NCBI GenBank assembly: GCA_018333865.1
Contig: JAGXSE010000018.1
Location: 1 to 56,113, forward strand
DNA length: 56,113 bases
DNA from: Syntrophomonadaceae bacterium
Lineage (GTDB): Bacteria; Bacillota; PH28-bin88
Reading direction: 5' to 3'
The notes beneath the pieces are model-generated. The model worked only from the letters and a program-made list of their open reading frames with translations, was not told the origin of the DNA and did not search any database. Both the position numbers and the translations under genes were made by a program. Shown one piece after another: positions 1-56,113 of the stretch (position 1 is the first letter of the stretch; every line of letters begins with the position of its first letter).

Positions 1-164
1 CCCCGGCCATCCGTTGGAATGATTTCACCGGTCTTGTCATCCACTCTCCCAACGAGGGTTCGCTTGGAACGGGACTGCTGCTTTTCTTTATCCCAGTAGG
101 ACACGGACTCATAGGCGTATGTAATACCGGATCGCGTATCCTTCTGGCGAATAATGGCTGCCAT
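1..164 (-). CDS. IS1634-like transposase, N-terminal fragment
   Basis: About 54 N-terminal residues of a transposase that runs off the left edge. The visible part begins MAAIIRQKDTRSGITYAYES and continues with a basic stretch (SRSKRTLVGRVDDKTGEIIP), the usual opening of IS4/IS1634-superfamily transposases in Clostridia. The start is fixed by a strong AGGAGGTG ribosome binding site just upstream of the ATG. The DDE catalytic core lies outside the window, so activity cannot be judged. The element ends about 110 bases upstream, where it has invaded the neighbouring ATPase gene. The family call comes from the N-terminus only. Confidence 0.6.
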   Translation of the reverse strand, partial: MAAIIRQKDTRSGITYAYESVSYWDKEKQQSRSKRTLVGRVDDKTGEIIPTDGR

Positions 165-174
165 CAGAGCACCT

Positions 175-206
175 CCTCGTTATGTATATTGTATCACATA
201 ACGAGG
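175..206. repeat. Perfect 10-bp inverted repeat upstream of transposase
   Basis: CCTCGTTATG and CATAACGAGG form perfect 10-bp arms around a 12-base spacer. The left arm overlaps the transposase ribosome binding site, so a hairpin here could hide the site in RNA, or the repeat could be a binding site for the transposase or a repressor. Confidence 0.7.
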
Positions 207-277
207 CGTGAAGCAACTATTAATGGGCCAATATGTCAATGTTTTCAAGGGTTTTCAGCCTTTATGCAGCTGACTCG

Positions 278-847
278 TTATGTGTCAGCGGGAGGGCAGG
301 TTTTAAGACCAAGTTTATTAAACATTTTATATGCTTGATTCACTACACCAGTCACACTTCCTATCAACCCAACTCCAGATATATTGCCAATAATATCAGC
401 AATAATACCAAGTTCTGAGACAAACGGAATTGATTTCTCATTATACGCTATATCAGGATGTCTTTTAATAAAATAAACTGAATATGCAACTTCAAAGTGA
501 GTAAATCTCCCCTTTGCTTGACCCTTTTGACTATTTATCAACTCAAGTAAAGCACGGGCAGGTGATGTGTTTATTTGATCCCTAAAGTCAAGATTAAATA
601 CCAGACTTTTAGGGTAGTCTTCAATAATTTCTTTATTCAGTTGCCTGATTAAACTTGATTTTCCAACACCTCCAACACCGTAGTAAACTAATACATCGTA
701 TTTATTCTCATGGTTAAAGTTTGACTCTTTCACTTTAATAACATGATTCCTAAAGGATTTCTTTGGTTCTTCTCTATCCGTGAATTTTTTTGTTGCGATA
801 TAATTTCTCTTATTTTTATTGAAACTATGCTTTGGAGTTATTGCCAT
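278..847 (-). CDS. STAND-type P-loop ATPase, C-terminus lost to IS insertion
   Basis: A 189-residue product with a clear Walker A motif (YYGVGGVGKSSL, residues about 55-66) after a basic N-terminus and followed by an acidic strand (VFNLDFRD). This layout is typical of STAND/NB-ARC-like ATPases of Firmicutes, which normally continue for hundreds of residues with sensor repeats such as TPR. Here the reading frame stops at ADT-stop exactly where the IS1634-like end begins, so the ATPase core, the regulatory domains and the stop codon have been replaced by IS sequence. The ATG has a GGGGGG ribosome binding site. STAND ATPases include regulators and phage-defence proteins. Which type this was cannot be told, and the remnant is probably inactive. 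Confidence 0.6.
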   Translation of the reverse strand: MAITPKHSFNKNKRNYIATKKFTDREEPKKSFRNHVIKVKESNFNHENKYDVLVYYGVGGVGKSSLIRQLNKEIIEDYPKSLVFNLDFRDQINTSPARALLELINSQKGQAKGRFTHFEVAYSVYFIKRHPDIAYNEKSIPFVSELGIIADIIGNISGVGLIGSVTGVVNQAYKMFNKLGLKTCPPADT

Positions 848-914
848 CTTTTTATCCCCCCTCGTATAAATTGAAAAATTATCAGATATTATTAATCTTA
901 ATCACCTTATATTT

Positions 915-1130
915 TTACTGCCCCGACGATGTCTTTTCTGTCGGGACAATCCCAATATCAGCTGTTTTTATATAATTAAGAAATAAGGTGCCAAGGGGCA
1001 ATCGATCACTTCGAGAAATCTTGTTCCATTCATATCCCTTAAACAAATCACGGACAAGAAACACCTCTTCAGGCAATAGATCTGATAATTCAGATTTTGC
1101 TTTATCTAATAATTCATTCACAGCTGGCAT
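915..1130 (-). CDS. DUF1413 family small protein
   Basis: A 71-residue protein with the DUF1413 pattern: LLPEEVFLVRDLFKGYEW, then SRSDRLPLGTLFLNYI. DUF1413 proteins are short, of unknown biochemical function, and often found in accessory regions; some resemble small transcription-associated proteins. The start has a GGGAGGTAAGAA ribosome binding site. It lies upstream of the truncated ATPase on the same strand with a gap of about 70 bases, so the two may have formed a unit before the IS insertion. Confidence 0.6.
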   Translation of the reverse strand: MPAVNELLDKAKSELSDLLPEEVFLVRDLFKGYEWNKISRSDRLPLGTLFLNYIKTADIGIVPTEKTSSGQ

Positions 1131-1573
1131 TTCTTACCTCCCACAAGAATAACTCCATCAACAACATTATTATTTCAATTGTACCCCTGCAAGAAGTATT
1201 TCACAAGAAAAATCGACCTAATATTTGGTAATTTCGCCATTCGCGACATCCCATAATCTTCCTGCTTCATGCTTCCTCTTCTCTATTCTACATCACAATT
1301 CTTTAAAGAATTGAAGTCAAACATTAAACCATCTATTTTCTAACAAAATAACCGTAACTGCATCTACAGCTACGGCCTGTGTTTGTCAAATAAAAAGTGC
1401 AGCGATTGGTCACGAAAAAATACAGCACTCCCTCAACACCGAAATGTGATAGGTTTGGTTTCGTGAACAGAGTTAAGGTTAAGGTTTCTGTCATGGTTAG
1501 CCCCCGCGGGGGCTAACCATGACGGGCGCGGCGCTGGGCGCACCCCTCGCCGCGAATAAATGCGGGATTCCAA
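1131..1573. other. Gene-free region with no recognised coding sequence
   Basis: I see no convincing gene here. The only notable structure is a 34-bp palindrome listed separately. The right side passes into the end of an IS21-like element. Confidence 0.5.
1490..1523. repeat. Perfect 34-bp palindrome
   Basis: Each 17-base arm reads GTCATGGTTAGCCCCCG and meets its exact complement with no spacer. It has a GC-rich centre (CCCCCGCGGGGG) and no T-run, so it is not a typical terminator. It sits just outside the IS21-type terminal repeats and may be two abutted copies of one element end, or a strong cruciform. Confidence 0.85.
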
Positions 1574-1686
1574 GTGACCAGGTGCAGGATAGCGGCGCGT
1601 ACAACCGCTGGATTTTCAGATGACCAAGTACTGTATTTTTGGTGACCATCTGCTGCACTTTGGGCGACCCAATGCTGTCTTCCGCG
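1574..1686. repeat. IS21-type terminal multiple repeats
   Basis: The word TGACCA (or close variant CGACCC) recurs with starts at 1575, 1621, 1643 and 1665, the last three at an exact 22-base period, each followed by a related tail such as AGTACTGTATTTTTG and TCTGCTGCACTTTG. IS21-family ends carry such multiple terminal repeats, bound by the IstA transposase. Orientation fits the adjacent minus-strand istB remnant. Confidence 0.5.
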
Positions 1687-1709
1687 TGATCCGGCGATGG
1701 GGGTTTCTG

Positions 1710-1943
1710 TCAAAAATCCATGCCGATCGGCAATATTGGCTGGTTGCCATTTGACCGTACCGCTTTCACAAATTCACCGCATCCAATAAAGTTTTCAATC
1801 TGGACTACGATGTCCTGCTTGCTCCACTCATATGGCTCCGGCTCTGCGCCGAACCGTTCGAGAATGACGCGATTCTGCTCCTCGGTGAACCAAATCCGCA
1901 TGGACTCTCCCAGCCGTTTCAGGCTTTTCTCTGTCAGTGTCAT
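1710..1943 (-). CDS. Small accessory protein of an IS21-like element
   Basis: A 77-residue protein starting MTLTEKSLKRLGESMRIWFT. The ATG overlaps the stop of the upstream istB remnant in an ATGA arrangement, which argues for translational coupling in the original element. Charged helices (WFTEEQNRVILERFGAE) suggest a small helical protein. Similar short frames follow istB in some Clostridia IS21 elements, but I know of no assigned function. Because the istB copy is truncated, this gene is probably silent. Confidence 0.45.
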   Translation of the reverse strand: MTLTEKSLKRLGESMRIWFTEEQNRVILERFGAEPEPYEWSKQDIVVQIENFIGCGEFVKAVRSNGNQPILPIGMDF

Positions 1944-2370
1944 TGCCCCACACCCCATCTCCGCTGGCGCTGCAGGGATTCCTCCAGACGGTGGCCGGGG
2001 CCGGAGAACACGAGGATGTGGCTATGGTGAATCAGGCGGTCAATCATAGCAGCGGTGAGTTTATCGTTGCCGAACACCGTGTTCCACTGGGCGAATTCCA
2101 AATTGGATGTGATGATGAGGCTCTTTTGCTCGTAGCAGTCGGATACCACCTGAAACAGCAACTTGCTGGCTTCCTTGTGCAACGTGATGAACCAAATCTC
2201 GTCCAGGACCAGTAGCTCCACCATACGAAGCGACGCCATAAAGCCGGACAGCGTACCGCGCTGATGCCTTTCTTGTAAGATGTTGGCCAGTCCTGTAGTG
2301 GTGAAAAAACGAACAGGCCGTCCATGTCGGCAAAGGTTTAGGGCAGTGGCAAGATGAGTTTTACCGTTAT
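1940..2370 (-). pseudogene. istB: IstB-like ATPase (IS21 helper), N-terminally truncated
   Basis: IstB is the AAA+ helper of the IstA transposase in IS21 elements. The open frame begins abruptly at NGKTHLATAL, the second half of the Walker A motif, and runs through a Walker B-like VELLVLDE, a sensor region (IITSNLEFAQW) and the usual C-terminal AAMIDRLIHHSHI segment. The N-terminal DNA-binding part (about 100 residues) is missing. Upstream of the break the sequence switches to a second, oppositely oriented istB copy. No istA is present, so this is a dead remnant. Confidence 0.75.
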
Positions 2371-2382
2371 GTAAAGCTTTCC

Positions 2383-2821
2383 ATAACGGTAAGACCCATC
2401 TTAGTATAGCGCTTGGGATGAAGGCCTGCTACGCCGGCTTCAATGTACGGTTTTATACAGCGGTCTCTGGCAAACGAGCTGGCGGAGGCGACACGGTTCA
2501 AGCGAGCCTCCATGCTTGAAAAAAGCCTTGCCAAGATTGATTTGCTGATCATAGATGAGTTGAGTTATCTCAACTTTAATCGTCATCAATCAGAGATGCT
2601 CTTCCAGGTGATATCGGAACGGTCCGAAAGGGCCAGTATTATCATAACCACCAACCTGGAATTCTCTAACTGGACAAGCTTGTTTGAAAATGAAATTAGG
2701 TTGCCGCTTTAGTTGACCGGATAACCTTCCGGTCGAATATACTCAACATGAATGTCAAGGAGTCTTATCGCCTGGAACAGACGCTTAGGAAAACGAAAAA
2801 TACTCAGAAGAGCCCAGGTTA
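2383..2821 (+). pseudogene. istB: Second IstB-like ATPase remnant with two frameshifts
   Basis: Another istB homologue, diverged from the minus-strand copy. The readable protein runs NGKTHLSIALGMKACYAG, then LANELAEATRFKRASMLEKS, a Walker B-like IDLLIIDELSYL, IITTNLEFSNW and finally VDRITFRSNILNMNVKESYR. It starts at the same Walker A codons as the opposite copy. Two frameshifts break it, one near 2465 and one near 2700 where an early TAG appears; the C-terminus continues in another frame to TAA at 2821. It is non-functional and N-terminally truncated. Confidence 0.75.
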
Positions 2822-3031
2822 AAGTAACGTTTTGGGATGGTTGATTAATGTTGCTAATAAAAGAATATTTGAAAGCTTACCGATAGAACATGCGGGAACC
2901 CTCCCGGATGCCCTTTAAAAAGAATTGCCTAAAGAATACGAGTGCCCGGCAGTTGATGATAAAGGTCGTGTCTAGGAATATAAAGAGCAAGATGTCTGTG
3001 AACACCCAAGGAAAAGGCTATGCTAAGCGCA

Positions 3032-3082
3032 CCCCCGGTAAAATCTCCTCGGGCTACGCCCTCATTCCGATTTCACCGGGGG
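3032..3082. repeat. Imperfect 14-bp inverted repeat
   Basis: CCCCCGGTAAAATC and GATTTCACCGGGGG pair over 13 of 14 positions around a 23-base loop. It lies between the istB remnant and the IS21 terminal repeats and may be part of the element's non-coding end. Confidence 0.6.
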
Positions 3083-3130
3083 ATCTCACCAACGGATGGT
3101 GGCTCAACTTTTTCCCAGCGTTTTCCCTAA

Positions 3131-3203
3131 AGTGGATCACTTTTTTCCTGGCGTTAGTGGATCAATTTTTTTTTCTGGCGAGTGGATCACATTTTTCTTG
3201 ACA
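3131..3203. repeat. IS21-type end: three 25-bp tandem repeats
   Basis: AGTGGATCA begins at 3131, 3156 and 3181, an exact 25-base period, each followed by a T-rich tail and CTGGCG or CTTGACA. This is the pattern of the multiple terminal repeats at IS21-family ends. I place the outer end near TTGACA around 3203, as the reverse strand then begins with TGT, usual for these elements. Confidence 0.65.
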
Positions 3204-3703
3204 ATCGCAACTTATGGCAAATAAAAACAATGACACCCTTTTTGGGTATAATTGAGTCGCTAAAAACACCATAAATCCCATAAAAAGGGTGTGTTAGCGG
3301 TATAATAAAGTGCAGCAAAAACGGCCACATCTTAGGATATTAGCAAAAAAGAGCCTTTTTGGGGCTCTACTATCTCCAACACCTGGTTGCATTGTAGTAG
3401 CTCTCTGAACACTGCCTCGAATCTTCCAAAAAGGCGGAAAGACGGATTGAATCGTCGAACCATGAAGCCTTTTGATTATTAAACCAGGTGTTTCATGTCT
3501 GCAAGTCTCTGTTTCCCTCCTGAATAAGGAGGGAAACAGAGGATGCAACATTATGGAAATTGGAGATACAACACTTTGGAAAAATAACTTGCAACTTTGT
3601 GGAAAAAGTTCTTGCAAAAAACAGAACGTTAGAACTATTGCTGACACAAACGAAAACACATCGTTATCGAACCCATACTGGGCTAAATAGCGAGGTCTAT
3701 TTT
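3204..3703. other. Non-coding stretch with two inverted repeats
   Basis: No gene is recognised. ACACCCTTTTT (3233-3243) and AAAAAGGGTGT (3282-3292) form a perfect 11-bp inverted repeat around a 38-base spacer, which could be a mobile-element end. A strong hairpin lies further on and is listed separately. Short frames here show no familiar motif. Confidence 0.5.
3507..3541. terminator. Strong hairpin, 15-bp stem and 5-base loop
   Basis: CTCTGTTTCCCTCCT pairs perfectly with AGGAGGGAAACAGAG around the loop GAATA. There is no clear T-run on either side, so it may be a processed or palindromic element rather than a simple terminator. Confidence 0.5.
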
Positions 3704-4137
3704 CTATTCTTTGTTTTCAGCTTCAGCCGCCTTCTTGCGAGCATAGCTGGCACGTCTGTTCCTACGATTACGCTCCGCTTGGCAATCCCAACTATCGCAA
3801 TATAGTTGACGGCTCGAATGTCGCACAAAATATTTCCCACAAGCAAGGCAGGAGAGTATGGAAGATTGCGATTCACAATAATTAAGATCTTCATCTACCG
3901 GTGGTGTAACATCAGCTACCATTCTGGAAAAGGTGTACCAACAAATATCGAACACCGATTGAATGTCGGCTCCTTATCCGGGAATTCGTTGAAAAAATCT
4001 ATGTTTACAAAGCAGAACGCATTGATGGTAGACGAGTACAACATATCAAAATCGTTTATAACTGTATTGGTGAATTTGACCCATCGGTTTCTACATCCAC
4101 CCCAGAAAAAGAAAAATCGGCATAGCCGGTAATACAT
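3704..4137 (-). pseudogene. Broken gene with zinc-finger-like C-terminus
   Basis: The 3' part encodes CLACGKYFVRHSSRQLYCDS followed by WDCQAERNRRNRRASYARKK, that is CxxC ... C ... C with a basic tail, like the zinc-binding C-terminus of DUF6076 or CGNR-type proteins. The 5' part lies in another frame (FDMLYSSTINAFCFVNIDFF and on), and the two could be joined by a frameshift near 3945. I therefore read it as a decayed gene. The family match rests on the Cys pattern only. Confidence 0.3.
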
Positions 4138-4224
4138 ACCAAACTATGCCGATATTTTTCCGAGATTAAAAATCCCTAAGACGCACCCTCTAAGCGGCGG
4201 TTTTTATTTGTTAAAAAGAGCCCG

Positions 4225-4640
4225 TAATGACCTTCGCTACAGCTACCACGCATCCTTGCATAGCCAACCGCAAACTTTCGTCTGCGATAGACCATTACAG
4301 AACCCATGATAACCTTTGCTCGACTATCATGAGTACCTTAGAAGCCTGCAACAATCTCCCGACTGCTGCAAACCTCCAGTCAGCAAATAAAAGACCTGCG
4401 GCACCCATAATAATCTTAGCTCGACCATGATACATCCCTTTTGACCCGGTAACAATCCTGATCAGACTGCTACCGAGCCTTACAGGACATATCATGATCT
4501 GCCCGCCGGCTATCGCCCAGCCAATCGACCAGACGATAACCTTTGGCCGACCACTGCAAAGCCCTTATCAGACCTTGCAGCAGTCTGGGCTCGGCCATTA
4601 CGAACCCTGCGCTAATATTGTAACCAGGAGATAAAGTAAT
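4225..4640. repeat. Diverged direct repeats, about 32-bp core units
   Basis: A core resembling ATGATAACCTTWGCTCGACC recurs with starts near 4225, 4306, 4407 and 4533 (spacings about 81, 101 and 126). A second shared word, CAATC...GACTGCT, appears between units at about 4350 and 4452. Copies have drifted by substitutions. No gene is convincing on either strand in this part. The array could be an old tandem duplication or a degenerate repetitive coding tract. Confidence 0.45.
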
Positions 4641-4849
4641 ATACGCCTTTTTCAGCGAACATGATATGGCTGTTCTGACGTTAAATGCCAAAAAAAACGG
4701 GTTGTGGCGGCGGTTGTTTCAACTGGGTCTTGGCTTCAAACGAATGTCAATATTTGGGTATGCCCCCGATTAAGAGTCCTGCTGGAAATAATATTATTAA
4801 GCTGATTACTCTGTCTGCAGTTGAAATACAGCCAAGGCAAATGGTCCGG

Positions 4850-5563
4850 TTAAAAGCAAATAGAATTTCGGCCGCTATTTTTAGCCCGGTAGAGAGCTTC
4901 ATCTGCCTTGGTTAAAAGTGCATCGGGAGAGAGAAATTTATCGGGTATAGCCGTAGCTACCCCGATAGATACTGTCACGATTCCGGTGCATGAAGCAATA
5001 TGCGCTATCCTTAGTGCTCGCACATTGAGCAGGATTTGTTCCGCAATATGCTTAGCACCGTAATTATTCGTGTCTGTAAGCAAAACCACAAATTCTTCAC
5101 CGCCAAAGCGGGCAACAATATCTCTGGGTCTTTTTACCGTTTCCTGTAGGGCTGCTGCAACTTGCTGCAAACACTGATCCCCCTGGAGGTGACCGTAAGT
5201 ATCGTTGTATTTCTTAAAATGATCGATATCGATCATCAGGATGGCTAAGTATTCCTGCGAACGTACAGAACTGAGCCATTCTTTGCGGAAAGCCTCATTA
5301 AAAAACCTGCGGTTATGCAGACCTGTTAAAGAGTCGATTGTAGACATTATCTCCAGCTTTTGGGAAAGCACTATTAGTTCTCCCTGCATGATATCGGAGA
5401 TTTTAACCATGCTTTTCATCTGCTTTAGCAGTCGTTTGAATTTATGAAGCAGTGCTCGATAATGTTCTTCGTCTTGGGAAGTTGAAAAAGCGCCGCTCTC
5501 CAATAATTTTTCGCTTTCTTCCAGTATTTCGTCCTCTTTGGTGAAAATATCTATTCGTGCCAC
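4850..5563 (-). CDS. siaD: Diguanylate cyclase, SiaD-like (GGDEF)
   Basis: A 237-residue cytosolic protein with no membrane segment. Residues 1-75 are charged and helical, and the GGDEF domain fills about 75-237 with the entry motif DSLTGLHNRRFF, the metal/substrate site MIDIDHFKKYND and an intact active-site RFGGEEF. It makes cyclic di-GMP from two GTP. It is the last gene of a four-gene unit after the phosphatase, kinase and phosphoprotein genes. In Pseudomonas aeruginosa SiaD is switched on by binding unphosphorylated SiaC, and its N-terminal helices mediate this, which fits the short helical N-terminus here. No inhibitory RxxD site is obvious just before the GGEEF. Confidence 0.85.
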   Translation of the reverse strand: MARIDIFTKEDEILEESEKLLESGAFSTSQDEEHYRALLHKFKRLLKQMKSMVKISDIMQGELIVLSQKLEIMSTIDSLTGLHNRRFFNEAFRKEWLSSVRSQEYLAILMIDIDHFKKYNDTYGHLQGDQCLQQVAAALQETVKRPRDIVARFGGEEFVVLLTDTNNYGAKHIAEQILLNVRALRIAHIASCTGIVTVSIGVATAIPDKFLSPDALLTKADEALYRAKNSGRNSICF

Positions 5564-5598
5564 TCCTTCCGTTTAGGGTTGCATAAAGGCAGTTTGTT

Positions 5599-5991
5599 TT
5601 AATCGTTGTTAATAATTATGATCTGAAATGGTAGGACATCAATATCCTCCTTGAATTCTTGCCCGCATTCGATAGCTGTCTCATTTCTGGCATCACAGCA
5701 CCAGTTTACCTTAATTTTCTTGCCCTGTTCAGCGGCTTCTTCGAAGAAATCAAAAATGGTCAAAAAGACTTTGGAGGTGCTGCTATTAAAGTACACAATT
5801 TCAAACTCGGCAGTCACTTCTTTTACAGGCTCGACTGAAGCGATGTACTCTTTGAGCCAATCTACTACAGGTGTATAGAACTTGGCAGCGTTTTCGGGGA
5901 ATGACTCTCCACGAATCAAAAGAAGGCCTGTTGCTGGGTCAAAGTTTATATATGGAGTGGAAAGTGTTTTCTCGATTATTAATGTATTCAC
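5599..5991 (-). CDS. siaC: SiaC-type regulatory phosphoprotein (DUF1987)
   Basis: A 130-residue protein of the DUF1987/SiaC family, near the usual length. The conserved segment YFNSSTSKVFLTIFDFFEEA (residues 67-86) contains the Ser/Thr cluster that matches the phosphorylation site of SiaC (Thr68 in P. aeruginosa). SiaC is phosphorylated by SiaB and dephosphorylated by SiaA, and the unphosphorylated form binds and activates the SiaD cyclase. The gene follows the kinase gene with only a few bases between, so the two are probably translated together. The fold is SpoIIAA-like, an anti-anti-sigma-like partner-switching component. Confidence 0.85.
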   Translation of the reverse strand: MNTLIIEKTLSTPYINFDPATGLLLIRGESFPENAAKFYTPVVDWLKEYIASVEPVKEVTAEFEIVYFNSSTSKVFLTIFDFFEEAAEQGKKIKVNWCCDARNETAIECGQEFKEDIDVLPFQIIIINND

Positions 5992-5996
5992 AGCTA

Positions 5997-6557
5997 TTAC
6001 CTCCCTACGACTACTCGAATGCTAAAAAAGGAAAATTCCTGATCAACTGGCGTAAAACTATATTCAATGGGCTTGTCGGCCTTGCGAGCAATCTCGATCA
6101 GTCCGAGCCCCGCCCCTTTGCTGCCAGGATCCGGCTCTTTTCTGCGTCTCTCCTTATATAGGGCCTTGAGTTCATCTTTGTTGAGAAAGCGTACAGATTC
6201 AATCGTTTCACGCAAACGATCAATATCCTGATTGTAAATTCTATTTCCGCAGCTAATATAATAATGCCCGTCTTCATTCCGCCCAATTGCTACTACTCCT
6301 ATTCGTAGCTCATTTTCCATGTCTTCGCTTTTATGGCCTAGCTTTTCTGCAGAATAGTTCAGAATGTTTTGGGCCTGTTCAATAAAGATCGAAAATACCG
6401 CATGAGAAGTAAGATTGCTTGCGTCTTCAAATTCCAGATTTTTTCTAAGGGTATAACTGGCTCCTTCAATGCTAATTTGGGCAATTGGCCCGCAGTAGAA
6501 AAACATGATTTGTTTGAGTTTTACCTCCTGATAAAATTCATAAAGGCTATAGTTCAT
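5997..6557 (-). CDS. siaB: SiaB-family protein kinase (DUF6272)
   Basis: A 186-residue protein of the SiaB/DUF6272 family, a GHKL-type kinase that phosphorylates SiaC. A glycine-rich ATP-lid motif is seen at about residues 146-158 (GSKGAGLGLIEIAR), and an Asn/His-containing helix (SIFIEQAQNILNYS) replaces the classical N-box. The ATG has a GGAGGGG ribosome binding site. It is the second gene of the four-gene unit, opposing the PP2C phosphatase encoded upstream. The phosphatase/kinase/phosphoprotein trio is a partner-switching module that sets cyclic di-GMP output. Confidence 0.8.
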   Translation of the reverse strand: MNYSLYEFYQEVKLKQIMFFYCGPIAQISIEGASYTLRKNLEFEDASNLTSHAVFSIFIEQAQNILNYSAEKLGHKSEDMENELRIGVVAIGRNEDGHYYISCGNRIYNQDIDRLRETIESVRFLNKDELKALYKERRRKEPDPGSKGAGLGLIEIARKADKPIEYSFTPVDQEFSFFSIRVVVGR

Positions 6558-6706
6558 ATTTCCCCTCCTTCATTAAATATACGTCTGAAGTAACTATAAG
6601 CAATTTTGACATACCGCTTAAACGAGTCGGAGGACTATAAGCCGCAGCATGAAAAAACAAACATTACCAACTACCAGAAAAGGTGGGGAGACATCTTTTC
6701 GCTTTG

Positions 6707-8599
6707 TTATATCCTGAAGCCCAGTATGGTGATGTCATCGCGCCGGGGCTCACCGCTAAGGTATTCCTCATAGGTAGAAAGAAAAATATTGCGTTGTTCT
6801 TCCATGGTCAGGTTTTGAACGGACTTCAAAAGAGCTATCAGTCGTTTTTTGCCAAACGGCAGATGGTCATCACCGCCCACCTGATCTTTGAAACCATCCG
6901 TAAACATATAAAAGGCCATGCCCGGTTCATAACGGGTTTGCTGGTTAAAGAATTTCTTTGGTCTTTTCTTGGTATCACATCCGATGGCATCGCGGCTGCC
7001 TCTTAGCTCGATAATGTCCTTTTCTTTGACGATGTAGAGGGAAATCTGAGCCCCCGCAAATACAATCCCGCCGTCATGCCCGACATAGATCATGCCGACT
7101 TCAAGACCGTCGTTGATCATGGTTCCTTCCCTGCCATGCCGCAAGGATTGACTGAGACGCAGATTCAGCTCAACTAACAGCGCGGCCGGATCTTTATAGG
7201 TTTCTTCATCGACGATATGTTCGAGCAGTGAATTAACAGCCATGGTCATAAGTGCTCCTGGCACACCATGTCCGGTACAGTCCCCTACAAGAACAATGAA
7301 TCCGTCATCGAATCTCCTCATCCAGTAGAAGTCTCCTCCTACTGTATCTTTGGGATCCCAGATCACGAAATAGTCCTTGAAAATCTGATTCATTTCTTCA
7401 TTTTTGGGCAAAATGGTTTCCTGTAAAATTTTTGCGTATTCAATACTGTCCTGAATTTTAGCATTTTTTTCTACAAGCTCCTTCGTTCTCTTTTCAACCT
7501 TATCTTCTAGCGTAATACTGTACTCTTGAATCATCGAAGCCATCTGATTGAAGCTGCTGCTAAGCTCGCCGAACTCATCCTGTGATGATACAGAACAGCG
7601 CACATCCATTTTCTTGTCCCCGAATTGTTTAACCGCGTAAGTTAAACTCATAACGGGCTTAAGCATTCTATTGACCATGAGGAGAATCACTCCCATTCCG
7701 AGAATGATTGAAATTAGAAGGGCAGTAGCAAAGCTAGGGAACAATCCTGCCAAAGGTTCAGCATAGATCTTGTGTGGAACCACCACCCCCAGGACCCATC
7801 CATTAGCAGAAATCCTGCTGAAAGTAAATACCTTTTCCTCGCCGTCATAGTCTAGAAGGTTGAATGTTCTGTCTGCTCCACTCCCGCTTATTTTCTGGAC
7901 AATACCATTCAGGCTGCCGTCAAAAACATCGTTAATATTGGTCAGCCTTTCGCTTGTAGGCTGAAATTCCTTATTGGGGTGTGCAACGATGTTTCCATGA
8001 TTATCAAGCAGGAATGCATAGCTCTTTTCATTAACCACGATTTCAGCAACGAGTTCAGTCACATATCCGATATCGATGTCAGCTGCCACAACAGCTGTCA
8101 CCTTGCCGTTCTGGCGATAAGCCTGGGCAATAGCGATCACCATTTCGCCGGTATTGGCATCAAGATAAGGATCTGAGTAATAGGTGCCTTCAGCTTCAAC
8201 AGCGCCTTTGTACCATACCCTTCCAGTTGGATCAAATCCTTCTGGTGGTGTCCAATCGTCTGCAATTAAGGTTTTGTCAGGATAGGCAATATAAAGCAGG
8301 GTTAAATGCGGGTAATGCGCTTTTTTATGCGGAAGATAGGCAGCAGTTTTTTTATAGTCGCCTAGTCCTAGGGTTTCAAAGTCTTCTATTATTCCCTGGA
8401 TAATTGAAGACTGCTGCTTAAACCAGTTGTTCATGATTTCCGCATTTCTATCCGTAGTCTGAATAATCTTCAGGGTGGTTTGTTCTAAAACTGCTCTGTA
8501 TGAGATCTTGTAGCTCACAATCGAGAGCAGGGATAAACAAATAAAGCATATGATAAACACGACCAAAATAAATTTGTACTTAATACTTTTGCTTATCAT
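6707..8599 (-). CDS. siaA: SiaA-like sensor phosphatase: Cache-HAMP-PP2C
   Basis: A 630-residue membrane receptor. A transmembrane helix lies at about residues 8-30, a periplasmic-type Cache sensor at about 40-270 (GRVWYKGAVEAEGTYYSDPY is typical), a second membrane helix at about 290-312, then HAMP, a coiled coil and a C-terminal PP2C/SpoIIE phosphatase. The phosphatase metal ligands are seen in VGGDFYW, DCTGHGVPGA and the final DDITIL. It should sense an extracellular ligand and dephosphorylate the SiaC protein encoded downstream. I chose the ATG of MISKSIKYKF, just before the first membrane helix; a start 30 codons further up is open but has no better signal. It is the first gene of the sia unit. 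Confidence 0.85.
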   Translation of the reverse strand: MISKSIKYKFILVVFIICFICLSLLSIVSYKISYRAVLEQTTLKIIQTTDRNAEIMNNWFKQQSSIIQGIIEDFETLGLGDYKKTAAYLPHKKAHYPHLTLLYIAYPDKTLIADDWTPPEGFDPTGRVWYKGAVEAEGTYYSDPYLDANTGEMVIAIAQAYRQNGKVTAVVAADIDIGYVTELVAEIVVNEKSYAFLLDNHGNIVAHPNKEFQPTSERLTNINDVFDGSLNGIVQKISGSGADRTFNLLDYDGEEKVFTFSRISANGWVLGVVVPHKIYAEPLAGLFPSFATALLISIILGMGVILLMVNRMLKPVMSLTYAVKQFGDKKMDVRCSVSSQDEFGELSSSFNQMASMIQEYSITLEDKVEKRTKELVEKNAKIQDSIEYAKILQETILPKNEEMNQIFKDYFVIWDPKDTVGGDFYWMRRFDDGFIVLVGDCTGHGVPGALMTMAVNSLLEHIVDEETYKDPAALLVELNLRLSQSLRHGREGTMINDGLEVGMIYVGHDGGIVFAGAQISLYIVKEKDIIELRGSRDAIGCDTKKRPKKFFNQQTRYEPGMAFYMFTDGFKDQVGGDDHLPFGKKRLIALLKSVQNLTMEEQRNIFLSTYEEYLSGEPRRDDITILGFRI

Positions 8600-8689
8600 G
8601 ACACTGACCGCCTTTTTACATAGAAAACATTGATCTATGTTTATAAATTCAGAATTGCCAGCGTTTTTTTGGGTGCAGTAAAAAGCCAT

Positions 8690-9086
8690 CTAGTTCAGAA
8701 TAAAGTGTTGGGCTAATTTGTGGTGATGATTTGTGACACTATCATTATCGCAGGGTTACCATCATTTAGAATATGTCGAATCGCGCTTTTTCAATTCTGG
8801 AAAAGAAGTGGTGTTCCCTCTTTTTCTGTCAAATTTTTAACAAAAAAATATCTTCAAAGACTGGTTTGAAGAATTTCTCAATTTCATTTAGAAACTGGGT
8901 GACGAAGAGTGTAATGCGGCACCTGCAAAGGGCCAGAGGTCAGTCGGTGCCTGGCTGGAAAAGATAGATTTCGGCGTATATCTACGGATAACCTGGCCTG
9001 TATTTTGGTTACCAGCCTGACAGATATGCACTGGCAGTCTAACCAGTCGGAAAGTACACATAAACCTTGCCTGCAAAGCTGGAAGT
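8690..9086. other. Gene-free stretch before the intron remnant
   Basis: No convincing gene. This is the upstream region of siaA on the minus strand, and on the plus strand it leads into a group II intron domain V-like hairpin. Open frames on the minus strand lack ribosome binding sites and family motifs. Confidence 0.5.
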
Positions 9087-9119
9087 AAGCCCAGTGCGGG
9101 AAAACCGCAAGCCGGGTTT
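9087..9119 (+). ncRNA. Group II intron domain V remnant
   Basis: The 33 bases fold like group II intron domain V: lower stem AAGCCC/GGGTTT starting with the catalytic AGC triad, an upper stem TGCGG/CCGCA closed by a GAAAA loop (GAAA-type), and a two-base AG bulge on the 3' side. The following TGATGAGG also resembles known introns. No reverse transcriptase gene is present, so this is a 3' fragment. One base is missing from the apical part and one lower pair is A-C, in keeping with decay. Confidence 0.45.
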
Positions 9120-9211
9120 GATGAGGCGGCGGAATTGCTGGCAAACAGGTTATCCGGCAGGACTGACTTGCATAGAAATTTAGAAATATGAAGACGTTGG
9201 AGGTGACGGCA

Positions 9212-9487
9212 GTGTGGTTTGTTACTGATAAATATGTACTGAGCATGGCAGCGATGCGGGTCTTGTCCAGTTTGATCGAAATGTCGGCAGCCATCTGGAT
9301 GTTAAAACTAAACCGGGTAGACCAGGCCTTAAAAATCAATGCCCTGCTGGCTCTGATCGGGCCACTGGTGATGATGCTGGTGTTCGCCATTGGTCTGGCC
9401 GGGCTGGCGGGCAAAATACCCTTCCATAAGATGATGATCATCGGTTTGGGGGTCTGCTTGATATTATATGGGGTAAAGTCCTCATGA
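9212..9487 (+). CDS. yqhV: YqhV family membrane protein (DUF2619)
   Basis: A 91-residue protein with the YqhV signature MRVLSSLIEMSAAIWMLKLN followed by ALKINALLALIGP and a second hydrophobic helix. It is predicted to span the membrane two or three times. yqhV is found in spore-forming Firmicutes, often near spoIIIA genes, and is expressed in the mother cell in Bacillus subtilis; its molecular role is unknown. The GTG start is set by GGAGGTG seven bases upstream; an ATG eight codons earlier overlaps the ribosome binding site region and is less likely. Here it stands alone, not next to spoIIIA. Confidence 0.8.
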   Translation: MWFVTDKYVLSMAAMRVLSSLIEMSAAIWMLKLNRVDQALKINALLALIGPLVMMLVFAIGLAGLAGKIPFHKMMIIGLGVCLILYGVKSS

Positions 9488-9643
9488 GGTATAATTTGGG
9501 GAAAAAAGCCCTTGAGAGCCATTCAATTCAAGAACCGTCCCCTATTTACCTGCTGCAACCTCACATCTTTGCCTCTGGCTGCATAACCTGTAAGCATGCT
9601 AAAAAAGTAATCCGCAGGACTAATATAAGGAGGCAAAATATGG

Positions 9644-10468
9644 ATGAAAGAGGAACACCCTCCCGTAATTTGGCGGGAAATCTTGGATTTTCCCATTGGG
9701 GGAAGAGAGGCTAAACCCAGGAAAACCGGTTTAACCATGGTGATTGACAAAGGGTTGGGACTGCTGGAAACCAGGGAGCTGCTGGAGATAGCCGGGGATT
9801 ATATTGATTTGATCAAGTTGGGTTTTGGCACCTCGGCTTTGTATTGTTCCAGCTTGTTGCGGGAAAAAATCCGCTTGGTCAGGTCTTATGGGGTGGATAT
9901 TTATCCGGGGGGAACTTTTTTGGAAATTGCAGTGCTGCAGGGAAAGCTGGAGGCATACCTGGATGCCTGCCTGAAGCTGGGGTATACCTTTATCGAGGTT
10001 TCGGACGGTACCATCGAGATGGAATTGGACGCCCGGGCAAAGGCAATAGAGCTGGCAAAGGATAGAAAATTTTCCGTCATCTCGGAGGTAGGGAAAAAAG
10101 ACCCGCGGGATAGGGTTTCAGCAACCCAAATCCGCCAGACTATCGAGCAGGACCTGGCTTGTGGAGTGCACCAGGTAATCATTGAAGGCAGAGAGTCTGG
10201 CAAGGGTGTTGTGATCTATGATGCTAAAGGTGACATCAAGCATGATGAAATGGAGGATTTGCTGGGGGGCATCAGGGATCTGAGCAAACTGTTATGGGAA
10301 GCCCCGAATAAAAATCAGCAGCAGGAATTGATTTTTCGCTTTGGAAATCAGGTAAACCTGGGGAATATTCAGCCCACTGATGTGTTGTCTTTGGAAGCCT
10401 TGCGTTTAGGTCTGCGGGGTGACACCCTCCGGCCTCTTTTAAAACCAAGGTCGGCCAGGGCATATTAA
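9644..10468 (+). CDS. comA: Phosphosulfolactate synthase
   Basis: A 274-residue TIM-barrel enzyme of the ComA family, which adds sulfite to phosphoenolpyruvate to give (R)-phospho-3-sulfolactate. Recognised by KPRKTGLTMVIDKGL, YIDLIKLGFGTSAL, DIYPGGTFLEIA, FIEVSDGTIEM and the catalytic-site VISEVGKKDP. In methanogens it starts coenzyme M synthesis; in spore formers the family is linked to sulfolactate, a spore solute. No comB or comC partner is adjacent. The start ATG lies 10 bases after AAGGAGG; an ATG four bases earlier is in another frame. Confidence 0.9.
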   Translation: MKEEHPPVIWREILDFPIGGREAKPRKTGLTMVIDKGLGLLETRELLEIAGDYIDLIKLGFGTSALYCSSLLREKIRLVRSYGVDIYPGGTFLEIAVLQGKLEAYLDACLKLGYTFIEVSDGTIEMELDARAKAIELAKDRKFSVISEVGKKDPRDRVSATQIRQTIEQDLACGVHQVIIEGRESGKGVVIYDAKGDIKHDEMEDLLGGIRDLSKLLWEAPNKNQQQELIFRFGNQVNLGNIQPTDVLSLEALRLGLRGDTLRPLLKPRSARAY

Positions 10469-10490
10469 GTTATCCCGACAATTACGTAGC

Positions 10491-10522
10491 GCCCAGCACT
10501 GACGGATGCATCAGTGCTGGGC
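10491..10522. terminator. Hairpin between convergent comA and etfA
   Basis: GCCCAGCACTGA and TCAGTGCTGGGC form a perfect 12-bp stem around 8 bases. It lies between the converging ends of comA and etfA. No long T-run follows on either strand, so it may act as a weak two-way terminator or 3'-end stabiliser. Confidence 0.65.
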
Positions 10523-10564
10523 CTATGGTAATTATGATGCGGATGTTCGATTGAGGGAAGGCCC

Positions 10565-11779
10565 TTATGACACAGCTTGAAGGCCGTCATTGGAATTGAG
10601 TAAGGCCAGCTCCTCCCGCAGGATAGGAAGCACCTCATTAAGATCGGCCACAATACCGTAGTTAGCTACAGAAAAAATGGGGGCATTCTCGTCTTTATTT
10701 ATGGCCACGATAAGTTCTGCCCCTTGCATGCCTGCCCGGTGCTGAATCGCCCCGGAAATGCCGCAAGCGATGTATAATTTTGGCCGCACTGTCTTTCCGG
10801 TCTGCCCCACCTGCCGTTCCGGGGCTGCCCAGCCTGCTTCTACAGCAGCCCTGGAAGCAGCCACCTCGCCGCCCAATAAAGAGGCCAAATCTTCCAAAAG
10901 CCTGAACTTTTCAGGATTTCCCAGCCCTCTCCCCCCGGCTAAGATGATAGAGGCTTCTTCTAAGTTAACGCTTTTTTTGGCTTCTTTAACAACTTCCAGG
11001 ACTACTGTCCGGATATCCCTTTCTTTAACCTTTACCGGCACCGGCACGATTTCTCCCTTTCTCCCCTCTTCTATTACAGGTTTAGGGAAAACCCCGGGAC
11101 GGACAGTAGCCATCTGGGGACGATGGTGGGGGCAGATTATAGTAGCCATAATGCTTCCGCCAAAGGCCGGCCTTGTCTGCAAAAGCAAGCCGGTTTCCGG
11201 GTCAATATCAAGGCCTGTGCAATCCGCAGTCAACCCTGTCTTTAAACGGCGGCTGATCCTGGGAGCCAAATCCCGGCCGGTGTGGGTTGCGCCGTACAGC
11301 ACAATTGCGGGCTTTTCCTTTTTGATCAGGTCGCTGGCAGTAATGGCATATGCTTCTGTCCGGTAATGCCTCAAGATAGGATGCTCTGCAAGATAAACCT
11401 TATCGGCCCCGAGAGCAAACAGCTGATCGGTCAGGCCTGTGACATCTTCGCCCATCAAGACTGCCGCAAGCCTTTGGTTCAAAGTATCAGCCAGCTTTCT
11501 CCCTTTGCCAAGAAGCTCCATAGCAACCGGAGCAAGTTGGCCGTCTTGTTGTTCCGCAAACACCCATACCCCTTTGTACTGGCTGATGTCTTCTTTTGCA
11601 GCCAGTACTTCTTCAGCAGCGATGGCATCAAACCCGCAAGCATCTATGCAGGCCCTGCAGCCTGTGCAGGTATCTTTTAGCATAGCTTTATAGTTAATTA
11701 TTTCTATTGCGTTGTATGGGCAGGCCGGAATACATAATTTACACCCTGTGCAGTTATCCCTAATAATTGAAATGCTCAT
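10565..11779 (-). CDS. etfA: Electron transfer flavoprotein alpha subunit with ferredoxin domain
   Basis: A 404-residue EtfA. Residues 1-60 carry two four-cysteine [4Fe-4S] motifs (CTGCKLCIPACP and CTGCRACIDACG), followed by the Etf N-terminal domain and the FAD-binding C-terminus (AGGRGLGNPEKF, GISGAIQHRAGM, AINKDENAPIF). Ordinary EtfA is about 320-340 residues, so the ferredoxin part is an N-terminal addition, as in CarE of the caffeyl-CoA reductase complex of Acetobacterium. With EtfB and the acyl-CoA dehydrogenase it should carry electrons between NADH, ferredoxin and an enoyl-CoA. Last gene of the ptb-buk-acd-etfBA unit. Confidence 0.92.
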   Translation of the reverse strand: MSISIIRDNCTGCKLCIPACPYNAIEIINYKAMLKDTCTGCRACIDACGFDAIAAEEVLAAKEDISQYKGVWVFAEQQDGQLAPVAMELLGKGRKLADTLNQRLAAVLMGEDVTGLTDQLFALGADKVYLAEHPILRHYRTEAYAITASDLIKKEKPAIVLYGATHTGRDLAPRISRRLKTGLTADCTGLDIDPETGLLLQTRPAFGGSIMATIICPHHRPQMATVRPGVFPKPVIEEGRKGEIVPVPVKVKERDIRTVVLEVVKEAKKSVNLEEASIILAGGRGLGNPEKFRLLEDLASLLGGEVAASRAAVEAGWAAPERQVGQTGKTVRPKLYIACGISGAIQHRAGMQGAELIVAINKDENAPIFSVANYGIVADLNEVLPILREELALLNSNDGLQAVS

Positions 11780-11799
11780 GATTTATTCCTCCCCGACTG

Positions 11800-12585
11800 T
11801 CAGATGACTTTTTTAGTCTTTAAAGAGTCGACAAGACTGCGTACCATTTCCTTAGGCTGGCCTTGGAGCATCTCGCCTTTTCCAGTGGGAGCCGGTGTAA
11901 ATATCCGGAGAACCTGAGTGGGGGATCCCTTCAAGCCTACTGCCTGCAAATCAGCTCTCAAGTCTGTTGCAGACCAGAGCAAAGTCTTTTTTTCCCGGTA
12001 TGCACTGAAAATGCCTGGCATAGACGGATAACGATGCTGGTTCACCCCTTTGGGCACAGTAACTAGAAGCGGAAGGCTTGTTTGAATCAGTTCATAACCG
12101 TCTTCAGAAATTTGTTTAACCAGGGCTTTGTTTCCGTTCAATTCAATATCTGCTACATAGGAAACCTGGGGAATGTTCAGGAATTCAGCAAGTTGCGGCC
12201 CAACCTGGGCTGTGTCGCCGTCAATAGCTTGGCGTCCGCAGAGAATTAAATCATATCCATTCATCTTCTCAATCGCCAATCCCAGGGCTGTCGATGTAGC
12301 CAAGGTGTCTGCGCCGGCAAAATCCCGGTCGCTGAGCAAAACAGCTTCATCAGCTCCCATCGCCAAAGCTTCCTTCAATGCATCGTCGGCCTGGGGCGGA
12401 CCCATTGTCAGGACAATTATTTTCCCCCCGTACCGCTCCCTCAGCACAAGGGCTAATTCCAAAGCGTTTTTATCTTCCGGATTGATGATGCTCGGCACAC
12501 CGTCTCGGATTAGGGTGCCGGTCTTGGGATCGATCTTTACTTCGGTTGTATCTGGGACTTGTTTAATACAAACAACGTATCTCAC
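11800..12585 (-). CDS. etfB: Electron transfer flavoprotein beta subunit
   Basis: A 261-residue EtfB. It begins VRYVVCIKQVPDT with the family's KQVPDT motif and shows DLILCGRQAIDGDTAQVGPQ, the segment that binds AMP in ordinary Etf and a second FAD in bifurcating forms, and a C-terminal recognition loop before the last helix. The GTG start follows AGGAGGAGATTTGCC. It forms a heterodimer with the EtfA encoded next. Whether it bifurcates cannot be decided by eye, but the Etf pairing with an acyl-CoA dehydrogenase and a ferredoxin-bearing EtfA is the usual setting for flavin-based bifurcation in anaerobes. Confidence 0.92.
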   Translation of the reverse strand: MRYVVCIKQVPDTTEVKIDPKTGTLIRDGVPSIINPEDKNALELALVLRERYGGKIIVLTMGPPQADDALKEALAMGADEAVLLSDRDFAGADTLATSTALGLAIEKMNGYDLILCGRQAIDGDTAQVGPQLAEFLNIPQVSYVADIELNGNKALVKQISEDGYELIQTSLPLLVTVPKGVNQHRYPSMPGIFSAYREKKTLLWSATDLRADLQAVGLKGSPTQVLRIFTPAPTGKGEMLQGQPKEMVRSLVDSLKTKKVI

Positions 12586-12607
12586 GGCAAATCTCCTCCT
12601 TTATTAA

Positions 12608-13747
12608 CTAACGAAGCATGCTTCCGGCAATGACCATGCGCTGGACTTCTGAAGTTCCTTCATAAATTTCAGTAATTTTAGCATCTCGCAAGTACCTTTC
12701 CACTTGGTAATCCCGCATATAGCCATATCCGCCGTGAATCTGGATCGCTTTATCAGCACATGACATGGAAACTTTTGAAGCAAACAGCTTGGCCATGGCT
12801 GACTCTTTAGAGAAGCGCAGGCCTTGGTCTTTCATGGCGGCGGCCCGGTAGACCAAAAGCCGTGCCGCGTCGATCTCAGTCGCCATATCAGCGATCATCC
12901 ACTGGATAGCCTGAAAAGAGGCAATGGGCTTGCCGAACTGTTCCCGTTCCTTGGCATATCTGATCGAAGCGTCCAGGGCTGCTTGGGCTATGCCAAGTGC
13001 TTGAGCTCCAATCCCGATTCTGCCTCCATCCAGGGTAGCCATGGCAATTTTAAACCCTTCTCCTGTTTTCCCCAGAAGATTTTCTTTCGGCACCCGGATA
13101 TTCTCTAAAATAAGCTCGGCAGTTTTAGAGGCTCGGATCCCCATTTTATCTTCCGGCTGACCCACTGAAAAACCAGGGATATCCCTCTCCACTATAAAGG
13201 CCGAGATGCCCTTAGTTCCAATGCCCGGAGTGGTAATAGCAAATATTATATAAATTTCCGCCACCCCGGCATTGGTAATGAACATTTTATTGCCGTTAAT
13301 CAGATAGGAATCCCCTTCAAGCACCGCTTTAGTTTGAAGACCGCCGGCATCAGTCCCGGCATTAGCCTCTGTCAGCGCAAAAGCCCCCAGCTTTTCCCCT
13401 TTTGCTAGTGGTATTAAATATTTCTCCTTCTGTGATTCACTGGCGAAAATAGCCAGCGGTTCTGCAGTCAAAGAGACATGAGCCTCGGCAATTACTCCGG
13501 TAGCGGCACAAACTCGCGAAAGTTCCTCGATCATGATTGTATAACTGACATAGTCGGCTCCTGCACCGCCGTAACGGCGCTCAATGGGCATACCTAAAAA
13601 ACCGTATCGAGCCATTTTTTTAACATTTTCCCAAGGAAATTCTCCACTTTTGTCAATTTCTATAGCATAAGGAGCAATCTCTTTTTCTGCGAATTCCCGC
13701 ACTGTCTTTTGCACCATCTGCTGTTCTTTATTTAGGTTGAATTTCAC
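12608..13747 (-). CDS. Acyl-CoA dehydrogenase, short-chain type
   Basis: A 379-residue flavoenzyme of the usual length for butyryl-CoA-type dehydrogenases. Family signatures are seen: GAFALTEANAGTDAGG (FAD/substrate loop), the EGFKIAMATLDGGRIGIGAQ helix, the RQ-type REQFGKPIASFQ motif and IHGGYGYMRDYQVERYLRDA, with the catalytic base Glu in EIYEGTSEVQ. It oxidises an acyl-CoA, or in fermentation reduces the enoyl-CoA, passing electrons to the EtfBA encoded downstream. Linkage to butyrate kinase and phosphotransbutyrylase suggests butyryl-CoA or a branched short-chain substrate. No crotonase or thiolase gene is in the window, so the full butyrate route is not shown. Confidence 0.9.
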   Translation of the reverse strand: MKFNLNKEQQMVQKTVREFAEKEIAPYAIEIDKSGEFPWENVKKMARYGFLGMPIERRYGGAGADYVSYTIMIEELSRVCAATGVIAEAHVSLTAEPLAIFASESQKEKYLIPLAKGEKLGAFALTEANAGTDAGGLQTKAVLEGDSYLINGNKMFITNAGVAEIYIIFAITTPGIGTKGISAFIVERDIPGFSVGQPEDKMGIRASKTAELILENIRVPKENLLGKTGEGFKIAMATLDGGRIGIGAQALGIAQAALDASIRYAKEREQFGKPIASFQAIQWMIADMATEIDAARLLVYRAAAMKDQGLRFSKESAMAKLFASKVSMSCADKAIQIHGGYGYMRDYQVERYLRDAKITEIYEGTSEVQRMVIAGSMLR

Positions 13748-13764
13748 TGCGATCCCTCCATAAT

Positions 13765-14844
13765 TTAGTGATAAATGCGGGCCGTCTCCTTGCCATTTAG
13801 CACACGCAAAGCACCGTCACATAGCGCAGTCATCTCGCCCTCGCCGGGCATGACTACTACGGCAGAAATGAAAGACACAGCCTCAATAATCCACGGTACC
13901 AGATGGGTCTGGTCATAGGCCAAGCCACCAGTAAGTATAATCGCGTCGACCTTTCCCTTAAGCACAGCTGCCATCGCCCCGATTTCCTTCGTTACCTGAT
14001 AGGCTAGTGCCCTGTAAACGAGCTCAGCACGGGTGTCGCCTGACTCCATGCAACGCTTTACTTCGCGACCATCGTTGGTTCCAAGGTAAGCGACAAGACC
14101 GCCTTGGCCGGTAAGCATTTGTTTGATGTCGTTCAGGCTGTATTTGCCGCTAAAACACAACTTAGCGAAATCTCCTGCGGGGAGCCCCCCGCTGCGTTCC
14201 GGGGAAAAGGGACCTTCGCCATCGAGCGCATTGTTAACATCTACCACTTTGCCCAGTCGGTGTGCGCCAACAGATACTCCGCCGCCAAGATGAGCCACGA
14301 TCAGGTTTAGTGAACTATATTCCACTCCTTTGTCTTCGGCATAGCGCTTGGCGACAGCCTTTTGATTGAGAGCGTGAAATATGCTCCTGCGTTCGATGGC
14401 GGGGTGCCCTGACAGCCTGGCTTCTGCTTGCATTTCGTCTACAACTACAGGGTCTACTATGAATGCGGGCACATTGAGTTCATCGGCAAGGTCTTTGGCT
14501 AACAAGCCCCCAAGGTTGCTGGCGTGCTCACCGCGTTCGGCAGTCTGCAGGTCTTTGACCATTTCCTCAGTTACCACATAGGTCCCGCTTTGAATTGGTT
14601 TTAAGAGTCCTCCTCTTCCTGCCACTGCCGTTAGCTTCTTGATGTCGAACCCTTTCTTCGTTAAGAATAAAGTGATAACCTGACGCCTGAAGGCGTACTG
14701 ATCTCCGATGCGCAAAAACTGCGCCAGTTCCTCAGCATGGTGGTGGAGCACCTCCTCAAAGAGGAGCCTGTTGTTCTCAAAAACTGCCACCTTGGTTGAG
14801 GTGGATCCCGGGTTGATACATAAAATATAGTGAGTCATAATCAT
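13765..14844 (-). CDS. buk: Butyrate kinase
   Basis: A 359-residue ASKHA-fold kinase, near the usual 355-360 residues. The phosphate-binding CINPGSTSTKVAVF motif opens the protein, with LIVAHLGGGVSVGAH and the adenosine-site DAIILTGGLAYDQ further on. It converts butyryl phosphate and ADP to butyrate and ATP, the substrate-level phosphorylation step after phosphotransbutyrylase. It starts directly at the stop of ptb, preceded by GGGAGGTG; a second ATG two codons later is also possible. Branched-chain acyl phosphates are alternative substrates. Confidence 0.92.
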   Translation of the reverse strand: MIMTHYILCINPGSTSTKVAVFENNRLLFEEVLHHHAEELAQFLRIGDQYAFRRQVITLFLTKKGFDIKKLTAVAGRGGLLKPIQSGTYVVTEEMVKDLQTAERGEHASNLGGLLAKDLADELNVPAFIVDPVVVDEMQAEARLSGHPAIERRSIFHALNQKAVAKRYAEDKGVEYSSLNLIVAHLGGGVSVGAHRLGKVVDVNNALDGEGPFSPERSGGLPAGDFAKLCFSGKYSLNDIKQMLTGQGGLVAYLGTNDGREVKRCMESGDTRAELVYRALAYQVTKEIGAMAAVLKGKVDAIILTGGLAYDQTHLVPWIIEAVSFISAVVVMPGEGEMTALCDGALRVLNGKETARIYH

Positions 14845-15759
14845 CTAGCACCTCCCAGCAACAACAGCGGCATAAGCAATGGAGAGCAGCTTAGTCTCAG
14901 GAGAATCAGAACGCGAGGTAAGCACAATCGGGGCGGCTGCCCCGGCAATAATCCCGGCAACCTTAGCGTTAGTAAGGCAAACAAGAGTCTTGTAAAAGAC
15001 ATTGGCGGTTTCGATGTAGGGCATCAGCAATACATCGGCATCACCGGCTACATCCGATTTGATACCCTTATGGATGGCTGCTTCGGCATTAATAGCCGCG
15101 TCTAAGGCGATCGGTCCGCTGACTATGCAGTTCTTGAGTTCCCCACGCTCTGCCATCGTTTTGAGTTCGGTTGCATCCAAAGTAGCCTGCATTTTGGGAT
15201 TTACCACTTCAACTGCGCAAATAGTCGCAACCTTCGGCGTCTTGACACCTAAGGCGATGGCCACCTCTACAGCGTTTTGGGCAATCTCTGCCTTTTGCTT
15301 GACATCTGGGGCGATGTTTTGGCCCGCATCGCTCATGAATAAGAGCTTATGATAGGCCGGAACCTCAATTGCGGCAACGTGGCTTAACACCCTGCCGTTA
15401 CGGAGACCGTTTTCCTTATCTAGCACTGCCCGGAGAATGTCAGCAGTGCTGATCAAGCCCTTCATCAGCATTTGAGCGCGGGCCTCTCTGACGAGGTGTA
15501 CTGCTGTCCTCGCGGCTGCTATGTTGTCTGGCGTGTTGATAATTTCCATCCTGCTCAGGTCATAGGCATGCTCCGCGGCGATTGCGCGAATTTTTGCCTC
15601 ATCGCCTACAAGTATGGCATCAGAAATACCTTCGCTGCAGGCATCACGTATAGCAGCCAGCACTTCAGTATCTGCTGCGGCCGCAACCGCAATGGTGCGC
15701 CGCGGGCCTTGTTTCGCAGCATCTAATAATTCCGTTAAACTTCTAATCATAAACCTCAT
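14845..15759 (-). CDS. ptb: Phosphate butyryltransferase
   Basis: A 304-residue enzyme of the phosphate acetyl/butyryltransferase family that exchanges CoA for phosphate on butyryl-CoA. Motifs: AQMLMKGLISTADILRAVLD, LSHVAAIEVPAYHKLLFMSD, VVNPKMQATLDATEL, and the phosphate-site stretch near the C-terminus (VLTSRSDSPETKLLSIA). It is the first gene of the unit, with an AGGAGGATGTGAAAC leader before ATG and a near-consensus promoter about 140 bases upstream. Together with buk it makes ATP from short acyl-CoA. Confidence 0.92.
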   Translation of the reverse strand: MRFMIRSLTELLDAAKQGPRRTIAVAAAADTEVLAAIRDACSEGISDAILVGDEAKIRAIAAEHAYDLSRMEIINTPDNIAAARTAVHLVREARAQMLMKGLISTADILRAVLDKENGLRNGRVLSHVAAIEVPAYHKLLFMSDAGQNIAPDVKQKAEIAQNAVEVAIALGVKTPKVATICAVEVVNPKMQATLDATELKTMAERGELKNCIVSGPIALDAAINAEAAIHKGIKSDVAGDADVLLMPYIETANVFYKTLVCLTNAKVAGIIAGAAAPIVLTSRSDSPETKLLSIAYAAVVAGRC

Positions 15760-15900
15760 GTTTCACATCCTCCTAATGACATCAGCATGCTGATAAAATC
15801 TCAATAAAAGTTGTTGATGGCCGTGTCGCTGCTAATTTTAATGAAGAAAACTTATTTATAATTTTTTCCAGCCACGCTAGCGAAACCTTGATTGCAAATA

Positions 15901-15929
15901 ATTATATAATAGATCCAACGCTTGTGCAA
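15901..15929 (-). promoter_or_regulatory. Sigma-A promoter of ptb-buk-acd-etfBA
   Basis: On the minus strand TTGCAC and TATAAT are separated by exactly 17 bases, giving a leader of about 135 bases before the ptb start. The -10 box is a perfect match and the -35 matches four of six. Confidence 0.75.
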
Positions 15930-15938
15930 TCTTTCACA
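15923..15938. promoter_or_regulatory. CRP/FNR-like operator over the ptb -35 box
   Basis: Read on the minus strand this is TGTGA-AAGATT-GCACA, nine of ten half-site bases of the TGTGA-N6-TCACA pattern seen twice in the cooS region. It covers the -35 element, the position expected for repression. A Crp/Fnr regulator gene lies in the same window at about 41.5 kb. Confidence 0.5.
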
Positions 15939-16150
15939 AATATGACCTAATATTAAATTGATTTTGTATTTACAGACTATAAAGTTAAATTCGGAGTCGA
16001 AAAGGGTAATCTGGCTTGGCGGTAATCACCAATACCGGCGATGTTTTTAGATGATTTGTTTGTCATCGAGCTTCGGACCGGCTTTTTTATTCTACCCGGT
16101 TTTTCTGCGGCATATAGTTTAATAAAGTCGTCCCAAAGGGAGGTGCCAAA
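15939..16150. other. Region between divergent ptb and DUF441 genes
   Basis: Apart from the promoter and operator listed, a GC-rich segment near 16040-16085 (CCGG repeats, GATGA/TCATC arms, then CTTTTTT) may fold as a terminator-like hairpin in the leader of the DUF441 gene. I recognise no known riboswitch here. Confidence 0.3.
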
Positions 16151-16606
16151 TTGTCTTCTGCTACCATGATGATTCTCATTGTATTGCTTCTGGGAATCTT
16201 GGGGAAATCAAATGTAATTGCCGCTGCGGCTGCCATTATGTTAATACTGCAGTTTCTCCGCCTGCAGGAATTGTTTCCTGTGTTGGAAGAAAGGGGTCTG
16301 GAATTAGGATTGGTGTTTTTGGTCATGGCCGTCCTGGTGCCCTTTGCAGCCGGACGCATACCTCCCAGTGAAATATTCCGATCCTTTTTTACGGTTCCGG
16401 GGATGATTGCCCTTATCAGCGGGGCAGTGGCAACTACTATGAACCATCAAGGATTGGAACTGCTTCAGCGGGTGCCCTCGCTGATGATTGGCCTGGTATT
16501 AGGTTCCATCATTGGGGTGGTGTTTTTTGGCGGTATCCCCGTGGGTCCGCTGATGGCCGGCGGGATTGCGGCCGTCCTGCTGGCTCTATACCAGTTGATC
16601 AGGTGA
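16151..16606 (+). CDS. DUF441 family membrane protein (UPF0756)
   Basis: A 151-residue very hydrophobic protein with four or five membrane helices, matching UPF0756/YtwI (ILGKSNVIAAAAAIMLILQF, VPFAAGRIPPSEI, GGIPVGPLMAGGIAAVLLAL). Function is unknown. The TTG start follows GGGAGGTG by a typical distance. It is transcribed divergently from the ptb operon and lies just before cvpA. Confidence 0.85.
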   Translation: MSSATMMILIVLLLGILGKSNVIAAAAAIMLILQFLRLQELFPVLEERGLELGLVFLVMAVLVPFAAGRIPPSEIFRSFFTVPGMIALISGAVATTMNHQGLELLQRVPSLMIGLVLGSIIGVVFFGGIPVGPLMAGGIAAVLLALYQLIR

Positions 16607-16721
16607 ATTTGCAGGGACCTGTCTCTTTTGTCCCGGATTGCATTTTCGGGTGCAAAAAAAAGGAAAACCAGGCTAAAAAGGCGAATAACTCGCTCAATCG
16701 ATTTGCTTCGAGGCGATAAAT

Positions 16722-17396
16722 ATGAACTTTTTAGACTGGTTAATTGTAATAATCTTAGCTGTAAGCGCGTGGAAGGGCTACCGCAAAGGGGCTGTCTCCA
16801 TCCTGTCTGGCATCCTTGGGTTATTCCTCGGCCTGGCAGCAGCACTGACTTACAGCCGGCCACTGGCTTACTGGGCGGAGGAGCAGTATCAGGTCACTAC
16901 TGCCCTGGCCGGTTGGATTAGCGAAAAGCTGCCGCAGCCCAAACCGGCGGCAGGCGGGCAGCTTTCGTCTCCTGTCCCCGAGTGGCTCTTGCCTGGCAGT
17001 TGGCAGGACAAGCTTGCAGGTGTGGATCCGGCCCTCTGGGGGCAAATCCTGGCGGAAGGGATGGCAGGCTTTTTGGTCAAGGTGCTGGCCTTTCTTGTGG
17101 TTGTGCTCTTAGCGCTGGCCATTTTTAAGCTGGGTGGGCGATTAATCACCTCCATTGTGACCGGTACTCTCTTGGGCAGTCTTAACAGGGCCGCCGGCCT
17201 GGTGGCAGGGCTGGCGATAAACATCTTGCTGTTAGCAATTTTTTGGGGCATTATCGGCCCATTTCTTTTGACACAACAGGAAAGCAGCCTGAAGTGGATG
17301 CAAGAATTAAGCCTGGCAACTAAAGAATCAAGGCTGATCCCCCAATTGGCCAAAGCCTATACCTCCATCAGTTCTCATTTGGCCGGCCTGTGGTAG
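16722..17396 (+). CDS. cvpA: CvpA family membrane protein
   Basis: A 224-residue member of the CvpA/colicin V production family. It opens NFLDWLIVIILAVSAWKGYR KGAV, the conserved first helix plus Gly-Tyr-Lys-Gly turn, has two N-terminal membrane helices, a long extracytoplasmic Pro-rich loop (about residues 60-105) and two more C-terminal helices with GSLNRAAGLVAGLAI. The loop is longer than in Escherichia coli CvpA, as is common in Firmicutes. Family members are linked to envelope homeostasis and colicin V export, with no defined activity. Confidence 0.8.
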   Translation: MNFLDWLIVIILAVSAWKGYRKGAVSILSGILGLFLGLAAALTYSRPLAYWAEEQYQVTTALAGWISEKLPQPKPAAGGQLSSPVPEWLLPGSWQDKLAGVDPALWGQILAEGMAGFLVKVLAFLVVVLLALAIFKLGGRLITSIVTGTLLGSLNRAAGLVAGLAINILLLAIFWGIIGPFLLTQQESSLKWMQELSLATKESRLIPQLAKAYTSISSHLAGLW

Positions 17397-17471
17397 CATT
17401 GATCCGTCTGTGTCCGGCAATCCTATAAAAGAAGTCTGTTGGTTTTTCAGGTTGCGGAAAGGAGTGCAAAA

Positions 17472-18248
17472 ATGGCTGAAGAGCTTGGCCAGGGTGAATG
17501 GCTTAAGTCTCAATTGGTGGGGCTGGCAAAACGGCGGGGGGCCGACCTTTTTGGAGTAGCAGATCTGACGCCGGCAAAGCCGTATATAGAGGAAACCTTT
17601 GGCGAGGAATTGCTTCACTTCCCCCGGGCAGTGGTGATGGCCTTGTTTTACCCGGTGGGCATTGTTAATCAGCTTGCCGAAGGTCCTACCCACACCTATT
17701 TATACTACTACAAGGTCTTGAACACCAGGCTGGATGACATGGCCCTGGAAACAGCAGTTTTGCTTGAACACCAGGGATATGATGCCTTCCCGATCCCGGC
17801 CTCCCAGCGAGTAACGGAGGACAAGCTGGCTGGCATCTTCTCCCATCGCCTGGCAGCCAGTCTGGCCGGCCTCGGCTGGATTGGCCGCAGCTGCGCCCTC
17901 ATCAGTCCTCAGGTCGGGCCTCGCCTCCGGCTGGTGACTGTTTTGACCGATGCGCCACTGCCTCCGGATCGGCCCATGGAAGTCCGCTGCGGTACCTGTC
18001 AGGCCTGTGTGGAAGCCTGCCCGGCCAAAGCCATTCATGGTGCTCTTTTTAAGGGAGAGGATCCGTTGGATGCACGCCTGAATGCCGGGAAGTGCGATGA
18101 ATACTTGAGCAAGGTGCGAGTAGCTTTCGGCAAAAGGGTATGCGGCCGTTGCCTGGCCGTTTGCCCGTGGGGGAAAAAACGGCGCCATGGTGCAGAACAA
18201 GCCTTCGACGGACAAGAAATAGGTGGGAGCAGTGCTTTTAATCAATAG
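17472..18248 (+). CDS. QueG-like double-[4Fe-4S] protein
   Basis: A 258-residue protein related to epoxyqueuosine reductase but shorter and without its C-terminal HEAT-like domain. Residues 1-150 resemble the QueG N-terminal domain (GADLFGVADLTP, AASLAGLGWIGRS), and the ferredoxin part has CGTCQACVEACPAKAI, then CDEYLSKVRVAFGKRVCGRC and CLAVCPWG. QueG itself needs a cobalamin site and a catalytic Asp, which I cannot confirm here, so a generic 4Fe-4S double-cluster reductase is the safer name. I take the ATG after AAAGGAGTGCAAAA rather than an earlier GTG. Confidence 0.7.
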   Translation: MAEELGQGEWLKSQLVGLAKRRGADLFGVADLTPAKPYIEETFGEELLHFPRAVVMALFYPVGIVNQLAEGPTHTYLYYYKVLNTRLDDMALETAVLLEHQGYDAFPIPASQRVTEDKLAGIFSHRLAASLAGLGWIGRSCALISPQVGPRLRLVTVLTDAPLPPDRPMEVRCGTCQACVEACPAKAIHGALFKGEDPLDARLNAGKCDEYLSKVRVAFGKRVCGRCLAVCPWGKKRRHGAEQAFDGQEIGGSSAFNQ

Positions 18249-18360
18249 ATGAAAACTCAGGCGAATGCCCGTTAACCGCGAAAGGTATCGCCTGGCAAAG
18301 TCAAGGTTTACATGGCCTATAAGGCATACAAAGAATTTCTTGCAGAGGGAGGCGGGTTAA
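18249..18360 (+). other. Short leader of selD with a possible hairpin
   Basis: AGGCGA and TCGCCT can pair around about 23 bases, with a small ACC/GGT hairpin inside. No known riboswitch class is recognised, and the region may just be an inter-gene spacer. Confidence 0.25.
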
Positions 18361-19401
18361 GTGCATAATAAAATTCGCTTGACGCAAACCTGTACGGCTG
18401 CGGGCTGAGCAGCGAAAGTGGGTCCGGGGACCCTGTCCGATCTTCTGGCTACCCTGCCGTCATTCTCTCACCCTGACCTCTTGGTCAGCAGCGCCACTTT
18501 TGATGACGCGGGAGTGTTCCGACTTACCCCCGAGATTGCCCTGGTGCAAACTGTCGATTTCTTTACGCCCATGGTGGATGATCCCTACTTGTTTGGCCAA
18601 ATTGCCGCGGCAAACGCCTTGAGCGATGTTTATGCCATGGGCGGAAAACCCTTAACAGCGATGAATATTGCCGCATTTCCCGTCGGTTCCCTGGATCTGG
18701 GCATCCTGCGGGATATTCTGGCCGGCGGAGCAGATAAAATTCTGGAGGCAGGTGCTCTTCTGGTTGGAGGTCATACGGTGGAAGACAAGGAGCCCAAGTA
18801 CGGCTTGGCGGTGACTGGAACGGTGCATCCGGACCGGGTGGTCAAAAACGGCGGGGCCAGGCCGGGAGACCGATTAATCCTGACCAAACCTTTGGGAGTG
18901 GGCATTATTACGACAGCCCTAAAAGGTGAACTGATCAGGGAAGACCAAGCTTTTTCAGCCTACCAAAGCATGGCGGCCCTGAATGACAAGGCGGCGGAGA
19001 TCATGCAAGAGGTGGGGGTGAATGCCGCAACCGATATCACCGGCTTCGGCTTTTTGGGCCACCTTTCCGAGATGTGCGCTGCTTCTAAAGCAGGAGTCGA
19101 AGTATTTGTAAAAGAGGTTCCTCTGCTGGAAGGTGTGGCTCACTTGGCCGCAATCGGGGCGGTACCCGGTGGGGCCAAGCGAAATGCCAGGCACCTGGAG
19201 CCAAGGCTTAAATGGGCGCTGCCGGTGGATGAGGTGATGCGCGATATCCTGTGCGATCCCCAGACTTCCGGCGGGCTTTTGCTGGCAGTAGGGCCAGACA
19301 GGCAGCAAGAATTGGCCCGGCGGCTGAATGAAGCCGGTGTAAGTTGGTGGCTGGTGGGGCATGTGACCGACGATGAGCCCGGAGCGATTAAGCTCCTTTA
19401 A
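18361..19401 (+). CDS. selD: Selenide, water dikinase, selenocysteine-containing
   Basis: A 346-residue selenophosphate synthetase that makes selenophosphate from selenide and ATP. The true start is a GTG eight bases after GGAGG, giving VHNKIRLTQTCTAAG, then an in-frame TGA at 18406-18408 (residue 16), then AAKVGPGTLSDLL. The TGA falls exactly where the family has the catalytic Cys or Sec, followed by the catalytic Lys of AAK, so it is read as selenocysteine. Downstream motifs fit the family (VQTVDFFTPMVDDPYLFGQI, ANALSDVYAMGG, TSGGLL). A gene caller that stops at TGA would start the gene late and miss the active site. It implies that the host has SelA, SelB and tRNA-Sec. Confidence 0.92.
18404..18434 (+). 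promoter_or_regulatory. Bacterial SECIS element of selD
   Basis: Right after the UGA, GGGTC (18420-18424) and GACCC (18429-18433) form a stem with the loop CGGG, placing the apical loop about 17-20 bases from the UGA. This is the distance needed for SelB-directed selenocysteine insertion in bacteria. Confidence 0.65.
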
Positions 19402-19432
19402 CCTTGCGGGATATTTTAGGAGTGAGCTTAAG

Positions 19433-20602
19433 TTGGAGTGGTTAAATAACCTTGTCCTTGATCCAAGGGCCTTTCATGGCCGGCAGCCATGGGAGGTATG
19501 GGGAATAACAATATTGCATGTCTTGCTGATTTTTTTGGCCGCCAGGCTGCTGGTTTGGGCCGGAAAGCTCGGTATCGTCCGCCTGTTCAACAGCCTGGCC
19601 GGCAAGGGGTTGTTTTTGGAGGTCAGGCACTTGGGCCTGATTAAAATTATTGTGCAAACCCTGTTCGCTTATGGCGTTTACTTCTTGGCCTTGATCCTTA
19701 CTGTTCATTACTTTGGGGGCAGAATAATTAGCCCTGAAGACCTGAAAGGGTTTGGCGGCGCTGTTTTAAAAATATCCCTGATTCTATTGGGAGCGGGATT
19801 TTTGGCGAGGTTTGGAAAAGGTTCGATTGAAAATCTGTTTATTGAGGAAAAAGGCAAGGCTGGCTGGCAGGAAAACCGCCGCTTGCAGACTTTAAAGACA
19901 CTCTTGCGCTCTGTCTTTATCTATGGGACTTATTTTTTAGCGGGATTAATGGTGCTGGAAACAATCGGAGTAAAAACCAGTTCGTTAATTGCCGGCGCCG
20001 GATTGGTTGGTTTGGCTGTCGGTTTTGGGGCGCAGAGCCTGGTGCGGGATGTGATCACCGGTTTCTTCATCACCTTTGAAGACAACTTTACTATTGGCGA
20101 CTTAATCACCACTGCTGGGGTGACGGGTACTGTGGAAGATATGGGTCTTAGAACCACCCGCCTCCGGGAGTGGACAGGACAACTGCACATAATCCCAAAC
20201 GGAGAAATAACAATAGTCACCAATTTTAGCAGGGGCGGCATGTTTGCGGTAGTTACAGTCAACATTTCCTATGAAGTCGACGTTGAGCAAGCGATGGAAG
20301 TTTTGCGGGAGGCCTGTAAGGAGGCGAAGCGGGAACTGCCTGCAATTGTGGAGGATCCGTTGGTGCAGGGCGTTATCGAAATGGGAGACGCCGGCCTGAC
20401 GGTTAGGATTGCCGCCCGCACCCTGGCCGGTGAACAGTGGGCAGTGGAAAGGGAACTGCGCAAAAGGCTTAAAAAGGCCTTGGATGCTGCGGGATTGGGT
20501 GTTGCCTATCCCAGGCACGTGGTGATGCACCAGGGAGGCATGGCCGTGAAGGAAGCCCCTTCTCCTCTCAAGGGGGCAAAGGAGGACCGGGAGGATGCTT
20601 AA
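19433..20602 (+). CDS. Mechanosensitive channel, MscS family
   Basis: A 389-residue small-conductance mechanosensitive channel. There are about four membrane helices in the first 200 residues; the pore helix TM3 and hinge are visible as AGAGLVGLAVGFGAQSLVRDVITGFFITFEDNF, which I split here as AGAGLVGLAVGFGAQSL and RDVITGFFITFEDNF. The beta domain follows (GDLITTAGVTGTVEDMGLRT), then the alpha/beta cytoplasmic vestibule. It releases solutes on osmotic downshock. The TTG start is chosen because of TAGGAG 10 bases upstream; earlier in-frame ATG codons lie inside selD. It overlaps the next gene by 8 bases. Confidence 0.88.
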   Translation: MEWLNNLVLDPRAFHGRQPWEVWGITILHVLLIFLAARLLVWAGKLGIVRLFNSLAGKGLFLEVRHLGLIKIIVQTLFAYGVYFLALILTVHYFGGRIISPEDLKGFGGAVLKISLILLGAGFLARFGKGSIENLFIEEKGKAGWQENRRLQTLKTLLRSVFIYGTYFLAGLMVLETIGVKTSSLIAGAGLVGLAVGFGAQSLVRDVITGFFITFEDNFTIGDLITTAGVTGTVEDMGLRTTRLREWTGQLHIIPNGEITIVTNFSRGGMFAVVTVNISYEVDVEQAMEVLREACKEAKRELPAIVEDPLVQGVIEMGDAGLTVRIAARTLAGEQWAVERELRKRLKKALDAAGLGVAYPRHVVMHQGGMAVKEAPSPLKGAKEDREDA

Positions 20603-20795
20603 ATTCAGTGTTGGGGATATTGTCCGTCTGCGCAAGTCTCACCCTTGCGGGGGAGATCAGTGGGAGATCTTGCGTGTGGGTATGGATTTCCGCATCAAGT
20701 GCTGCAAATGTGGTCATCAGGTGATGACACCCAGAGTGAAATTTGAGAAAAGCCTTAAGGCAGTTGTGCGGAGTGCTTTAAACGAAGGAAAATAG
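20595..20795 (+). CDS. DUF951 family protein
   Basis: A 66-residue protein with the DUF951 pattern: GDIVRLRKSHPCGGDQWEIL, then a zinc-like CCKCGHQVM and PRVKFEKSLK. The fold is a small SH3-like barrel of unknown function. In many Firmicutes it stands between an mscS-type gene and the ychF/rpsF region, just as here. It starts within the end of mscS at GGAGGATG, so it is likely co-translated. Confidence 0.85.
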   Translation: MLKFSVGDIVRLRKSHPCGGDQWEILRVGMDFRIKCCKCGHQVMTPRVKFEKSLKAVVRSALNEGK

Positions 20796-20823
20796 GCTGG
20801 GCTTAATAGCCATCCTGCAGCGC

Positions 20824-21246
20824 TTATCCGGCTGTTGGGGAGGGTGTTTCCGCCGCGGAAGCGGGGTGGCCCCCCCCCACCGGGGTTGGGGTTGGGGCTG
20901 GGGGGGATGCCGGGTCCCAGAAACTGCCTAATATAACCTTGCTTCCCTGAGCAGAAATCTTTTGGACAGCTTCCTCCACATGAGGACATCTTTGACTCAT
21001 AAACAGGCAGCTGGCCAGCACAATTACCTGAGCCTTGTCTTCAACCCTAATACTGGTGGCTGTATCTGCCAAGGAGGTGGCAGAGCAATTGCGGCATGGA
21101 TGAAAAGAGACAATTTCCGCCTCTGGCATTGTGCCCAAAGGACCCCTCTTTTGATAAATGGCTTCAAAACAAAGCACATGGGAGCCAATTCCAGGGCATC
21201 CTTTAGTCCATCTTTTTCCGCAGCAAATAACCCCGACCCGATCCAT
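20824..21246 (-). CDS. CGGC-like cysteine-rich protein with Pro/Gly tail
   Basis: A 140-residue protein starting MDRVGVICCGKRWTKGCPGI after GGAGGTACACT. The plan resembles CGGC-domain proteins: an N-terminal Cys pair, a central FHPCRNCSA in place of CGGC, then IVLASCLFMSQRCPHVEEAV. A redox or metal role is inferred from the cysteines. The last 30 residues are Pro, Gly and Ala rich (PASPPAPTPTPVGGGHPA) and come from a very G-rich DNA segment, so the tail may be recent or frame-shifted. It converges with DUF951 and lies opposite the ribosomal genes. Confidence 0.5.
   Translation of the reverse strand: MDRVGVICCGKRWTKGCPGIGSHVLCFEAIYQKRGPLGTMPEAEIVSFHPCRNCSATSLADTATSIRVEDKAQVIVLASCLFMSQRCPHVEEAVQKISAQGSKVILGSFWDPASPPAPTPTPVGGGHPASAAETPSPTAG
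20882..20906 (+). other. G-quadruplex-capable G-run array
   Basis: Four G-runs of four to six bases are separated by the two-base loops TT, TT and CT (GGGGTTGGGGTTGGGG then CTGGGGGG). This is a near-ideal quadruplex motif, on the strand opposite the CGGC-like gene tail, next to a run of nine or ten C. Confidence 0.7.
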
Positions 21247-21251
21247 AGTGT

Positions 21252-21410
21252 ACCTCCATTCAGGATGCAGGAAACAAGAAGCAGGAGGCAAGAAGCAAGA
21301 GCAAGAGGAGATAAAGATAGGCAACTGTTGTGCGTTTTCTCAGTCCCCCTATTATTCTGACTGCCGACCTCTAATTTAAGCGGTGTGTCCCCATTCCTAT
21401 TACATTCCTA
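21252..21410. repeat. Polypurine and GGGGAC-type dispersed repeats
   Basis: AGAAGCAGGAGGCAAGAAGC and neighbours form a polypurine tract found again near 21990 and 31585. It is followed by GTGTGTCCCCATTCC, a copy of the GGAATGGGGACACAC motif repeated near 31.6-32.0 kb. These look like dispersed intergenic repeats. The rest of the gene-free stretch up to rpsF holds the promoter and hairpin listed separately. Confidence 0.55.
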
Positions 21411-21541
21411 TTATACAGCATCTGAACAAGAAAATATGTCGTTTTTTGGCAGTTATGGCGAAAAAATGCCTTTTGCGTCAGTCCAGAGGTCCGGCTCGCA
21501 GAAAAGCCGCGAATGCCATTCCTGAATAATTCGTGCCAGCC

Positions 21542-21570
21542 TTGCCTTTCCGCAGAAACTGTGCTATATT
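21542..21570 (+). promoter_or_regulatory. Promoter of the rpsF operon
   Basis: TTGCCT and TATATT are separated by 17 bases. The predicted transcript begins just before a GC-rich hairpin and about 100 bases before the rpsF start. Confidence 0.6.
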
Positions 21571-21584
21571 TAGCTTTGGTGCCG

Positions 21585-21610
21585 GCAGGCCAATTTATTA
21601 TTTGGCCTGC
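21585..21610 (+). promoter_or_regulatory. Leader hairpin of rpsF, possible S6:S18 autoregulatory site
   Basis: GCAGGCCAA and TTGGCCTGC make a perfect 9-bp stem with an 8-base AT loop at the very start of the predicted transcript, preceded by GCCG. S6:S18-binding leaders with a CCG motif are known before rpsF in many bacteria. No T-run follows, so a terminator is less likely. Confidence 0.4.
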
Positions 21611-21676
21611 TAGACCCATTTTCCCTGCTCCATCCCAGTGGTGGGGCCGTTAGTCCGGGGGGAGGAGGTGACGCGA

Positions 21677-21970
21677 TTGAGAACTTACGAGCTTTTGTAT
21701 ATCATTAAACCTGTTCTGGAGGCAGAACAAATAGCTGCGACCGTGGAAAAATTTGCGGATTTGGTAAAAAATAATCGAGGCGAGATCATCAAACTCGACC
21801 AGTGGGGCAAACGGCGGCTGGCCTACGAAGTGCAGGATTACCGGGAAGGCTTTTATGTGCAGATGCAGTTTAAAGCTGAGCCGGCTCTTGCCAGCGAAGT
21901 TGAACGGATCTTAAAGATTTCGGACAACACCATTAAATACCTGATTACCAGGATTGGCGAAGACGACTAA
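21677..21970 (+). CDS. rpsF: 30S ribosomal protein S6
   Basis: A 97-residue S6, normal length for the family, with RTYELLYIIKPVLEAEQIAA at the start and KLDQWGKRRLAYEVQDYREG in the middle. The TTG start is chosen because GGAGGTGA lies seven bases upstream; longer versions starting earlier add a sequence foreign to S6. It binds 16S rRNA with S18, encoded two genes downstream, in the conserved rpsF-ssb-rpsR order. Confidence 0.95.
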   Translation: MRTYELLYIIKPVLEAEQIAATVEKFADLVKNNRGEIIKLDQWGKRRLAYEVQDYREGFYVQMQFKAEPALASEVERILKISDNTIKYLITRIGEDD

Positions 21971-21984
21971 TCCCAAGATCTAAC

Positions 21985-22060
21985 CAGAAAAAGAGGCAGG
22001 AAGCAGGAAGCAGGAGGAAAGATTAAAATTCAGTTGCCAGTAGTCAGAAGCTAGAACTAA
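21985..22060. repeat. Polypurine and GTCAGTAGTC-type dispersed repeat
   Basis: A tract of AGGAAGCAGG units is followed by CAGTTGCCAGTAGTCAGAAG. A close copy of the second word, CAGTTGTCAGTAGTCAGG, occurs after ssb at about 22597-22633. Both lie in the short spacers of an otherwise tight ribosomal operon. Confidence 0.55.
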
Positions 22061-22184
22061 AAAAGGTGTCTCCAAGCATTCTGAATTCTGCTCAGAAAAT
22101 AGCCCTTGTTTTCGTTCTTCTGTTGGTGTGCCCGCTGGGCGGCAGTCTCTAACTAGGGTAAAAGGATGCAAAGGAGTGGGCTTG

Positions 22185-22595
22185 ATGCTTAATAAGGTTA
22201 TTCTTATCGGCCGGCTGACCCGGGATCCCGAATTGCGCTATACGCCAAACGGGGTGGCGGTAGCCACCTTTTCTCTGGCAGTAGATCGGTCCTTTGTTAA
22301 TCAGCAGGGGCAGCGAGAAGCAGACTTTATCAGGGTCAAGGTGTGGCGGAAGTTAGCTGAAGTAGTTGCCAATAACCTGGGCAAGGGGCGGTTGGTTGCT
22401 GTGGAAGGCCGGTTGGAGGTCAGATCTTACGATGCCCAGGACGGCACCAAGCGTTATGAAACAAATGTTGTAGCTGATGAAGTACGGTTCCTTGATTGGC
22501 CGAAAGAGGGCCAAGGCGGGGCCAGGCAGCAATTTGCCGGGGACGATCCCTTTGGCAGTGTAAATTTGGCGACGGAAGAAGACCTGCCTTTTTAA
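22185..22595 (+). CDS. ssb: Single-stranded DNA-binding protein
   Basis: A 136-residue SSB. The OB fold begins [20 protein letters not shown] and covers about residues 1-108 ([33 protein letters not shown]), then a short linker and the acidic tip EEDLPF that recruits repair and replication partners. The ATG after AAGGAGTGGGCTTG is chosen. It lies between rpsF and rpsR as in most Firmicutes. The linker is shorter than in Bacillus SsbA. Confidence 0.95.
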
Positions 22596-22596
22596 A

Positions 22597-22633
22597 TCAG
22601 TTGTCGGTAGTCAGTTGTCAGTAGTCAGGAGGC
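22597..22633. repeat. GTCAGTAGTCAG short repeat
   Basis: CAGTTGTCGGTAGTCAGTTG followed by TCAGTAGTCAGGAGGCGG is internally repeated and resembles the copy before ssb. It is a small dispersed repeat inside the ribosomal operon spacer. Confidence 0.5.
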
Positions 22634-22758
22634 GGAACGAAAGAACGCTTGATCGTCTCGAATTATGCCGAATTCGAGCTGCCCGATACTGACTGCTTTA
22701 ATGGGTGCTTTTTTCGGGAATAGGTTGTCATAGGGTTAAATAAGGAGGGAAAAGGATA

Positions 22759-22986
22759 GTGAAACGCGACCGGCGGCGCTCCCGCAAGCGGGTGTGCAGT
22801 TTTTGCGCTGATAAATTAGAGCATGTGGATTACAAGGACCTGGGCAAGCTTCGCCGCTACATTACCGAACGGGGCAAGATTCTCCCCCGGAGGATTTCCG
22901 GCAACTGCGCCGGACACCAGCGGCAAGTAACCTTAGCCATCAAGAGGGCCAGGATGATCGCTCTTTTGCCCTACACATCAGAATAA
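22759..22986 (+). CDS. rpsR: 30S ribosomal protein S18
   Basis: A 75-residue S18 starting with a basic block ([15 protein letters not shown]) and containing [20 protein letters not shown] and the family end [13 protein letters not shown]. The GTG start follows AAGGAGGGAAAAGGATA. The CSFCADK segment keeps two cysteines of a zinc-type S18. It pairs with S6 on the small subunit platform. Confidence 0.95.
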
Positions 22987-23005
22987 CAAGAAACAGGGGA
23001 CAAAC

Positions 23006-23029
23006 CAAGGGAGCGTAGAGGCTCCCTTG
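23006..23029 (+). terminator. Terminator after rpsR
   Basis: CAAGGGAGC and GCTCCCTTG form a perfect 9-bp stem with a 6-base loop, followed by TTTGATGATT. The T-run is short, so termination may be partial. Confidence 0.65.
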
Positions 23030-23228
23030 TTTGATGATTAACCACCATGCCGCTGTGGTGGCACCATTAAAGCAATGAAAGTGGGAGCTGTTTTCGGGGC
23101 AGGAATAACCTGCCTGGTCCGACATCATTATCAAATGCTTAAGGCAGAAGGAATCGGGCTTTCTGTTGCAGAATGTAGATGTTACACAAACATAGTCAAC
23201 CTACAACGGACTTCAAAGAGGTGCAGAC

Positions 23229-23543
23229 ATGCCGGCGCATGACAAAGAGATCGATATTACAAGGAATTTCCGCCTGCTGGAGTGGCTTAAGGCTGAGTTA
23301 GCAGGAGGGGTCGCCGCTCTTTTGCGGGCGGCAGTTAAGGGCAGCCAGGAAGCTATTTTAGATGCTTTGGCGGGAATTGTCGTGACAGCCTATCTTTTAG
23401 GAAAGCGCCTGGGAGTAAGTTTTGCCAGTCTGGACGCCAAAATACAGGACAAGTTGACATCCGGCATCAGTGAAGGCCATGAAATTGAAAGCTGGTATGG
23501 AGACTTGTCTCTGCTCCAGTATCATTTAAAAAGCAAGAGGTGA
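23229..23543 (+). CDS. MazG-like family protein
   Basis: A 104-residue all-helical protein of the MazG-like family found near yybS in Clostridia (DITRNFRLLEWLKAELAGGV, LDALAGIVVTAYLLGKRLGV). It lacks the full EExxE plus ExxD metal site of classical MazG pyrophosphatases, so hydrolase activity is uncertain. It ends four bases into the region where the next gene may start, suggesting co-translation. Confidence 0.65.
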   Translation: MPAHDKEIDITRNFRLLEWLKAELAGGVAALLRAAVKGSQEAILDALAGIVVTAYLLGKRLGVSFASLDAKIQDKLTSGISEGHEIESWYGDLSLLQYHLKSKR

Positions 23544-23548
23544 AGTTA

Positions 23549-24529
23549 TTGGCCAGAAATCAGGTTTCTTATATGGTGGAAGGAGCTCTAATGGCAGCTC
23601 TGACGGCTGTTCTGGCCCTGATCGGGCTGTTGGTGCCTCCTTTGATGTTAATAACCAGCCTGATCTGGACCATCCCGATCGTAGTCCTAATCGTCAGGCG
23701 AGATTTTAAAACAGGAGTTATGGCAACAATTGTAGCTGCCTTTCTGGTGACACTGGTAGTGGGTCCGGTAAGAGCCTTTTTCTTAATCCTGCAGTTTGGC
23801 GGTCTTGGTCTGGTTTATGGTTATTTATTTAAGGTCAGGGTTAGCAGTGGAAACGCGCTCCTTGGCGGCGCTTTGGTGGCGGCAGCTTCCACAGCCCTGG
23901 CGACGGGGCTTTCCTTCTTAATCATGGGAGGCTCTTTCGCCAATTTGGAGGCTGCCAGCAGGGAAACCGCCAATGCCATGATCGAGGCTTACCGCAAAGC
24001 AGGGGTTTTGGAAAACATGACCCAGGGAGAAATGACTCCCGAAGAACTGGCCGATGCCATGGTAAAGATGATGACTGTTCTCCTGCCGGGAGCCCTGGTT
24101 ATTGGCGGAGTTTTCTCGGCATTTATCAATTTTATCCTCTCCCGGGCGGTTGTTAAACGATTAGGGCTTTATTCGCCGTACCTGCCTCCCTTCAGACGCT
24201 GGCAGCTGCCCTGGTATATGGTTTGGGGTTTTATTGCCGGTCTCGGCTTTTGGCTTTTGGGGGATTATCTGGCAATAAGGTGGCTGGCAGTAGCCGGCCA
24301 GAATATCCTCTACGTATTTTTACCTATTCTTTTTGTGATTGGCCTTTCGGTAGCAACCTATTTTTACCATCGTTGGACTTGGCCGGTCTTCTTCAAGGTG
24401 ATGGCCCTGGTAATAGCTGTTTTATACCTGCCGATGGCGATCATGACTCTAATGATGATGGGATTACTGGATACCCTGTTTAATTACCGGAAGATAACCG
24501 GTGACGAGGAGGAGGGAAAACCGGCATGA
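23549..24529 (+). CDS. yybS: YybS family membrane protein (DUF2232)
   Basis: A 326-residue polytopic membrane protein of the YybS/DUF2232 family, with about eight hydrophobic helices and the conserved opening VSYMVEGALMAALTAVLALI. It sits between the MazG-like gene and rplI, as in B. subtilis where yybS precedes yybT and rplI. Function is unknown; the family resembles S-components of ECF transporters. A TTG five bases after AGAGGTGA is preferred; a GTG three codons earlier, overlapping the previous stop, is also possible. It overlaps rplI by four bases. Confidence 0.82.
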   Translation: MARNQVSYMVEGALMAALTAVLALIGLLVPPLMLITSLIWTIPIVVLIVRRDFKTGVMATIVAAFLVTLVVGPVRAFFLILQFGGLGLVYGYLFKVRVSSGNALLGGALVAAASTALATGLSFLIMGGSFANLEAASRETANAMIEAYRKAGVLENMTQGEMTPEELADAMVKMMTVLLPGALVIGGVFSAFINFILSRAVVKRLGLYSPYLPPFRRWQLPWYMVWGFIAGLGFWLLGDYLAIRWLAVAGQNILYVFLPILFVIGLSVATYFYHRWTWPVFFKVMALVIAVLYLPMAIMTLMMMGLLDTLFNYRKITGDEEEGKPA

Positions 24530-24990
24530 AAATAATCCTGGTTCAGGATGTAAAGGCGCTGGGTAAAAAAGGGGACGTAATGGAAGTATCTGATGGCTAC
24601 GGCCGGAATTATTTGCTGCCCAGGGGGGTGGCCATTGAGGCCACCGCCGGCGCCCTGAAAGAAAGAAACCAAATACAAGAGCGCCAGGAAAACAAGAAAC
24701 AGCACGAGCTGCGCCAGGCAAAAAACCTGGGGGAAAAGCTGGCAGCCCTCAATTTAACCATCCGGACAAGAGCCGGTGAAGGTGGGAAGCTGTTTGGCTC
24801 AGTCACCACCAAAGAGATTTCAGAGCATCTGCAAAAAGCGGGCGGCATTGTTATGGACAAGCGTAAAATAGAGCTAAAGGAACCTATTAAAACTGTAGGC
24901 GACCACACAGTAACAGTAAAGCTGCACCCTGATCTGGTCCCGACTCAAATTAGCATTCGAGTAATCGGCGATACCAAAGAAAGGGGTTAG
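24526..24990 (+). CDS. rplI: 50S ribosomal protein L9
   Basis: A 154-residue two-domain L9. The N-domain carries the hallmark VSDGYGRNYLLPRGVA (residues about 23-38) and a long linker helix rich in Glu, Gln and Arg, followed by the C-domain (GEGGKLFGSVTTKEI, KIELKEPIKTVGDHTV). It binds 23S rRNA domain V. The ATG lies within the last codons of yybS after GGAGGAGGGAAAACCGGC. Ordered before lonC and dnaB. Confidence 0.95.
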   Translation: MKIILVQDVKALGKKGDVMEVSDGYGRNYLLPRGVAIEATAGALKERNQIQERQENKKQHELRQAKNLGEKLAALNLTIRTRAGEGGKLFGSVTTKEISEHLQKAGGIVMDKRKIELKEPIKTVGDHTVTVKLHPDLVPTQISIRVIGDTKERG

Positions 24991-24992
24991 TC

Positions 24993-26918
24993 ATGAAAGG
25001 TCTGTTGGAAAAGTATATGGAAGCATGTGAACAAACCGCGGCTGCCGGAGCGTTGGAGGACAGGGCTGACCTGCGGCGTCAGGTGACGGCCATATATAGG
25101 ATTTTGTGCGACTTGTTTGGCACAGACCGGGTGGTATTTAAAGCCAGCAAGTTGGAAGCTCTGCATCTGATCAAGTCAGATTTGTTAAGGGAACGGGTGC
25201 TGGGGCTGGTAAAAATTGTTTTCGAGGACCCTACCCTGGAGGAGCTGCCCAAGGAGGAGGAAATCCCGACTATTCTTGCATCCATTCAGGAAGAAATAGC
25301 CGGGATTATTGCCCGCCGGACCGTAGAGGAAAAACTGGAAAAGAAGATCGCAGAGAAAATGCAGGACCGCCAGGATGAATACCTGCGGGAGATCAAAAAG
25401 CAAATTTTGCGAGAAGAGACTGGGCCGGAAAACGCCCAGACCTTAAAGAAACTGGCTGTGCTGGAAAAAATAAATCAAACCAAGCTGGCCCGTCCGGCGA
25501 TGGAAGTCCTCCGGCCGGCCACTCTGGCAGAGATTGTGGGGCAGGAGCGGGGAGTTAAGGCCTTGGTTTCCAAACTGGCCTCTCCTTTCCCCCAGCATGT
25601 GCTTCTTTATGGCCCTCCGGGGGTTGGCAAGACAACTGCGGCCAGGTTAGCCCTGGAATCCACAAAGACCTTGTCCTGCAGCCCCTTTGGCGGAAATGCC
25701 CCCTTTATCGAAGTGAATGGAGCTACCCTGCGCTGGGATCCGCGGGAAATCACCAATCCTCTTTTAGGTTCGGTACACGACCCTATTTACCAGGGTGCCC
25801 GGAAAGACTTGGCCGATACCGGTATTCCTGAACCAAAACTGGGACTGGTGACAGATGCCCATGGCGGGATCCTGTTTATCGATGAAATCGGGGAGATGGA
25901 CGAACTCCTGCTGACAAAACTCCTCAAAGTGTTAGAAGATAAGCGGGTGGAATTTGATTCTTCCTATTATGATCCCCATGATAACAATGTGCCCCAGTAC
26001 ATCCGGAAGATCTTTGAAGAGGGTGCTCCGGCTGATTTTGTGCTGATTGGAGCCACAACCAGGGACCCGTCGGAACTGAATCCGGCCTTAAGGTCTCGCT
26101 GCGCCGAAGTATATTTTGAACCGCTCAACCCAAGCGATATCCAGGAGATCATCCGCCAGGCCGCCCTGAAGCTGGGGGTGGATCTGGAACCCGAGGTGCC
26201 GGAAATTATCAGCGAGTATACCATTGAGGGTAGAAAAGCCAATAACATCCTGGCAGATGCATACGGCTTGGCATTATATAAAAAAAATACTGCTGCCAAG
26301 GGCCGGAAAAGAAAACCGAAAGTAACCGCAAAAGACGTGTACGAGGTTCTCCAGAGCGCCCGGATGACGCCCTATGTAACTGCCAGAGCCAGTGCCGTCT
26401 CCGAAATAGGCCATATTTTTGGCCTGGGTGTTGCCGGATTTGTGGGGTCTGTTTTGGAGATTGAAGCCGTGGCCTTCAAAGCCCGGGAACCAGCCAAAGG
26501 CAGCTTGCGCTTTAATGAAACGGCGGGAACAATGGCCAAAGATTCCGTATTCAATGCAGCCTCAGTTTTTCGTAAATTAACAGGGGACGATCTTGACAAC
26601 TATGACATTCATGTTAACGTGGTGGGCGGCGGCCATATCGATGGGCCGTCGGCAGGAGCAGCCATCATGCTGTCCATTATGAGCGCGGTGCAAAACAAAG
26701 GTTTGCGGCAAGATGTGGCTGTGACCGGGGAAATCTCTATTCAAGGAAAAATAAAGCCCGTCGGCGGGATAATAGAGAAAATTTACGGGGCTAAACAGGC
26801 GGGTGTTAAGACGGTGTTGATTCCTAAGGACAACCAGCCGGATGTGCCGGCAAACCTGAAGGGAATAAAAGTTGTCCCGGTGGCTACCGTTGATGAGGCT
26901 TTAAGCCATGTTTTTTAG
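24993..26918 (+). CDS. lonC: Lon-family ATP-dependent protease, LonC type
   Basis: A 641-residue protease. Residues 1-180 form a helical N-terminal region unrelated to the LonA substrate domain, with a coiled coil at about 110-150. The AAA+ module has Walker A LLYGPPGVGKTTAA at about 200 and Walker B GGILFIDEIGEMD at about 290. The C-terminal peptidase domain has the catalytic Ser in HIDGPSAGAAIML and the Lys in GGIIEKIYGAKQAG. No membrane helices are seen, unlike archaeal LonB. The rplI-lonC-dnaB order is common in this group. LonC proteins of Thermus-like bacteria show little ATPase dependence, so activity should not be assumed. Confidence 0.85.
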   Translation: MKGLLEKYMEACEQTAAAGALEDRADLRRQVTAIYRILCDLFGTDRVVFKASKLEALHLIKSDLLRERVLGLVKIVFEDPTLEELPKEEEIPTILASIQEEIAGIIARRTVEEKLEKKIAEKMQDRQDEYLREIKKQILREETGPENAQTLKKLAVLEKINQTKLARPAMEVLRPATLAEIVGQERGVKALVSKLASPFPQHVLLYGPPGVGKTTAARLALESTKTLSCSPFGGNAPFIEVNGATLRWDPREITNPLLGSVHDPIYQGARKDLADTGIPEPKLGLVTDAHGGILFIDEIGEMDELLLTKLLKVLEDKRVEFDSSYYDPHDNNVPQYIRKIFEEGAPADFVLIGATTRDPSELNPALRSRCAEVYFEPLNPSDIQEIIRQAALKLGVDLEPEVPEIISEYTIEGRKANNILADAYGLALYKKNTAAKGRKRKPKVTAKDVYEVLQSARMTPYVTARASAVSEIGHIFGLGVAGFVGSVLEIEAVAFKAREPAKGSLRFNETAGTMAKDSVFNAASVFRKLTGDDLDNYDIHVNVVGGGHIDGPSAGAAIMLSIMSAVQNKGLRQDVAVTGEISIQGKIKPVGGIIEKIYGAKQAGVKTVLIPKDNQPDVPANLKGIKVVPVATVDEALSHVF

Positions 26919-26949
26919 CCTGGGTTGAAAAAGCTGGGAGGCGGAAAGG

Positions 26950-28275
26950 TTGCTGGAACGGGTACCCCCCCACAACACAGAAGCGGAGCAGGCGGTCCTG
27001 GGTTCCGCCCTCTTGGAAAAAGAAGCTATTTATGCAGCCATCGAAATTGTGCGGCCGGAAGATTTCTATCGGGAGGCCCACCGGTTAATTTTCCAGTCGA
27101 TCCTATCCCTCCTGGAAAAGTCCCAACCGGTGGATCTGCTTACAGTTACCGATAATCTCCGCTCCAGGGCTGAGCTGGAGCGGGCCGGAGGCCTTTCTTA
27201 TATTGCATCTTTGGCCAATATTGTGCCTACGGCGGCTAATGCGGCCTACTATGCCCAGATTGTAGCCGATAGGGCCTTAGTCAGAAATCTGATCAATTCT
27301 TCCACCGAGGTTGTGCAGCAGGCCTTTTCAGGGGTAGAGGATGTCAACCTCTTGCTGGAACAGGCTGAAAAAGCCGTTTATGACATTTCCCAGCGGCGGC
27401 GCCGGGGACAATTTTTTCCAATCAAAGAGGTTTTGGCGGAAGCATTGGACCACCTGGACAGGTTAGCAAAGCACAAGGGGGAAGTCACCGGCGTTCCCAC
27501 CTTCCGGGACTTGGATGGGCTATTGTCTGGCCTGCATCCCAGCGACCTGGTTATTTGCGCGGCGCGGCCGGGGATGGGGAAGACCTCTTTTTGTTTGAAT
27601 ATCGCCCAGAGTGTGGCGGTGAAACATTCCGTTGCCGTGGGCATTTTCAGCCTCGAAATGTCAAGAGAGCAACTTGTTTTGCGGATGCTATCGGCTCAGG
27701 CCATGGTCGATCAGCACAAGCTCCGGTCCGGGCGCCTTAACGAGGCTGATCTGGCCAAGATCAGCAAGGCGGCTGCGGTGTTGGCGGAAGCCCCCATTTT
27801 TATCGATGATACTCCCGGGGTGACCATGGTTGAAGTCAGGGCTAAATCCCGCCGCATGAAAAACGAGCGGGGCTTGGGTCTTTTGATTATAGACTACCTG
27901 CAGCTGATGCAGCCTGGGAACCGGAAGTCAGAAAACCGGCAGCAGGAGATTTCGGAGATCTCCCGCTCCTTGAAGGCTTTGGCCAGGGAGCTCAATGTGC
28001 CGGTGTTGGCCTTGTCCCAGTTATCCAGAGCTGTTGAGCAATCCCAGGATAAGCGCCCGAGCCTGAGCCACCTGCGGGAATCCGGCGCCCTGGAGCAGGA
28101 CAGCGATTGCGTCATTTTCATTCACCGGCCGGAGTACTTTGACCGGGATACGGAAAAAAAAGGAATTGCGGAGATAATTGTAGCCAAACACCGACATGGG
28201 CCAGTAGGGACTGTCGAGATGGCCTTCCTGCCCGAGTTTACCAGGTTTGTCGACCTGGCGCGGGAACCAGCTTAA
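26950..28275 (+). CDS. dnaB: Replicative DNA helicase
   Basis: A 441-residue DnaB/DnaC-type hexameric helicase. The N-terminal domain (residues 1-150) starts PPHNTEAEQAVLGSALLEKE, and the RecA-like C-domain has Walker A AARPGMGKTSFCLNIAQS, Walker B LGLLIIDYLQLMQP and the SQLSRAVE and LRESGALEQD motifs. It unwinds DNA at the replication fork. The TTG start lies seven bases after GGGAGGC. The usual downstream purA is about 20 kb away here, so an insertion of other genes has split the common dnaB-purA arrangement. Confidence 0.95.
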   Translation: MLERVPPHNTEAEQAVLGSALLEKEAIYAAIEIVRPEDFYREAHRLIFQSILSLLEKSQPVDLLTVTDNLRSRAELERAGGLSYIASLANIVPTAANAAYYAQIVADRALVRNLINSSTEVVQQAFSGVEDVNLLLEQAEKAVYDISQRRRRGQFFPIKEVLAEALDHLDRLAKHKGEVTGVPTFRDLDGLLSGLHPSDLVICAARPGMGKTSFCLNIAQSVAVKHSVAVGIFSLEMSREQLVLRMLSAQAMVDQHKLRSGRLNEADLAKISKAAAVLAEAPIFIDDTPGVTMVEVRAKSRRMKNERGLGLLIIDYLQLMQPGNRKSENRQQEISEISRSLKALARELNVPVLALSQLSRAVEQSQDKRPSLSHLRESGALEQDSDCVIFIHRPEYFDRDTEKKGIAEIIVAKHRHGPVGTVEMAFLPEFTRFVDLAREPA

Positions 28276-28280
28276 CCATA

Positions 28281-28300
28281 TTGGGGACATTCCATTGTAT
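28281..28300 (+). repeat. Single copy of the GGGGACATTCC repeat
   Basis: TTGGGGACATTCC lies just after dnaB, matching the word found several times at 31.56-32.0 kb. Confidence 0.5.
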
Positions 28301-28410
28301 TGTCTATTGCAGGAATATCTTTCCTGGTGCAGAAAAACTCTTGCAAAGAAGTAATAGTTCCTCCCAGGGGGGGAGAGGCTATACTCAGATCAATTGAGGA
28401 GGCGAAACGG

Positions 28411-28929
28411 ATGGAGGTAATGGAGACCGTAGCTCACATGATGGCCTTATCAGCCAGGACCGCGCCGAAAGCAGGGGGAAAAGACTACATTGAATTAAAG
28501 GTTATCCATGGTGAAGATGACCTTAACAAGATGGCAGAGGCCATGATCAACTACGGTGTCAAGACGGGTAAAAAGAATTTTGACCGGGATGGCAACAATG
28601 TGCGTAATTCGGCGGCTGTTTTACTGGTTGCTTTGAAGAACGCCGTACCTGTTGCCATGGACTGCGGGGCTTGCGGTTTTGCCAGGTGTGCCGAACTGCC
28701 AAAGCCTGTGGAAGGGCCGGAATTCGACGGGCCCTGGTGCGCCTGGCGAATGATGGACCTGGGCATTGCTCTGGGTTCCGCCGTCAAGACGGCCAGCATT
28801 TTAAACGCAGATAACCGGATTATGTACCGGTTAGGGGTGATTGCCAGGCAGCTGAAAATGATCGATGGTCAGGTAGTTGTTGGTATTCCCATTGCTGCTA
28901 CCGGCAAAAGCATTTATTTTGACCGCTGA
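28411..28929 (+). CDS. DUF2148 ferredoxin-domain protein
   Basis: A 172-residue protein of the DUF2148 family, typical of anaerobes. Cysteines cluster in VAMDCGACGFARCAEL and GPWCAWRMMDLG, suggesting an Fe-S cluster. The N-terminal half has MALSARTAPKAGGKDY, the family's nucleotide-like segment. The ATG after GAGGAGGCGAAACGG is chosen; an upstream extension of 37 codons has no ribosome binding site. Redox function is inferred only. Confidence 0.75.
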   Translation: MEVMETVAHMMALSARTAPKAGGKDYIELKVIHGEDDLNKMAEAMINYGVKTGKKNFDRDGNNVRNSAAVLLVALKNAVPVAMDCGACGFARCAELPKPVEGPEFDGPWCAWRMMDLGIALGSAVKTASILNADNRIMYRLGVIARQLKMIDGQVVVGIPIAATGKSIYFDR

Positions 28930-28944
28930 AAGGAGGAAGCTTAA

Positions 28945-29802
28945 ATGCCGGAGTTAGTTTATTTAAACGGGGAAATCATGGACTTTGCCAGTGCCAGGGT
29001 CCCGGTGGAAGACCGGGGTTATCAGTTTGGCGATGGGATTTACGAGGTAATCCGGTGTTACAACGGGCGGCCGTTTGCCCTTTTGCCCCACCTGGAGCGG
29101 CTATATAAGAGCGCTGACGCCATTTTGCTTGAAATGCCCCATGAACTGCCCGCGATGGCGGACTTGGCAATTAAATTCCTTGAACGAAGTGAAATAAAAG
29201 AGGCTGAGTTATACATTCAGGTTACCAGGGGAACTGCCCCCCGGAAACATCAGTTCCCCGAAGAGGCTGCCCCGACCGTGGTGATGACCGTCAGGCCGGT
29301 CCGCCTGCGGTCGCCGGAAGTAAGGGAAAAAGGCGCCAGGGTAATCACAGTTCCGGAAGAACGCTGGGCCAATTGCTATATCAAATCCATCAACCTGCTC
29401 CCCAATATTTTAGCCAAGGAAAAGGCAGTCCGCCAGGGCGCCTTTGAAGCCCTGTTTGTTGACCAGGCCAAAGGCATTGCGATCGAAGGGTCCAGCAGCA
29501 ATATCTTTGCTGTTGCCGGCAGGGTGCTTTGGACGCCACCTGCCGACCGGCGCATCCTTTCCGGAATCACCAGGAGTTTCGTGCTAGGTATTGCCAGGGA
29601 ACAGGGGTATGAGGTCAGAGAAGAAGAACTGCCCTTAACTACCCTGCTCCGGGCCGAAGAAGCCTTCTTAACCAGTACCGTTACTGAGATGGCTCCGGTA
29701 ATTAGGGTAGACGAGACTGTTATCGGCAAGGGGCAGCCAGGCGAAACTTTTGGCAGGATCTACCGGGCTTACCAGGAGTTTTATACCAGGGAAACCAGCT
29801 AG
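28945..29802 (+). CDS. dat: D-amino-acid (D-alanine) aminotransferase
   Basis: A 285-residue fold-type IV aminotransferase. It starts LVYLNGEIMDFASARVPVED and RGYQFGDGIYEVIRCYNG, has the PLP-binding Lys in NCYIKSINLLPNILAKEKA and the family EGSSSNIFAV and TSTVTEMAPVI motifs. Near the usual 280-290 residues of Dat. It converts D-alanine and 2-oxoglutarate to pyruvate and D-glutamate for peptidoglycan. It lies 15 bases after the DUF2148 gene, so the two probably share a transcript. Branched-chain aminotransferase is the alternative; the RxH-type ITVPEERW region favours Dat. Confidence 0.85.
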   Translation: MPELVYLNGEIMDFASARVPVEDRGYQFGDGIYEVIRCYNGRPFALLPHLERLYKSADAILLEMPHELPAMADLAIKFLERSEIKEAELYIQVTRGTAPRKHQFPEEAAPTVVMTVRPVRLRSPEVREKGARVITVPEERWANCYIKSINLLPNILAKEKAVRQGAFEALFVDQAKGIAIEGSSSNIFAVAGRVLWTPPADRRILSGITRSFVLGIAREQGYEVREEELPLTTLLRAEEAFLTSTVTEMAPVIRVDETVIGKGQPGETFGRIYRAYQEFYTRETS

Positions 29803-29860
29803 AAGATTCCTTTCCCAGTTGTGCTGCCCTCACCTGAAAACCGGCTGGCGGCTCTAAGGT

Positions 29861-31228
29861 TTAATTGGTCAGAGCCTGAACCGGGGCCGGGATGCGGCCT
29901 CCCCGGCGGATAAAGTCTGTGGAACTGAAGGAATTGACCGGCATCACCGGGGCATGTCCAAGTAAGCCGCCGAATTCCACCCGGTCACCCGCCTTTTTGC
30001 CCGGGGCCGGGATCAGCCGGACAGCGGTAGTTTTCCGGTTAATCATGCCGATGGCTGCTTCATCAGCGATGATCCCGGCAATGGTTTCCGCCGGGGTATC
30101 TCCTGGGATGGCAATCATATCAAGCCCTACGGAACATACACAGGTCATTGCTTCTAATTTGTCAAAGGTTAAGGCCCCTGCCAAAACGGCAGCGATCATC
30201 CCGGCGTCTTCGCTGACAGGGATAAAAGCGCCGCTTAAACCCCCAACATAGGAAGAAGCCATGGCGCCGCCCTTCTTCACAGCGTCGTTCAGGAGGGCCA
30301 AAGCGGCAGTAGAGCCATGGGTGCCGCACCGCTCCAACCCCATGGCTTCCAGGATATTAGCTACGCTGTCGCCGATGGCCGGTGTGGGAGCAAGCGAAAG
30401 GTCCACAATGCCAAAGGGGACTTGCAGCTTGGCAGAAGCGGCTCGTCCAACCAGTTCCCCCATGCGGGTGATCTTAAAGGCCGTGTTTTTAATGACTGCG
30501 GCCAGGGTCCCAAAATCTGCCTCCGGCGCCTTCTTCACCGCATTAAGGACTACGCCGGGGCCGCTTACCCCCACATTGAGAACGCATTCGGGCTCGCCAA
30601 TTCCGTGAAAAGCCCCGGCCATGAAGGGATTATCCTCGGGTACGTTGCAAAAGACCACCAGTTTGGCGGCTCCGATGCCGTCTTTAGCAGCTGTCCTCGC
30701 GGCAGCTTCTTTGATGATCCTGCCCATGAGAAAAACTGCATCCATGTTGATGCCGGCCTTGGTTGTGGCTACATTAACAGAGGAACAGAGGCGTTCTGTT
30801 GCAGCCAGGGCAGCCGGGATAGCATTGATCAGGCTGAGGTCTCCTTTGGTAAAACCCTTGTGCACCAGGGCAGAAAAGCCCCCGATAAAATTCACCCCAA
30901 CTTCACCTGCTGCCTTGTCCAGGGTCTGGGCCAACTGCAGGAAGCCTTCAGGGTCTTGGCTATCTGCGATTAATGAAACAGGCGTGACCGAGATACGTTT
31001 GTTGACTATGGGAATACCGTATTCACGTTCTATTTCTTCACCTGCCGGCACCAGTCTCTGGGCCATTTTAGTTATTTTGTCGTAAGCCTTGCTGCAGACG
31101 GTGTCGATATGGCCGGCGGCACAGTCCCGCAGGCTGATCCCCATCGTGATGGTCCGGATGTCCAGGTTTTCAAGCTGTACCATCCGGATTGTTTCCCAGA
31201 TTTCACTGGTGGTAAACCCAAGGGGCAT
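29861..31228 (-). CDS. PFL family protein (UPF0210/DUF711)
   Basis: A 455-residue protein of the UPF0210 family, structurally related to pyruvate formate-lyase-type barrels but with no proven activity. Signatures: [52 protein letters not shown] and [16 protein letters not shown]. The ATG eight bases after AGGAGG is preferred to a GTG two codons earlier. It follows an ACT-domain gene in the same unit, the near-universal pairing for this family, suggesting control by a small ligand. Confidence 0.85.
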
Positions 31229-31254
31229 AAGCACTTCCTCCTGTTATCCCTAGT

Positions 31255-31539
31255 TTAGATCCTGTGCATGTAGCGAAAGACATCTTCCCGCTGGGTATTG
31301 ACCTGAACGCCGATTTCTTTGCCTTTTTCTACCAGCAGTTGCCTGAGAGAATCGAAGTCCATGCTGCAGGTCGACATATCAACCAGCATGATCATGACGA
31401 AAAACTCCTGCATGATGGTCTGGCTGATATCCAGAATATTTGCCTCCGCAGTGGCCAGCACACCGGTAACAGCAGCAATAATGCCTACTTTATCCCGCCC
31501 CAGGACGGTTACCAGAATTCTAGTTTCCGTTTTTCCCAA
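31255..31539 (-). CDS. ACT domain protein (UPF0237)
   Basis: A 94-residue single ACT domain: RILVTVLGRDKVGIIAAVTG at the N-terminus and ANILDISQTIMQEFFVMIML in the middle. Single ACT proteins bind small metabolites, often amino acids, and form dimers. The TTG start follows GGAGAGGGAAC. It precedes the UPF0210 gene by 27 bases, the usual operon partner. Confidence 0.85.
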   Translation of the reverse strand: MGKTETRILVTVLGRDKVGIIAAVTGVLATAEANILDISQTIMQEFFVMIMLVDMSTCSMDFDSLRQLLVEKGKEIGVQVNTQREDVFRYMHRI

Positions 31540-31560
31540 GTTCCCTCTCCTTTCTTTTAA

Positions 31561-32025
31561 TTGGGGACATTCCTGGCCTATTCAAGAGGCAAGAAGCAAG
31601 AGGCAGGAAACAGGATGGATAAGCGGCTTTTAGACCCTAAGCATCTGGCTCTTGCCTCCTGCTTCCTGCGTCCTGAATGGTGTGTCCCCATTCCTTAATA
31701 TTAATCTCTACGGCAAACTTTTGCAATCATAGGGTGTGAAATTGCCAGGGCACCGGTGGGCCTGCCGCGGAAAATATTTATCATAGATAGCTACCCGCTC
31801 TAAGGAACGGGGACACACCGCTTGTAAATCGCTCCTGCCGCAGGAGTTAACTAAAGTTATGGTTACAGTAATATGCCTTCTATATTACAGCGGAACGCGG
31901 AATGTCCCCAATGTCCCCGCTTCTTTTTAAGCGGCGGCCTAAGAGCGGCTACACTACTCAAATTGGGGACATTCCTGTCCCAAAAAAACGGCCCGAGCTT
32001 CAGCAGGTGTGTCCCCGTTCCTTTT
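31561..32025. repeat. Cluster of REP-like GGGGACA repeats and polypurine arms
   Basis: A gene-free stretch built from copies of GGGGACATTCC and GGAACGGGGACACACC in both orientations. GGAACGGGGACACACC (near 31802) has a perfect 16-bp inverted copy GGTGTGTCCCCGTTCC (near 32005), and GGAATGTCCCCAATGTCCCC near 31898 adds direct copies. A polypurine arm (31585-31616) faces a polypyrimidine arm (31647-31675), making a long imperfect hairpin. No gene is seen. Such BIME-like clusters are spread by REP-associated transposases; none is encoded here. Confidence 0.7.
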
Positions 32026-32057
32026 ATCTGGCTCTAAGCTTCATCCTGCGGCTGAAG

Positions 32058-33332
32058 CTAAGACCCAGTTGAATCCCGGCAAAAAATTTTCAGCTTTTCT
32101 GTCAACTGAGCTGCCGTCGCATCGGAGATCTGGCCGTGTAAGGGCAAGAGGAATCCCTGGTCTGTAATCCGGTCGGCGCCTTTAAAATCAGGACTGCCTG
32201 CCCGGTAGGGCATGTTTTTAAATGCTGGCTGGCGCAGAATATTGCCAGCTGCGATCAAGCCGGGCTTGAACATGGTATTTCGCAGTAGCTTAAATAATTG
32301 AGCCCGGCGGCCTTTTAAAAGAAAAAGAGGACAGCCGGCAAAAGACGGCTCGCTCTTCTCCGGCCAGGATGGGGGGAGGAGTGTATCTTTGCATGACAAA
32401 ATGCCTTGCCGAAGGATCTCTGCCAGCCGCTGCCTGTCCTTTAGCCTTTGTTCCGCCTGCCGCAGGTGAGCCAGCCCAGCTACGGCCTGAATCTCTGCGG
32501 GGCGCCAGAAAAGAGACCGTTTTATGTAAATGTGCCCGATGTCATCATGGTCTTTTAACCCTGCCTCCCCTTTCTGCAGGGGTTCTCTGCCGCTATCCCT
32601 GAGGCAGCGCACTGTATCCGCCAAGGCAGGGTCATTAACTACTACAGCTCCGGCAGAGCCTCCATTCCCAACCGGGCGCTTGCCTAAATTTATGGCGGCC
32701 AGCTCGCCGAAAGTGCCTGCTAAACGCCCGCCAAACTTAGCCCCGAAGGCCTCGCATCCATCCTCGATCAGCCAGAGACGGTAGCGAGCCACCACATCCA
32801 TCACCAGATCCATTCTGTTGGGATAGCCAAGGGCATGAGGCAGCAAGAGGGCCCTTGTTTTTTCCCCTACAGCTGCTTCCAACCGGCTGTCATCCAGGTT
32901 GCAGGTGCCTGGTTTACAGTCAACTACAACCGGAATCAGTCCCAACTGGAGAATAGCGGCATAGGTTGATGGCTGAGTCACTGCGGGCACGATTACTTCA
33001 TCGCCGGGCAGGAGACCTTTTGGGGTATAGGCAGCGAGGATAGATGTCAGGCATAAAGAGGTGGCCTGAGCGCCGGAACTGACCAGGACCACATCTTCAG
33101 CATTAAAGTAGGTCCTGAGCTTTTCCTCCAAGAGTTGGATTCTATCTCCGGCAGCGGCGGAAAAATCCAACATGTTTTCAATTAAAGCCATCCGTTCTTC
33201 CAAGCTAAATCCGGCATAATCCATGGTTTTTCCCCGGTCAGGCGGCAGTCCAGCTGAGTTTTGGGCAAATTGGCAATACTGGGCAATAAGAGAGAGGATT
33301 TCTGTTTTTGTTAGAGGGGCTGTTCTGTCCAA
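32058..33332 (-). CDS. DegT/DnrJ/EryC1/StrS aminotransferase, RfbH-like
   Basis: A 424-residue PLP enzyme of the sugar aminotransferase family. VSSGAQATSLCLTSIL is the cofactor phosphate loop, LWLIEDGCEAFGAKFGGRLA carries the Asp pairing with the PLP nitrogen, and LAAINLGKRPVGNGGSAGAV holds the candidate Schiff-base Lys. The IEDGCEAFGAK wording resembles RfbH, the CDP-hexulose 3-dehydrase, where the Lys is replaced by His; here Lys seems kept, so aminotransfer is likely. The TTG nine bases after AGGAGG is preferred. No sugar pathway genes are next to it. Confidence 0.75.
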   Translation of the reverse strand: MDRTAPLTKTEILSLIAQYCQFAQNSAGLPPDRGKTMDYAGFSLEERMALIENMLDFSAAAGDRIQLLEEKLRTYFNAEDVVLVSSGAQATSLCLTSILAAYTPKGLLPGDEVIVPAVTQPSTYAAILQLGLIPVVVDCKPGTCNLDDSRLEAAVGEKTRALLLPHALGYPNRMDLVMDVVARYRLWLIEDGCEAFGAKFGGRLAGTFGELAAINLGKRPVGNGGSAGAVVVNDPALADTVRCLRDSGREPLQKGEAGLKDHDDIGHIYIKRSLFWRPAEIQAVAGLAHLRQAEQRLKDRQRLAEILRQGILSCKDTLLPPSWPEKSEPSFAGCPLFLLKGRRAQLFKLLRNTMFKPGLIAAGNILRQPAFKNMPYRAGSPDFKGADRITDQGFLLPLHGQISDATAAQLTEKLKIFCRDSTGS

Positions 33333-33493
33333 TCCCTTTGGCCTCCTAGCGAAAGGTTCCAATAGCTATCTTAGCTTATGCTTCATTGCGGGGAAGGGTG
33401 AAGATAATTAATCTTAAAAAAGGAGAGGAAGTATCTTTCCTGCGGGGAATAAGGATCTGCGGCTTTTTTAATGCATTTTATCTCTCTGAAAAT

Positions 33494-33523
33494 AAAAAAA
33501 CCCGGGAAACCCCGGGGTTTTTT
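33494..33523. terminator. Bidirectional terminator
   Basis: AAAAAAACCCGGG and CCCCGGGGTTTTTT form a GC stem flanked by A- and T-runs, working in both directions. It ends the zinc-ribbon gene on the minus strand. Confidence 0.8.
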
Positions 33524-33531
33524 ATTCGAAA

Positions 33532-33828
33532 TTACCTGGCTGCTCTTTGAACGCTGAAGCAATCGCTGCAGTAAACAGGCTTTTCGCCGGTTGGTTTAAA
33601 CGGAACCTGGGTGGTATGCCCACAGCTTGCGCAAACAGCCGGGTGCATTTCTCTCCTGCCGCCGGTTCTGTTGCCGCCACCCATTTGGTTCTTGCGGGCA
33701 GCGCGACATGCAGGGCACCGTGCGGGCTCGTTGGCAAAACCTTTTTCCGCGTAAAATTCCTGTTCACCGGCGGTAAATACGAAAGTTTCGCTGCACTCCT
33801 TGCAGGCTAGGTTCTTGTCCTGATACAT
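33532..33828 (-). CDS. Zinc-ribbon protein, paired CxxC motifs
   Basis: A 98-residue protein with four CxxC motifs: CKECSETFVFTAGEQEFYAE, then CPAC, CASC and CSDC. It matches the CxxC-x17-CxxC (zinc-ribbon, 'DUF'-type) small proteins of Firmicutes. A role in nucleic-acid or metal binding is likely. The ATG follows GGAAGGGGG. The gene has a consensus promoter about 130 bases upstream and a structured leader that can hide the ribosome binding site, so regulation of translation is plausible. Confidence 0.8.
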   Translation of the reverse strand: MYQDKNLACKECSETFVFTAGEQEFYAEKGFANEPARCPACRAARKNQMGGGNRTGGRREMHPAVCASCGHTTQVPFKPTGEKPVYCSDCFSVQRAAR

Positions 33829-33840
33829 TATTCGTTTACC

Positions 33841-33914
33841 CCCTTCCTTGTCAGAATTGGCCCCAGAGTATTGGACTCGCCGTGATCTACCTACTCGTGC
33901 CAAATGACAAGGGG
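33841..33914 (-). promoter_or_regulatory. Structured 5' leader that can pair with the ribosome binding site
   Basis: In the minus-strand transcript CCCCTTGTCA (33905-33914) pairs with TGACAAGGAAGGGG, which contains the ribosome binding site (8 bp, a two-base bulge, then more). Inside, TTTGGC/GCCAA and GAGTA/TACTC extend the stem to a 21-base loop GGTAGATCACGGCGAGTCCAA (given here as 33871-33891). I match it to no known riboswitch. Confidence 0.6.
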
Positions 33915-33957
33915 CTCGGAGTAAGTGACGGGAAACCAGACTTCTAGACCTATTATC

Positions 33958-33986
33958 ATTATAAAGAACCATCCACTTATTGTCAA
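33958..33986 (-). promoter_or_regulatory. Consensus promoter of the zinc-ribbon gene
   Basis: On the minus strand TTGACA and TATAAT are both perfect and separated by exactly 17 bases. The predicted transcript has a leader of about 122 bases. This is the strongest promoter-like sequence in the window. Confidence 0.88.
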
Positions 33987-34023
33987 CGACAGTTTGTTAA
34001 TTTAATAGCACTTTCTGAACCCT

Positions 34024-34039
34024 TGAAGAAAAATCACGT
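34024..34039. promoter_or_regulatory. Weak CRP/FNR-like half-palindrome
   Basis: TTGAA-GAAAAA-TCACG keeps one good half-site (TCACG) and one poor one. It lies between two divergent promoters. The word AAAAATCACGTTC is shared exactly with the better site near 35930. Confidence 0.35.
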
Positions 34040-34085
34040 TCGCAAGTTTAAATGTTGGGCAAGGGCCAAATTAAACGTGCGAATA

Positions 34086-34101
34086 ATCAATGTAAATCAC
34101 A
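34086..34101. promoter_or_regulatory. CRP/FNR-like site upstream of the Phd-Uma2 gene
   Basis: On the minus strand TGTGA-TTTACA-TTGAT combines a CRP-type and an FNR-type half-site. Its centre is 62.5 bases from the -10 box of the downstream gene, one helical turn further than the sites in front of the redox genes. Confidence 0.4.
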
Positions 34102-34131
34102 TGAAAAAATAAAAAATAACGCACAAATTAT

Positions 34132-34161
34132 TTGACATAAATCGCCCGCATATGGTATATT
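34132..34161 (+). promoter_or_regulatory. Promoter of the Phd-Uma2 fusion gene
   Basis: TTGACA and TATATT with an 18-base spacer, ending about 20 bases before the start codon. The -35 is perfect. Confidence 0.7.
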
Positions 34162-34181
34162 GTGGCTGGAGGTGTTTATTT

Positions 34182-34961
34182 ATGAAGCCAGTGTATTTAA
34201 AAGAGGGTGTTGTGATAACCGCTACGGAGCTTAAACAAAATTTCGGCAAGTATCTGGATTTTGTTGAAGAGCTGAACGACGTCGTGATCACAAAAAATGG
34301 CAGCAAAGTTGCCAGATTGACGCCCTATGTCACGGACATTGAGCAGTATTTTACCGTCCGGGAAAGGGCGCTCGACTATCAGTACGGTGGGAAAAAGGTT
34401 TCCTATGAAGAGTTCATGGAAATCAGCGAAAAAAGTACCTTAAGAATGGAATTTATTAATGGAGAAATTTATTTGCTCTCTTCTCCAAACCTCGGCCACC
34501 AGGAGCTGCTTGGCAGATTACACCTGTTATTTGCCGGTTATTTCAAAGGGAAAGAATGCAGGGTATTTTTGGCTCCCTTTGATGTGCACTTTAAAAAAAA
34601 GGAGATTAAAGAACCGGATGTTATGCAGCCGGACGTACTGGTTGCCTGCGACCTGAAGAATAATGTCACAGAAAAAGGGCGCTACATGGGTACTCCCACC
34701 CTGGTGGTTGAAATCTTGTCCGAAAGCACAAGAAACAAGGACATGATCGAAAAACTAAACACATACATGCTCTCAGGAGTCCGGGAGTACTGGATCATCG
34801 ACCTGAAACAGGAAAACTTCATGTTATATTCTTTTGCCGACTATAAAATTGACCGCTATAAACTTTTCGCAGCGGGTCAAGTGGTGCAGTCCATGATATT
34901 TCCCGGTTTGGCTGCGGATATCAGCAGTTTGTTTGCAGATCTGTATGACTCCGGCAAATAA
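34182..34961 (+). CDS. Phd/YefM antitoxin-Uma2 nuclease-fold fusion
   Basis: A 259-residue protein. Residues about 8-50 (VVITATELKQNFGKYLDFVE, then DVVITKNGSKVARL) match the Phd/YefM DNA-binding antitoxin domain. Residues about 70-255 match Uma2/DUF820, a PD-(D/E)XK nuclease-like fold: RMEFINGEIYLLSSPNLGHQ, MQPDVLVACD with the D, PTLVVEILSESTRNKDMIEK with the E and later K, and a YMLSGVREYWIID end. The ATG after GGAGGTG is clear. Phd domains usually neutralise a separate toxin; here the domain could position or restrain the nuclease fold in the same chain. Uma2 function in bacteria is unproven. Confidence 0.78.
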   Translation: MKPVYLKEGVVITATELKQNFGKYLDFVEELNDVVITKNGSKVARLTPYVTDIEQYFTVRERALDYQYGGKKVSYEEFMEISEKSTLRMEFINGEIYLLSSPNLGHQELLGRLHLLFAGYFKGKECRVFLAPFDVHFKKKEIKEPDVMQPDVLVACDLKNNVTEKGRYMGTPTLVVEILSESTRNKDMIEKLNTYMLSGVREYWIIDLKQENFMLYSFADYKIDRYKLFAAGQVVQSMIFPGLAADISSLFADLYDSGK

Positions 34962-35000
34962 CTCTTGAAGGGTTTTGTCATGATTTAACTTTTAAAGATG

Positions 35001-35016
35001 TGTGATGTTAATCACA
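35001..35016. promoter_or_regulatory. Perfect CRP-type palindrome before DUF1858 gene
   Basis: TGTGA-TGTTAA-TCACA is a perfect inverted repeat of the TGTGA-N6-TCACA class. Its centre lies 51.5 bases upstream of the hexamer CATAAT (35060-35065), which would put it near -63, the class I activator position. The -35 region (CAGATA) is poor, as expected for an activated promoter. Confidence 0.7.
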
Positions 35017-35100
35017 TTTTTTTTTGTTCCTGTTTGCAGATAGGCTGCTCCAGAGGCTTCATAATAAAGCTGAATAATTTAGAAGAGGGGGTAAAAAGAA

Positions 35101-35316
35101 ATGGAACAAGCTATTCATAGAGACATGACTATTGGCAAGATCAGAGAAATTTGCCCAAGGGCCGATGAGGTGTTAGCCCGTTTTTTTGGCCCCGGATGCT
35201 TTGCCTGCCCAAACTCCCGGACCAAAAGCATCGAGTTTGGCGCCAGCGTCCATGGTCAGGATGTTGAGGAGGTAGTAGCTGAGCTAAACCAGTTAATGCT
35301 GAAGAACCAGCCCTGA
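35101..35316 (+). CDS. DUF1858 domain protein
   Basis: A 71-residue single DUF1858 domain (MTIGKIREICPRADEVLARF, then GPGCFACPNSRTKSIEFGAS). The CxxC pair at about residues 33-36 is typical and suggests disulfide or metal chemistry; the family has a ScdA/hybrid-cluster-associated fold and is common near nitrosative stress and Fe-S enzymes. It starts a set of redox genes behind the perfect CRP-type site. A second DUF1858 copy is fused to the siroheme protein 0.9 kb downstream. Confidence 0.85.
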   Translation: MEQAIHRDMTIGKIREICPRADEVLARFFGPGCFACPNSRTKSIEFGASVHGQDVEEVVAELNQLMLKNQP

Positions 35317-35391
35317 AAATCACGGCCGGAAATGAGAGGCTAAAACTTGGAGGGCTGTGGTAGATGTGTGTGTTTAAGGGAGGAATTTTTT

Positions 35392-35898
35392 ATGCAGTGG
35401 ACAACAGAAGCGCTGGCAGAGTTGGAAGCTATTCCCGAACATGTCCGGCCGATGGCCTTAAAAGCAATTGAGAACATGGCCAGGGAGCAGGGATCTGTTC
35501 AGGTTAGCAAAGAGCTGGTAGAAGTCGCTAAGGCCAAATACCTGGGAATAAATACAGGTGATTCCCGGCTGGTTAAAAAAATAGCTGTAGTCAGATGCGA
35601 GACTGTCTCTGAGGTATGCCCCGGGATTGGCTGTTTAAGCGCTTTCGCTGACCGGCGGGTGGCTTTTGAAGAGTATGACCGGGAAACACAGCTTTTGGCT
35701 TTTTTTACCTGCGGCGGTTGCAGCGGCCGGCGGGTGTCCCGGCTGGTGGAAAAGCTGGTTAAATATGGGGTCGATACTGTGCATTTAAGCTCCTGTATGA
35801 TTGCCGGCAAGGAGCACCCTTTTTGCCCCCACCGGGACCAGATAAAAAGAGCAATCGAGGTTAATGGCGTTAGGGTAATAGAAGGCACCCATTACTAA
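35392..35898 (+). CDS. PCP_red-CGGC fusion protein
   Basis: A 168-residue protein with two parts. Residues 1-50 (WTTEALAELEAIPEHVRPMA, IENMAREQGSVQVSKELVEV) match the PCP_red domain known from the C-terminus of light-independent protochlorophyllide reductase subunits and from small redox proteins. Residues 63-168 form a CGGC domain, with IAVVRCETVSEVCPGIGCLS, FFTCGGCSG (Cys 107 and 110), VHLSSCMI, FCPH and the ending VIEGTHY. The cysteines could hold a metal or cluster. The ATG follows GGGAGGAATTTTTT. It probably shares a transcript with the DUF1858 gene 75 bases upstream. Function unknown. Confidence 0.8.
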   Translation: MQWTTEALAELEAIPEHVRPMALKAIENMAREQGSVQVSKELVEVAKAKYLGINTGDSRLVKKIAVVRCETVSEVCPGIGCLSAFADRRVAFEEYDRETQLLAFFTCGGCSGRRVSRLVEKLVKYGVDTVHLSSCMIAGKEHPFCPHRDQIKRAIEVNGVRVIEGTHY

Positions 35899-35922
35899 CC
35901 AGTCCTTAGTGTTCAACTGTCC

Positions 35923-35938
35923 TGTGATAAAAATCACG
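35923..35938. promoter_or_regulatory. CRP/FNR-type site before the siroheme-cooS operon
   Basis: TGTGA-TAAAAA-TCACG differs from the perfect palindrome by one base. Its centre is again 51.5 bases upstream of a -10-like hexamer, TATTAT (35982-35987). The region in the -35 position reads CAGAAA, close to the CAGATA of the first promoter. Confidence 0.65.
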
Positions 35939-36032
35939 TTCACCCAAAACAAATGTCACAGAAAAAGATGTCCTCTCCTTCTATTATGGCCTTAGAGAAA
36001 TAAAACGAAATAAAAGCAAGGAGAGGATAAAG

Positions 36033-36914
36033 ATGAGCTTCACAAAAGAGATGACTGTAAAACAGGTGCTGGATTTAAACCCGAAAACAGCAGAAGTTTT
36101 TCGCAAACTGGGGATGCATTGCCTGGGGTGCCCTTCGGCTGTAGGGGAAACTGTTGCCGGGGCAGCCAGGACCCACAATTTGGACCTTAATCTTTTATTG
36201 CAGGAACTGAATGGCATTGAATATGGGGAATTATCCCCCGAAGCGATGGCAGAAGCAATGCCGGAAGGTGCAATTATCCAAAAAGACAAAGAGCACTTTG
36301 CCATTGTGCCACACCTGCCCGGCGGGCTGGTTGACCCGGGCACATTGCGCCGGATAGCCGAAGTGGCGGAAAAGTACGGGTGTGCGGCAATCAAATTAAC
36401 CTCTGCCCAGCGCCTGGCTCTGGTGGGACTGAAAAAAGAGGATGTTCCCAAGGCATGGGAAGATCTGGGCATGAAGCCAGGAGCGGCGCATGGGAACCGG
36501 GTGCGAAACATTAAATTCTGCCCGGGGGATGCCTTCTGCATCCGGGGAGAACAGGACGCGATTAATCTGGGGATGGCCCTGGATGCCCGTTACCATGGCA
36601 TGGAGCTTCCAGCTAAGATGAAGATGGCCGTAAGCGGCTGCCCGCGGAAATGCACTGATGCCAGTTCAGTGGATATTGGCGTGGTGGGGACTGCCACCGG
36701 TTACATGCTGCTGGTTGGCGGGTGTGGCGGTATTAAGCCCCGCCAGGGAAGGATGCTGGCCGAGGGTTTAAGCAAGGAAGAGGTGTTGGGACTGGTCGAG
36801 CGCATTGTCGGCTATTTCAGGGAACATGGCGAGCTAAACGAAAGACTGGGCAATCACATTGTCAGAGTTGGCTGGGAGGCATTCAAAGAAGCAGTGTTAA
36901 CTAAAGAGGCATAA
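36033..36914 (+). CDS. DUF1858-siroheme sulfite/nitrite reductase-like fusion
   Basis: A 293-residue protein. Residues 1-65 are a DUF1858 domain with the CLGC pair at 30-33. Residues about 80-290 match half of a nitrite/sulfite reductase: the ferredoxin-like half domain (HFAIVPHLPGGLVDPGTLRR, KLTSAQRLALVGL) and the siroheme-[4Fe-4S] site with Cys 163 and 169 (CPGDAFC) and Cys 203 and 207 (SGCPRKC). Normal reductases have two such repeats and over 500 residues; one-repeat proteins like this probably work as dimers. Substrate could be sulfite, nitrite or another small oxyanion. It is first in a run with cooS, 37 bases upstream of it. Confidence 0.82.
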   Translation: MSFTKEMTVKQVLDLNPKTAEVFRKLGMHCLGCPSAVGETVAGAARTHNLDLNLLLQELNGIEYGELSPEAMAEAMPEGAIIQKDKEHFAIVPHLPGGLVDPGTLRRIAEVAEKYGCAAIKLTSAQRLALVGLKKEDVPKAWEDLGMKPGAAHGNRVRNIKFCPGDAFCIRGEQDAINLGMALDARYHGMELPAKMKMAVSGCPRKCTDASSVDIGVVGTATGYMLLVGGCGGIKPRQGRMLAEGLSKEEVLGLVERIVGYFREHGELNERLGNHIVRVGWEAFKEAVLTKEA

Positions 36915-36950
36915 ACCCCTTTAAAATGAATCAAGAGGAGGAAGAAAAAA

Positions 36951-38849
36951 ATGAGCAACTGTCAATCTTGCAGCACGGCGGCAACCTGTGTTTCCGCCCA
37001 CCAGAGCGTCAACACCATGTACCAGCGGACCAAGAACATGGGCCTGAGCACTATCTTCGACCGCTACCAGGCCCAGCAGCCCCAATGCGGTTTTGGTATG
37101 CAGGGGGTTTGCTGCCAGTTGTGCAGCCATGGTCCGTGTCGGATTACCCCCAAAGCTCCGGCAGCCATTTGCGGCGCCACTGCCGATACCATTGTAGCCA
37201 GGAATTTGGTCCGCCTGGCAACCCACGGCGCGGCTGCCTACACCCATCATTTAGAGGAGTTAGCTAAAACCATCAAGGCAACAGCAGCTGGTAAAACTCC
37301 CTTCAAGATTGGTGACGAGCAAAAACTGCGGGAAATTGCCGGAATAGTAGGGCTGGATGCCACTAAACCTTCGGCAGAGCTGGCCGATGCCCTGGCCGAC
37401 GTGATCTTGGCGGAGCTACGTAAGGGCGCCGATGAACCCTTGGCCCTGGTAAATATCTTCGCTCCCAAAACCCGTCTGGAAGCATGGAACAAACTTGGGG
37501 TAATTCCAGGCGGCGTATTGAGCGAAGTCAGGGATGCCTTGACCAAGTCCATGAGCAACATCGATACCGACCCCATCGATCTCCTGTTGACAGTGGTGCG
37601 ACTGTCCATAGCAGCCGGCTATATGGGCCTGGTGGGCACCATCACCCTACAGGATATCCTGCTCGGGACTCCCAGCCTGACTACCAGCGAGGCTGATCTG
37701 GGGATCATTGACCCGGAAACCGTGAATATTGTGGCCCATGGCCACGTGCCCTTGGTAGCGACTGCCGTAATCCAGGCGGCTCAGACTGGGGAAATGCAGG
37801 CCCTTGCCCAGGAAGCCGGTGCAAAAGGCATCAAGGTTTACGGTTCCATGTGTACCGGCCAGGAGTTGATGCAGCGTAACGCCTCCAGCGCCAGCGGTTT
37901 TGCCGGACAGCTGGGCAACTGGCTGACCCAGGAATACTACGTGGCCACAGGGGCAGTGGACCTGGTGATGATGGATATGAACTGCTCCATCCCGGGCATG
38001 AAGACAGTAGCTGACCGCTTTCACACCAAGCTGGTGTCGGTAGACCGCATCCTAAGAATGGCCGGCGTGGACGAAAATGTGGATTACCATCCCGAGAAGG
38101 TGGCAGAACAGGCTAAACACCTGATCAAAATGGCGATTGAGGCCTACAAGAATAGAGGAGAGGACATCCTGATCCCCCAACACAAGTCTGGCGCCGTGGC
38201 CGGTTTTTCAGTGGAAACTATTCTGGGAGCCCTGGGCGGCAGCCTGGACCCGCTCCTGGAGGCTGTTAAGGCTGGAGCTATCAAGGGCATCGTGGCGGTG
38301 GTTGGATGCACCAATAACAAAAACGGCCACGATACAAAAGGCCTCACCATCATGAAAGAACTGATCAAGCGGGATATCCTGGTGATTAATGCCGGCTGCA
38401 TGTCCAGTGCCGCCGAAATCGATGGCCTGATGCTGCCAAAAGCAGCCGAATTGGCCGGGGAAAATCTAAAGGGTGTATGCAGGGCTTTGGGCATCCCACC
38501 CGTCTTAAACTTCGGTTCTTGTGTAGATATCGGGAGGATTGGCGTAGCCGTAACGGTAATCGCTAACGCGCTAGGTGTTGACCCAAGCGATCTGCCGGTG
38601 GCAGCCTCGGCCCCGGAGTATCTGGAGCAAAAGGCCGTTGTCGACGGAGTATTTGCGGTAGCCTTTGGCCTCTTGACCCATATTGGGCCAGTTCCGCCGG
38701 TAACCGGCAGCCCGCTGGTGACCAGGGTGCTGACCCAGGATATCGAATCCCTCTTAGGGGGCAAGGTGTACGTGGAAGAAGACCCGGTAAAGGCGGCGGC
38801 CGGCATGGAAGCTCATATCATGGCAAAAAGGGCTAAATTGGGAATCTAA
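36951..38849 (+). CDS. cooS: Anaerobic carbon monoxide dehydrogenase catalytic subunit
   Basis: A 632-residue nickel CO dehydrogenase, normal length for CooS, oxidising CO to CO2 with two electrons. The N-terminal cysteines that bind the D and B clusters are seen (CGFGMQGVCCQLCSHGPCRI), as are C-cluster regions (HGHVPLVATAVIQAAQ with its His, VYGSMCTGQELMQR, MMDMNCSIPGMKTVAD, VVGCTNNKNGHDT, INAGCMSSAAEIDG). No membrane part. It is followed by cooF and an FAD/NAD oxidoreductase, the layout seen in acetogens and carboxydotrophs where CO electrons go to NAD or a soluble acceptor. No CooC or hydrogenase gene is in the window. Confidence 0.95.
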   Translation: MSNCQSCSTAATCVSAHQSVNTMYQRTKNMGLSTIFDRYQAQQPQCGFGMQGVCCQLCSHGPCRITPKAPAAICGATADTIVARNLVRLATHGAAAYTHHLEELAKTIKATAAGKTPFKIGDEQKLREIAGIVGLDATKPSAELADALADVILAELRKGADEPLALVNIFAPKTRLEAWNKLGVIPGGVLSEVRDALTKSMSNIDTDPIDLLLTVVRLSIAAGYMGLVGTITLQDILLGTPSLTTSEADLGIIDPETVNIVAHGHVPLVATAVIQAAQTGEMQALAQEAGAKGIKVYGSMCTGQELMQRNASSASGFAGQLGNWLTQEYYVATGAVDLVMMDMNCSIPGMKTVADRFHTKLVSVDRILRMAGVDENVDYHPEKVAEQAKHLIKMAIEAYKNRGEDILIPQHKSGAVAGFSVETILGALGGSLDPLLEAVKAGAIKGIVAVVGCTNNKNGHDTKGLTIMKELIKRDILVINAGCMSSAAEIDGLMLPKAAELAGENLKGVCRALGIPPVLNFGSCVDIGRIGVAVTVIANALGVDPSDLPVAASAPEYLEQKAVVDGVFAVAFGLLTHIGPVPPVTGSPLVTRVLTQDIESLLGGKVYVEEDPVKAAAGMEAHIMAKRAKLGI

Positions 38850-38901
38850 AGCATGCAGTAAATATAAAGCATCAACGGAAAAATTCAATCTGTTCCCACT
38901 G

Positions 38902-38923
38902 GAACCCGGTAACTCGGGTTCCT
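38902..38923 (+). terminator. Hairpin between cooS and cooF
   Basis: GGAACCCG and CGGGTTCC form an 8-bp stem with a 6-base loop and no T-run. It may cut back or stabilise the cooS message rather than end transcription. Confidence 0.5.
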
Positions 38924-38974
38924 CCTCCCCAGGGGGGATGCAAAAAGGCTAAGCTTGCAGAAAGGAGGATTTCT

Positions 38975-39463
38975 GTGAAACGGATTACGGTAGCTGCGGA
39001 AAAATGCAATGGATGTCTGTCCTGCACTCATGCCTGTATGGCAGCCCATTCCGCCTCAGGAACAATTATGGGGGCTTTGGCCGAGGGAGTGCAGGCGCGA
39101 ATCCATGTGGAAGCGGTAAACGGGCGGCCAGTGCCTTTATTGTGCTGTCACTGTGAAGAGCCGGCCTGTGTAGATGCCTGCATGACCGGAGCCATGCAAA
39201 AGGACCCGGTAAGCGGCATAGTTGCCAACGAGGGCAACGAACAGGCTTGTGTTGGCTGTTGGATGTGTATTATGGCTTGCCCTTACGGGGTAATTGTGCC
39301 AAAGGCTGGTGAGCCGAGGATAGCTTTAAAATGTGACGGATGCAAGGACCGGCCGGTCCCCGCTTGTGTGGAGGGGTGCCCCAACTTCGCCCTGGTATGG
39401 GAGGAAGTTGACGCCTGTGCAGCCGGCAAGCGCCAAAGTGCAGCCAAGGAACTGGTGGCATAG
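38975..39463 (+). CDS. cooF: CooF-type ferredoxin-like electron carrier
   Basis: A 162-residue protein with four [4Fe-4S]-type cysteine groups (CNGCLSCTHACM, CCHCEEPACVDACMTGA, CVGCWMCIMACPYG, CDGCKDRPVPACVEGCP), matching CooF and related DMSO reductase-type iron-sulfur subunits. It takes electrons from CooS. The GTG start follows AAAGGAGGATTTCT. It lies between cooS and the flavin oxidoreductase, to which it probably delivers the electrons. Confidence 0.9.
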   Translation: MKRITVAAEKCNGCLSCTHACMAAHSASGTIMGALAEGVQARIHVEAVNGRPVPLLCCHCEEPACVDACMTGAMQKDPVSGIVANEGNEQACVGCWMCIMACPYGVIVPKAGEPRIALKCDGCKDRPVPACVEGCPNFALVWEEVDACAAGKRQSAAKELVA

Positions 39464-39509
39464 TGAAGAATAGATTGCTTTTAGCTAGCCTTAAAGGGGA
39501 GGTGAATTT

Positions 39510-40772
39510 ATGGAGCATGTCATTATTGGCAGCAGCGCGGCCGGGGTTGCCGCGGCGGAAACCATCCGGCGCCTTGCCCCGGCGGATAATATCACCATGA
39601 TTTCTGCCGAAGCCGGCCCCGTTTATTCCCGTTGCCTCCTGCCCAATCTTTTGGCAGGCAGCCGCAGCGTGGACGGGTTGTTGTTCAGATCCAAAGATTT
39701 TTACAGAAAAAACCGGATCACGCCTATCCTGGGTGTAAGAGCAGACGGAGTAGATTCAGGTGCAAAAAACATTTTCTTGCAGGACGGACGCAAAATTCCC
39801 TATGACAAACTGCTGATTGCTACCGGTGCCAGCACGGCTATGCCTCCTGTTCCTGGCCTGGATGGTCCGGGAGTATTCGGATTAAGGAGCCTGGCAGATG
39901 CTCAGGGCATCCTGGCCAGAATTCCGGCAGTCCGGCGGGCAGTGGTTGTGGGAGCGGGACTGGTCGGTTTGGAAACAGCCTATGCCCTTTATCGTAGGGG
40001 TTTGGAAGTAACAGTTGTAGAAAAAATGTCTCAAGTTTTACCTAACCAGTTTGATCCTGTGGCGGCTTTTATCATCCTCAGGGAAATGCAGGCGGAAGGA
40101 ATCCGGTTTGTGCTGGGCCGAGGCATCAAGGAAATTGCCGGGCCAACTATGTGGCAAAGGCTTTTCGGCAAAAGCGGGATGGGAGTCGTCCTGGAGGATG
40201 GAGAGCGGCTGAAGGCAGAACTGGTGGTAGTGGCAACCGGTACCAGGTGTAATGTGGATCTGGCGCAGGGAAGCGGCATTCAGGTTAACCGGGGGATCAA
40301 GGTTAATGCCTATATGGCCACAAGTATCGCGGACATTTTTGCAGCCGGGGACGTAGCAGAGACGGTAGACCTGGTAACCGGCCAAGAGGGGTTAAGTCCA
40401 ATTTGGCCCAATGCAATCAACCAGGGTAAAATTGCAGGATTTAACATGGCTGGCGTAATGCGAAAATATTCTCCTCTGATCGGCCAGCAAAACGCGGTGG
40501 AATTCCGGGCATTGCCCGCCATTGCCGTGGGTCTCACAAACCCCAAGGGAGAGCAGTATGAAGTATTAATAAACCATTGTCCTGTCCGCAATCACTATAA
40601 AAAATTGGTACTGGATAAAGACAAGCTGGTAGGAATGGTCCTGGTCGGGGATATCAGCAAGGCCGGACTTTACGCAGGGTTAATCAAAAAGCGGGCCAAT
40701 GTCCAGCCCGTTAAGGATTGCTTGCTTGATCAGGGTTTCAGTTACGCCCATTTTCTTCGTCACTCAGCCTGA
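39510..40772 (+). CDS. FAD/NAD(P)-dependent oxidoreductase of the CooS cluster
   Basis: A 420-residue flavoprotein of the NADH oxidase/nitrite reductase-type two-dinucleotide fold. FAD site: VIIGSSAAGVAAAETIRRLA at residue 4 on and IADIFAAGDVAET later; NAD site: RRAVVVGAGLVGLETAYALY at about 145. The C-terminal 80 residues resemble the dimerisation domain. Together with cooS and cooF it forms the CooS-CooF-FNOR type unit thought to reduce NAD(P) with CO electrons. The ATG after GGGGAGGTGAATTT is clear. A good terminator follows. Confidence 0.85.
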   Translation: MEHVIIGSSAAGVAAAETIRRLAPADNITMISAEAGPVYSRCLLPNLLAGSRSVDGLLFRSKDFYRKNRITPILGVRADGVDSGAKNIFLQDGRKIPYDKLLIATGASTAMPPVPGLDGPGVFGLRSLADAQGILARIPAVRRAVVVGAGLVGLETAYALYRRGLEVTVVEKMSQVLPNQFDPVAAFIILREMQAEGIRFVLGRGIKEIAGPTMWQRLFGKSGMGVVLEDGERLKAELVVVATGTRCNVDLAQGSGIQVNRGIKVNAYMATSIADIFAAGDVAETVDLVTGQEGLSPIWPNAINQGKIAGFNMAGVMRKYSPLIGQQNAVEFRALPAIAVGLTNPKGEQYEVLINHCPVRNHYKKLVLDKDKLVGMVLVGDISKAGLYAGLIKKRANVQPVKDCLLDQGFSYAHFLRHSA

Positions 40773-40793
40773 AATATACAACCTCCTTGCTTT

Positions 40794-40819
40794 GGCTGCC
40801 TTCACGGGCAGCCTTTTTT
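40794..40819 (+). terminator. Terminator of the cooS operon
   Basis: GGCTGCC and GGCAGCC pair around six bases and are followed by TTTTTT, a classic intrinsic terminator. It sits only a few bases from the end of the hepT stump on the other strand. Confidence 0.85.
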
Positions 40820-40824
40820 CATAC

Positions 40825-40896
40825 TCAATTTGACTCCAGCTGCTCATGAATATATGCTGCTTTGGCCAGTACCCTTTCCCTGTCAAGCTCCACCAC
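40825..40896 (-). pseudogene. hepT: HepT toxin stump, 23 codons
   Basis: The frame starts at a GTG that shares one base with the stop of the antitoxin gene (TAGTG) and reads VVELDRERVLAKAAYIHEQL, then ESN and TGA. This is the N-terminal helix of HepT/HEPN (DUF86) toxins. The remaining 110 or so residues, including the catalytic RxxxxH motif, are missing, and the terminator of the cooS operon follows at once. The stump shows that the locus was once a MntA-HepT toxin-antitoxin pair. Confidence 0.6.
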
Positions 40897-41318
40897 TACA
40901 CCCCCACGATGAGGCGAACCGCCTCCTGGTACCTGGGATAGTTTTCCCCATACCGGCGGCTGACTTTTTCAATAAAATCCCCTACCGTACCTGGGTCGTT
41001 GCGGTAGATCAGGTTCCCATTTTTTATGATTCGGAAAGCAATGATATCAGGCAGTGAATTCAGCACCACCAGGTCAAAGGGGTGACCGTCTACAGGCGAT
41101 AAGCGGTTAATAATCTGGTTGGTTAGCCTCTCGTATTCCCTTTCCCGGCAGGGTTCCAGGGGTATGCATACCAGAGCGATGTCAATATCGCTGTCAGGAC
41201 GGCACATCCCCAGGGAGGAGCCGAAATGAAAAGCTCCAGCAACATCCTGAAATTCCCTGAGAATGGGAATTACCGTCTTGGCAATCATGGCAGTATCAAT
41301 GCGAACAAGACTGGCCAT
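40896..41318 (-). CDS. MntA-like minimal nucleotidyltransferase antitoxin
   Basis: A 140-residue nucleotidyltransferase. FHFGSSLGMCRPDSDIDIAL gives the GS-X9-DxD motif of the family, with a third Asp in HPFDLVVLN. MntA antitoxins add AMP groups to a tyrosine of the HepT RNase toxin. Here only the first codons of hepT remain, so the enzyme is an orphan that may be kept for another use or be fading. The catalytic residues look intact. Confidence 0.8.
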   Translation of the reverse strand: MASLVRIDTAMIAKTVIPILREFQDVAGAFHFGSSLGMCRPDSDIDIALVCIPLEPCREREYERLTNQIINRLSPVDGHPFDLVVLNSLPDIIAFRIIKNGNLIYRNDPGTVGDFIEKVSRRYGENYPRYQEAVRLIVGV

Positions 41319-41497
41319 TTCCGGCAGACCCCCTTGTTAATCCATTTTATGGCATTATTATATCTTACATCCCCTAGAGAATCAAGGAAGCAAACAAGGG
41401 GGCCGGTGTCTGCCCCCTTCCTGTCTGAAACAAAACAAACGAGGCTGATTATAAAAAGCAATCATTTTTATGACGCTTTCCGAGAGGAATAGTTTCA

Positions 41498-42217
41498 TTG
41501 TTGGAGAAGAATATAGACTATAGACGCGCTACAGGGGGCTTTTTAGTGGACAGCTTGCACAAATTAAGTTTTTTTGCCCGCATGCCCAAAGATACTTTGG
41601 ATTGGCTGGAACCATTAATGCCAGTCCGGCGGTATCTTCCCCGGCAACTCCTGTTCATGGAAGGGGAGCCGGCCGACTTTGTGGGTTTTGTCCTGGAAGG
41701 CAGGGTGAAACTGTACCGGGTGTCCTCGGAAGGACAGGAAAAAGTGGTCCATATTGCCACAGCCGGCGATGTGTTCGGGGAGTTGCCCTATTTTGATGGG
41801 AAGCCACACCCGTTAACAGCGGAAACCATGGAGGAAACCAGGGTCAGGCTCGTATCCCACCAGGATCTGGCCCGGCTCTGGCGGGAGCACCCTGAGGAGA
41901 CCGGCAGGGAATTTTTGCGGGTGGCCTCCCTCAGGTTGCGGCAAACCTACCGCCAGATCCGCAGCCTCACCTTTAAGGATGCCTATGCCCGTACCGCGGG
42001 GCGGTTGTATAAATTGGCCAGGGATTACGGGGTAAAAACAACTGAGGGAGTTGAGCTGTCCCTTACTTTCACCCAGCAGGAACTGGCAAACCTGATTGGC
42101 ACCTCCCGGGAAACCATGAGCAAGATCTTGAACAGCCTGCAAAAAAACCGCGTTCTGACGGCCAACCGGGGGCAAATCATTATTCTGGATATGGACAAAC
42201 TTCGCAAACATAGCTGA
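41498..42217 (+). CDS. Crp/Fnr family transcriptional regulator
   Basis: A 239-residue regulator with a cyclic-nucleotide-binding-type sensor domain (residues about 25-140: PRQLLFMEGEPADFVGFVLE, AGDVFGELPYFDGKPHPLTA), a long dimer helix and a C-terminal helix-turn-helix (FTQQELANLIGTSRETMSKI). The recognition helix SRETMSKIL resembles the CRP type RETVGR, which reads TGTGA. No FNR-type N-terminal cysteine cluster and no clear CooA haem ligands are seen, so the signal is open. TGTGA-N6-TCACA sites lie in front of the redox genes and the ptb operon. The TTG start follows GAGAGGAAT. Confidence 0.85.
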   Translation: MLEKNIDYRRATGGFLVDSLHKLSFFARMPKDTLDWLEPLMPVRRYLPRQLLFMEGEPADFVGFVLEGRVKLYRVSSEGQEKVVHIATAGDVFGELPYFDGKPHPLTAETMEETRVRLVSHQDLARLWREHPEETGREFLRVASLRLRQTYRQIRSLTFKDAYARTAGRLYKLARDYGVKTTEGVELSLTFTQQELANLIGTSRETMSKILNSLQKNRVLTANRGQIIILDMDKLRKHS

Positions 42218-42260
42218 AATTAGGATCGGGGGCAGCTTAAGCCGCCCCCGATCCTAATTT
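42217..42260. terminator. Bidirectional terminator after the crp-type gene
   Basis: AAATTAGGATCGGGGGC and its exact 17-base complement flank a 10-base loop, with A- and T-rich ends. It overlaps the stop codon of the small minus-strand gene, so it serves both genes. Confidence 0.85.
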
Positions 42261-42406
42261 TTCAGCTTTTTTCTCGCCTTCTTTATTTTTTTGCGGATCT
42301 CATTAATAAGCTGGTTGTTTTTCCCGTGGATGTTGGTCTGCTGCAAAAGTCTCTCCTGTGCCTGGCCTTGCCTGATATAAGTGGCTAATTCTTCCCGGTT
42401 TTCCAC
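42254..42406 (-). CDS. Small basic coiled-coil protein, 50 residues
   Basis: A frame too short for usual gene callers. It starts with GTG nine bases after GCAGGAGGAG, a very good ribosome binding site, and reads VENREELATYIRQGQAQERL, QQTNIHGKNNQLINEIRKKI and KKARKKLKN. The C-terminal third is strongly basic, the middle helical with Gln and Asn. Its stop lies inside the shared terminator. I recognise no family. The ribosome binding site, strand-specific codons and terminator make it likely real. Confidence 0.6.
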   Translation of the reverse strand: MENREELATYIRQGQAQERLLQQTNIHGKNNQLINEIRKKIKKARKKLKN

Positions 42407-42601
42407 TCTGCACTCCTCCTGCAAAAACCCTTGTTAATGGATATTATTCCCATCATGCAGGCGGTTATTCCAGGAGGTTAAAAAAGGGCGGGGCTTAAGG
42501 CCTTGGCCAAGTGAAATCAGCTTAGGGCAAATCCAAAGGGTAACTAAATAGTTGCCGGAGAAAAATATCAATGTTTTTTTAAAGAAGGAGGAAGTCGACG
42601 A
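42407..42601. other. Spacer with no recognised gene
   Basis: Promoter region of the small minus-strand gene and leader of the DUF3048 gene. I see no further supported feature. Confidence 0.4.
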
Positions 42602-42682
42602 CTGAGAAAAACTGGTATATTTATTGCTTTGATGTTAGTGTTCCTGGCAGGTGAGTGGGGAACGGGCGCCGAATTCTTTTAA
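42602..42682 (+). CDS. Possible 26-residue membrane peptide with CTG start
   Basis: AAGGAGGAAG lies 10 bases before a CTG, and the frame reads LRKTGIFIALMLVFLAGEWG then TGAEFF and TAA. It looks like a signal peptide or small membrane peptide. CTG is a rare start. It could instead be the remnant of a gene like the next lipoprotein, which begins in a similar way. Confidence 0.3.
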   Translation: MRKTGIFIALMLVFLAGEWGTGAEFF

Positions 42683-42711
42683 CAGCAGAAAAAGGGAAGG
42701 GGTAGACCGAA

Positions 42712-43722
42712 GTGAGGCGTATAGTTATTGCCGGATGTCTCATGTTTTTGATTTTGGCCTTTAGCGGATGCGGCCAAAAACCGGCTGATAAACCGCCGGC
42801 ACCAGACCCTCACCAGGTGTTGAGGGAGCAACCTGTAAAGGAAGAGCCGCCTGAGCCAGGCATTTTAAACCCTCTGACCAATCAAAGGGTACAAACTACT
42901 ACTAATCTGATTGCAGTAATGATCGATAACCAGCCCAGGGCCCGGCCCCAATCGGGTTTATCCAAGGCAGATATAGTCTGGGAAATTAAAGCTGAAGGTC
43001 TGGTCACCAGGTTTATGGCCCTGTTCTACGGGGATCCGCCGGATATTGTGGGTCCAGTGCGCAGCGCCAGGCCTTATTATATGGCCCTGGCTAAGGAGTG
43101 GGATGCCTATTATGCTCATGTGGGCGGCTCCAATGATGCCATTAGTAAGATAGACGAATGGAAGATCAGAAGCATTAACGACCTGAGGGGACATCCCGGG
43201 TTTTACGTTGATAACACCAGGCAAAGGCCCCATAGTACATATCTGAACCTGGCAAAGGCTCTGGAAAACAAGTCTCCGAACGGGACTTTTCCGAATTGGA
43301 AGTTCGAAGTCCCTGAGGTGGGCAGCCCTGATTATGTGGAAATCAAACTGAACTACGACAAGCAGAACAAGGTAACTTATTCCTTTTCCGTTGAAAAGCA
43401 AGCTTACCTGCGGCTGCAAAACAATTCTCCCATGGTTGACCGGATAACCGGTGAGCAGATCTTCGTTCGAAATATAGTTATCCAGTATGCCAGGCACCGG
43501 AATTTGAATAACGAACTGAAGCATGTTGAAGTTGAAATAATCGGAGAGGGGGAAGCGGAGTATTTTCTGGGTGGCCGCTACCTGAAGGGATCCTGGCGGA
43601 AAAAAGACTTGTCCGCCCCCACGGAATTTTTGGATGCACAGGGTCGCTCCATCGCCTTTGCTCCTGGGAATACCTGGATCCAGGTGGTGCGGTCTCCGAG
43701 CCAGGTAGAAAAAAGTAAATAA
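42712..43722 (+). CDS. DUF3048 lipoprotein (YerB-like)
   Basis: A 336-residue exported protein. The N-terminus MRRIVIAGCLMFLILAFSGC is a lipoprotein signal with lipobox FSGC, followed by a Pro-rich linker (residues 25-50) and the DUF3048 domain: NPLTNQRVQTTTNLIAVMID, RPQSGLSKADIVWEIKAEGL, DPPDIVGPVRSARPYY. YerB-type proteins are surface lipoproteins of unknown function, linked in some species to cell-wall synthesis. The GTG start follows AAGGGAAGGGGTAGACCGAA. Confidence 0.88.
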   Translation: MRRIVIAGCLMFLILAFSGCGQKPADKPPAPDPHQVLREQPVKEEPPEPGILNPLTNQRVQTTTNLIAVMIDNQPRARPQSGLSKADIVWEIKAEGLVTRFMALFYGDPPDIVGPVRSARPYYMALAKEWDAYYAHVGGSNDAISKIDEWKIRSINDLRGHPGFYVDNTRQRPHSTYLNLAKALENKSPNGTFPNWKFEVPEVGSPDYVEIKLNYDKQNKVTYSFSVEKQAYLRLQNNSPMVDRITGEQIFVRNIVIQYARHRNLNNELKHVEVEIIGEGEAEYFLGGRYLKGSWRKKDLSAPTEFLDAQGRSIAFAPGNTWIQVVRSPSQVEKSK

Positions 43723-43753
43723 AAACAGGCTTGGAACTAACCTGCCAGATGGT

Positions 43754-45256
43754 TTAGCCTTGCAGCAAGGCGCCGGTTTCAAGGGTTATTACGGGCAGCT
43801 TTAGGGTCACGGTGGTTCCGGTTCCTTCCTGGCTCTCAAAATCAAGTGTGCCGCCGTGCTCTCGAACAATATTGTAGGCAATGCTGAGACCGAGGCCGGT
43901 ACCATGGTCCTTGGTGGAGAAAAATGGGGTGCAAACCTTGCGCAGGTTTTCCGCTGACATGCCAATACCCGTATCCTTGACATTAATCCAGATCCATCCC
44001 GGAGTGGTGCCGCAAGAAACAAAGATGACGGGGTTGGGGCAGCCCTCTGTTGCATCAACTGCATTGCTTAACAGGTTGATCAAGACCTGAGTAATCTGGT
44101 CCTGGTCGATAAAAACCGGCGGCAGGTTTGGCTGCAAGTCTCTTTTCATGGCAATTCCGCGCATTAAGCAGGTGTTTTCCGTCAGGTCCGCAGCAGATAC
44201 CAGCAGCTGATTTATGTGGCACAGCCTTCTTTCCGGCCGCCGGGGTTTGGCGAACAATAAAAAGTCAGAAATGATTTTATCTGTGCGGTTAATTTCTTCG
44301 GCAATTATGGCCAGGTACTCCTGGCTCTTTTTGCTCAGGTCCTGGGCAGAGTTGCGGTTTAACAGCTGGACAAACCCCTTGATCGATGTCAGGGGATTTC
44401 TGATTTCATGGGCCATGCCGGCGGCTAACTGGCCAATGCTGGCCAGCTTATCCTGCCGCCGGGTGATTTCCTGGCTTCGCTTCAATTCGGAGATATCCTG
44501 AAAGAGGACAACATAATTGATCAACCCGGATTCTTCATCAACAAACTGCTGGCCGTTTACGAGCAGGTGTTTCTCCTGGCCGCGGACGGTAATCTCAGCT
44601 TCTTCCGCAATCAGAGGCTGCTGCATATTTAAAGCTTGAATCAGGGCGTTGTTAAAACAGTCGATATGCTTCAAGACCAGGGAGACAGGCTGTCCGATGG
44701 CTTCCTGGGCGTCAATGCTTAAAATGCTTTTGCCGTTTTTATTCAGCATGGTAATAATGCCCGACTTGTCCCATCCCAAAACCCCGGTGTTGATATTGGC
44801 CAGAATGTATTCCGACTGGCGTTCTAAAAGATGCAAGGCCACCTGGTGGCGGGTTCCCCTGGGCATAGTTACTTCTTGTCGCTGGGTGACCTCGGTAATG
44901 TCTTGAAAGATGATAAAAGCTCCCCGTGCCCTTCCATCCCAGTGATACAGGCGGCGGGTGGTGTAAAAATAGTGCCTGATCTTATTGTTCAGCATCAGCC
45001 AGGACAAAGCGTCGGTATACTCTTTCCCTGTGGCCAATGTTTCTAGCAGGGGATGGAAATAATGCCCCTGCCCCTCGCTTTCAACCCCGGCAAAAAAAAG
45101 ATCAGCGAAACGGTGTCCTTTTGCTTGGCTGGCAGAAATGTCAAGGGCCTTCTCGGCTGCTCCGTTAAGATGGAGCACGGCGCCTATAGCGTTGACCACT
45201 ACCAGGGCAGAAGGCATCTTTTTCAAGACTTCCTTCAGGTAGGAGGAAAACAGCAT
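43754..45256 (-). CDS. PAS-domain sensor histidine kinase
   Basis: A 500-residue cytosolic kinase without membrane helices. Two or three PAS domains cover residues 10-270 (MPSALVVVNAIGAVLHLNGA, ILANINTGVLGWDKSGIITM), then the HisKA helix with the phospho-His in GMAHEIRNPLTSIKGF and the ATPase domain with N box LLSNAVDAT, G1 VKDTGIGMS and G2 GTGLGLSI. The phosphorelay partner is not encoded nearby; in spore formers such orphan kinases often feed Spo0F/Spo0A, but this is inference. The ATG after GGAGGTAAAAGGATT is chosen. Confidence 0.88.
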   Translation of the reverse strand: MLFSSYLKEVLKKMPSALVVVNAIGAVLHLNGAAEKALDISASQAKGHRFADLFFAGVESEGQGHYFHPLLETLATGKEYTDALSWLMLNNKIRHYFYTTRRLYHWDGRARGAFIIFQDITEVTQRQEVTMPRGTRHQVALHLLERQSEYILANINTGVLGWDKSGIITMLNKNGKSILSIDAQEAIGQPVSLVLKHIDCFNNALIQALNMQQPLIAEEAEITVRGQEKHLLVNGQQFVDEESGLINYVVLFQDISELKRSQEITRRQDKLASIGQLAAGMAHEIRNPLTSIKGFVQLLNRNSAQDLSKKSQEYLAIIAEEINRTDKIISDFLLFAKPRRPERRLCHINQLLVSAADLTENTCLMRGIAMKRDLQPNLPPVFIDQDQITQVLINLLSNAVDATEGCPNPVIFVSCGTTPGWIWINVKDTGIGMSAENLRKVCTPFFSTKDHGTGLGLSIAYNIVREHGGTLDFESQEGTGTTVTLKLPVITLETGALLQG

Positions 45257-45415
45257 AATCCTTTTACCTCCGGGGTCAATTAATACTGAGCAAGGACATA
45301 ACAACAATATTTTACCATTAAATCAGAAAATGACAAGCAAGCATCTAAATGTCAGAATTAGGCACAATACCCATCGCAGCAGTGTGGGGCGGCCGGGGCA
45401 GAACGGGCGCAACAT

Positions 45416-45442
45416 TAAACCCTGCAGCTTTTGCAGGGTTTA
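45416..45442. terminator. Hairpin after the DUF1540 gene
   Basis: TAAACCCTGCA and TGCAGGGTTTA form a perfect 11-bp stem around GCTTT. It is placed just past the DUF1540 stop on the minus strand. Confidence 0.65.
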
Positions 45443-45455
45443 ATCTGGCCTGGTA

Positions 45456-45641
45456 TTACATTCCGCCGCCGCGGGGAGCAAATGTGGCACAGTCCGTAGC
45501 TTTGGTATCCTTGGCATTGGGTGGCTGGATCTCGATGCTTTCGGCCTTGCACCGGTCACCGGTATCATAAAACATGCAGGTGCTGACCACACATTTAACC
45601 CGCCCGATAGGCGAATCGCTTCTGTTTACTCTGCCGGCCAT
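45456..45641 (-). CDS. DUF1540 family protein
   Basis: A 61-residue protein with the DUF1540 cysteine pattern: IGRVKCVVSTCMFYDTGDRC, then a fourth Cys in TDCATF. It is probably a small metal-binding protein; the family is common in spore formers and unassigned. The ATG lies after GGAAAGGAGG with a T/A-rich spacer. The ending FAPRGGGM is short and Gly rich. Confidence 0.85.
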   Translation of the reverse strand: MAGRVNRSDSPIGRVKCVVSTCMFYDTGDRCKAESIEIQPPNAKDTKATDCATFAPRGGGM

Positions 45642-45780
45642 TTTAAAAAACCTCCTTTCCCATCCGGCAAAAACCGCCGGATTAGATAACAACGAACTTA
45701 GCTTGCCCCGTGGGAACAAAAATATTCACCAGTTCAGGCTAATCTTGCCGGCAGTCTTGGGGTTATGGTTACCTGTCAAA

Positions 45781-46086
45781 TTACCTGAAATCTTCCCGCG
45801 GAGGTGAGAAGGTATCAACAACTATCGTATCCTCAAGCGCTACCGCGGAATGCGCCTGGTTTGCAAGGCAAAGCAGGCTGTCTCCGGGGCCTAAGCTGTG
45901 TTCTTTTCCTTCCAGGACAAAAAGGAGGCGTCCCTGCAGGACTAGCGGAACCTGTTCATGGGGATGGAAGTGGGAGGGTATTTTGCTTCCAGCCTGGATC
46001 GTGAACCTTACTTGCATCAGTTTTTCCCCGTCAATCACGATTTGCCTTGTTATTCCCGGAGCAACATGAACAAGATTTTGGGCCAT
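45781..46086 (-). CDS. Cupin domain protein
   Basis: A 101-residue single cupin barrel. Motif 1 is seen as SHFHPHEQVPLVLQGRLLFV (two His and a Glu-like position for metal binding), motif 2 as GPGDSLLCLANQAHSAV. It may bind a metal ion and a small ligand. The ATG after AAGGGGG is chosen; the longer frame to the left edge of the gene lacks a ribosome binding site. It is transcribed divergently from the lipid kinase gene. Confidence 0.82.
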   Translation of the reverse strand: MAQNLVHVAPGITRQIVIDGEKLMQVRFTIQAGSKIPSHFHPHEQVPLVLQGRLLFVLEGKEHSLGPGDSLLCLANQAHSAVALEDTIVVDTFSPPREDFR

Positions 46087-46285
46087 TTTAGATCCCCCTT
46101 CGTTGATTAATTTTGCCAAACACCTGCTATTATTTCGCTCTTGCCGGATGATCTCCTTTTTTCGCCAAGAGGAGTATAAGTGTAGCCAAAGCAGGAATCG
46201 GAAAACAAAACACAGAATTATATGCAAGTTATGACGTTTACCTTGCGAAAGCAAAATACAGTCTGAAATGGAAAGAGGTATTTCG

Positions 46286-47200
46286 GTGGAGGCAACGTTT
46301 TTAGTTAATCCGGTAGCAGGGCGGGGCAAGGGCTTGAAAGTCTGGCGGCAATTAGAACATGAGCTCCGCCAAAAAAAGGTCCTCTACCGAGTGCTCTATA
46401 CCGAGTATAGTGGGGCAGCTACCGATCTGGCCAGGCAACTGACAAACCAGGGGTGTTCCCGCCTGGTGGTGGTGGGCGGTGACGGCACCTTGCAGGAAGT
46501 AGTCAATGGGTTGGCCTTGGATCAGGTGCTGCTGGGGGTTATTCCCAGCGGTACCGGAAATGATTTTGCCAGGAGTATCGGCATCCCGGGGGAACCTTCA
46601 GCCGCACTGGGCGTGGCTATGAATGGGCACGAAAAAAGGCTGGATTTGGGTCTGATTGATGGCCGTTATTTTTTGAACCTGGCCGGAATAGGTTTCGATG
46701 CCCAGGTGGCCAAGGAAGTAAACGATAACTTTAAATTGCTGGGCGGAACAACAGCTTACCTGGCGGCAGTTTTTAAAGTCCTGCTTACCTACCGCAACCA
46801 GCCTTTAAGGGTAGAAATGGGCGGCCAAACCTGGGAGGGGAAGGCCCTGTTTGCCGCTATCGGCAATGGCCAGTATGTCGGAGGCGGGATGCGGGTGGTG
46901 CCGCAGGCCCAGCTCGATGATGGCTTGTTGCACCTGTGCATTGCCGGGGATGTAGGGAAACTCGATACACTCGCTACTCTTCCAAAGATTTTTAGCGGCG
47001 CCCACACCAGGCATCCCCTGGTCTACCAGGCGGCGGCCAAGGAGGTCACTGTTATTTCACCTGTTCCTGTTCCCGTTCATGTCGATGGAGAGTTGATGGG
47101 GACTACTCCGGTTACTTTCCGCATAGTTGCTAAAGTTTTACGGTTCGCGGCTGCCGGAGTCTATTCTGCTGATTGTAATTGGCCTGATAATAGTTTATAA
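46286..47200 (+). CDS. Diacylglycerol/lipid kinase family protein
   Basis: A 304-residue lipid kinase of the DgkB/YegS/BmrU type. It begins ATFLVNPVAGRGKGLKVWRQ, has the ATP-site VVVGGDGTLQEVVNGL and the GVIPSGTGNDFARSIGIP loop, and a C-terminal beta domain with VHVDGELMGTTP. It phosphorylates diacylglycerol or a related lipid at the inner membrane. The GTG after AGAGGT is preferred, an ATG six codons earlier possible. Confidence 0.88.
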   Translation: MEATFLVNPVAGRGKGLKVWRQLEHELRQKKVLYRVLYTEYSGAATDLARQLTNQGCSRLVVVGGDGTLQEVVNGLALDQVLLGVIPSGTGNDFARSIGIPGEPSAALGVAMNGHEKRLDLGLIDGRYFLNLAGIGFDAQVAKEVNDNFKLLGGTTAYLAAVFKVLLTYRNQPLRVEMGGQTWEGKALFAAIGNGQYVGGGMRVVPQAQLDDGLLHLCIAGDVGKLDTLATLPKIFSGAHTRHPLVYQAAAKEVTVISPVPVPVHVDGELMGTTPVTFRIVAKVLRFAAAGVYSADCNWPDNSL

Positions 47201-47333
47201 TGTAGTTTGGGATAAATACCGGGTTCCTTTACTGCTCAAATAGTCGCGGCTGTTTGGGTAATTTTTGTGCCTATCTAATTGTTGCTGGTTAAAATAGACA
47301 TAATACAGGATGATGGCAATGGGAGGCCGTGCT

Positions 47334-48746
47334 TTGAAGCAGAGATATGACGTGGTCATCATTGGGGCCGGTCCGGCTGGTATATTTACCGCGCTGGAAC
47401 TTTTCCGGAAGAATTCGCACCTCGATATTTTGATGGTGGATTTGGGCCGGGACATCAGGCAAAGATTTTGTCCCGCCAGGGATAAAGGCAGGTGCAGCAA
47501 GTGCGAACCCTGCAATATCACCAGCGGCTGGTCTGGCGCCGGGGCCTTCAGTGACGGAAAGCTGTCCCTATCCCCTGCTGTCGGCGGCAGGTTAGGCGAA
47601 TATATGGAAGAAGACCTGGTAAAAGACCTGATTGCCTACGCGGATCAGATTTACCTGGAATTTGGCGCCCGGCCGGAAGTATATGGCTTGAACAACAAGC
47701 GCGTCGACGACCTGGTTTATGAATCGTCCAAATTCAATATCCAGCTGGTGCCCTGCCCTGTTCGCCATTTAGGGACAGAAATGGCCTTTGAAGTTCTCCA
47801 TCGGATGTATGATTACCTGGAGCGGCAGCCTGGTTTTAAATTTGCTTCAATGGTTAAGGCCGAGGAAATCCTGACTGATAACGGCAGAGTTACGGGAGTA
47901 ATCGTGCGGGATAAAAGCAGGGAAACCAAAGAGATCTTTGCTGATTGGGTTGTGGTAGCGCCTGGCAGGGGCGGAGCCCACTGGCTGGCGGAGCAGACCG
48001 GCAAACTGGGCATCGAGACTGAGAGCAACGAGGTAGACATCGGAGTGCGGGTTGAGGTCCCAAATTCGATCATGGACCACCTGACCGAGGACCTTTACGA
48101 GGCCAAGCTGATCTATTATTCCGATACCTTTGACAATAAAGTCAGGTCCTTTTGCATGAATCCCGGCGGGATTGTGTCGGAAGAACACTATGACGGGCAA
48201 ATCGCGGTGGTAAACGGGCATAGCTATGGCAGCCGGGAACTAAAAACCTCCAACACCAACTTTGCTTTGCTGGTATCCACCCGCTTTACCCATCCGTTTA
48301 ATGAGCCAATCCTGTACGGCAAATATATCGCCCAACTGGCGAACATGCTGACCGGCGGCCCGGTGATGGTGCAGCGGCTGGGTGATCTACTGCGGGGCCG
48401 GCGAACCGACTATGACCGGCTAAAAAAGTCCACCACCATTCCAACCTTGAAAAGCGCGGTGCCTGGGGACTTAAGCTATGTCCTGCCCCAGCGCTACCTG
48501 ACCTCGATTGTGGAGACTTTAGAAGCCTTTGACCGGATCGCCCCGGGCCTGTACGCCAAAAACACGCTGCTTTACGGGGTAGAGGTAAAGTTTTACTCCT
48601 CTAAAGTGGCTGTGCAGGACAATTTTATGACTTCAATAGATAATTTATACGCGATTGGCGACGGAGCAGGAATTACCCGCGGGCTGATGCAGGCCTCTGT
48701 CACAGGGGTTGTGGTTGCCCGGGATATTTGCTCCCAAAAAAGCTAG
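47334..48746 (+). CDS. COG2509-type FAD-dependent protein
   Basis: A 470-residue flavoprotein. The FAD site is YDVVIIGAGPAGIFTALELF, and the C-terminal return motif reads LYAIGDGAGITRGLMQASVT. Two close cysteine pairs (CPARDKGRCSKCEPCNI) lie at about residues 40-58. COG2509 proteins are uncharacterised dehydrogenase-like proteins and often precede purA in Clostridia, as here. The TTG start after GGGAGG is preferred. Confidence 0.82.
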   Translation: MKQRYDVVIIGAGPAGIFTALELFRKNSHLDILMVDLGRDIRQRFCPARDKGRCSKCEPCNITSGWSGAGAFSDGKLSLSPAVGGRLGEYMEEDLVKDLIAYADQIYLEFGARPEVYGLNNKRVDDLVYESSKFNIQLVPCPVRHLGTEMAFEVLHRMYDYLERQPGFKFASMVKAEEILTDNGRVTGVIVRDKSRETKEIFADWVVVAPGRGGAHWLAEQTGKLGIETESNEVDIGVRVEVPNSIMDHLTEDLYEAKLIYYSDTFDNKVRSFCMNPGGIVSEEHYDGQIAVVNGHSYGSRELKTSNTNFALLVSTRFTHPFNEPILYGKYIAQLANMLTGGPVMVQRLGDLLRGRRTDYDRLKKSTTIPTLKSAVPGDLSYVLPQRYLTSIVETLEAFDRIAPGLYAKNTLLYGVEVKFYSSKVAVQDNFMTSIDNLYAIGDGAGITRGLMQASVTGVVVARDICSQKS

Positions 48747-48795
48747 CCCTAATAAATAAGAGCCCCCTATTGGGGGTGTGCCGGAGGTGTGGTAG

Positions 48796-50079
<1,284 letters not shown>

Positions 50080-50107
50080 TGTGTCAACAATTTCCGCTGC
50101 AAACAGA

Positions 50108-50136
50108 TTGACATGAGGATGGGTTTAGTGTAATAT
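50108..50136 (+). promoter_or_regulatory. Promoter of the tRNA pair
   Basis: TTGACA and TAATAT separated by 17 bases, just upstream of tRNA-Lys. The -35 is perfect. Confidence 0.75.
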
Positions 50137-50156
50137 ATATTCTTGTGAAGAAGAGT

Positions 50157-50232
50157 GAGCCATTAGCTCAGTCGGTAGAGCACCTGACTTTTAATCAGGG
50201 TGTCCCGCGTTCGAGTCGCGGATGGCTCACCA
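50157..50232 (+). tRNA. tRNA-Lys (UUU)
   Basis: GAGCCAT and ATGGCTC make the acceptor stem, the D arm reads TAGCTCAGTCGGTAGAGCA, the anticodon loop CTTTTAA carries UUU, and the T loop is TTCGAGT. The encoded CCA end is present. All arms fold. Confidence 0.97.
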
Positions 50233-50259
50233 ATTATGTTGTGTTAAGCTAAAAAAGTT

Positions 50260-50334
50260 GCGGAAGTAGCTCAGCGGTAGAGCATCGGCTTCCCAAGCCG
50301 AGGGTCGCGGGTTCAAATCCCGTTTTCCGCTCCA
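50260..50334 (+). tRNA. tRNA-Gly (CCC)
   Basis: GCGGAAG and TTTCCGC form the acceptor, TAGCTCAGCGGTAGAGCA the D arm, the loop TTCCCAA holds the anticodon CCC, and the T loop is TTCAAAT. CCA is encoded. It shares the transcript with tRNA-Lys. Confidence 0.95.
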
Positions 50335-50346
50335 ACTGAGTTTAAC

Positions 50347-50366
50347 GCGCCTATCAGGCGCTTTTT
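50347..50366 (+). terminator. Terminator after the tRNA pair
   Basis: GCGCCT and AGGCGC pair around ATC and are followed by TTTTTGTGTTTT. Confidence 0.85.
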
Positions 50367-50523
50367 GTGTTTTGTTACATAACCATCGGCTAATTTGGTC
50401 GAGGCGGCTTGTCCCCTTGTGCCAGCCTACGAGCAAGAGACAAATGTTATATAATGTAAATAATAGAGGATAAATGTCCCATCATGTAGAATTTCAGGCG
50501 AAAAGTGTCTGGGAGGGGTTTGT

Positions 50524-52239
50524 CTGTCCTGGCTTTCCCGTTTTAAACTGAAAACAATTCTCTCCCTGCTTTTTTTACTGGTTAGCCTCTTCCTGGTCAG
50601 CGCGGCAATGCTTTGTTATTACTGGTTTGCCAGCAAGGCCCTGTTAGATTCCAGCAAGACCAGCATGCAGAATGTGGTCTTGAAACAAGCTGAGTTTATT
50701 GAATACTGGATCGAAGAAAGGGAGCGATATATCGCAAACCTGGCCGCCGAGGAGTTCCTGTATACCAAGGACAGGACGGCTGTTCAGGCTTTTTTGGAGC
50801 AAAAGTTTCCCCAGTCCCTTGATTTTTCCGTTTTGAAAATGGCCAATATAGAAGGTATAACAATAGCGGCATCCAGTGGACCGGCAGGTATTTTCGTTGG
50901 TGACCGGGACTATTACCTGGCGGCTGTTTACGGGCGTCCGGGCCATACTTATATATCAGAGGTATTGTTCAGCCGGGCTTCCGGCATTCCTTCGCTTGTG
51001 ATAGCTTCCCCAGTAGCAAGGGGGGATCAGGTAGTCGGGGTTCTAATCGGTGTGGTAGACATGGAGCGGATCAGCAGACTGTTGTGCGTCCTGGATCTGG
51101 GCCAAACCGGCGAATCTTTTTTAATCAATAAACAGGGGTATTTACTTACAGAAGCGAAATATGCTCAGGAATTAATACAAAAAGGTGTAATCCAGGGGTC
51201 CGTGGTGCTCAATCTTAAATCGGGGTTGGACACTGAGCGGATCTGGTATTCGCAAAGCGGGACGGTCCGGTATCAAGACTACCGTGGCCGGCCGGTTTTG
51301 GCGGCTTATTATGTAATGCCGGAAATGAAATGGGCGCTGGTAATAAAAAAGGATATTGAGGAGATTTTGGCCAGGACAGGTGAGCATGCTCTGGGGATTG
51401 GCCTTCTAATCGGCTTGGCGGCTTCCTTATTATTTCTGCCTGTTTTTATGGTCATTGTTAAACGCCTGATCGAAGAGCCGCTTTGTTCATTAGCCGGTGC
51501 TGCTCAAAGAATCGCCGCAGGTGAATTAGGCTGCACTGTTGATAATTTGGCCTCCCCATGGGAAATCAATACACTCACGCAATCTTTTAACACCATGTCC
51601 ACCCGCCTGAAAGAATATCATTTCCGGCTGCTGGCACAGGTAGACCTGATTGAAACCCAAAAAGCGGAACTCGGTTATCAAAACGAAGAACTCCTGCGGG
51701 CTCAGACCGGCTTGCTGGAAATAAACCGGTAGCTGGAGGAACTGGCGACCACCGATCCCCTCACCGGGCTGTATAACCGGAGGTATGCCATGGCCAGGCT
51801 CCATTCAGAAGCAGCCAGGGCTTTGCGCTATGGTTATCCCATGGCTGTGATTATGGTGGATGTTGATTCTTTTAAGCAAGTCAATGACCGGATGGGTCAC
51901 CAGAGCGGGGACCGGGTGTTGGCAGAGATCGCGGCCCTATTGGCCAATGGAGTGCGCCATACCGATGTGGTCTGCCGGTTAGGCGGTGAGAATTTTCTCG
52001 TTATTTTGTCCATGTCCGGAGTGCGGGAGGCGGCTCAATTGGCAGAGCAGCTGCGGGATAAAATACAAAACCATTCGTTTTTTGGGAGTAACCTTCAGGT
52101 GACGATCAGCCAGGGAATTGCCAGCCTGGAAACAGGATCTCAGGGCGTGTCACTTAACCTGTTAATCGAGGACCTCCTGAACAGGGCAGATCATAACCTG
52201 CATCAGTCCAAAGAAACGAGAAATCATATTGCCTGGTAG
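50524..52239 (+). pseudogene. Cache-HAMP-GGDEF protein with in-frame TAG
   Basis: Read through the TAG this would be a 571-codon sensor: membrane helix at residues 8-32, a Cache sensor domain (about 35-270), a second helix (about 285-310), HAMP, a coiled coil and a GGDEF domain. The TAG is codon 403, in the linker right before LEELATTDPLTGLYNRRYAM, and the frame stays open on both sides. The active-site motif is RLGGENF in place of GGDEF/GGEEF, so the second metal-binding acid is lost. The start appears to be CTG five bases after GGGAGGGG, or an ATG 28 codons later inside the membrane helix. Together these suggest decay; a Cache-HAMP receptor without cyclase might still be made. Confidence 0.7.
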
Positions 52240-52349
52240 ATTGCCTTTAATGACCTCATGCCCCCAGGGAAAGGCGTGCCATCACAACTCATCCGGTGAG
52301 AATAACAATGCAGTTGCAACGCCTGTTTAAGGATCGGAGATAGATAAGC

Positions 52350-54398
52350 ATGGAAGTAAGAACTAGTCATAATCTGTTCATATTCTCATGTTTGGCTTCG
52401 TTCTTGTACTTTAGTGTTCAATTATCTGCCAGTAAGGTGATCACACCTGCTTTTGGCGGTACATCCTGGGTCTGGATACTCACATTATTATTTTTTCAAA
52501 GTACCCTTTTAATTGGATATTTTATTGCCGGATATGTGATTAGGAACAATACAACCAAGTCATTGCTGAGGTTTTTGGGGATTTTCCTTTTGGTTTCCAG
52601 TTTGCTGATGGGTGGTTCAGCGCTGGAATTAAATCATAAAATCACCGGCTATGGATACACGGGAGTGCTTTTAGCCCTATCTTTTCTGGTGGGCATGCCG
52701 GCAATCGCGATCAGTTCCTGCACTATTATTCTGCAAAGGTCAGCCTATAACGAAAAAATCAGTCCCTGGCAATTGTATTTCTATTCAAACGCAGGTTCTA
52801 TTTTTGCCCTTTTAATATACCCTACTGTGATAGAAAATTTCATCAGCACAACTCAATTTCTTACTATGTGGAGGTTTGCTTTAATACTTTTAAGTTTGGG
52901 AATATTGAAGGCGTCCTTTAGCTTTAAAAATCAAAATGAAAATAAAGAAATTGAGGAAGAGTCTCCGGAAAACCTGCCCTCTAAGGCAATACTTAAATGG
53001 CTTGTCTTAAGTGCAGTAGCCTCCATGTGCTTAAGTATAACCTCAAGCATAATAACACAGGATGTAGCGTCAATTCCGCTTTTGTGGGCACTGCCGCTGG
53101 CAACATTTTTGCTGGCTTTTTCACTGCCCTTTGCCCCCAAACCAGTATTGGCGAATATAGTTGGCTATGCAATAAACTCGGGCCTGGTAGTGGTATTTTT
53201 TCTTTTGCTGACAAGAAAATATGTGCCAGGCATTCAAATAAGCACCGCCTTATATAACCTGGTGCTGTTCTTTAATGTATGGGTATGTGTTACAGGACTT
53301 GTTAAATCAAGGCCCGATCCAAATAAATTGCAGTATTTTTATACCATGATCGCCCTGGGAGGACTTATCGGCACAGCACTTATTAGCATAGTCTGTCCTC
53401 TGGTATTCGACAGCTATCTTGAGCGATATTTAATAATCCCATTGGTGTTTTTGCTGCCAGTATTAATAGAGGACAGGATTAAATTTATTAAGGATGAGTA
53501 CTGGCACAAGGTTAGAAAAGGAATTATTATTGTTGCAATGCTCGGCGTATCAATTGCCTATGTCCAGATAAATGAAATTGATCACAGCCAGGGAGAGAAA
53601 GTATATTACCCTATTCACAGGAGCAGGTCTATGTACGGGGTTATAACAGTAAAAGAGGCCAGACAGAATGATGCTATTTTGCACAGGACCCTGATCCATG
53701 GAAACACATTGCACGGCAAGCAGGATATGACCAATAATACATTGGACAATACCAGGCCCACTACTTATTATAGTTTAAAATCGCCCCTTGGGCTGATTTA
53801 TGATTTGATGCTCCAAAGAGAAAAAGAAATGGAAGTATTAATAATTGGCCTGGGGGCAGGAACAATCAATTATTACAGCAAACCCAACATAAACACAACA
53901 TTTTTTGAAATAGATGAAGAAATGGTGAAAATAGCAAAAGAATACTTCTCCTTTCTTGAATTAAATGCAGATAAGATTAATATCGAAGTAGGCGATGGAA
54001 GAAAACTCCTGGAAGGAAAGCAGGATGGCAGTTATTCTATTATAATTGTGGATGCTTTTTCAAGTGATTCTATTCCGCAGCACCTGATTACAGCTGAAGC
54101 AGTTCTGCTTTATTTGCAAAAACTCAAAAAAGACGGGATTTTATTAATACATACTTCAAACAGGTATGTCAGGATTGAAAAAATAGTTAAGGTTATTCTG
54201 GATAGCTTAGGGTATCATTCTTACATCTTTAATTCCCCCGCCGATGCAGACGGCTACACCAGCAAATGGGTGATTGGAAGCAAAGAGCCGGTTCACAGCC
54301 TGGAAAAAAGAGAGGAATTGCTAATTATTGATACCGATGGTTTAAGGAATAAAATGTGGACCGATGCCTATTCGCCAATTTTACCCTATCTGCGGTAA
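52350..54398 (+). CDS. Membrane-fused spermidine synthase-like protein
   Basis: A 682-residue protein of the MFS/spermidine synthase fusion type. The first 420 residues hold about ten to twelve membrane helices (SASKVITPAFGGTSWVWILT is the family opening), and the C-terminal 230 residues are a Rossmann spermidine synthase/methyltransferase-like domain: EVLIIGLGAGTINYYSKPNI, FFEIDEEMVKIAKEYF and the catalytic-region IIIVDAFSSDSIPQHL. Whether it transfers aminopropyl groups is unknown. Base composition is clearly richer in A and T than its neighbours, which suggests transfer. The ATG follows GGATCGGAGA. Confidence 0.8.
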   Translation: MEVRTSHNLFIFSCLASFLYFSVQLSASKVITPAFGGTSWVWILTLLFFQSTLLIGYFIAGYVIRNNTTKSLLRFLGIFLLVSSLLMGGSALELNHKITGYGYTGVLLALSFLVGMPAIAISSCTIILQRSAYNEKISPWQLYFYSNAGSIFALLIYPTVIENFISTTQFLTMWRFALILLSLGILKASFSFKNQNENKEIEEESPENLPSKAILKWLVLSAVASMCLSITSSIITQDVASIPLLWALPLATFLLAFSLPFAPKPVLANIVGYAINSGLVVVFFLLLTRKYVPGIQISTALYNLVLFFNVWVCVTGLVKSRPDPNKLQYFYTMIALGGLIGTALISIVCPLVFDSYLERYLIIPLVFLLPVLIEDRIKFIKDEYWHKVRKGIIIVAMLGVSIAYVQINEIDHSQGEKVYYPIHRSRSMYGVITVKEARQNDAILHRTLIHGNTLHGKQDMTNNTLDNTRPTTYYSLKSPLGLIYDLMLQREKEMEVLIIGLGAGTINYYSKPNINTTFFEIDEEMVKIAKEYFSFLELNADKINIEVGDGRKLLEGKQDGSYSIIIVDAFSSDSIPQHLITAEAVLLYLQKLKKDGILLIHTSNRYVRIEKIVKVILDSLGYHSYIFNSPADADGYTSKWVIGSKEPVHSLEKREELLIIDTDGLRNKMWTDAYSPILPYLR

Positions 54399-54507
54399 AA
54401 ATTTGTGTAAACGGAAAGAAAAACTCATCCGTGCCGCTTGAAACGCAATTAGATAATGATTTTTACGCATGGGTAAACAAAATGAAATCGCCATTGAATG
54501 GTGGTTA

Positions 54508-55644
54508 TCATTTAAGCAGGTTGCGAAGCATCAGGGAGATCGTATCAAAGAATACTCTAAAGAAGTTGCCTTTGGGTACGGCCTCTTGAGCGATTAAGGG
54601 AAAGGTCCTGGTTTGCCCCCCTGCTTCCACCACTATCTTGCCGGCTTCAGCTCCTGCGGCAAGGGGAGCCACCAGGTATTCAGGCAACTCGACCTTCACG
54701 TTAACAGAGGCTTCTTTGGGGACAGTAATACTCAGGTTTTCAGGCAAAACGGCGTTGATCCAATTTTGTTTTCCTTTATATACCCTGATCCGGCCGAAAT
54801 CCTTTCCTTTTTCCCCAACGGAGTGAGCCCGGAAATTGTTAAAACCGTAGTTTAACAGAGCCATGGCTTCGCGTTCCCGCTCTTCTTCGTTGGCTGCTCC
54901 CATTATCACCGCAATCAGCCGGTAATCGTCCCTTTTGCCGGTGGCAATCAGGTTCCACGTTTGCAGTACCCTGCCTGTTTTCAGCCCGTCGATCCCGGGA
55001 AAGTCCAGCAGTCCGTTCCGGTTTCTTTGGGGGGCCATGTTTTTATCGAAAGTATAGCTGCGGGTGGAATGGTATTCCAGGGAGTGGGGAAATCTCTTTA
55101 TATATGCTCTGGCCAACCGGGCCATATCCAGTCCGGTAGTATATTGATTTGGATCCGCCAGGCCGTGGGGATTAACAAAATTGGTCCCGGGCAAGTTTAA
55201 TGCGGCGGCTTTATTATTCATCAAGCGGACGAACTCTGGAACAGACCCTCCGATATGTTCAGCTGCCGCTACGCTGGCGTCATTGCCAGAAATAATGGTT
55301 ATTCCCTTGATCAATTCCTCCAGCGGAACGTCCTTGCCCACTTCAATGAACATTCTTGACCCAATGGTACGCCAGGCAGCTTCACTCACCCGCACCTGGT
55401 CTGTCAGGTTCAGCTGTCCGGCTTCCAGGCCTTGAAATACCAGGTACATGGTCATTATTTTGGTCAGGCTGGCAGGGTCCCAGCGCTGGTCCTGGTTTTT
55501 AGCGTAGATTACTTCTCCAGATGCAAAATCCATCAAAACAGCGATATGTGAGTTTACAACTGGCGGAGCAGGCTTTGCGTTAACCGGCACCGACACGGTT
55601 AACAACAGAACTGCTATAATAAAAACTGATCCGATTTTTCTCAC
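54508..55644 (-). CDS. D-alanyl-D-alanine carboxypeptidase, DacF-like
   Basis: A 378-residue penicillin-binding protein 5-type enzyme with a cleavable signal peptide (about residues 1-23). The catalytic triad motifs are all present: SLTK at 59-62, SGN at about 120 and KTG at about 222 (DGLKTGRV). The C-terminal beta domain and a final amphipathic helix (FFRVFFDTISLMLRNLLK) would anchor it to the membrane. It trims the last D-Ala from peptidoglycan. In spore formers DacF or DacB homologues act on the spore cortex; a sigma F/G-like promoter upstream fits this but is weak. It converges with the membrane fusion gene. Confidence 0.9.
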   Translation of the reverse strand: MRKIGSVFIIAVLLLTVSVPVNAKPAPPVVNSHIAVLMDFASGEVIYAKNQDQRWDPASLTKIMTMYLVFQGLEAGQLNLTDQVRVSEAAWRTIGSRMFIEVGKDVPLEELIKGITIISGNDASVAAAEHIGGSVPEFVRLMNNKAAALNLPGTNFVNPHGLADPNQYTTGLDMARLARAYIKRFPHSLEYHSTRSYTFDKNMAPQRNRNGLLDFPGIDGLKTGRVLQTWNLIATGKRDDYRLIAVIMGAANEEEREREAMALLNYGFNNFRAHSVGEKGKDFGRIRVYKGKQNWINAVLPENLSITVPKEASVNVKVELPEYLVAPLAAGAEAGKIVVEAGGQTRTFPLIAQEAVPKGNFFRVFFDTISLMLRNLLK

Positions 55645-55678
55645 CCGGTTTTACTCCTCTCCAAGAAGTGTTTGATGC

Positions 55679-55706
55679 AATATACCCATAAAGTATACCA
55701 TGATAC
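55679..55706 (-). promoter_or_regulatory. Possible sigma-F/G promoter of the carboxypeptidase gene
   Basis: On the minus strand GGGTATATT fits the GGNNANANT -10 rule of SigF/SigG, with GTATC 14 bases upstream. Spacing is one base short, so this is tentative. Confidence 0.3.
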
Positions 55707-56065
55707 CTGGGTCCTGAAAACAAAAGGATTGCTGAAAACAAGCGACTACCTAAATTATAACCGGCAAAGGGATGCCATCATACGCCAGTTGAAGAACGTA
55801 ACTATTCAGGGGTACCAGAATGAAGTAAAGTAAACAAAGAGTATTTAAGGAATCGAATATCGGTTCCTTATTTATTTGCTCGTCCTTATGCTCTACAGCC
55901 CAGCAGCCTGATAATGCACCAAGATCCCGGGGAGTAGCTATATCATAACATTCAAACTCCAAAAAATTTGTCTTTATTCACAAAAAACTTAATCCAGCAG
56001 CAGGACTCTAACCGATCAATGTCGAATAGATTATCAGGTAAAAAATACTGATAAGAGGAAAATGA
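55707..56065. other. Gene-free stretch with a terminator-like hairpin
   Basis: No supported gene. A hairpin at 55847-55869 (AAGGAATCG/CGGTTCCTT, with AT-rich tail) looks like an intrinsic terminator. A short frame before it (CCGGCAAAGGGATGCC and on) faintly recalls the 3' end of an IS3-type transposase but is too short to name. Confidence 0.4.
55847..55869 (+). terminator. Terminator-like hairpin
   Basis: AAGGAA and TTCCTT, extended by a T-G and C-G pairs, form a short stem followed by ATTTATTTG. Probably the remnant end of a lost gene. Confidence 0.5.
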
Positions 56066-56113
56066 ATGGAGATTCGCACAAGGCCGGAAATAACGGAAAA
56101 TATGGTTGAACAA
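56066..56113 (+). CDS. Start of a gene cut by the window edge
   Basis: ATG after GAGGAAAATGA opens MEIRTRPEITENMVEQ and runs off the right edge. The overlapping ATG four bases earlier closes quickly. Too short to name. Confidence 0.45.
   Translation, partial: MEIRTRPEITENMVEQ

Follow-up and report, generated by a model that had tools for sequence, protein, structure and literature searches.

Two adjacent operons share a palindrome-to-hexamer spacing

We studied what the shared geometry of two neighbouring promoters marks in the window (the whole stretch of 56,113 nucleotides that was analysed). An earlier note had read this geometry as class I activation by a CRP/FNR protein encoded nearby. 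The promoters, hereafter A and B, and the genes that follow them are listed below.

35001 to 35016, + strand: palindrome A1, strong CRP/FNR-type, TGTGATGTTAATCACA, an exact match to the motif; predicted centre at about -63.5
35023 to 35038, + strand: degenerate second site A2, TTTGTTCCTGTTTGCA (6/10), 22 bp from A1; predicted centre at about -41.5, the class II position
35060 to 35065, + strand: -10-like hexamer of promoter A, CATAAT (5/6); predicted transcription start near 35072
35101 to 35316, + strand: small DUF1858 protein (hybrid cluster protein-associated redox disulfide domain, TIGR03980), downstream of site A
35392 to 35898, + strand: PCP_red and CGGC domain protein, inferred to lie on one transcript with the DUF1858 gene
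35923 to 35938, + strand: palindrome B1, strong CRP/FNR-type, TGTGATAAAAATCACG; predicted centre at about -63.5
35945 to 35960, + strand: degenerate second site B2, CAAAACAAATGTCACA, with a perfect downstream half TCACA (35956-35960); predicted centre at about -41.5
35982 to 35987, + strand: -10-like hexamer of promoter B, TATTAT (5/6); predicted transcription start near 35994
36033 to 36914, + strand: DUF1858 and nitrite/sulfite reductase (NirB C-terminal-like) siroheme/4Fe-4S protein, downstream of site B
36951 to 38849, + strand: CooS, anaerobic CO dehydrogenase catalytic subunit (TIGR01702, 790 bits, cut-off 478)
38975 to 39463, + strand: CooF-like ferredoxin
39510 to 40772, + strand: FAD-NAD(P) oxidoreductase (FNOR)

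Both palindromes are present as the earlier note had claimed, and so is their equal spacing: from the palindrome centre to the first base of CATAAT or TATTAT, the distance is 51.5 bp at both promoters. The bases it had assigned to the -35 position, CAGATA and CAGAAA, are indeed found there and are alike, but agree with TTGACA at just 3 of 6 positions each, and a consensus scan found no sigma-70 -35 element at its threshold at either promoter. We identified that both hexanucleotides start within the downstream half-site of A2 or B2, and that the degenerate sites overlap the place of the missing -35. The -41.5 (29.5 bp) place is occupied only by such degenerate sites, with a perfect TCACA at B and TTGCA (35034-35038) at A; for B2, the chance of a half-site matching at least 4/5 at that position was 0.03 in shuffles.

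Two explanations without a regulator were weighed. Palindromes and -10 hexamers could have coincided by luck and post hoc choice. In shuffles, the probability of a 5/6 hexamer at one exact position was about 1% for each promoter; judged from the window alone, the coincidence is therefore modest and no more than suggestive. The spacing becomes convincing because it recurs at homologous operons of relatives and as a phylum-wide peak, and we regard chance as scarcely credible. Alternatively, A1 and the nine T downstream of it could be, or could also be, the intrinsic terminator of the upstream Phd-Uma2 gene: the RNA fold has -9.3 kcal/mol (z = -2.6), and the T run comes after it. However, the stem is AT-rich and was missed by the terminator scan, and B1 as well as the sites in the related genome PH28 and in Thermincola lack a comparable T run yet keep the palindrome and the spacing. 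We rejected this reading of A1 as very improbable given its weak, non-conserved stem. The upstream gene itself (34152-34961) fuses a Phd/YefM antitoxin domain and a Uma2-type nuclease domain in a single reading frame.

The spacing differs from that of a classic class I site

For E. coli CRP, class I sites are centred at about -61.5 and class II sites at about -41.5. We conducted an unbiased search for palindrome-N{17,47}-TATNAT in 398 genomes, which gave 143 distinct sequences among the matches listed. A peak at 29.5 bp, equal to -41.5 and thus to classic class II, held 42 of the 143 among the matches listed. With this peak as internal calibration, 51.5 bp corresponds to -63.5, two bases off canonical class I. 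A second peak was found at 51.5-52.5 bp (18 among the matches listed; Poisson p ~1e-5 against 2.7 per position), whereas the textbook class I spacing of 49.5 bp (-61.5) showed no peak among the matches listed from the 398 genomes (3 sequences, with 2.7 per position as background). For want of a 49.5 bp peak, we rejected canonical class I spacing at -61.5. The proposal of the earlier note thus held in part: motif, geometry, conservation and regulon context argue for CRP/FNR-family activation of both promoters, but the simple class I geometry did not stand, and in its details the class I interpretation is probably mistaken.

We further found that 9 of the 18 sequences of the 51.5-52.5 bp class among the matches listed have, 22-23 bp from the palindrome, a half-site that matches TCACA at 4/5 or better; the background is 2%, and 1 of 18 other long-spacing sequences among the matches listed has one. 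The full pattern of palindrome, half-site and -10 gave about 56 matches compared with 11 for the reversed control (299 genomes, counted by hand). In a simple class I promoter, a single dimer centred at about -62 to -64 would contact the alpha C-terminal domain of the polymerase, and the downstream half-site would be incidental. Such a promoter would fit a strong palindrome at the upstream position only, the lack of a -35 match, and the moxR promoters of G004 and G015, which have the 51.5 bp spacing with poor half-sites, so that the second site is not universal. The weakness of A2 and a 52.5 bp sequence with no clear half-site (L067) also count against a tandem pair. The spacing peak and the in-register half-sites speak against simple class I activation, and we consider this explanation unlikely. 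Rather than one classic class I site, the 51.5 bp spacing most likely marks two activator sites that are 22 bp apart. The degenerate downstream site, at -41.5, explains both the spacing and the likeness of the bases in the -35 position.

The tandem arrangement recurs in relatives

The nearest relative with the operon is PH28_bin88 (G002, same family), where the order is DUF1858-D1858NIR-CooS-CooF-FNOR. There, AGTGATTTTCATCACA stands upstream of the DUF1858 gene, with TATGAT at exactly 51.5 bp, and TGTGAGTAAGATCACA upstream of cooS, with TAAAAT at exactly 51.5 bp. Since the second promoter lies before cooS in PH28 and before the siroheme gene in the window, inheritance of the sequence alone does not explain the second geometry. 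Second sites stand in register at 22 bp in PH28 as well, namely TTTGACTTAGCTTACA (8/10) at the DUF1858 ortholog, in the same register as A2, and CCGGAGACAGATCATA; TCACA or TCACG half-sites in the 22 bp register were found at three further PH28 promoters. On PH28 contig C77 (L238 4929-4993 and 8458-8522), two promoters besides those of the DUF1858 and cooS genes combine a palindrome, a TCACA/TCACG half-site and a -10 at exactly 51.5 bp. Both precede V4R-domain genes, and the same contig encodes the ortholog of the window regulator described below.

The same geometry was found in G013 (Thermincola-type) and G059 upstream of a homologous operon ending in the siroheme protein, and near-identical promoters occur in further Thermincola-type genomes. 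The 22-bp downstream half-site reads TCGCA in Thermincola and TCATA in G059. By eye, the siroheme-protein operon of one Thermincola-type genome and of G059 (L050, L047) opens with a SAM-dependent methyltransferase-like gene.

As read from the printed sequences, Desulfosporosinus homologs carry a site at the class II position, and several have a second site 22 bp further upstream. Three Desulfosporosinus-type loci (L071, L079 and L082) contain a pair of CRP-type sites at a distance of 22 bp; the stronger site is at the class II place, which reverses the strength order of the window promoters.

Exact sites in the host genome point to a redox stress regulon

Genome-wide statistics of the host genome were based on pattern searches and retrieved stretches. 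In its 3.21 Mb, 55 palindromes with at most one mismatch were found compared with 28 for the reversed control, and six are exact; two within 1 kb, each upstream of one of two adjacent operons, are therefore unusual. The scan for TGTGA-N6-TCACA, a check named beforehand, placed four of the six exact sites upstream of genes: site A, hcp, the ccmE-ccmF operon (cytochrome c assembly) and trxB-trxA. The remaining two lie inside reading frames. Upstream of hcp (hydroxylamine reductase, 813 bits, cut-off 367), the exact site TGTGACACGCATCACA is followed by TAATAT at 29.5 bp. Among hcp upstream regions, 9 of 30 carry a site where 0.3 were expected, with the -10 mostly at 28.5-30.5 bp. Another palindrome of the window, TGTGCAATCTTTCACA (15923-15938), has identical copies on contigs C18, C39 and C56, and its unchanged repetition suggests a repeated element rather than a regulator site.

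The exact sites before hcp, ccmE-ccmF and trxB-trxA make the regulon resemble that of HcpR, which responds to nitrosative and redox stress. Together with the DUF1858, CGGC, siroheme reductase and CooS-CooF-FNOR genes, the predicted gene set points to an HcpR-like nitrosative/redox stress regulon.

Two CRP/FNR-family proteins are candidate regulators

The first candidate is encoded in the window itself.

41498 to 42217, + strand: CRP/FNR-family regulator with a TSRETMSK recognition helix and no cysteines

The RETMSK helix reported earlier is thus confirmed, but the gene is not 4 kb away: its distance is 5.5 kb to site B and 6.5 kb to site A. The fold is evident from Pfam matches to PF00027 (1.2e-21), PF13545 (1.7e-18) and PF00325, which give a cNMP-type beta-roll and a Crp-type helix-turn-helix and place the protein in the CRP/FNR superfamily. 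A cAMP receptor (CRP proper) was rejected by alignment, in which PHPLTAE stands against PRTSSAT of M. tuberculosis CRP and Arg and Thr are replaced by His and Pro. FNR proper, or FNR-type cluster sensing, was rejected as well, with zero cysteines among the 239 residues. No site with at most two mismatches was found at 41001-41600 that would indicate autoregulation. R180/E181 go with TGTGA operators according to PMC1274295, and by this rule the RET helix fits TGTGA. A single ortholog of the window-type regulator was found among the 398 genomes, in PH28 (66-67% identity), which also has the CooS-linked operon and has this ortholog on one contig with two more 51.5 bp promoters.

The second candidate is a paralog with a RETVAR helix on contig C65 (44858-45493), which adjoins a MoxR-CoxE operon and has its own class II-like site, TGTAACAGAGGTCACA, with TAATAT at 29.5 bp. 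The neighbourhood of a CRP/FNR gene, a MoxR-type ATPase and a CoxE-like VWA protein is conserved across several families (C65 43000-48500 = L253; L242, L243, L244, L247 and L250), and CRP-type sites precede moxR in three of these six loci. The earlier suggestion that the nearby regulator acts on the sites is therefore plausible but not exclusive. The paralog might regulate these sites while the RETMSK protein acts elsewhere: G013 and G059, where the promoter occurs without a window-type regulator, have a member of its clade, and its neighbouring operon has such sites in its own genome, G004 and G015. Set against this are the position of the window-type regulator near the target, the narrow distribution it shares with the CooS-linked operon (n = 2 related genomes) and the linkage of its PH28 ortholog to further 51.5 bp promoters, so that we treat sole control by the paralog as a serious, though less probable, alternative. 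As judged from sequence, the RETMSK protein, the C65 paralog, or both may act at sites A and B.

A proposed tandem-site model

Taken together, the sequence comparisons suggest with fair likelihood that 35001-35065 and 35923-35987 would be activator-dependent promoters of one CRP/FNR-family regulon with tandem sites at -63.5 and -41.5, and that the regulator would most likely be the RETMSK protein. The location of the sites, upstream of the -10 and in place of the -35, leads us to infer activation and not repression. Bound to the strong site at about -63.5, one dimer would help another to occupy the weak site at about -41.5, and this second dimer would contact RNA polymerase in the manner of class II activation. 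The signal would be nitrosative or a related redox signal. The literature searched, with most subscription journals outside its reach, gave nothing relevant on tandem CRP sites 22 bp apart.

More speculatively, this may be a recurrent promoter type of the phylum, in which the strong site at -63.5 places the second dimer on the -41.5 half-site to give a sharper response than class II, and which would here give a nitrosative-stress regulator control over CO dehydrogenase and a DUF1858-siroheme reductase. If true, such a strong/weak promoter type predicts a role of CooS-CooF-FNOR in handling nitrogen oxides. One predicted CRP/FNR regulon would tie together the CODH-FNOR cluster, the uncharacterised DUF1858-siroheme and CGGC proteins, and hcp, and it suggests a testable nitrosative/redox stress function for the CODH-FNOR cluster. 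In these bacteria, palindromes that lie about 51-52 bp upstream of a -10 may be part of a strong/weak tandem pair, an alternative to class I.

Comparison with known systems

E. coli CRP belongs to the same protein family and shares the operator, and the 29.5 bp peak matches its class II distance of -41.5. In contrast to its class I distance of -61.5, the second peak here is at -63.5/-64.5, with a second half-site at -41.5.

HcpR of Desulfovibrio is a CRP/FNR-family regulator with the motif wTGTGAnnnnnnTCACAw; its regulon includes a sulfite/nitrite reductase-like cluster, and an HcpR site precedes the coo hydrogenase operon, according to PMC545781 and PMC1274295. Motif and hcp target are common to that regulon, as described there, and to this genome, where the operator likewise lies upstream of hcp. 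However, Desulfovibrio belongs to another phylum, the targets here are cooS-cooF-FNOR and the DUF1858/CGGC genes, and the likeness comes from operator and targets; the tandem 22 bp geometry is not mentioned in the consulted passages of the two HcpR descriptions. P. gingivalis HcpR shows a heme-dependent NO response involving Met68 (PMC12750200).

CooA-controlled coo operons likewise pair a CRP-family regulator with CO dehydrogenase genes. Control by CooA was rejected on the operator: the window sites read TGTGATNNNNATCACR (TGTGAT...ATCACA), whereas the CooA consensus is TGTCGGCNNGCCGACA in PMC545781. The window regulator has histidines but no cysteine. CooS-CooF-FNOR clusters are known in Geobacter, Clostridium and Desulfotomaculum (PMC4703632, PMC6344411), and their three-gene core is identical to that of the window. 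The Geobacter cluster has RcoM, whereas the window adds the DUF1858-siroheme gene and the CRP-type promoters; as far as seen, both additions are specific to the present setting. The promoter type is a variation on known CRP/FNR regulation.
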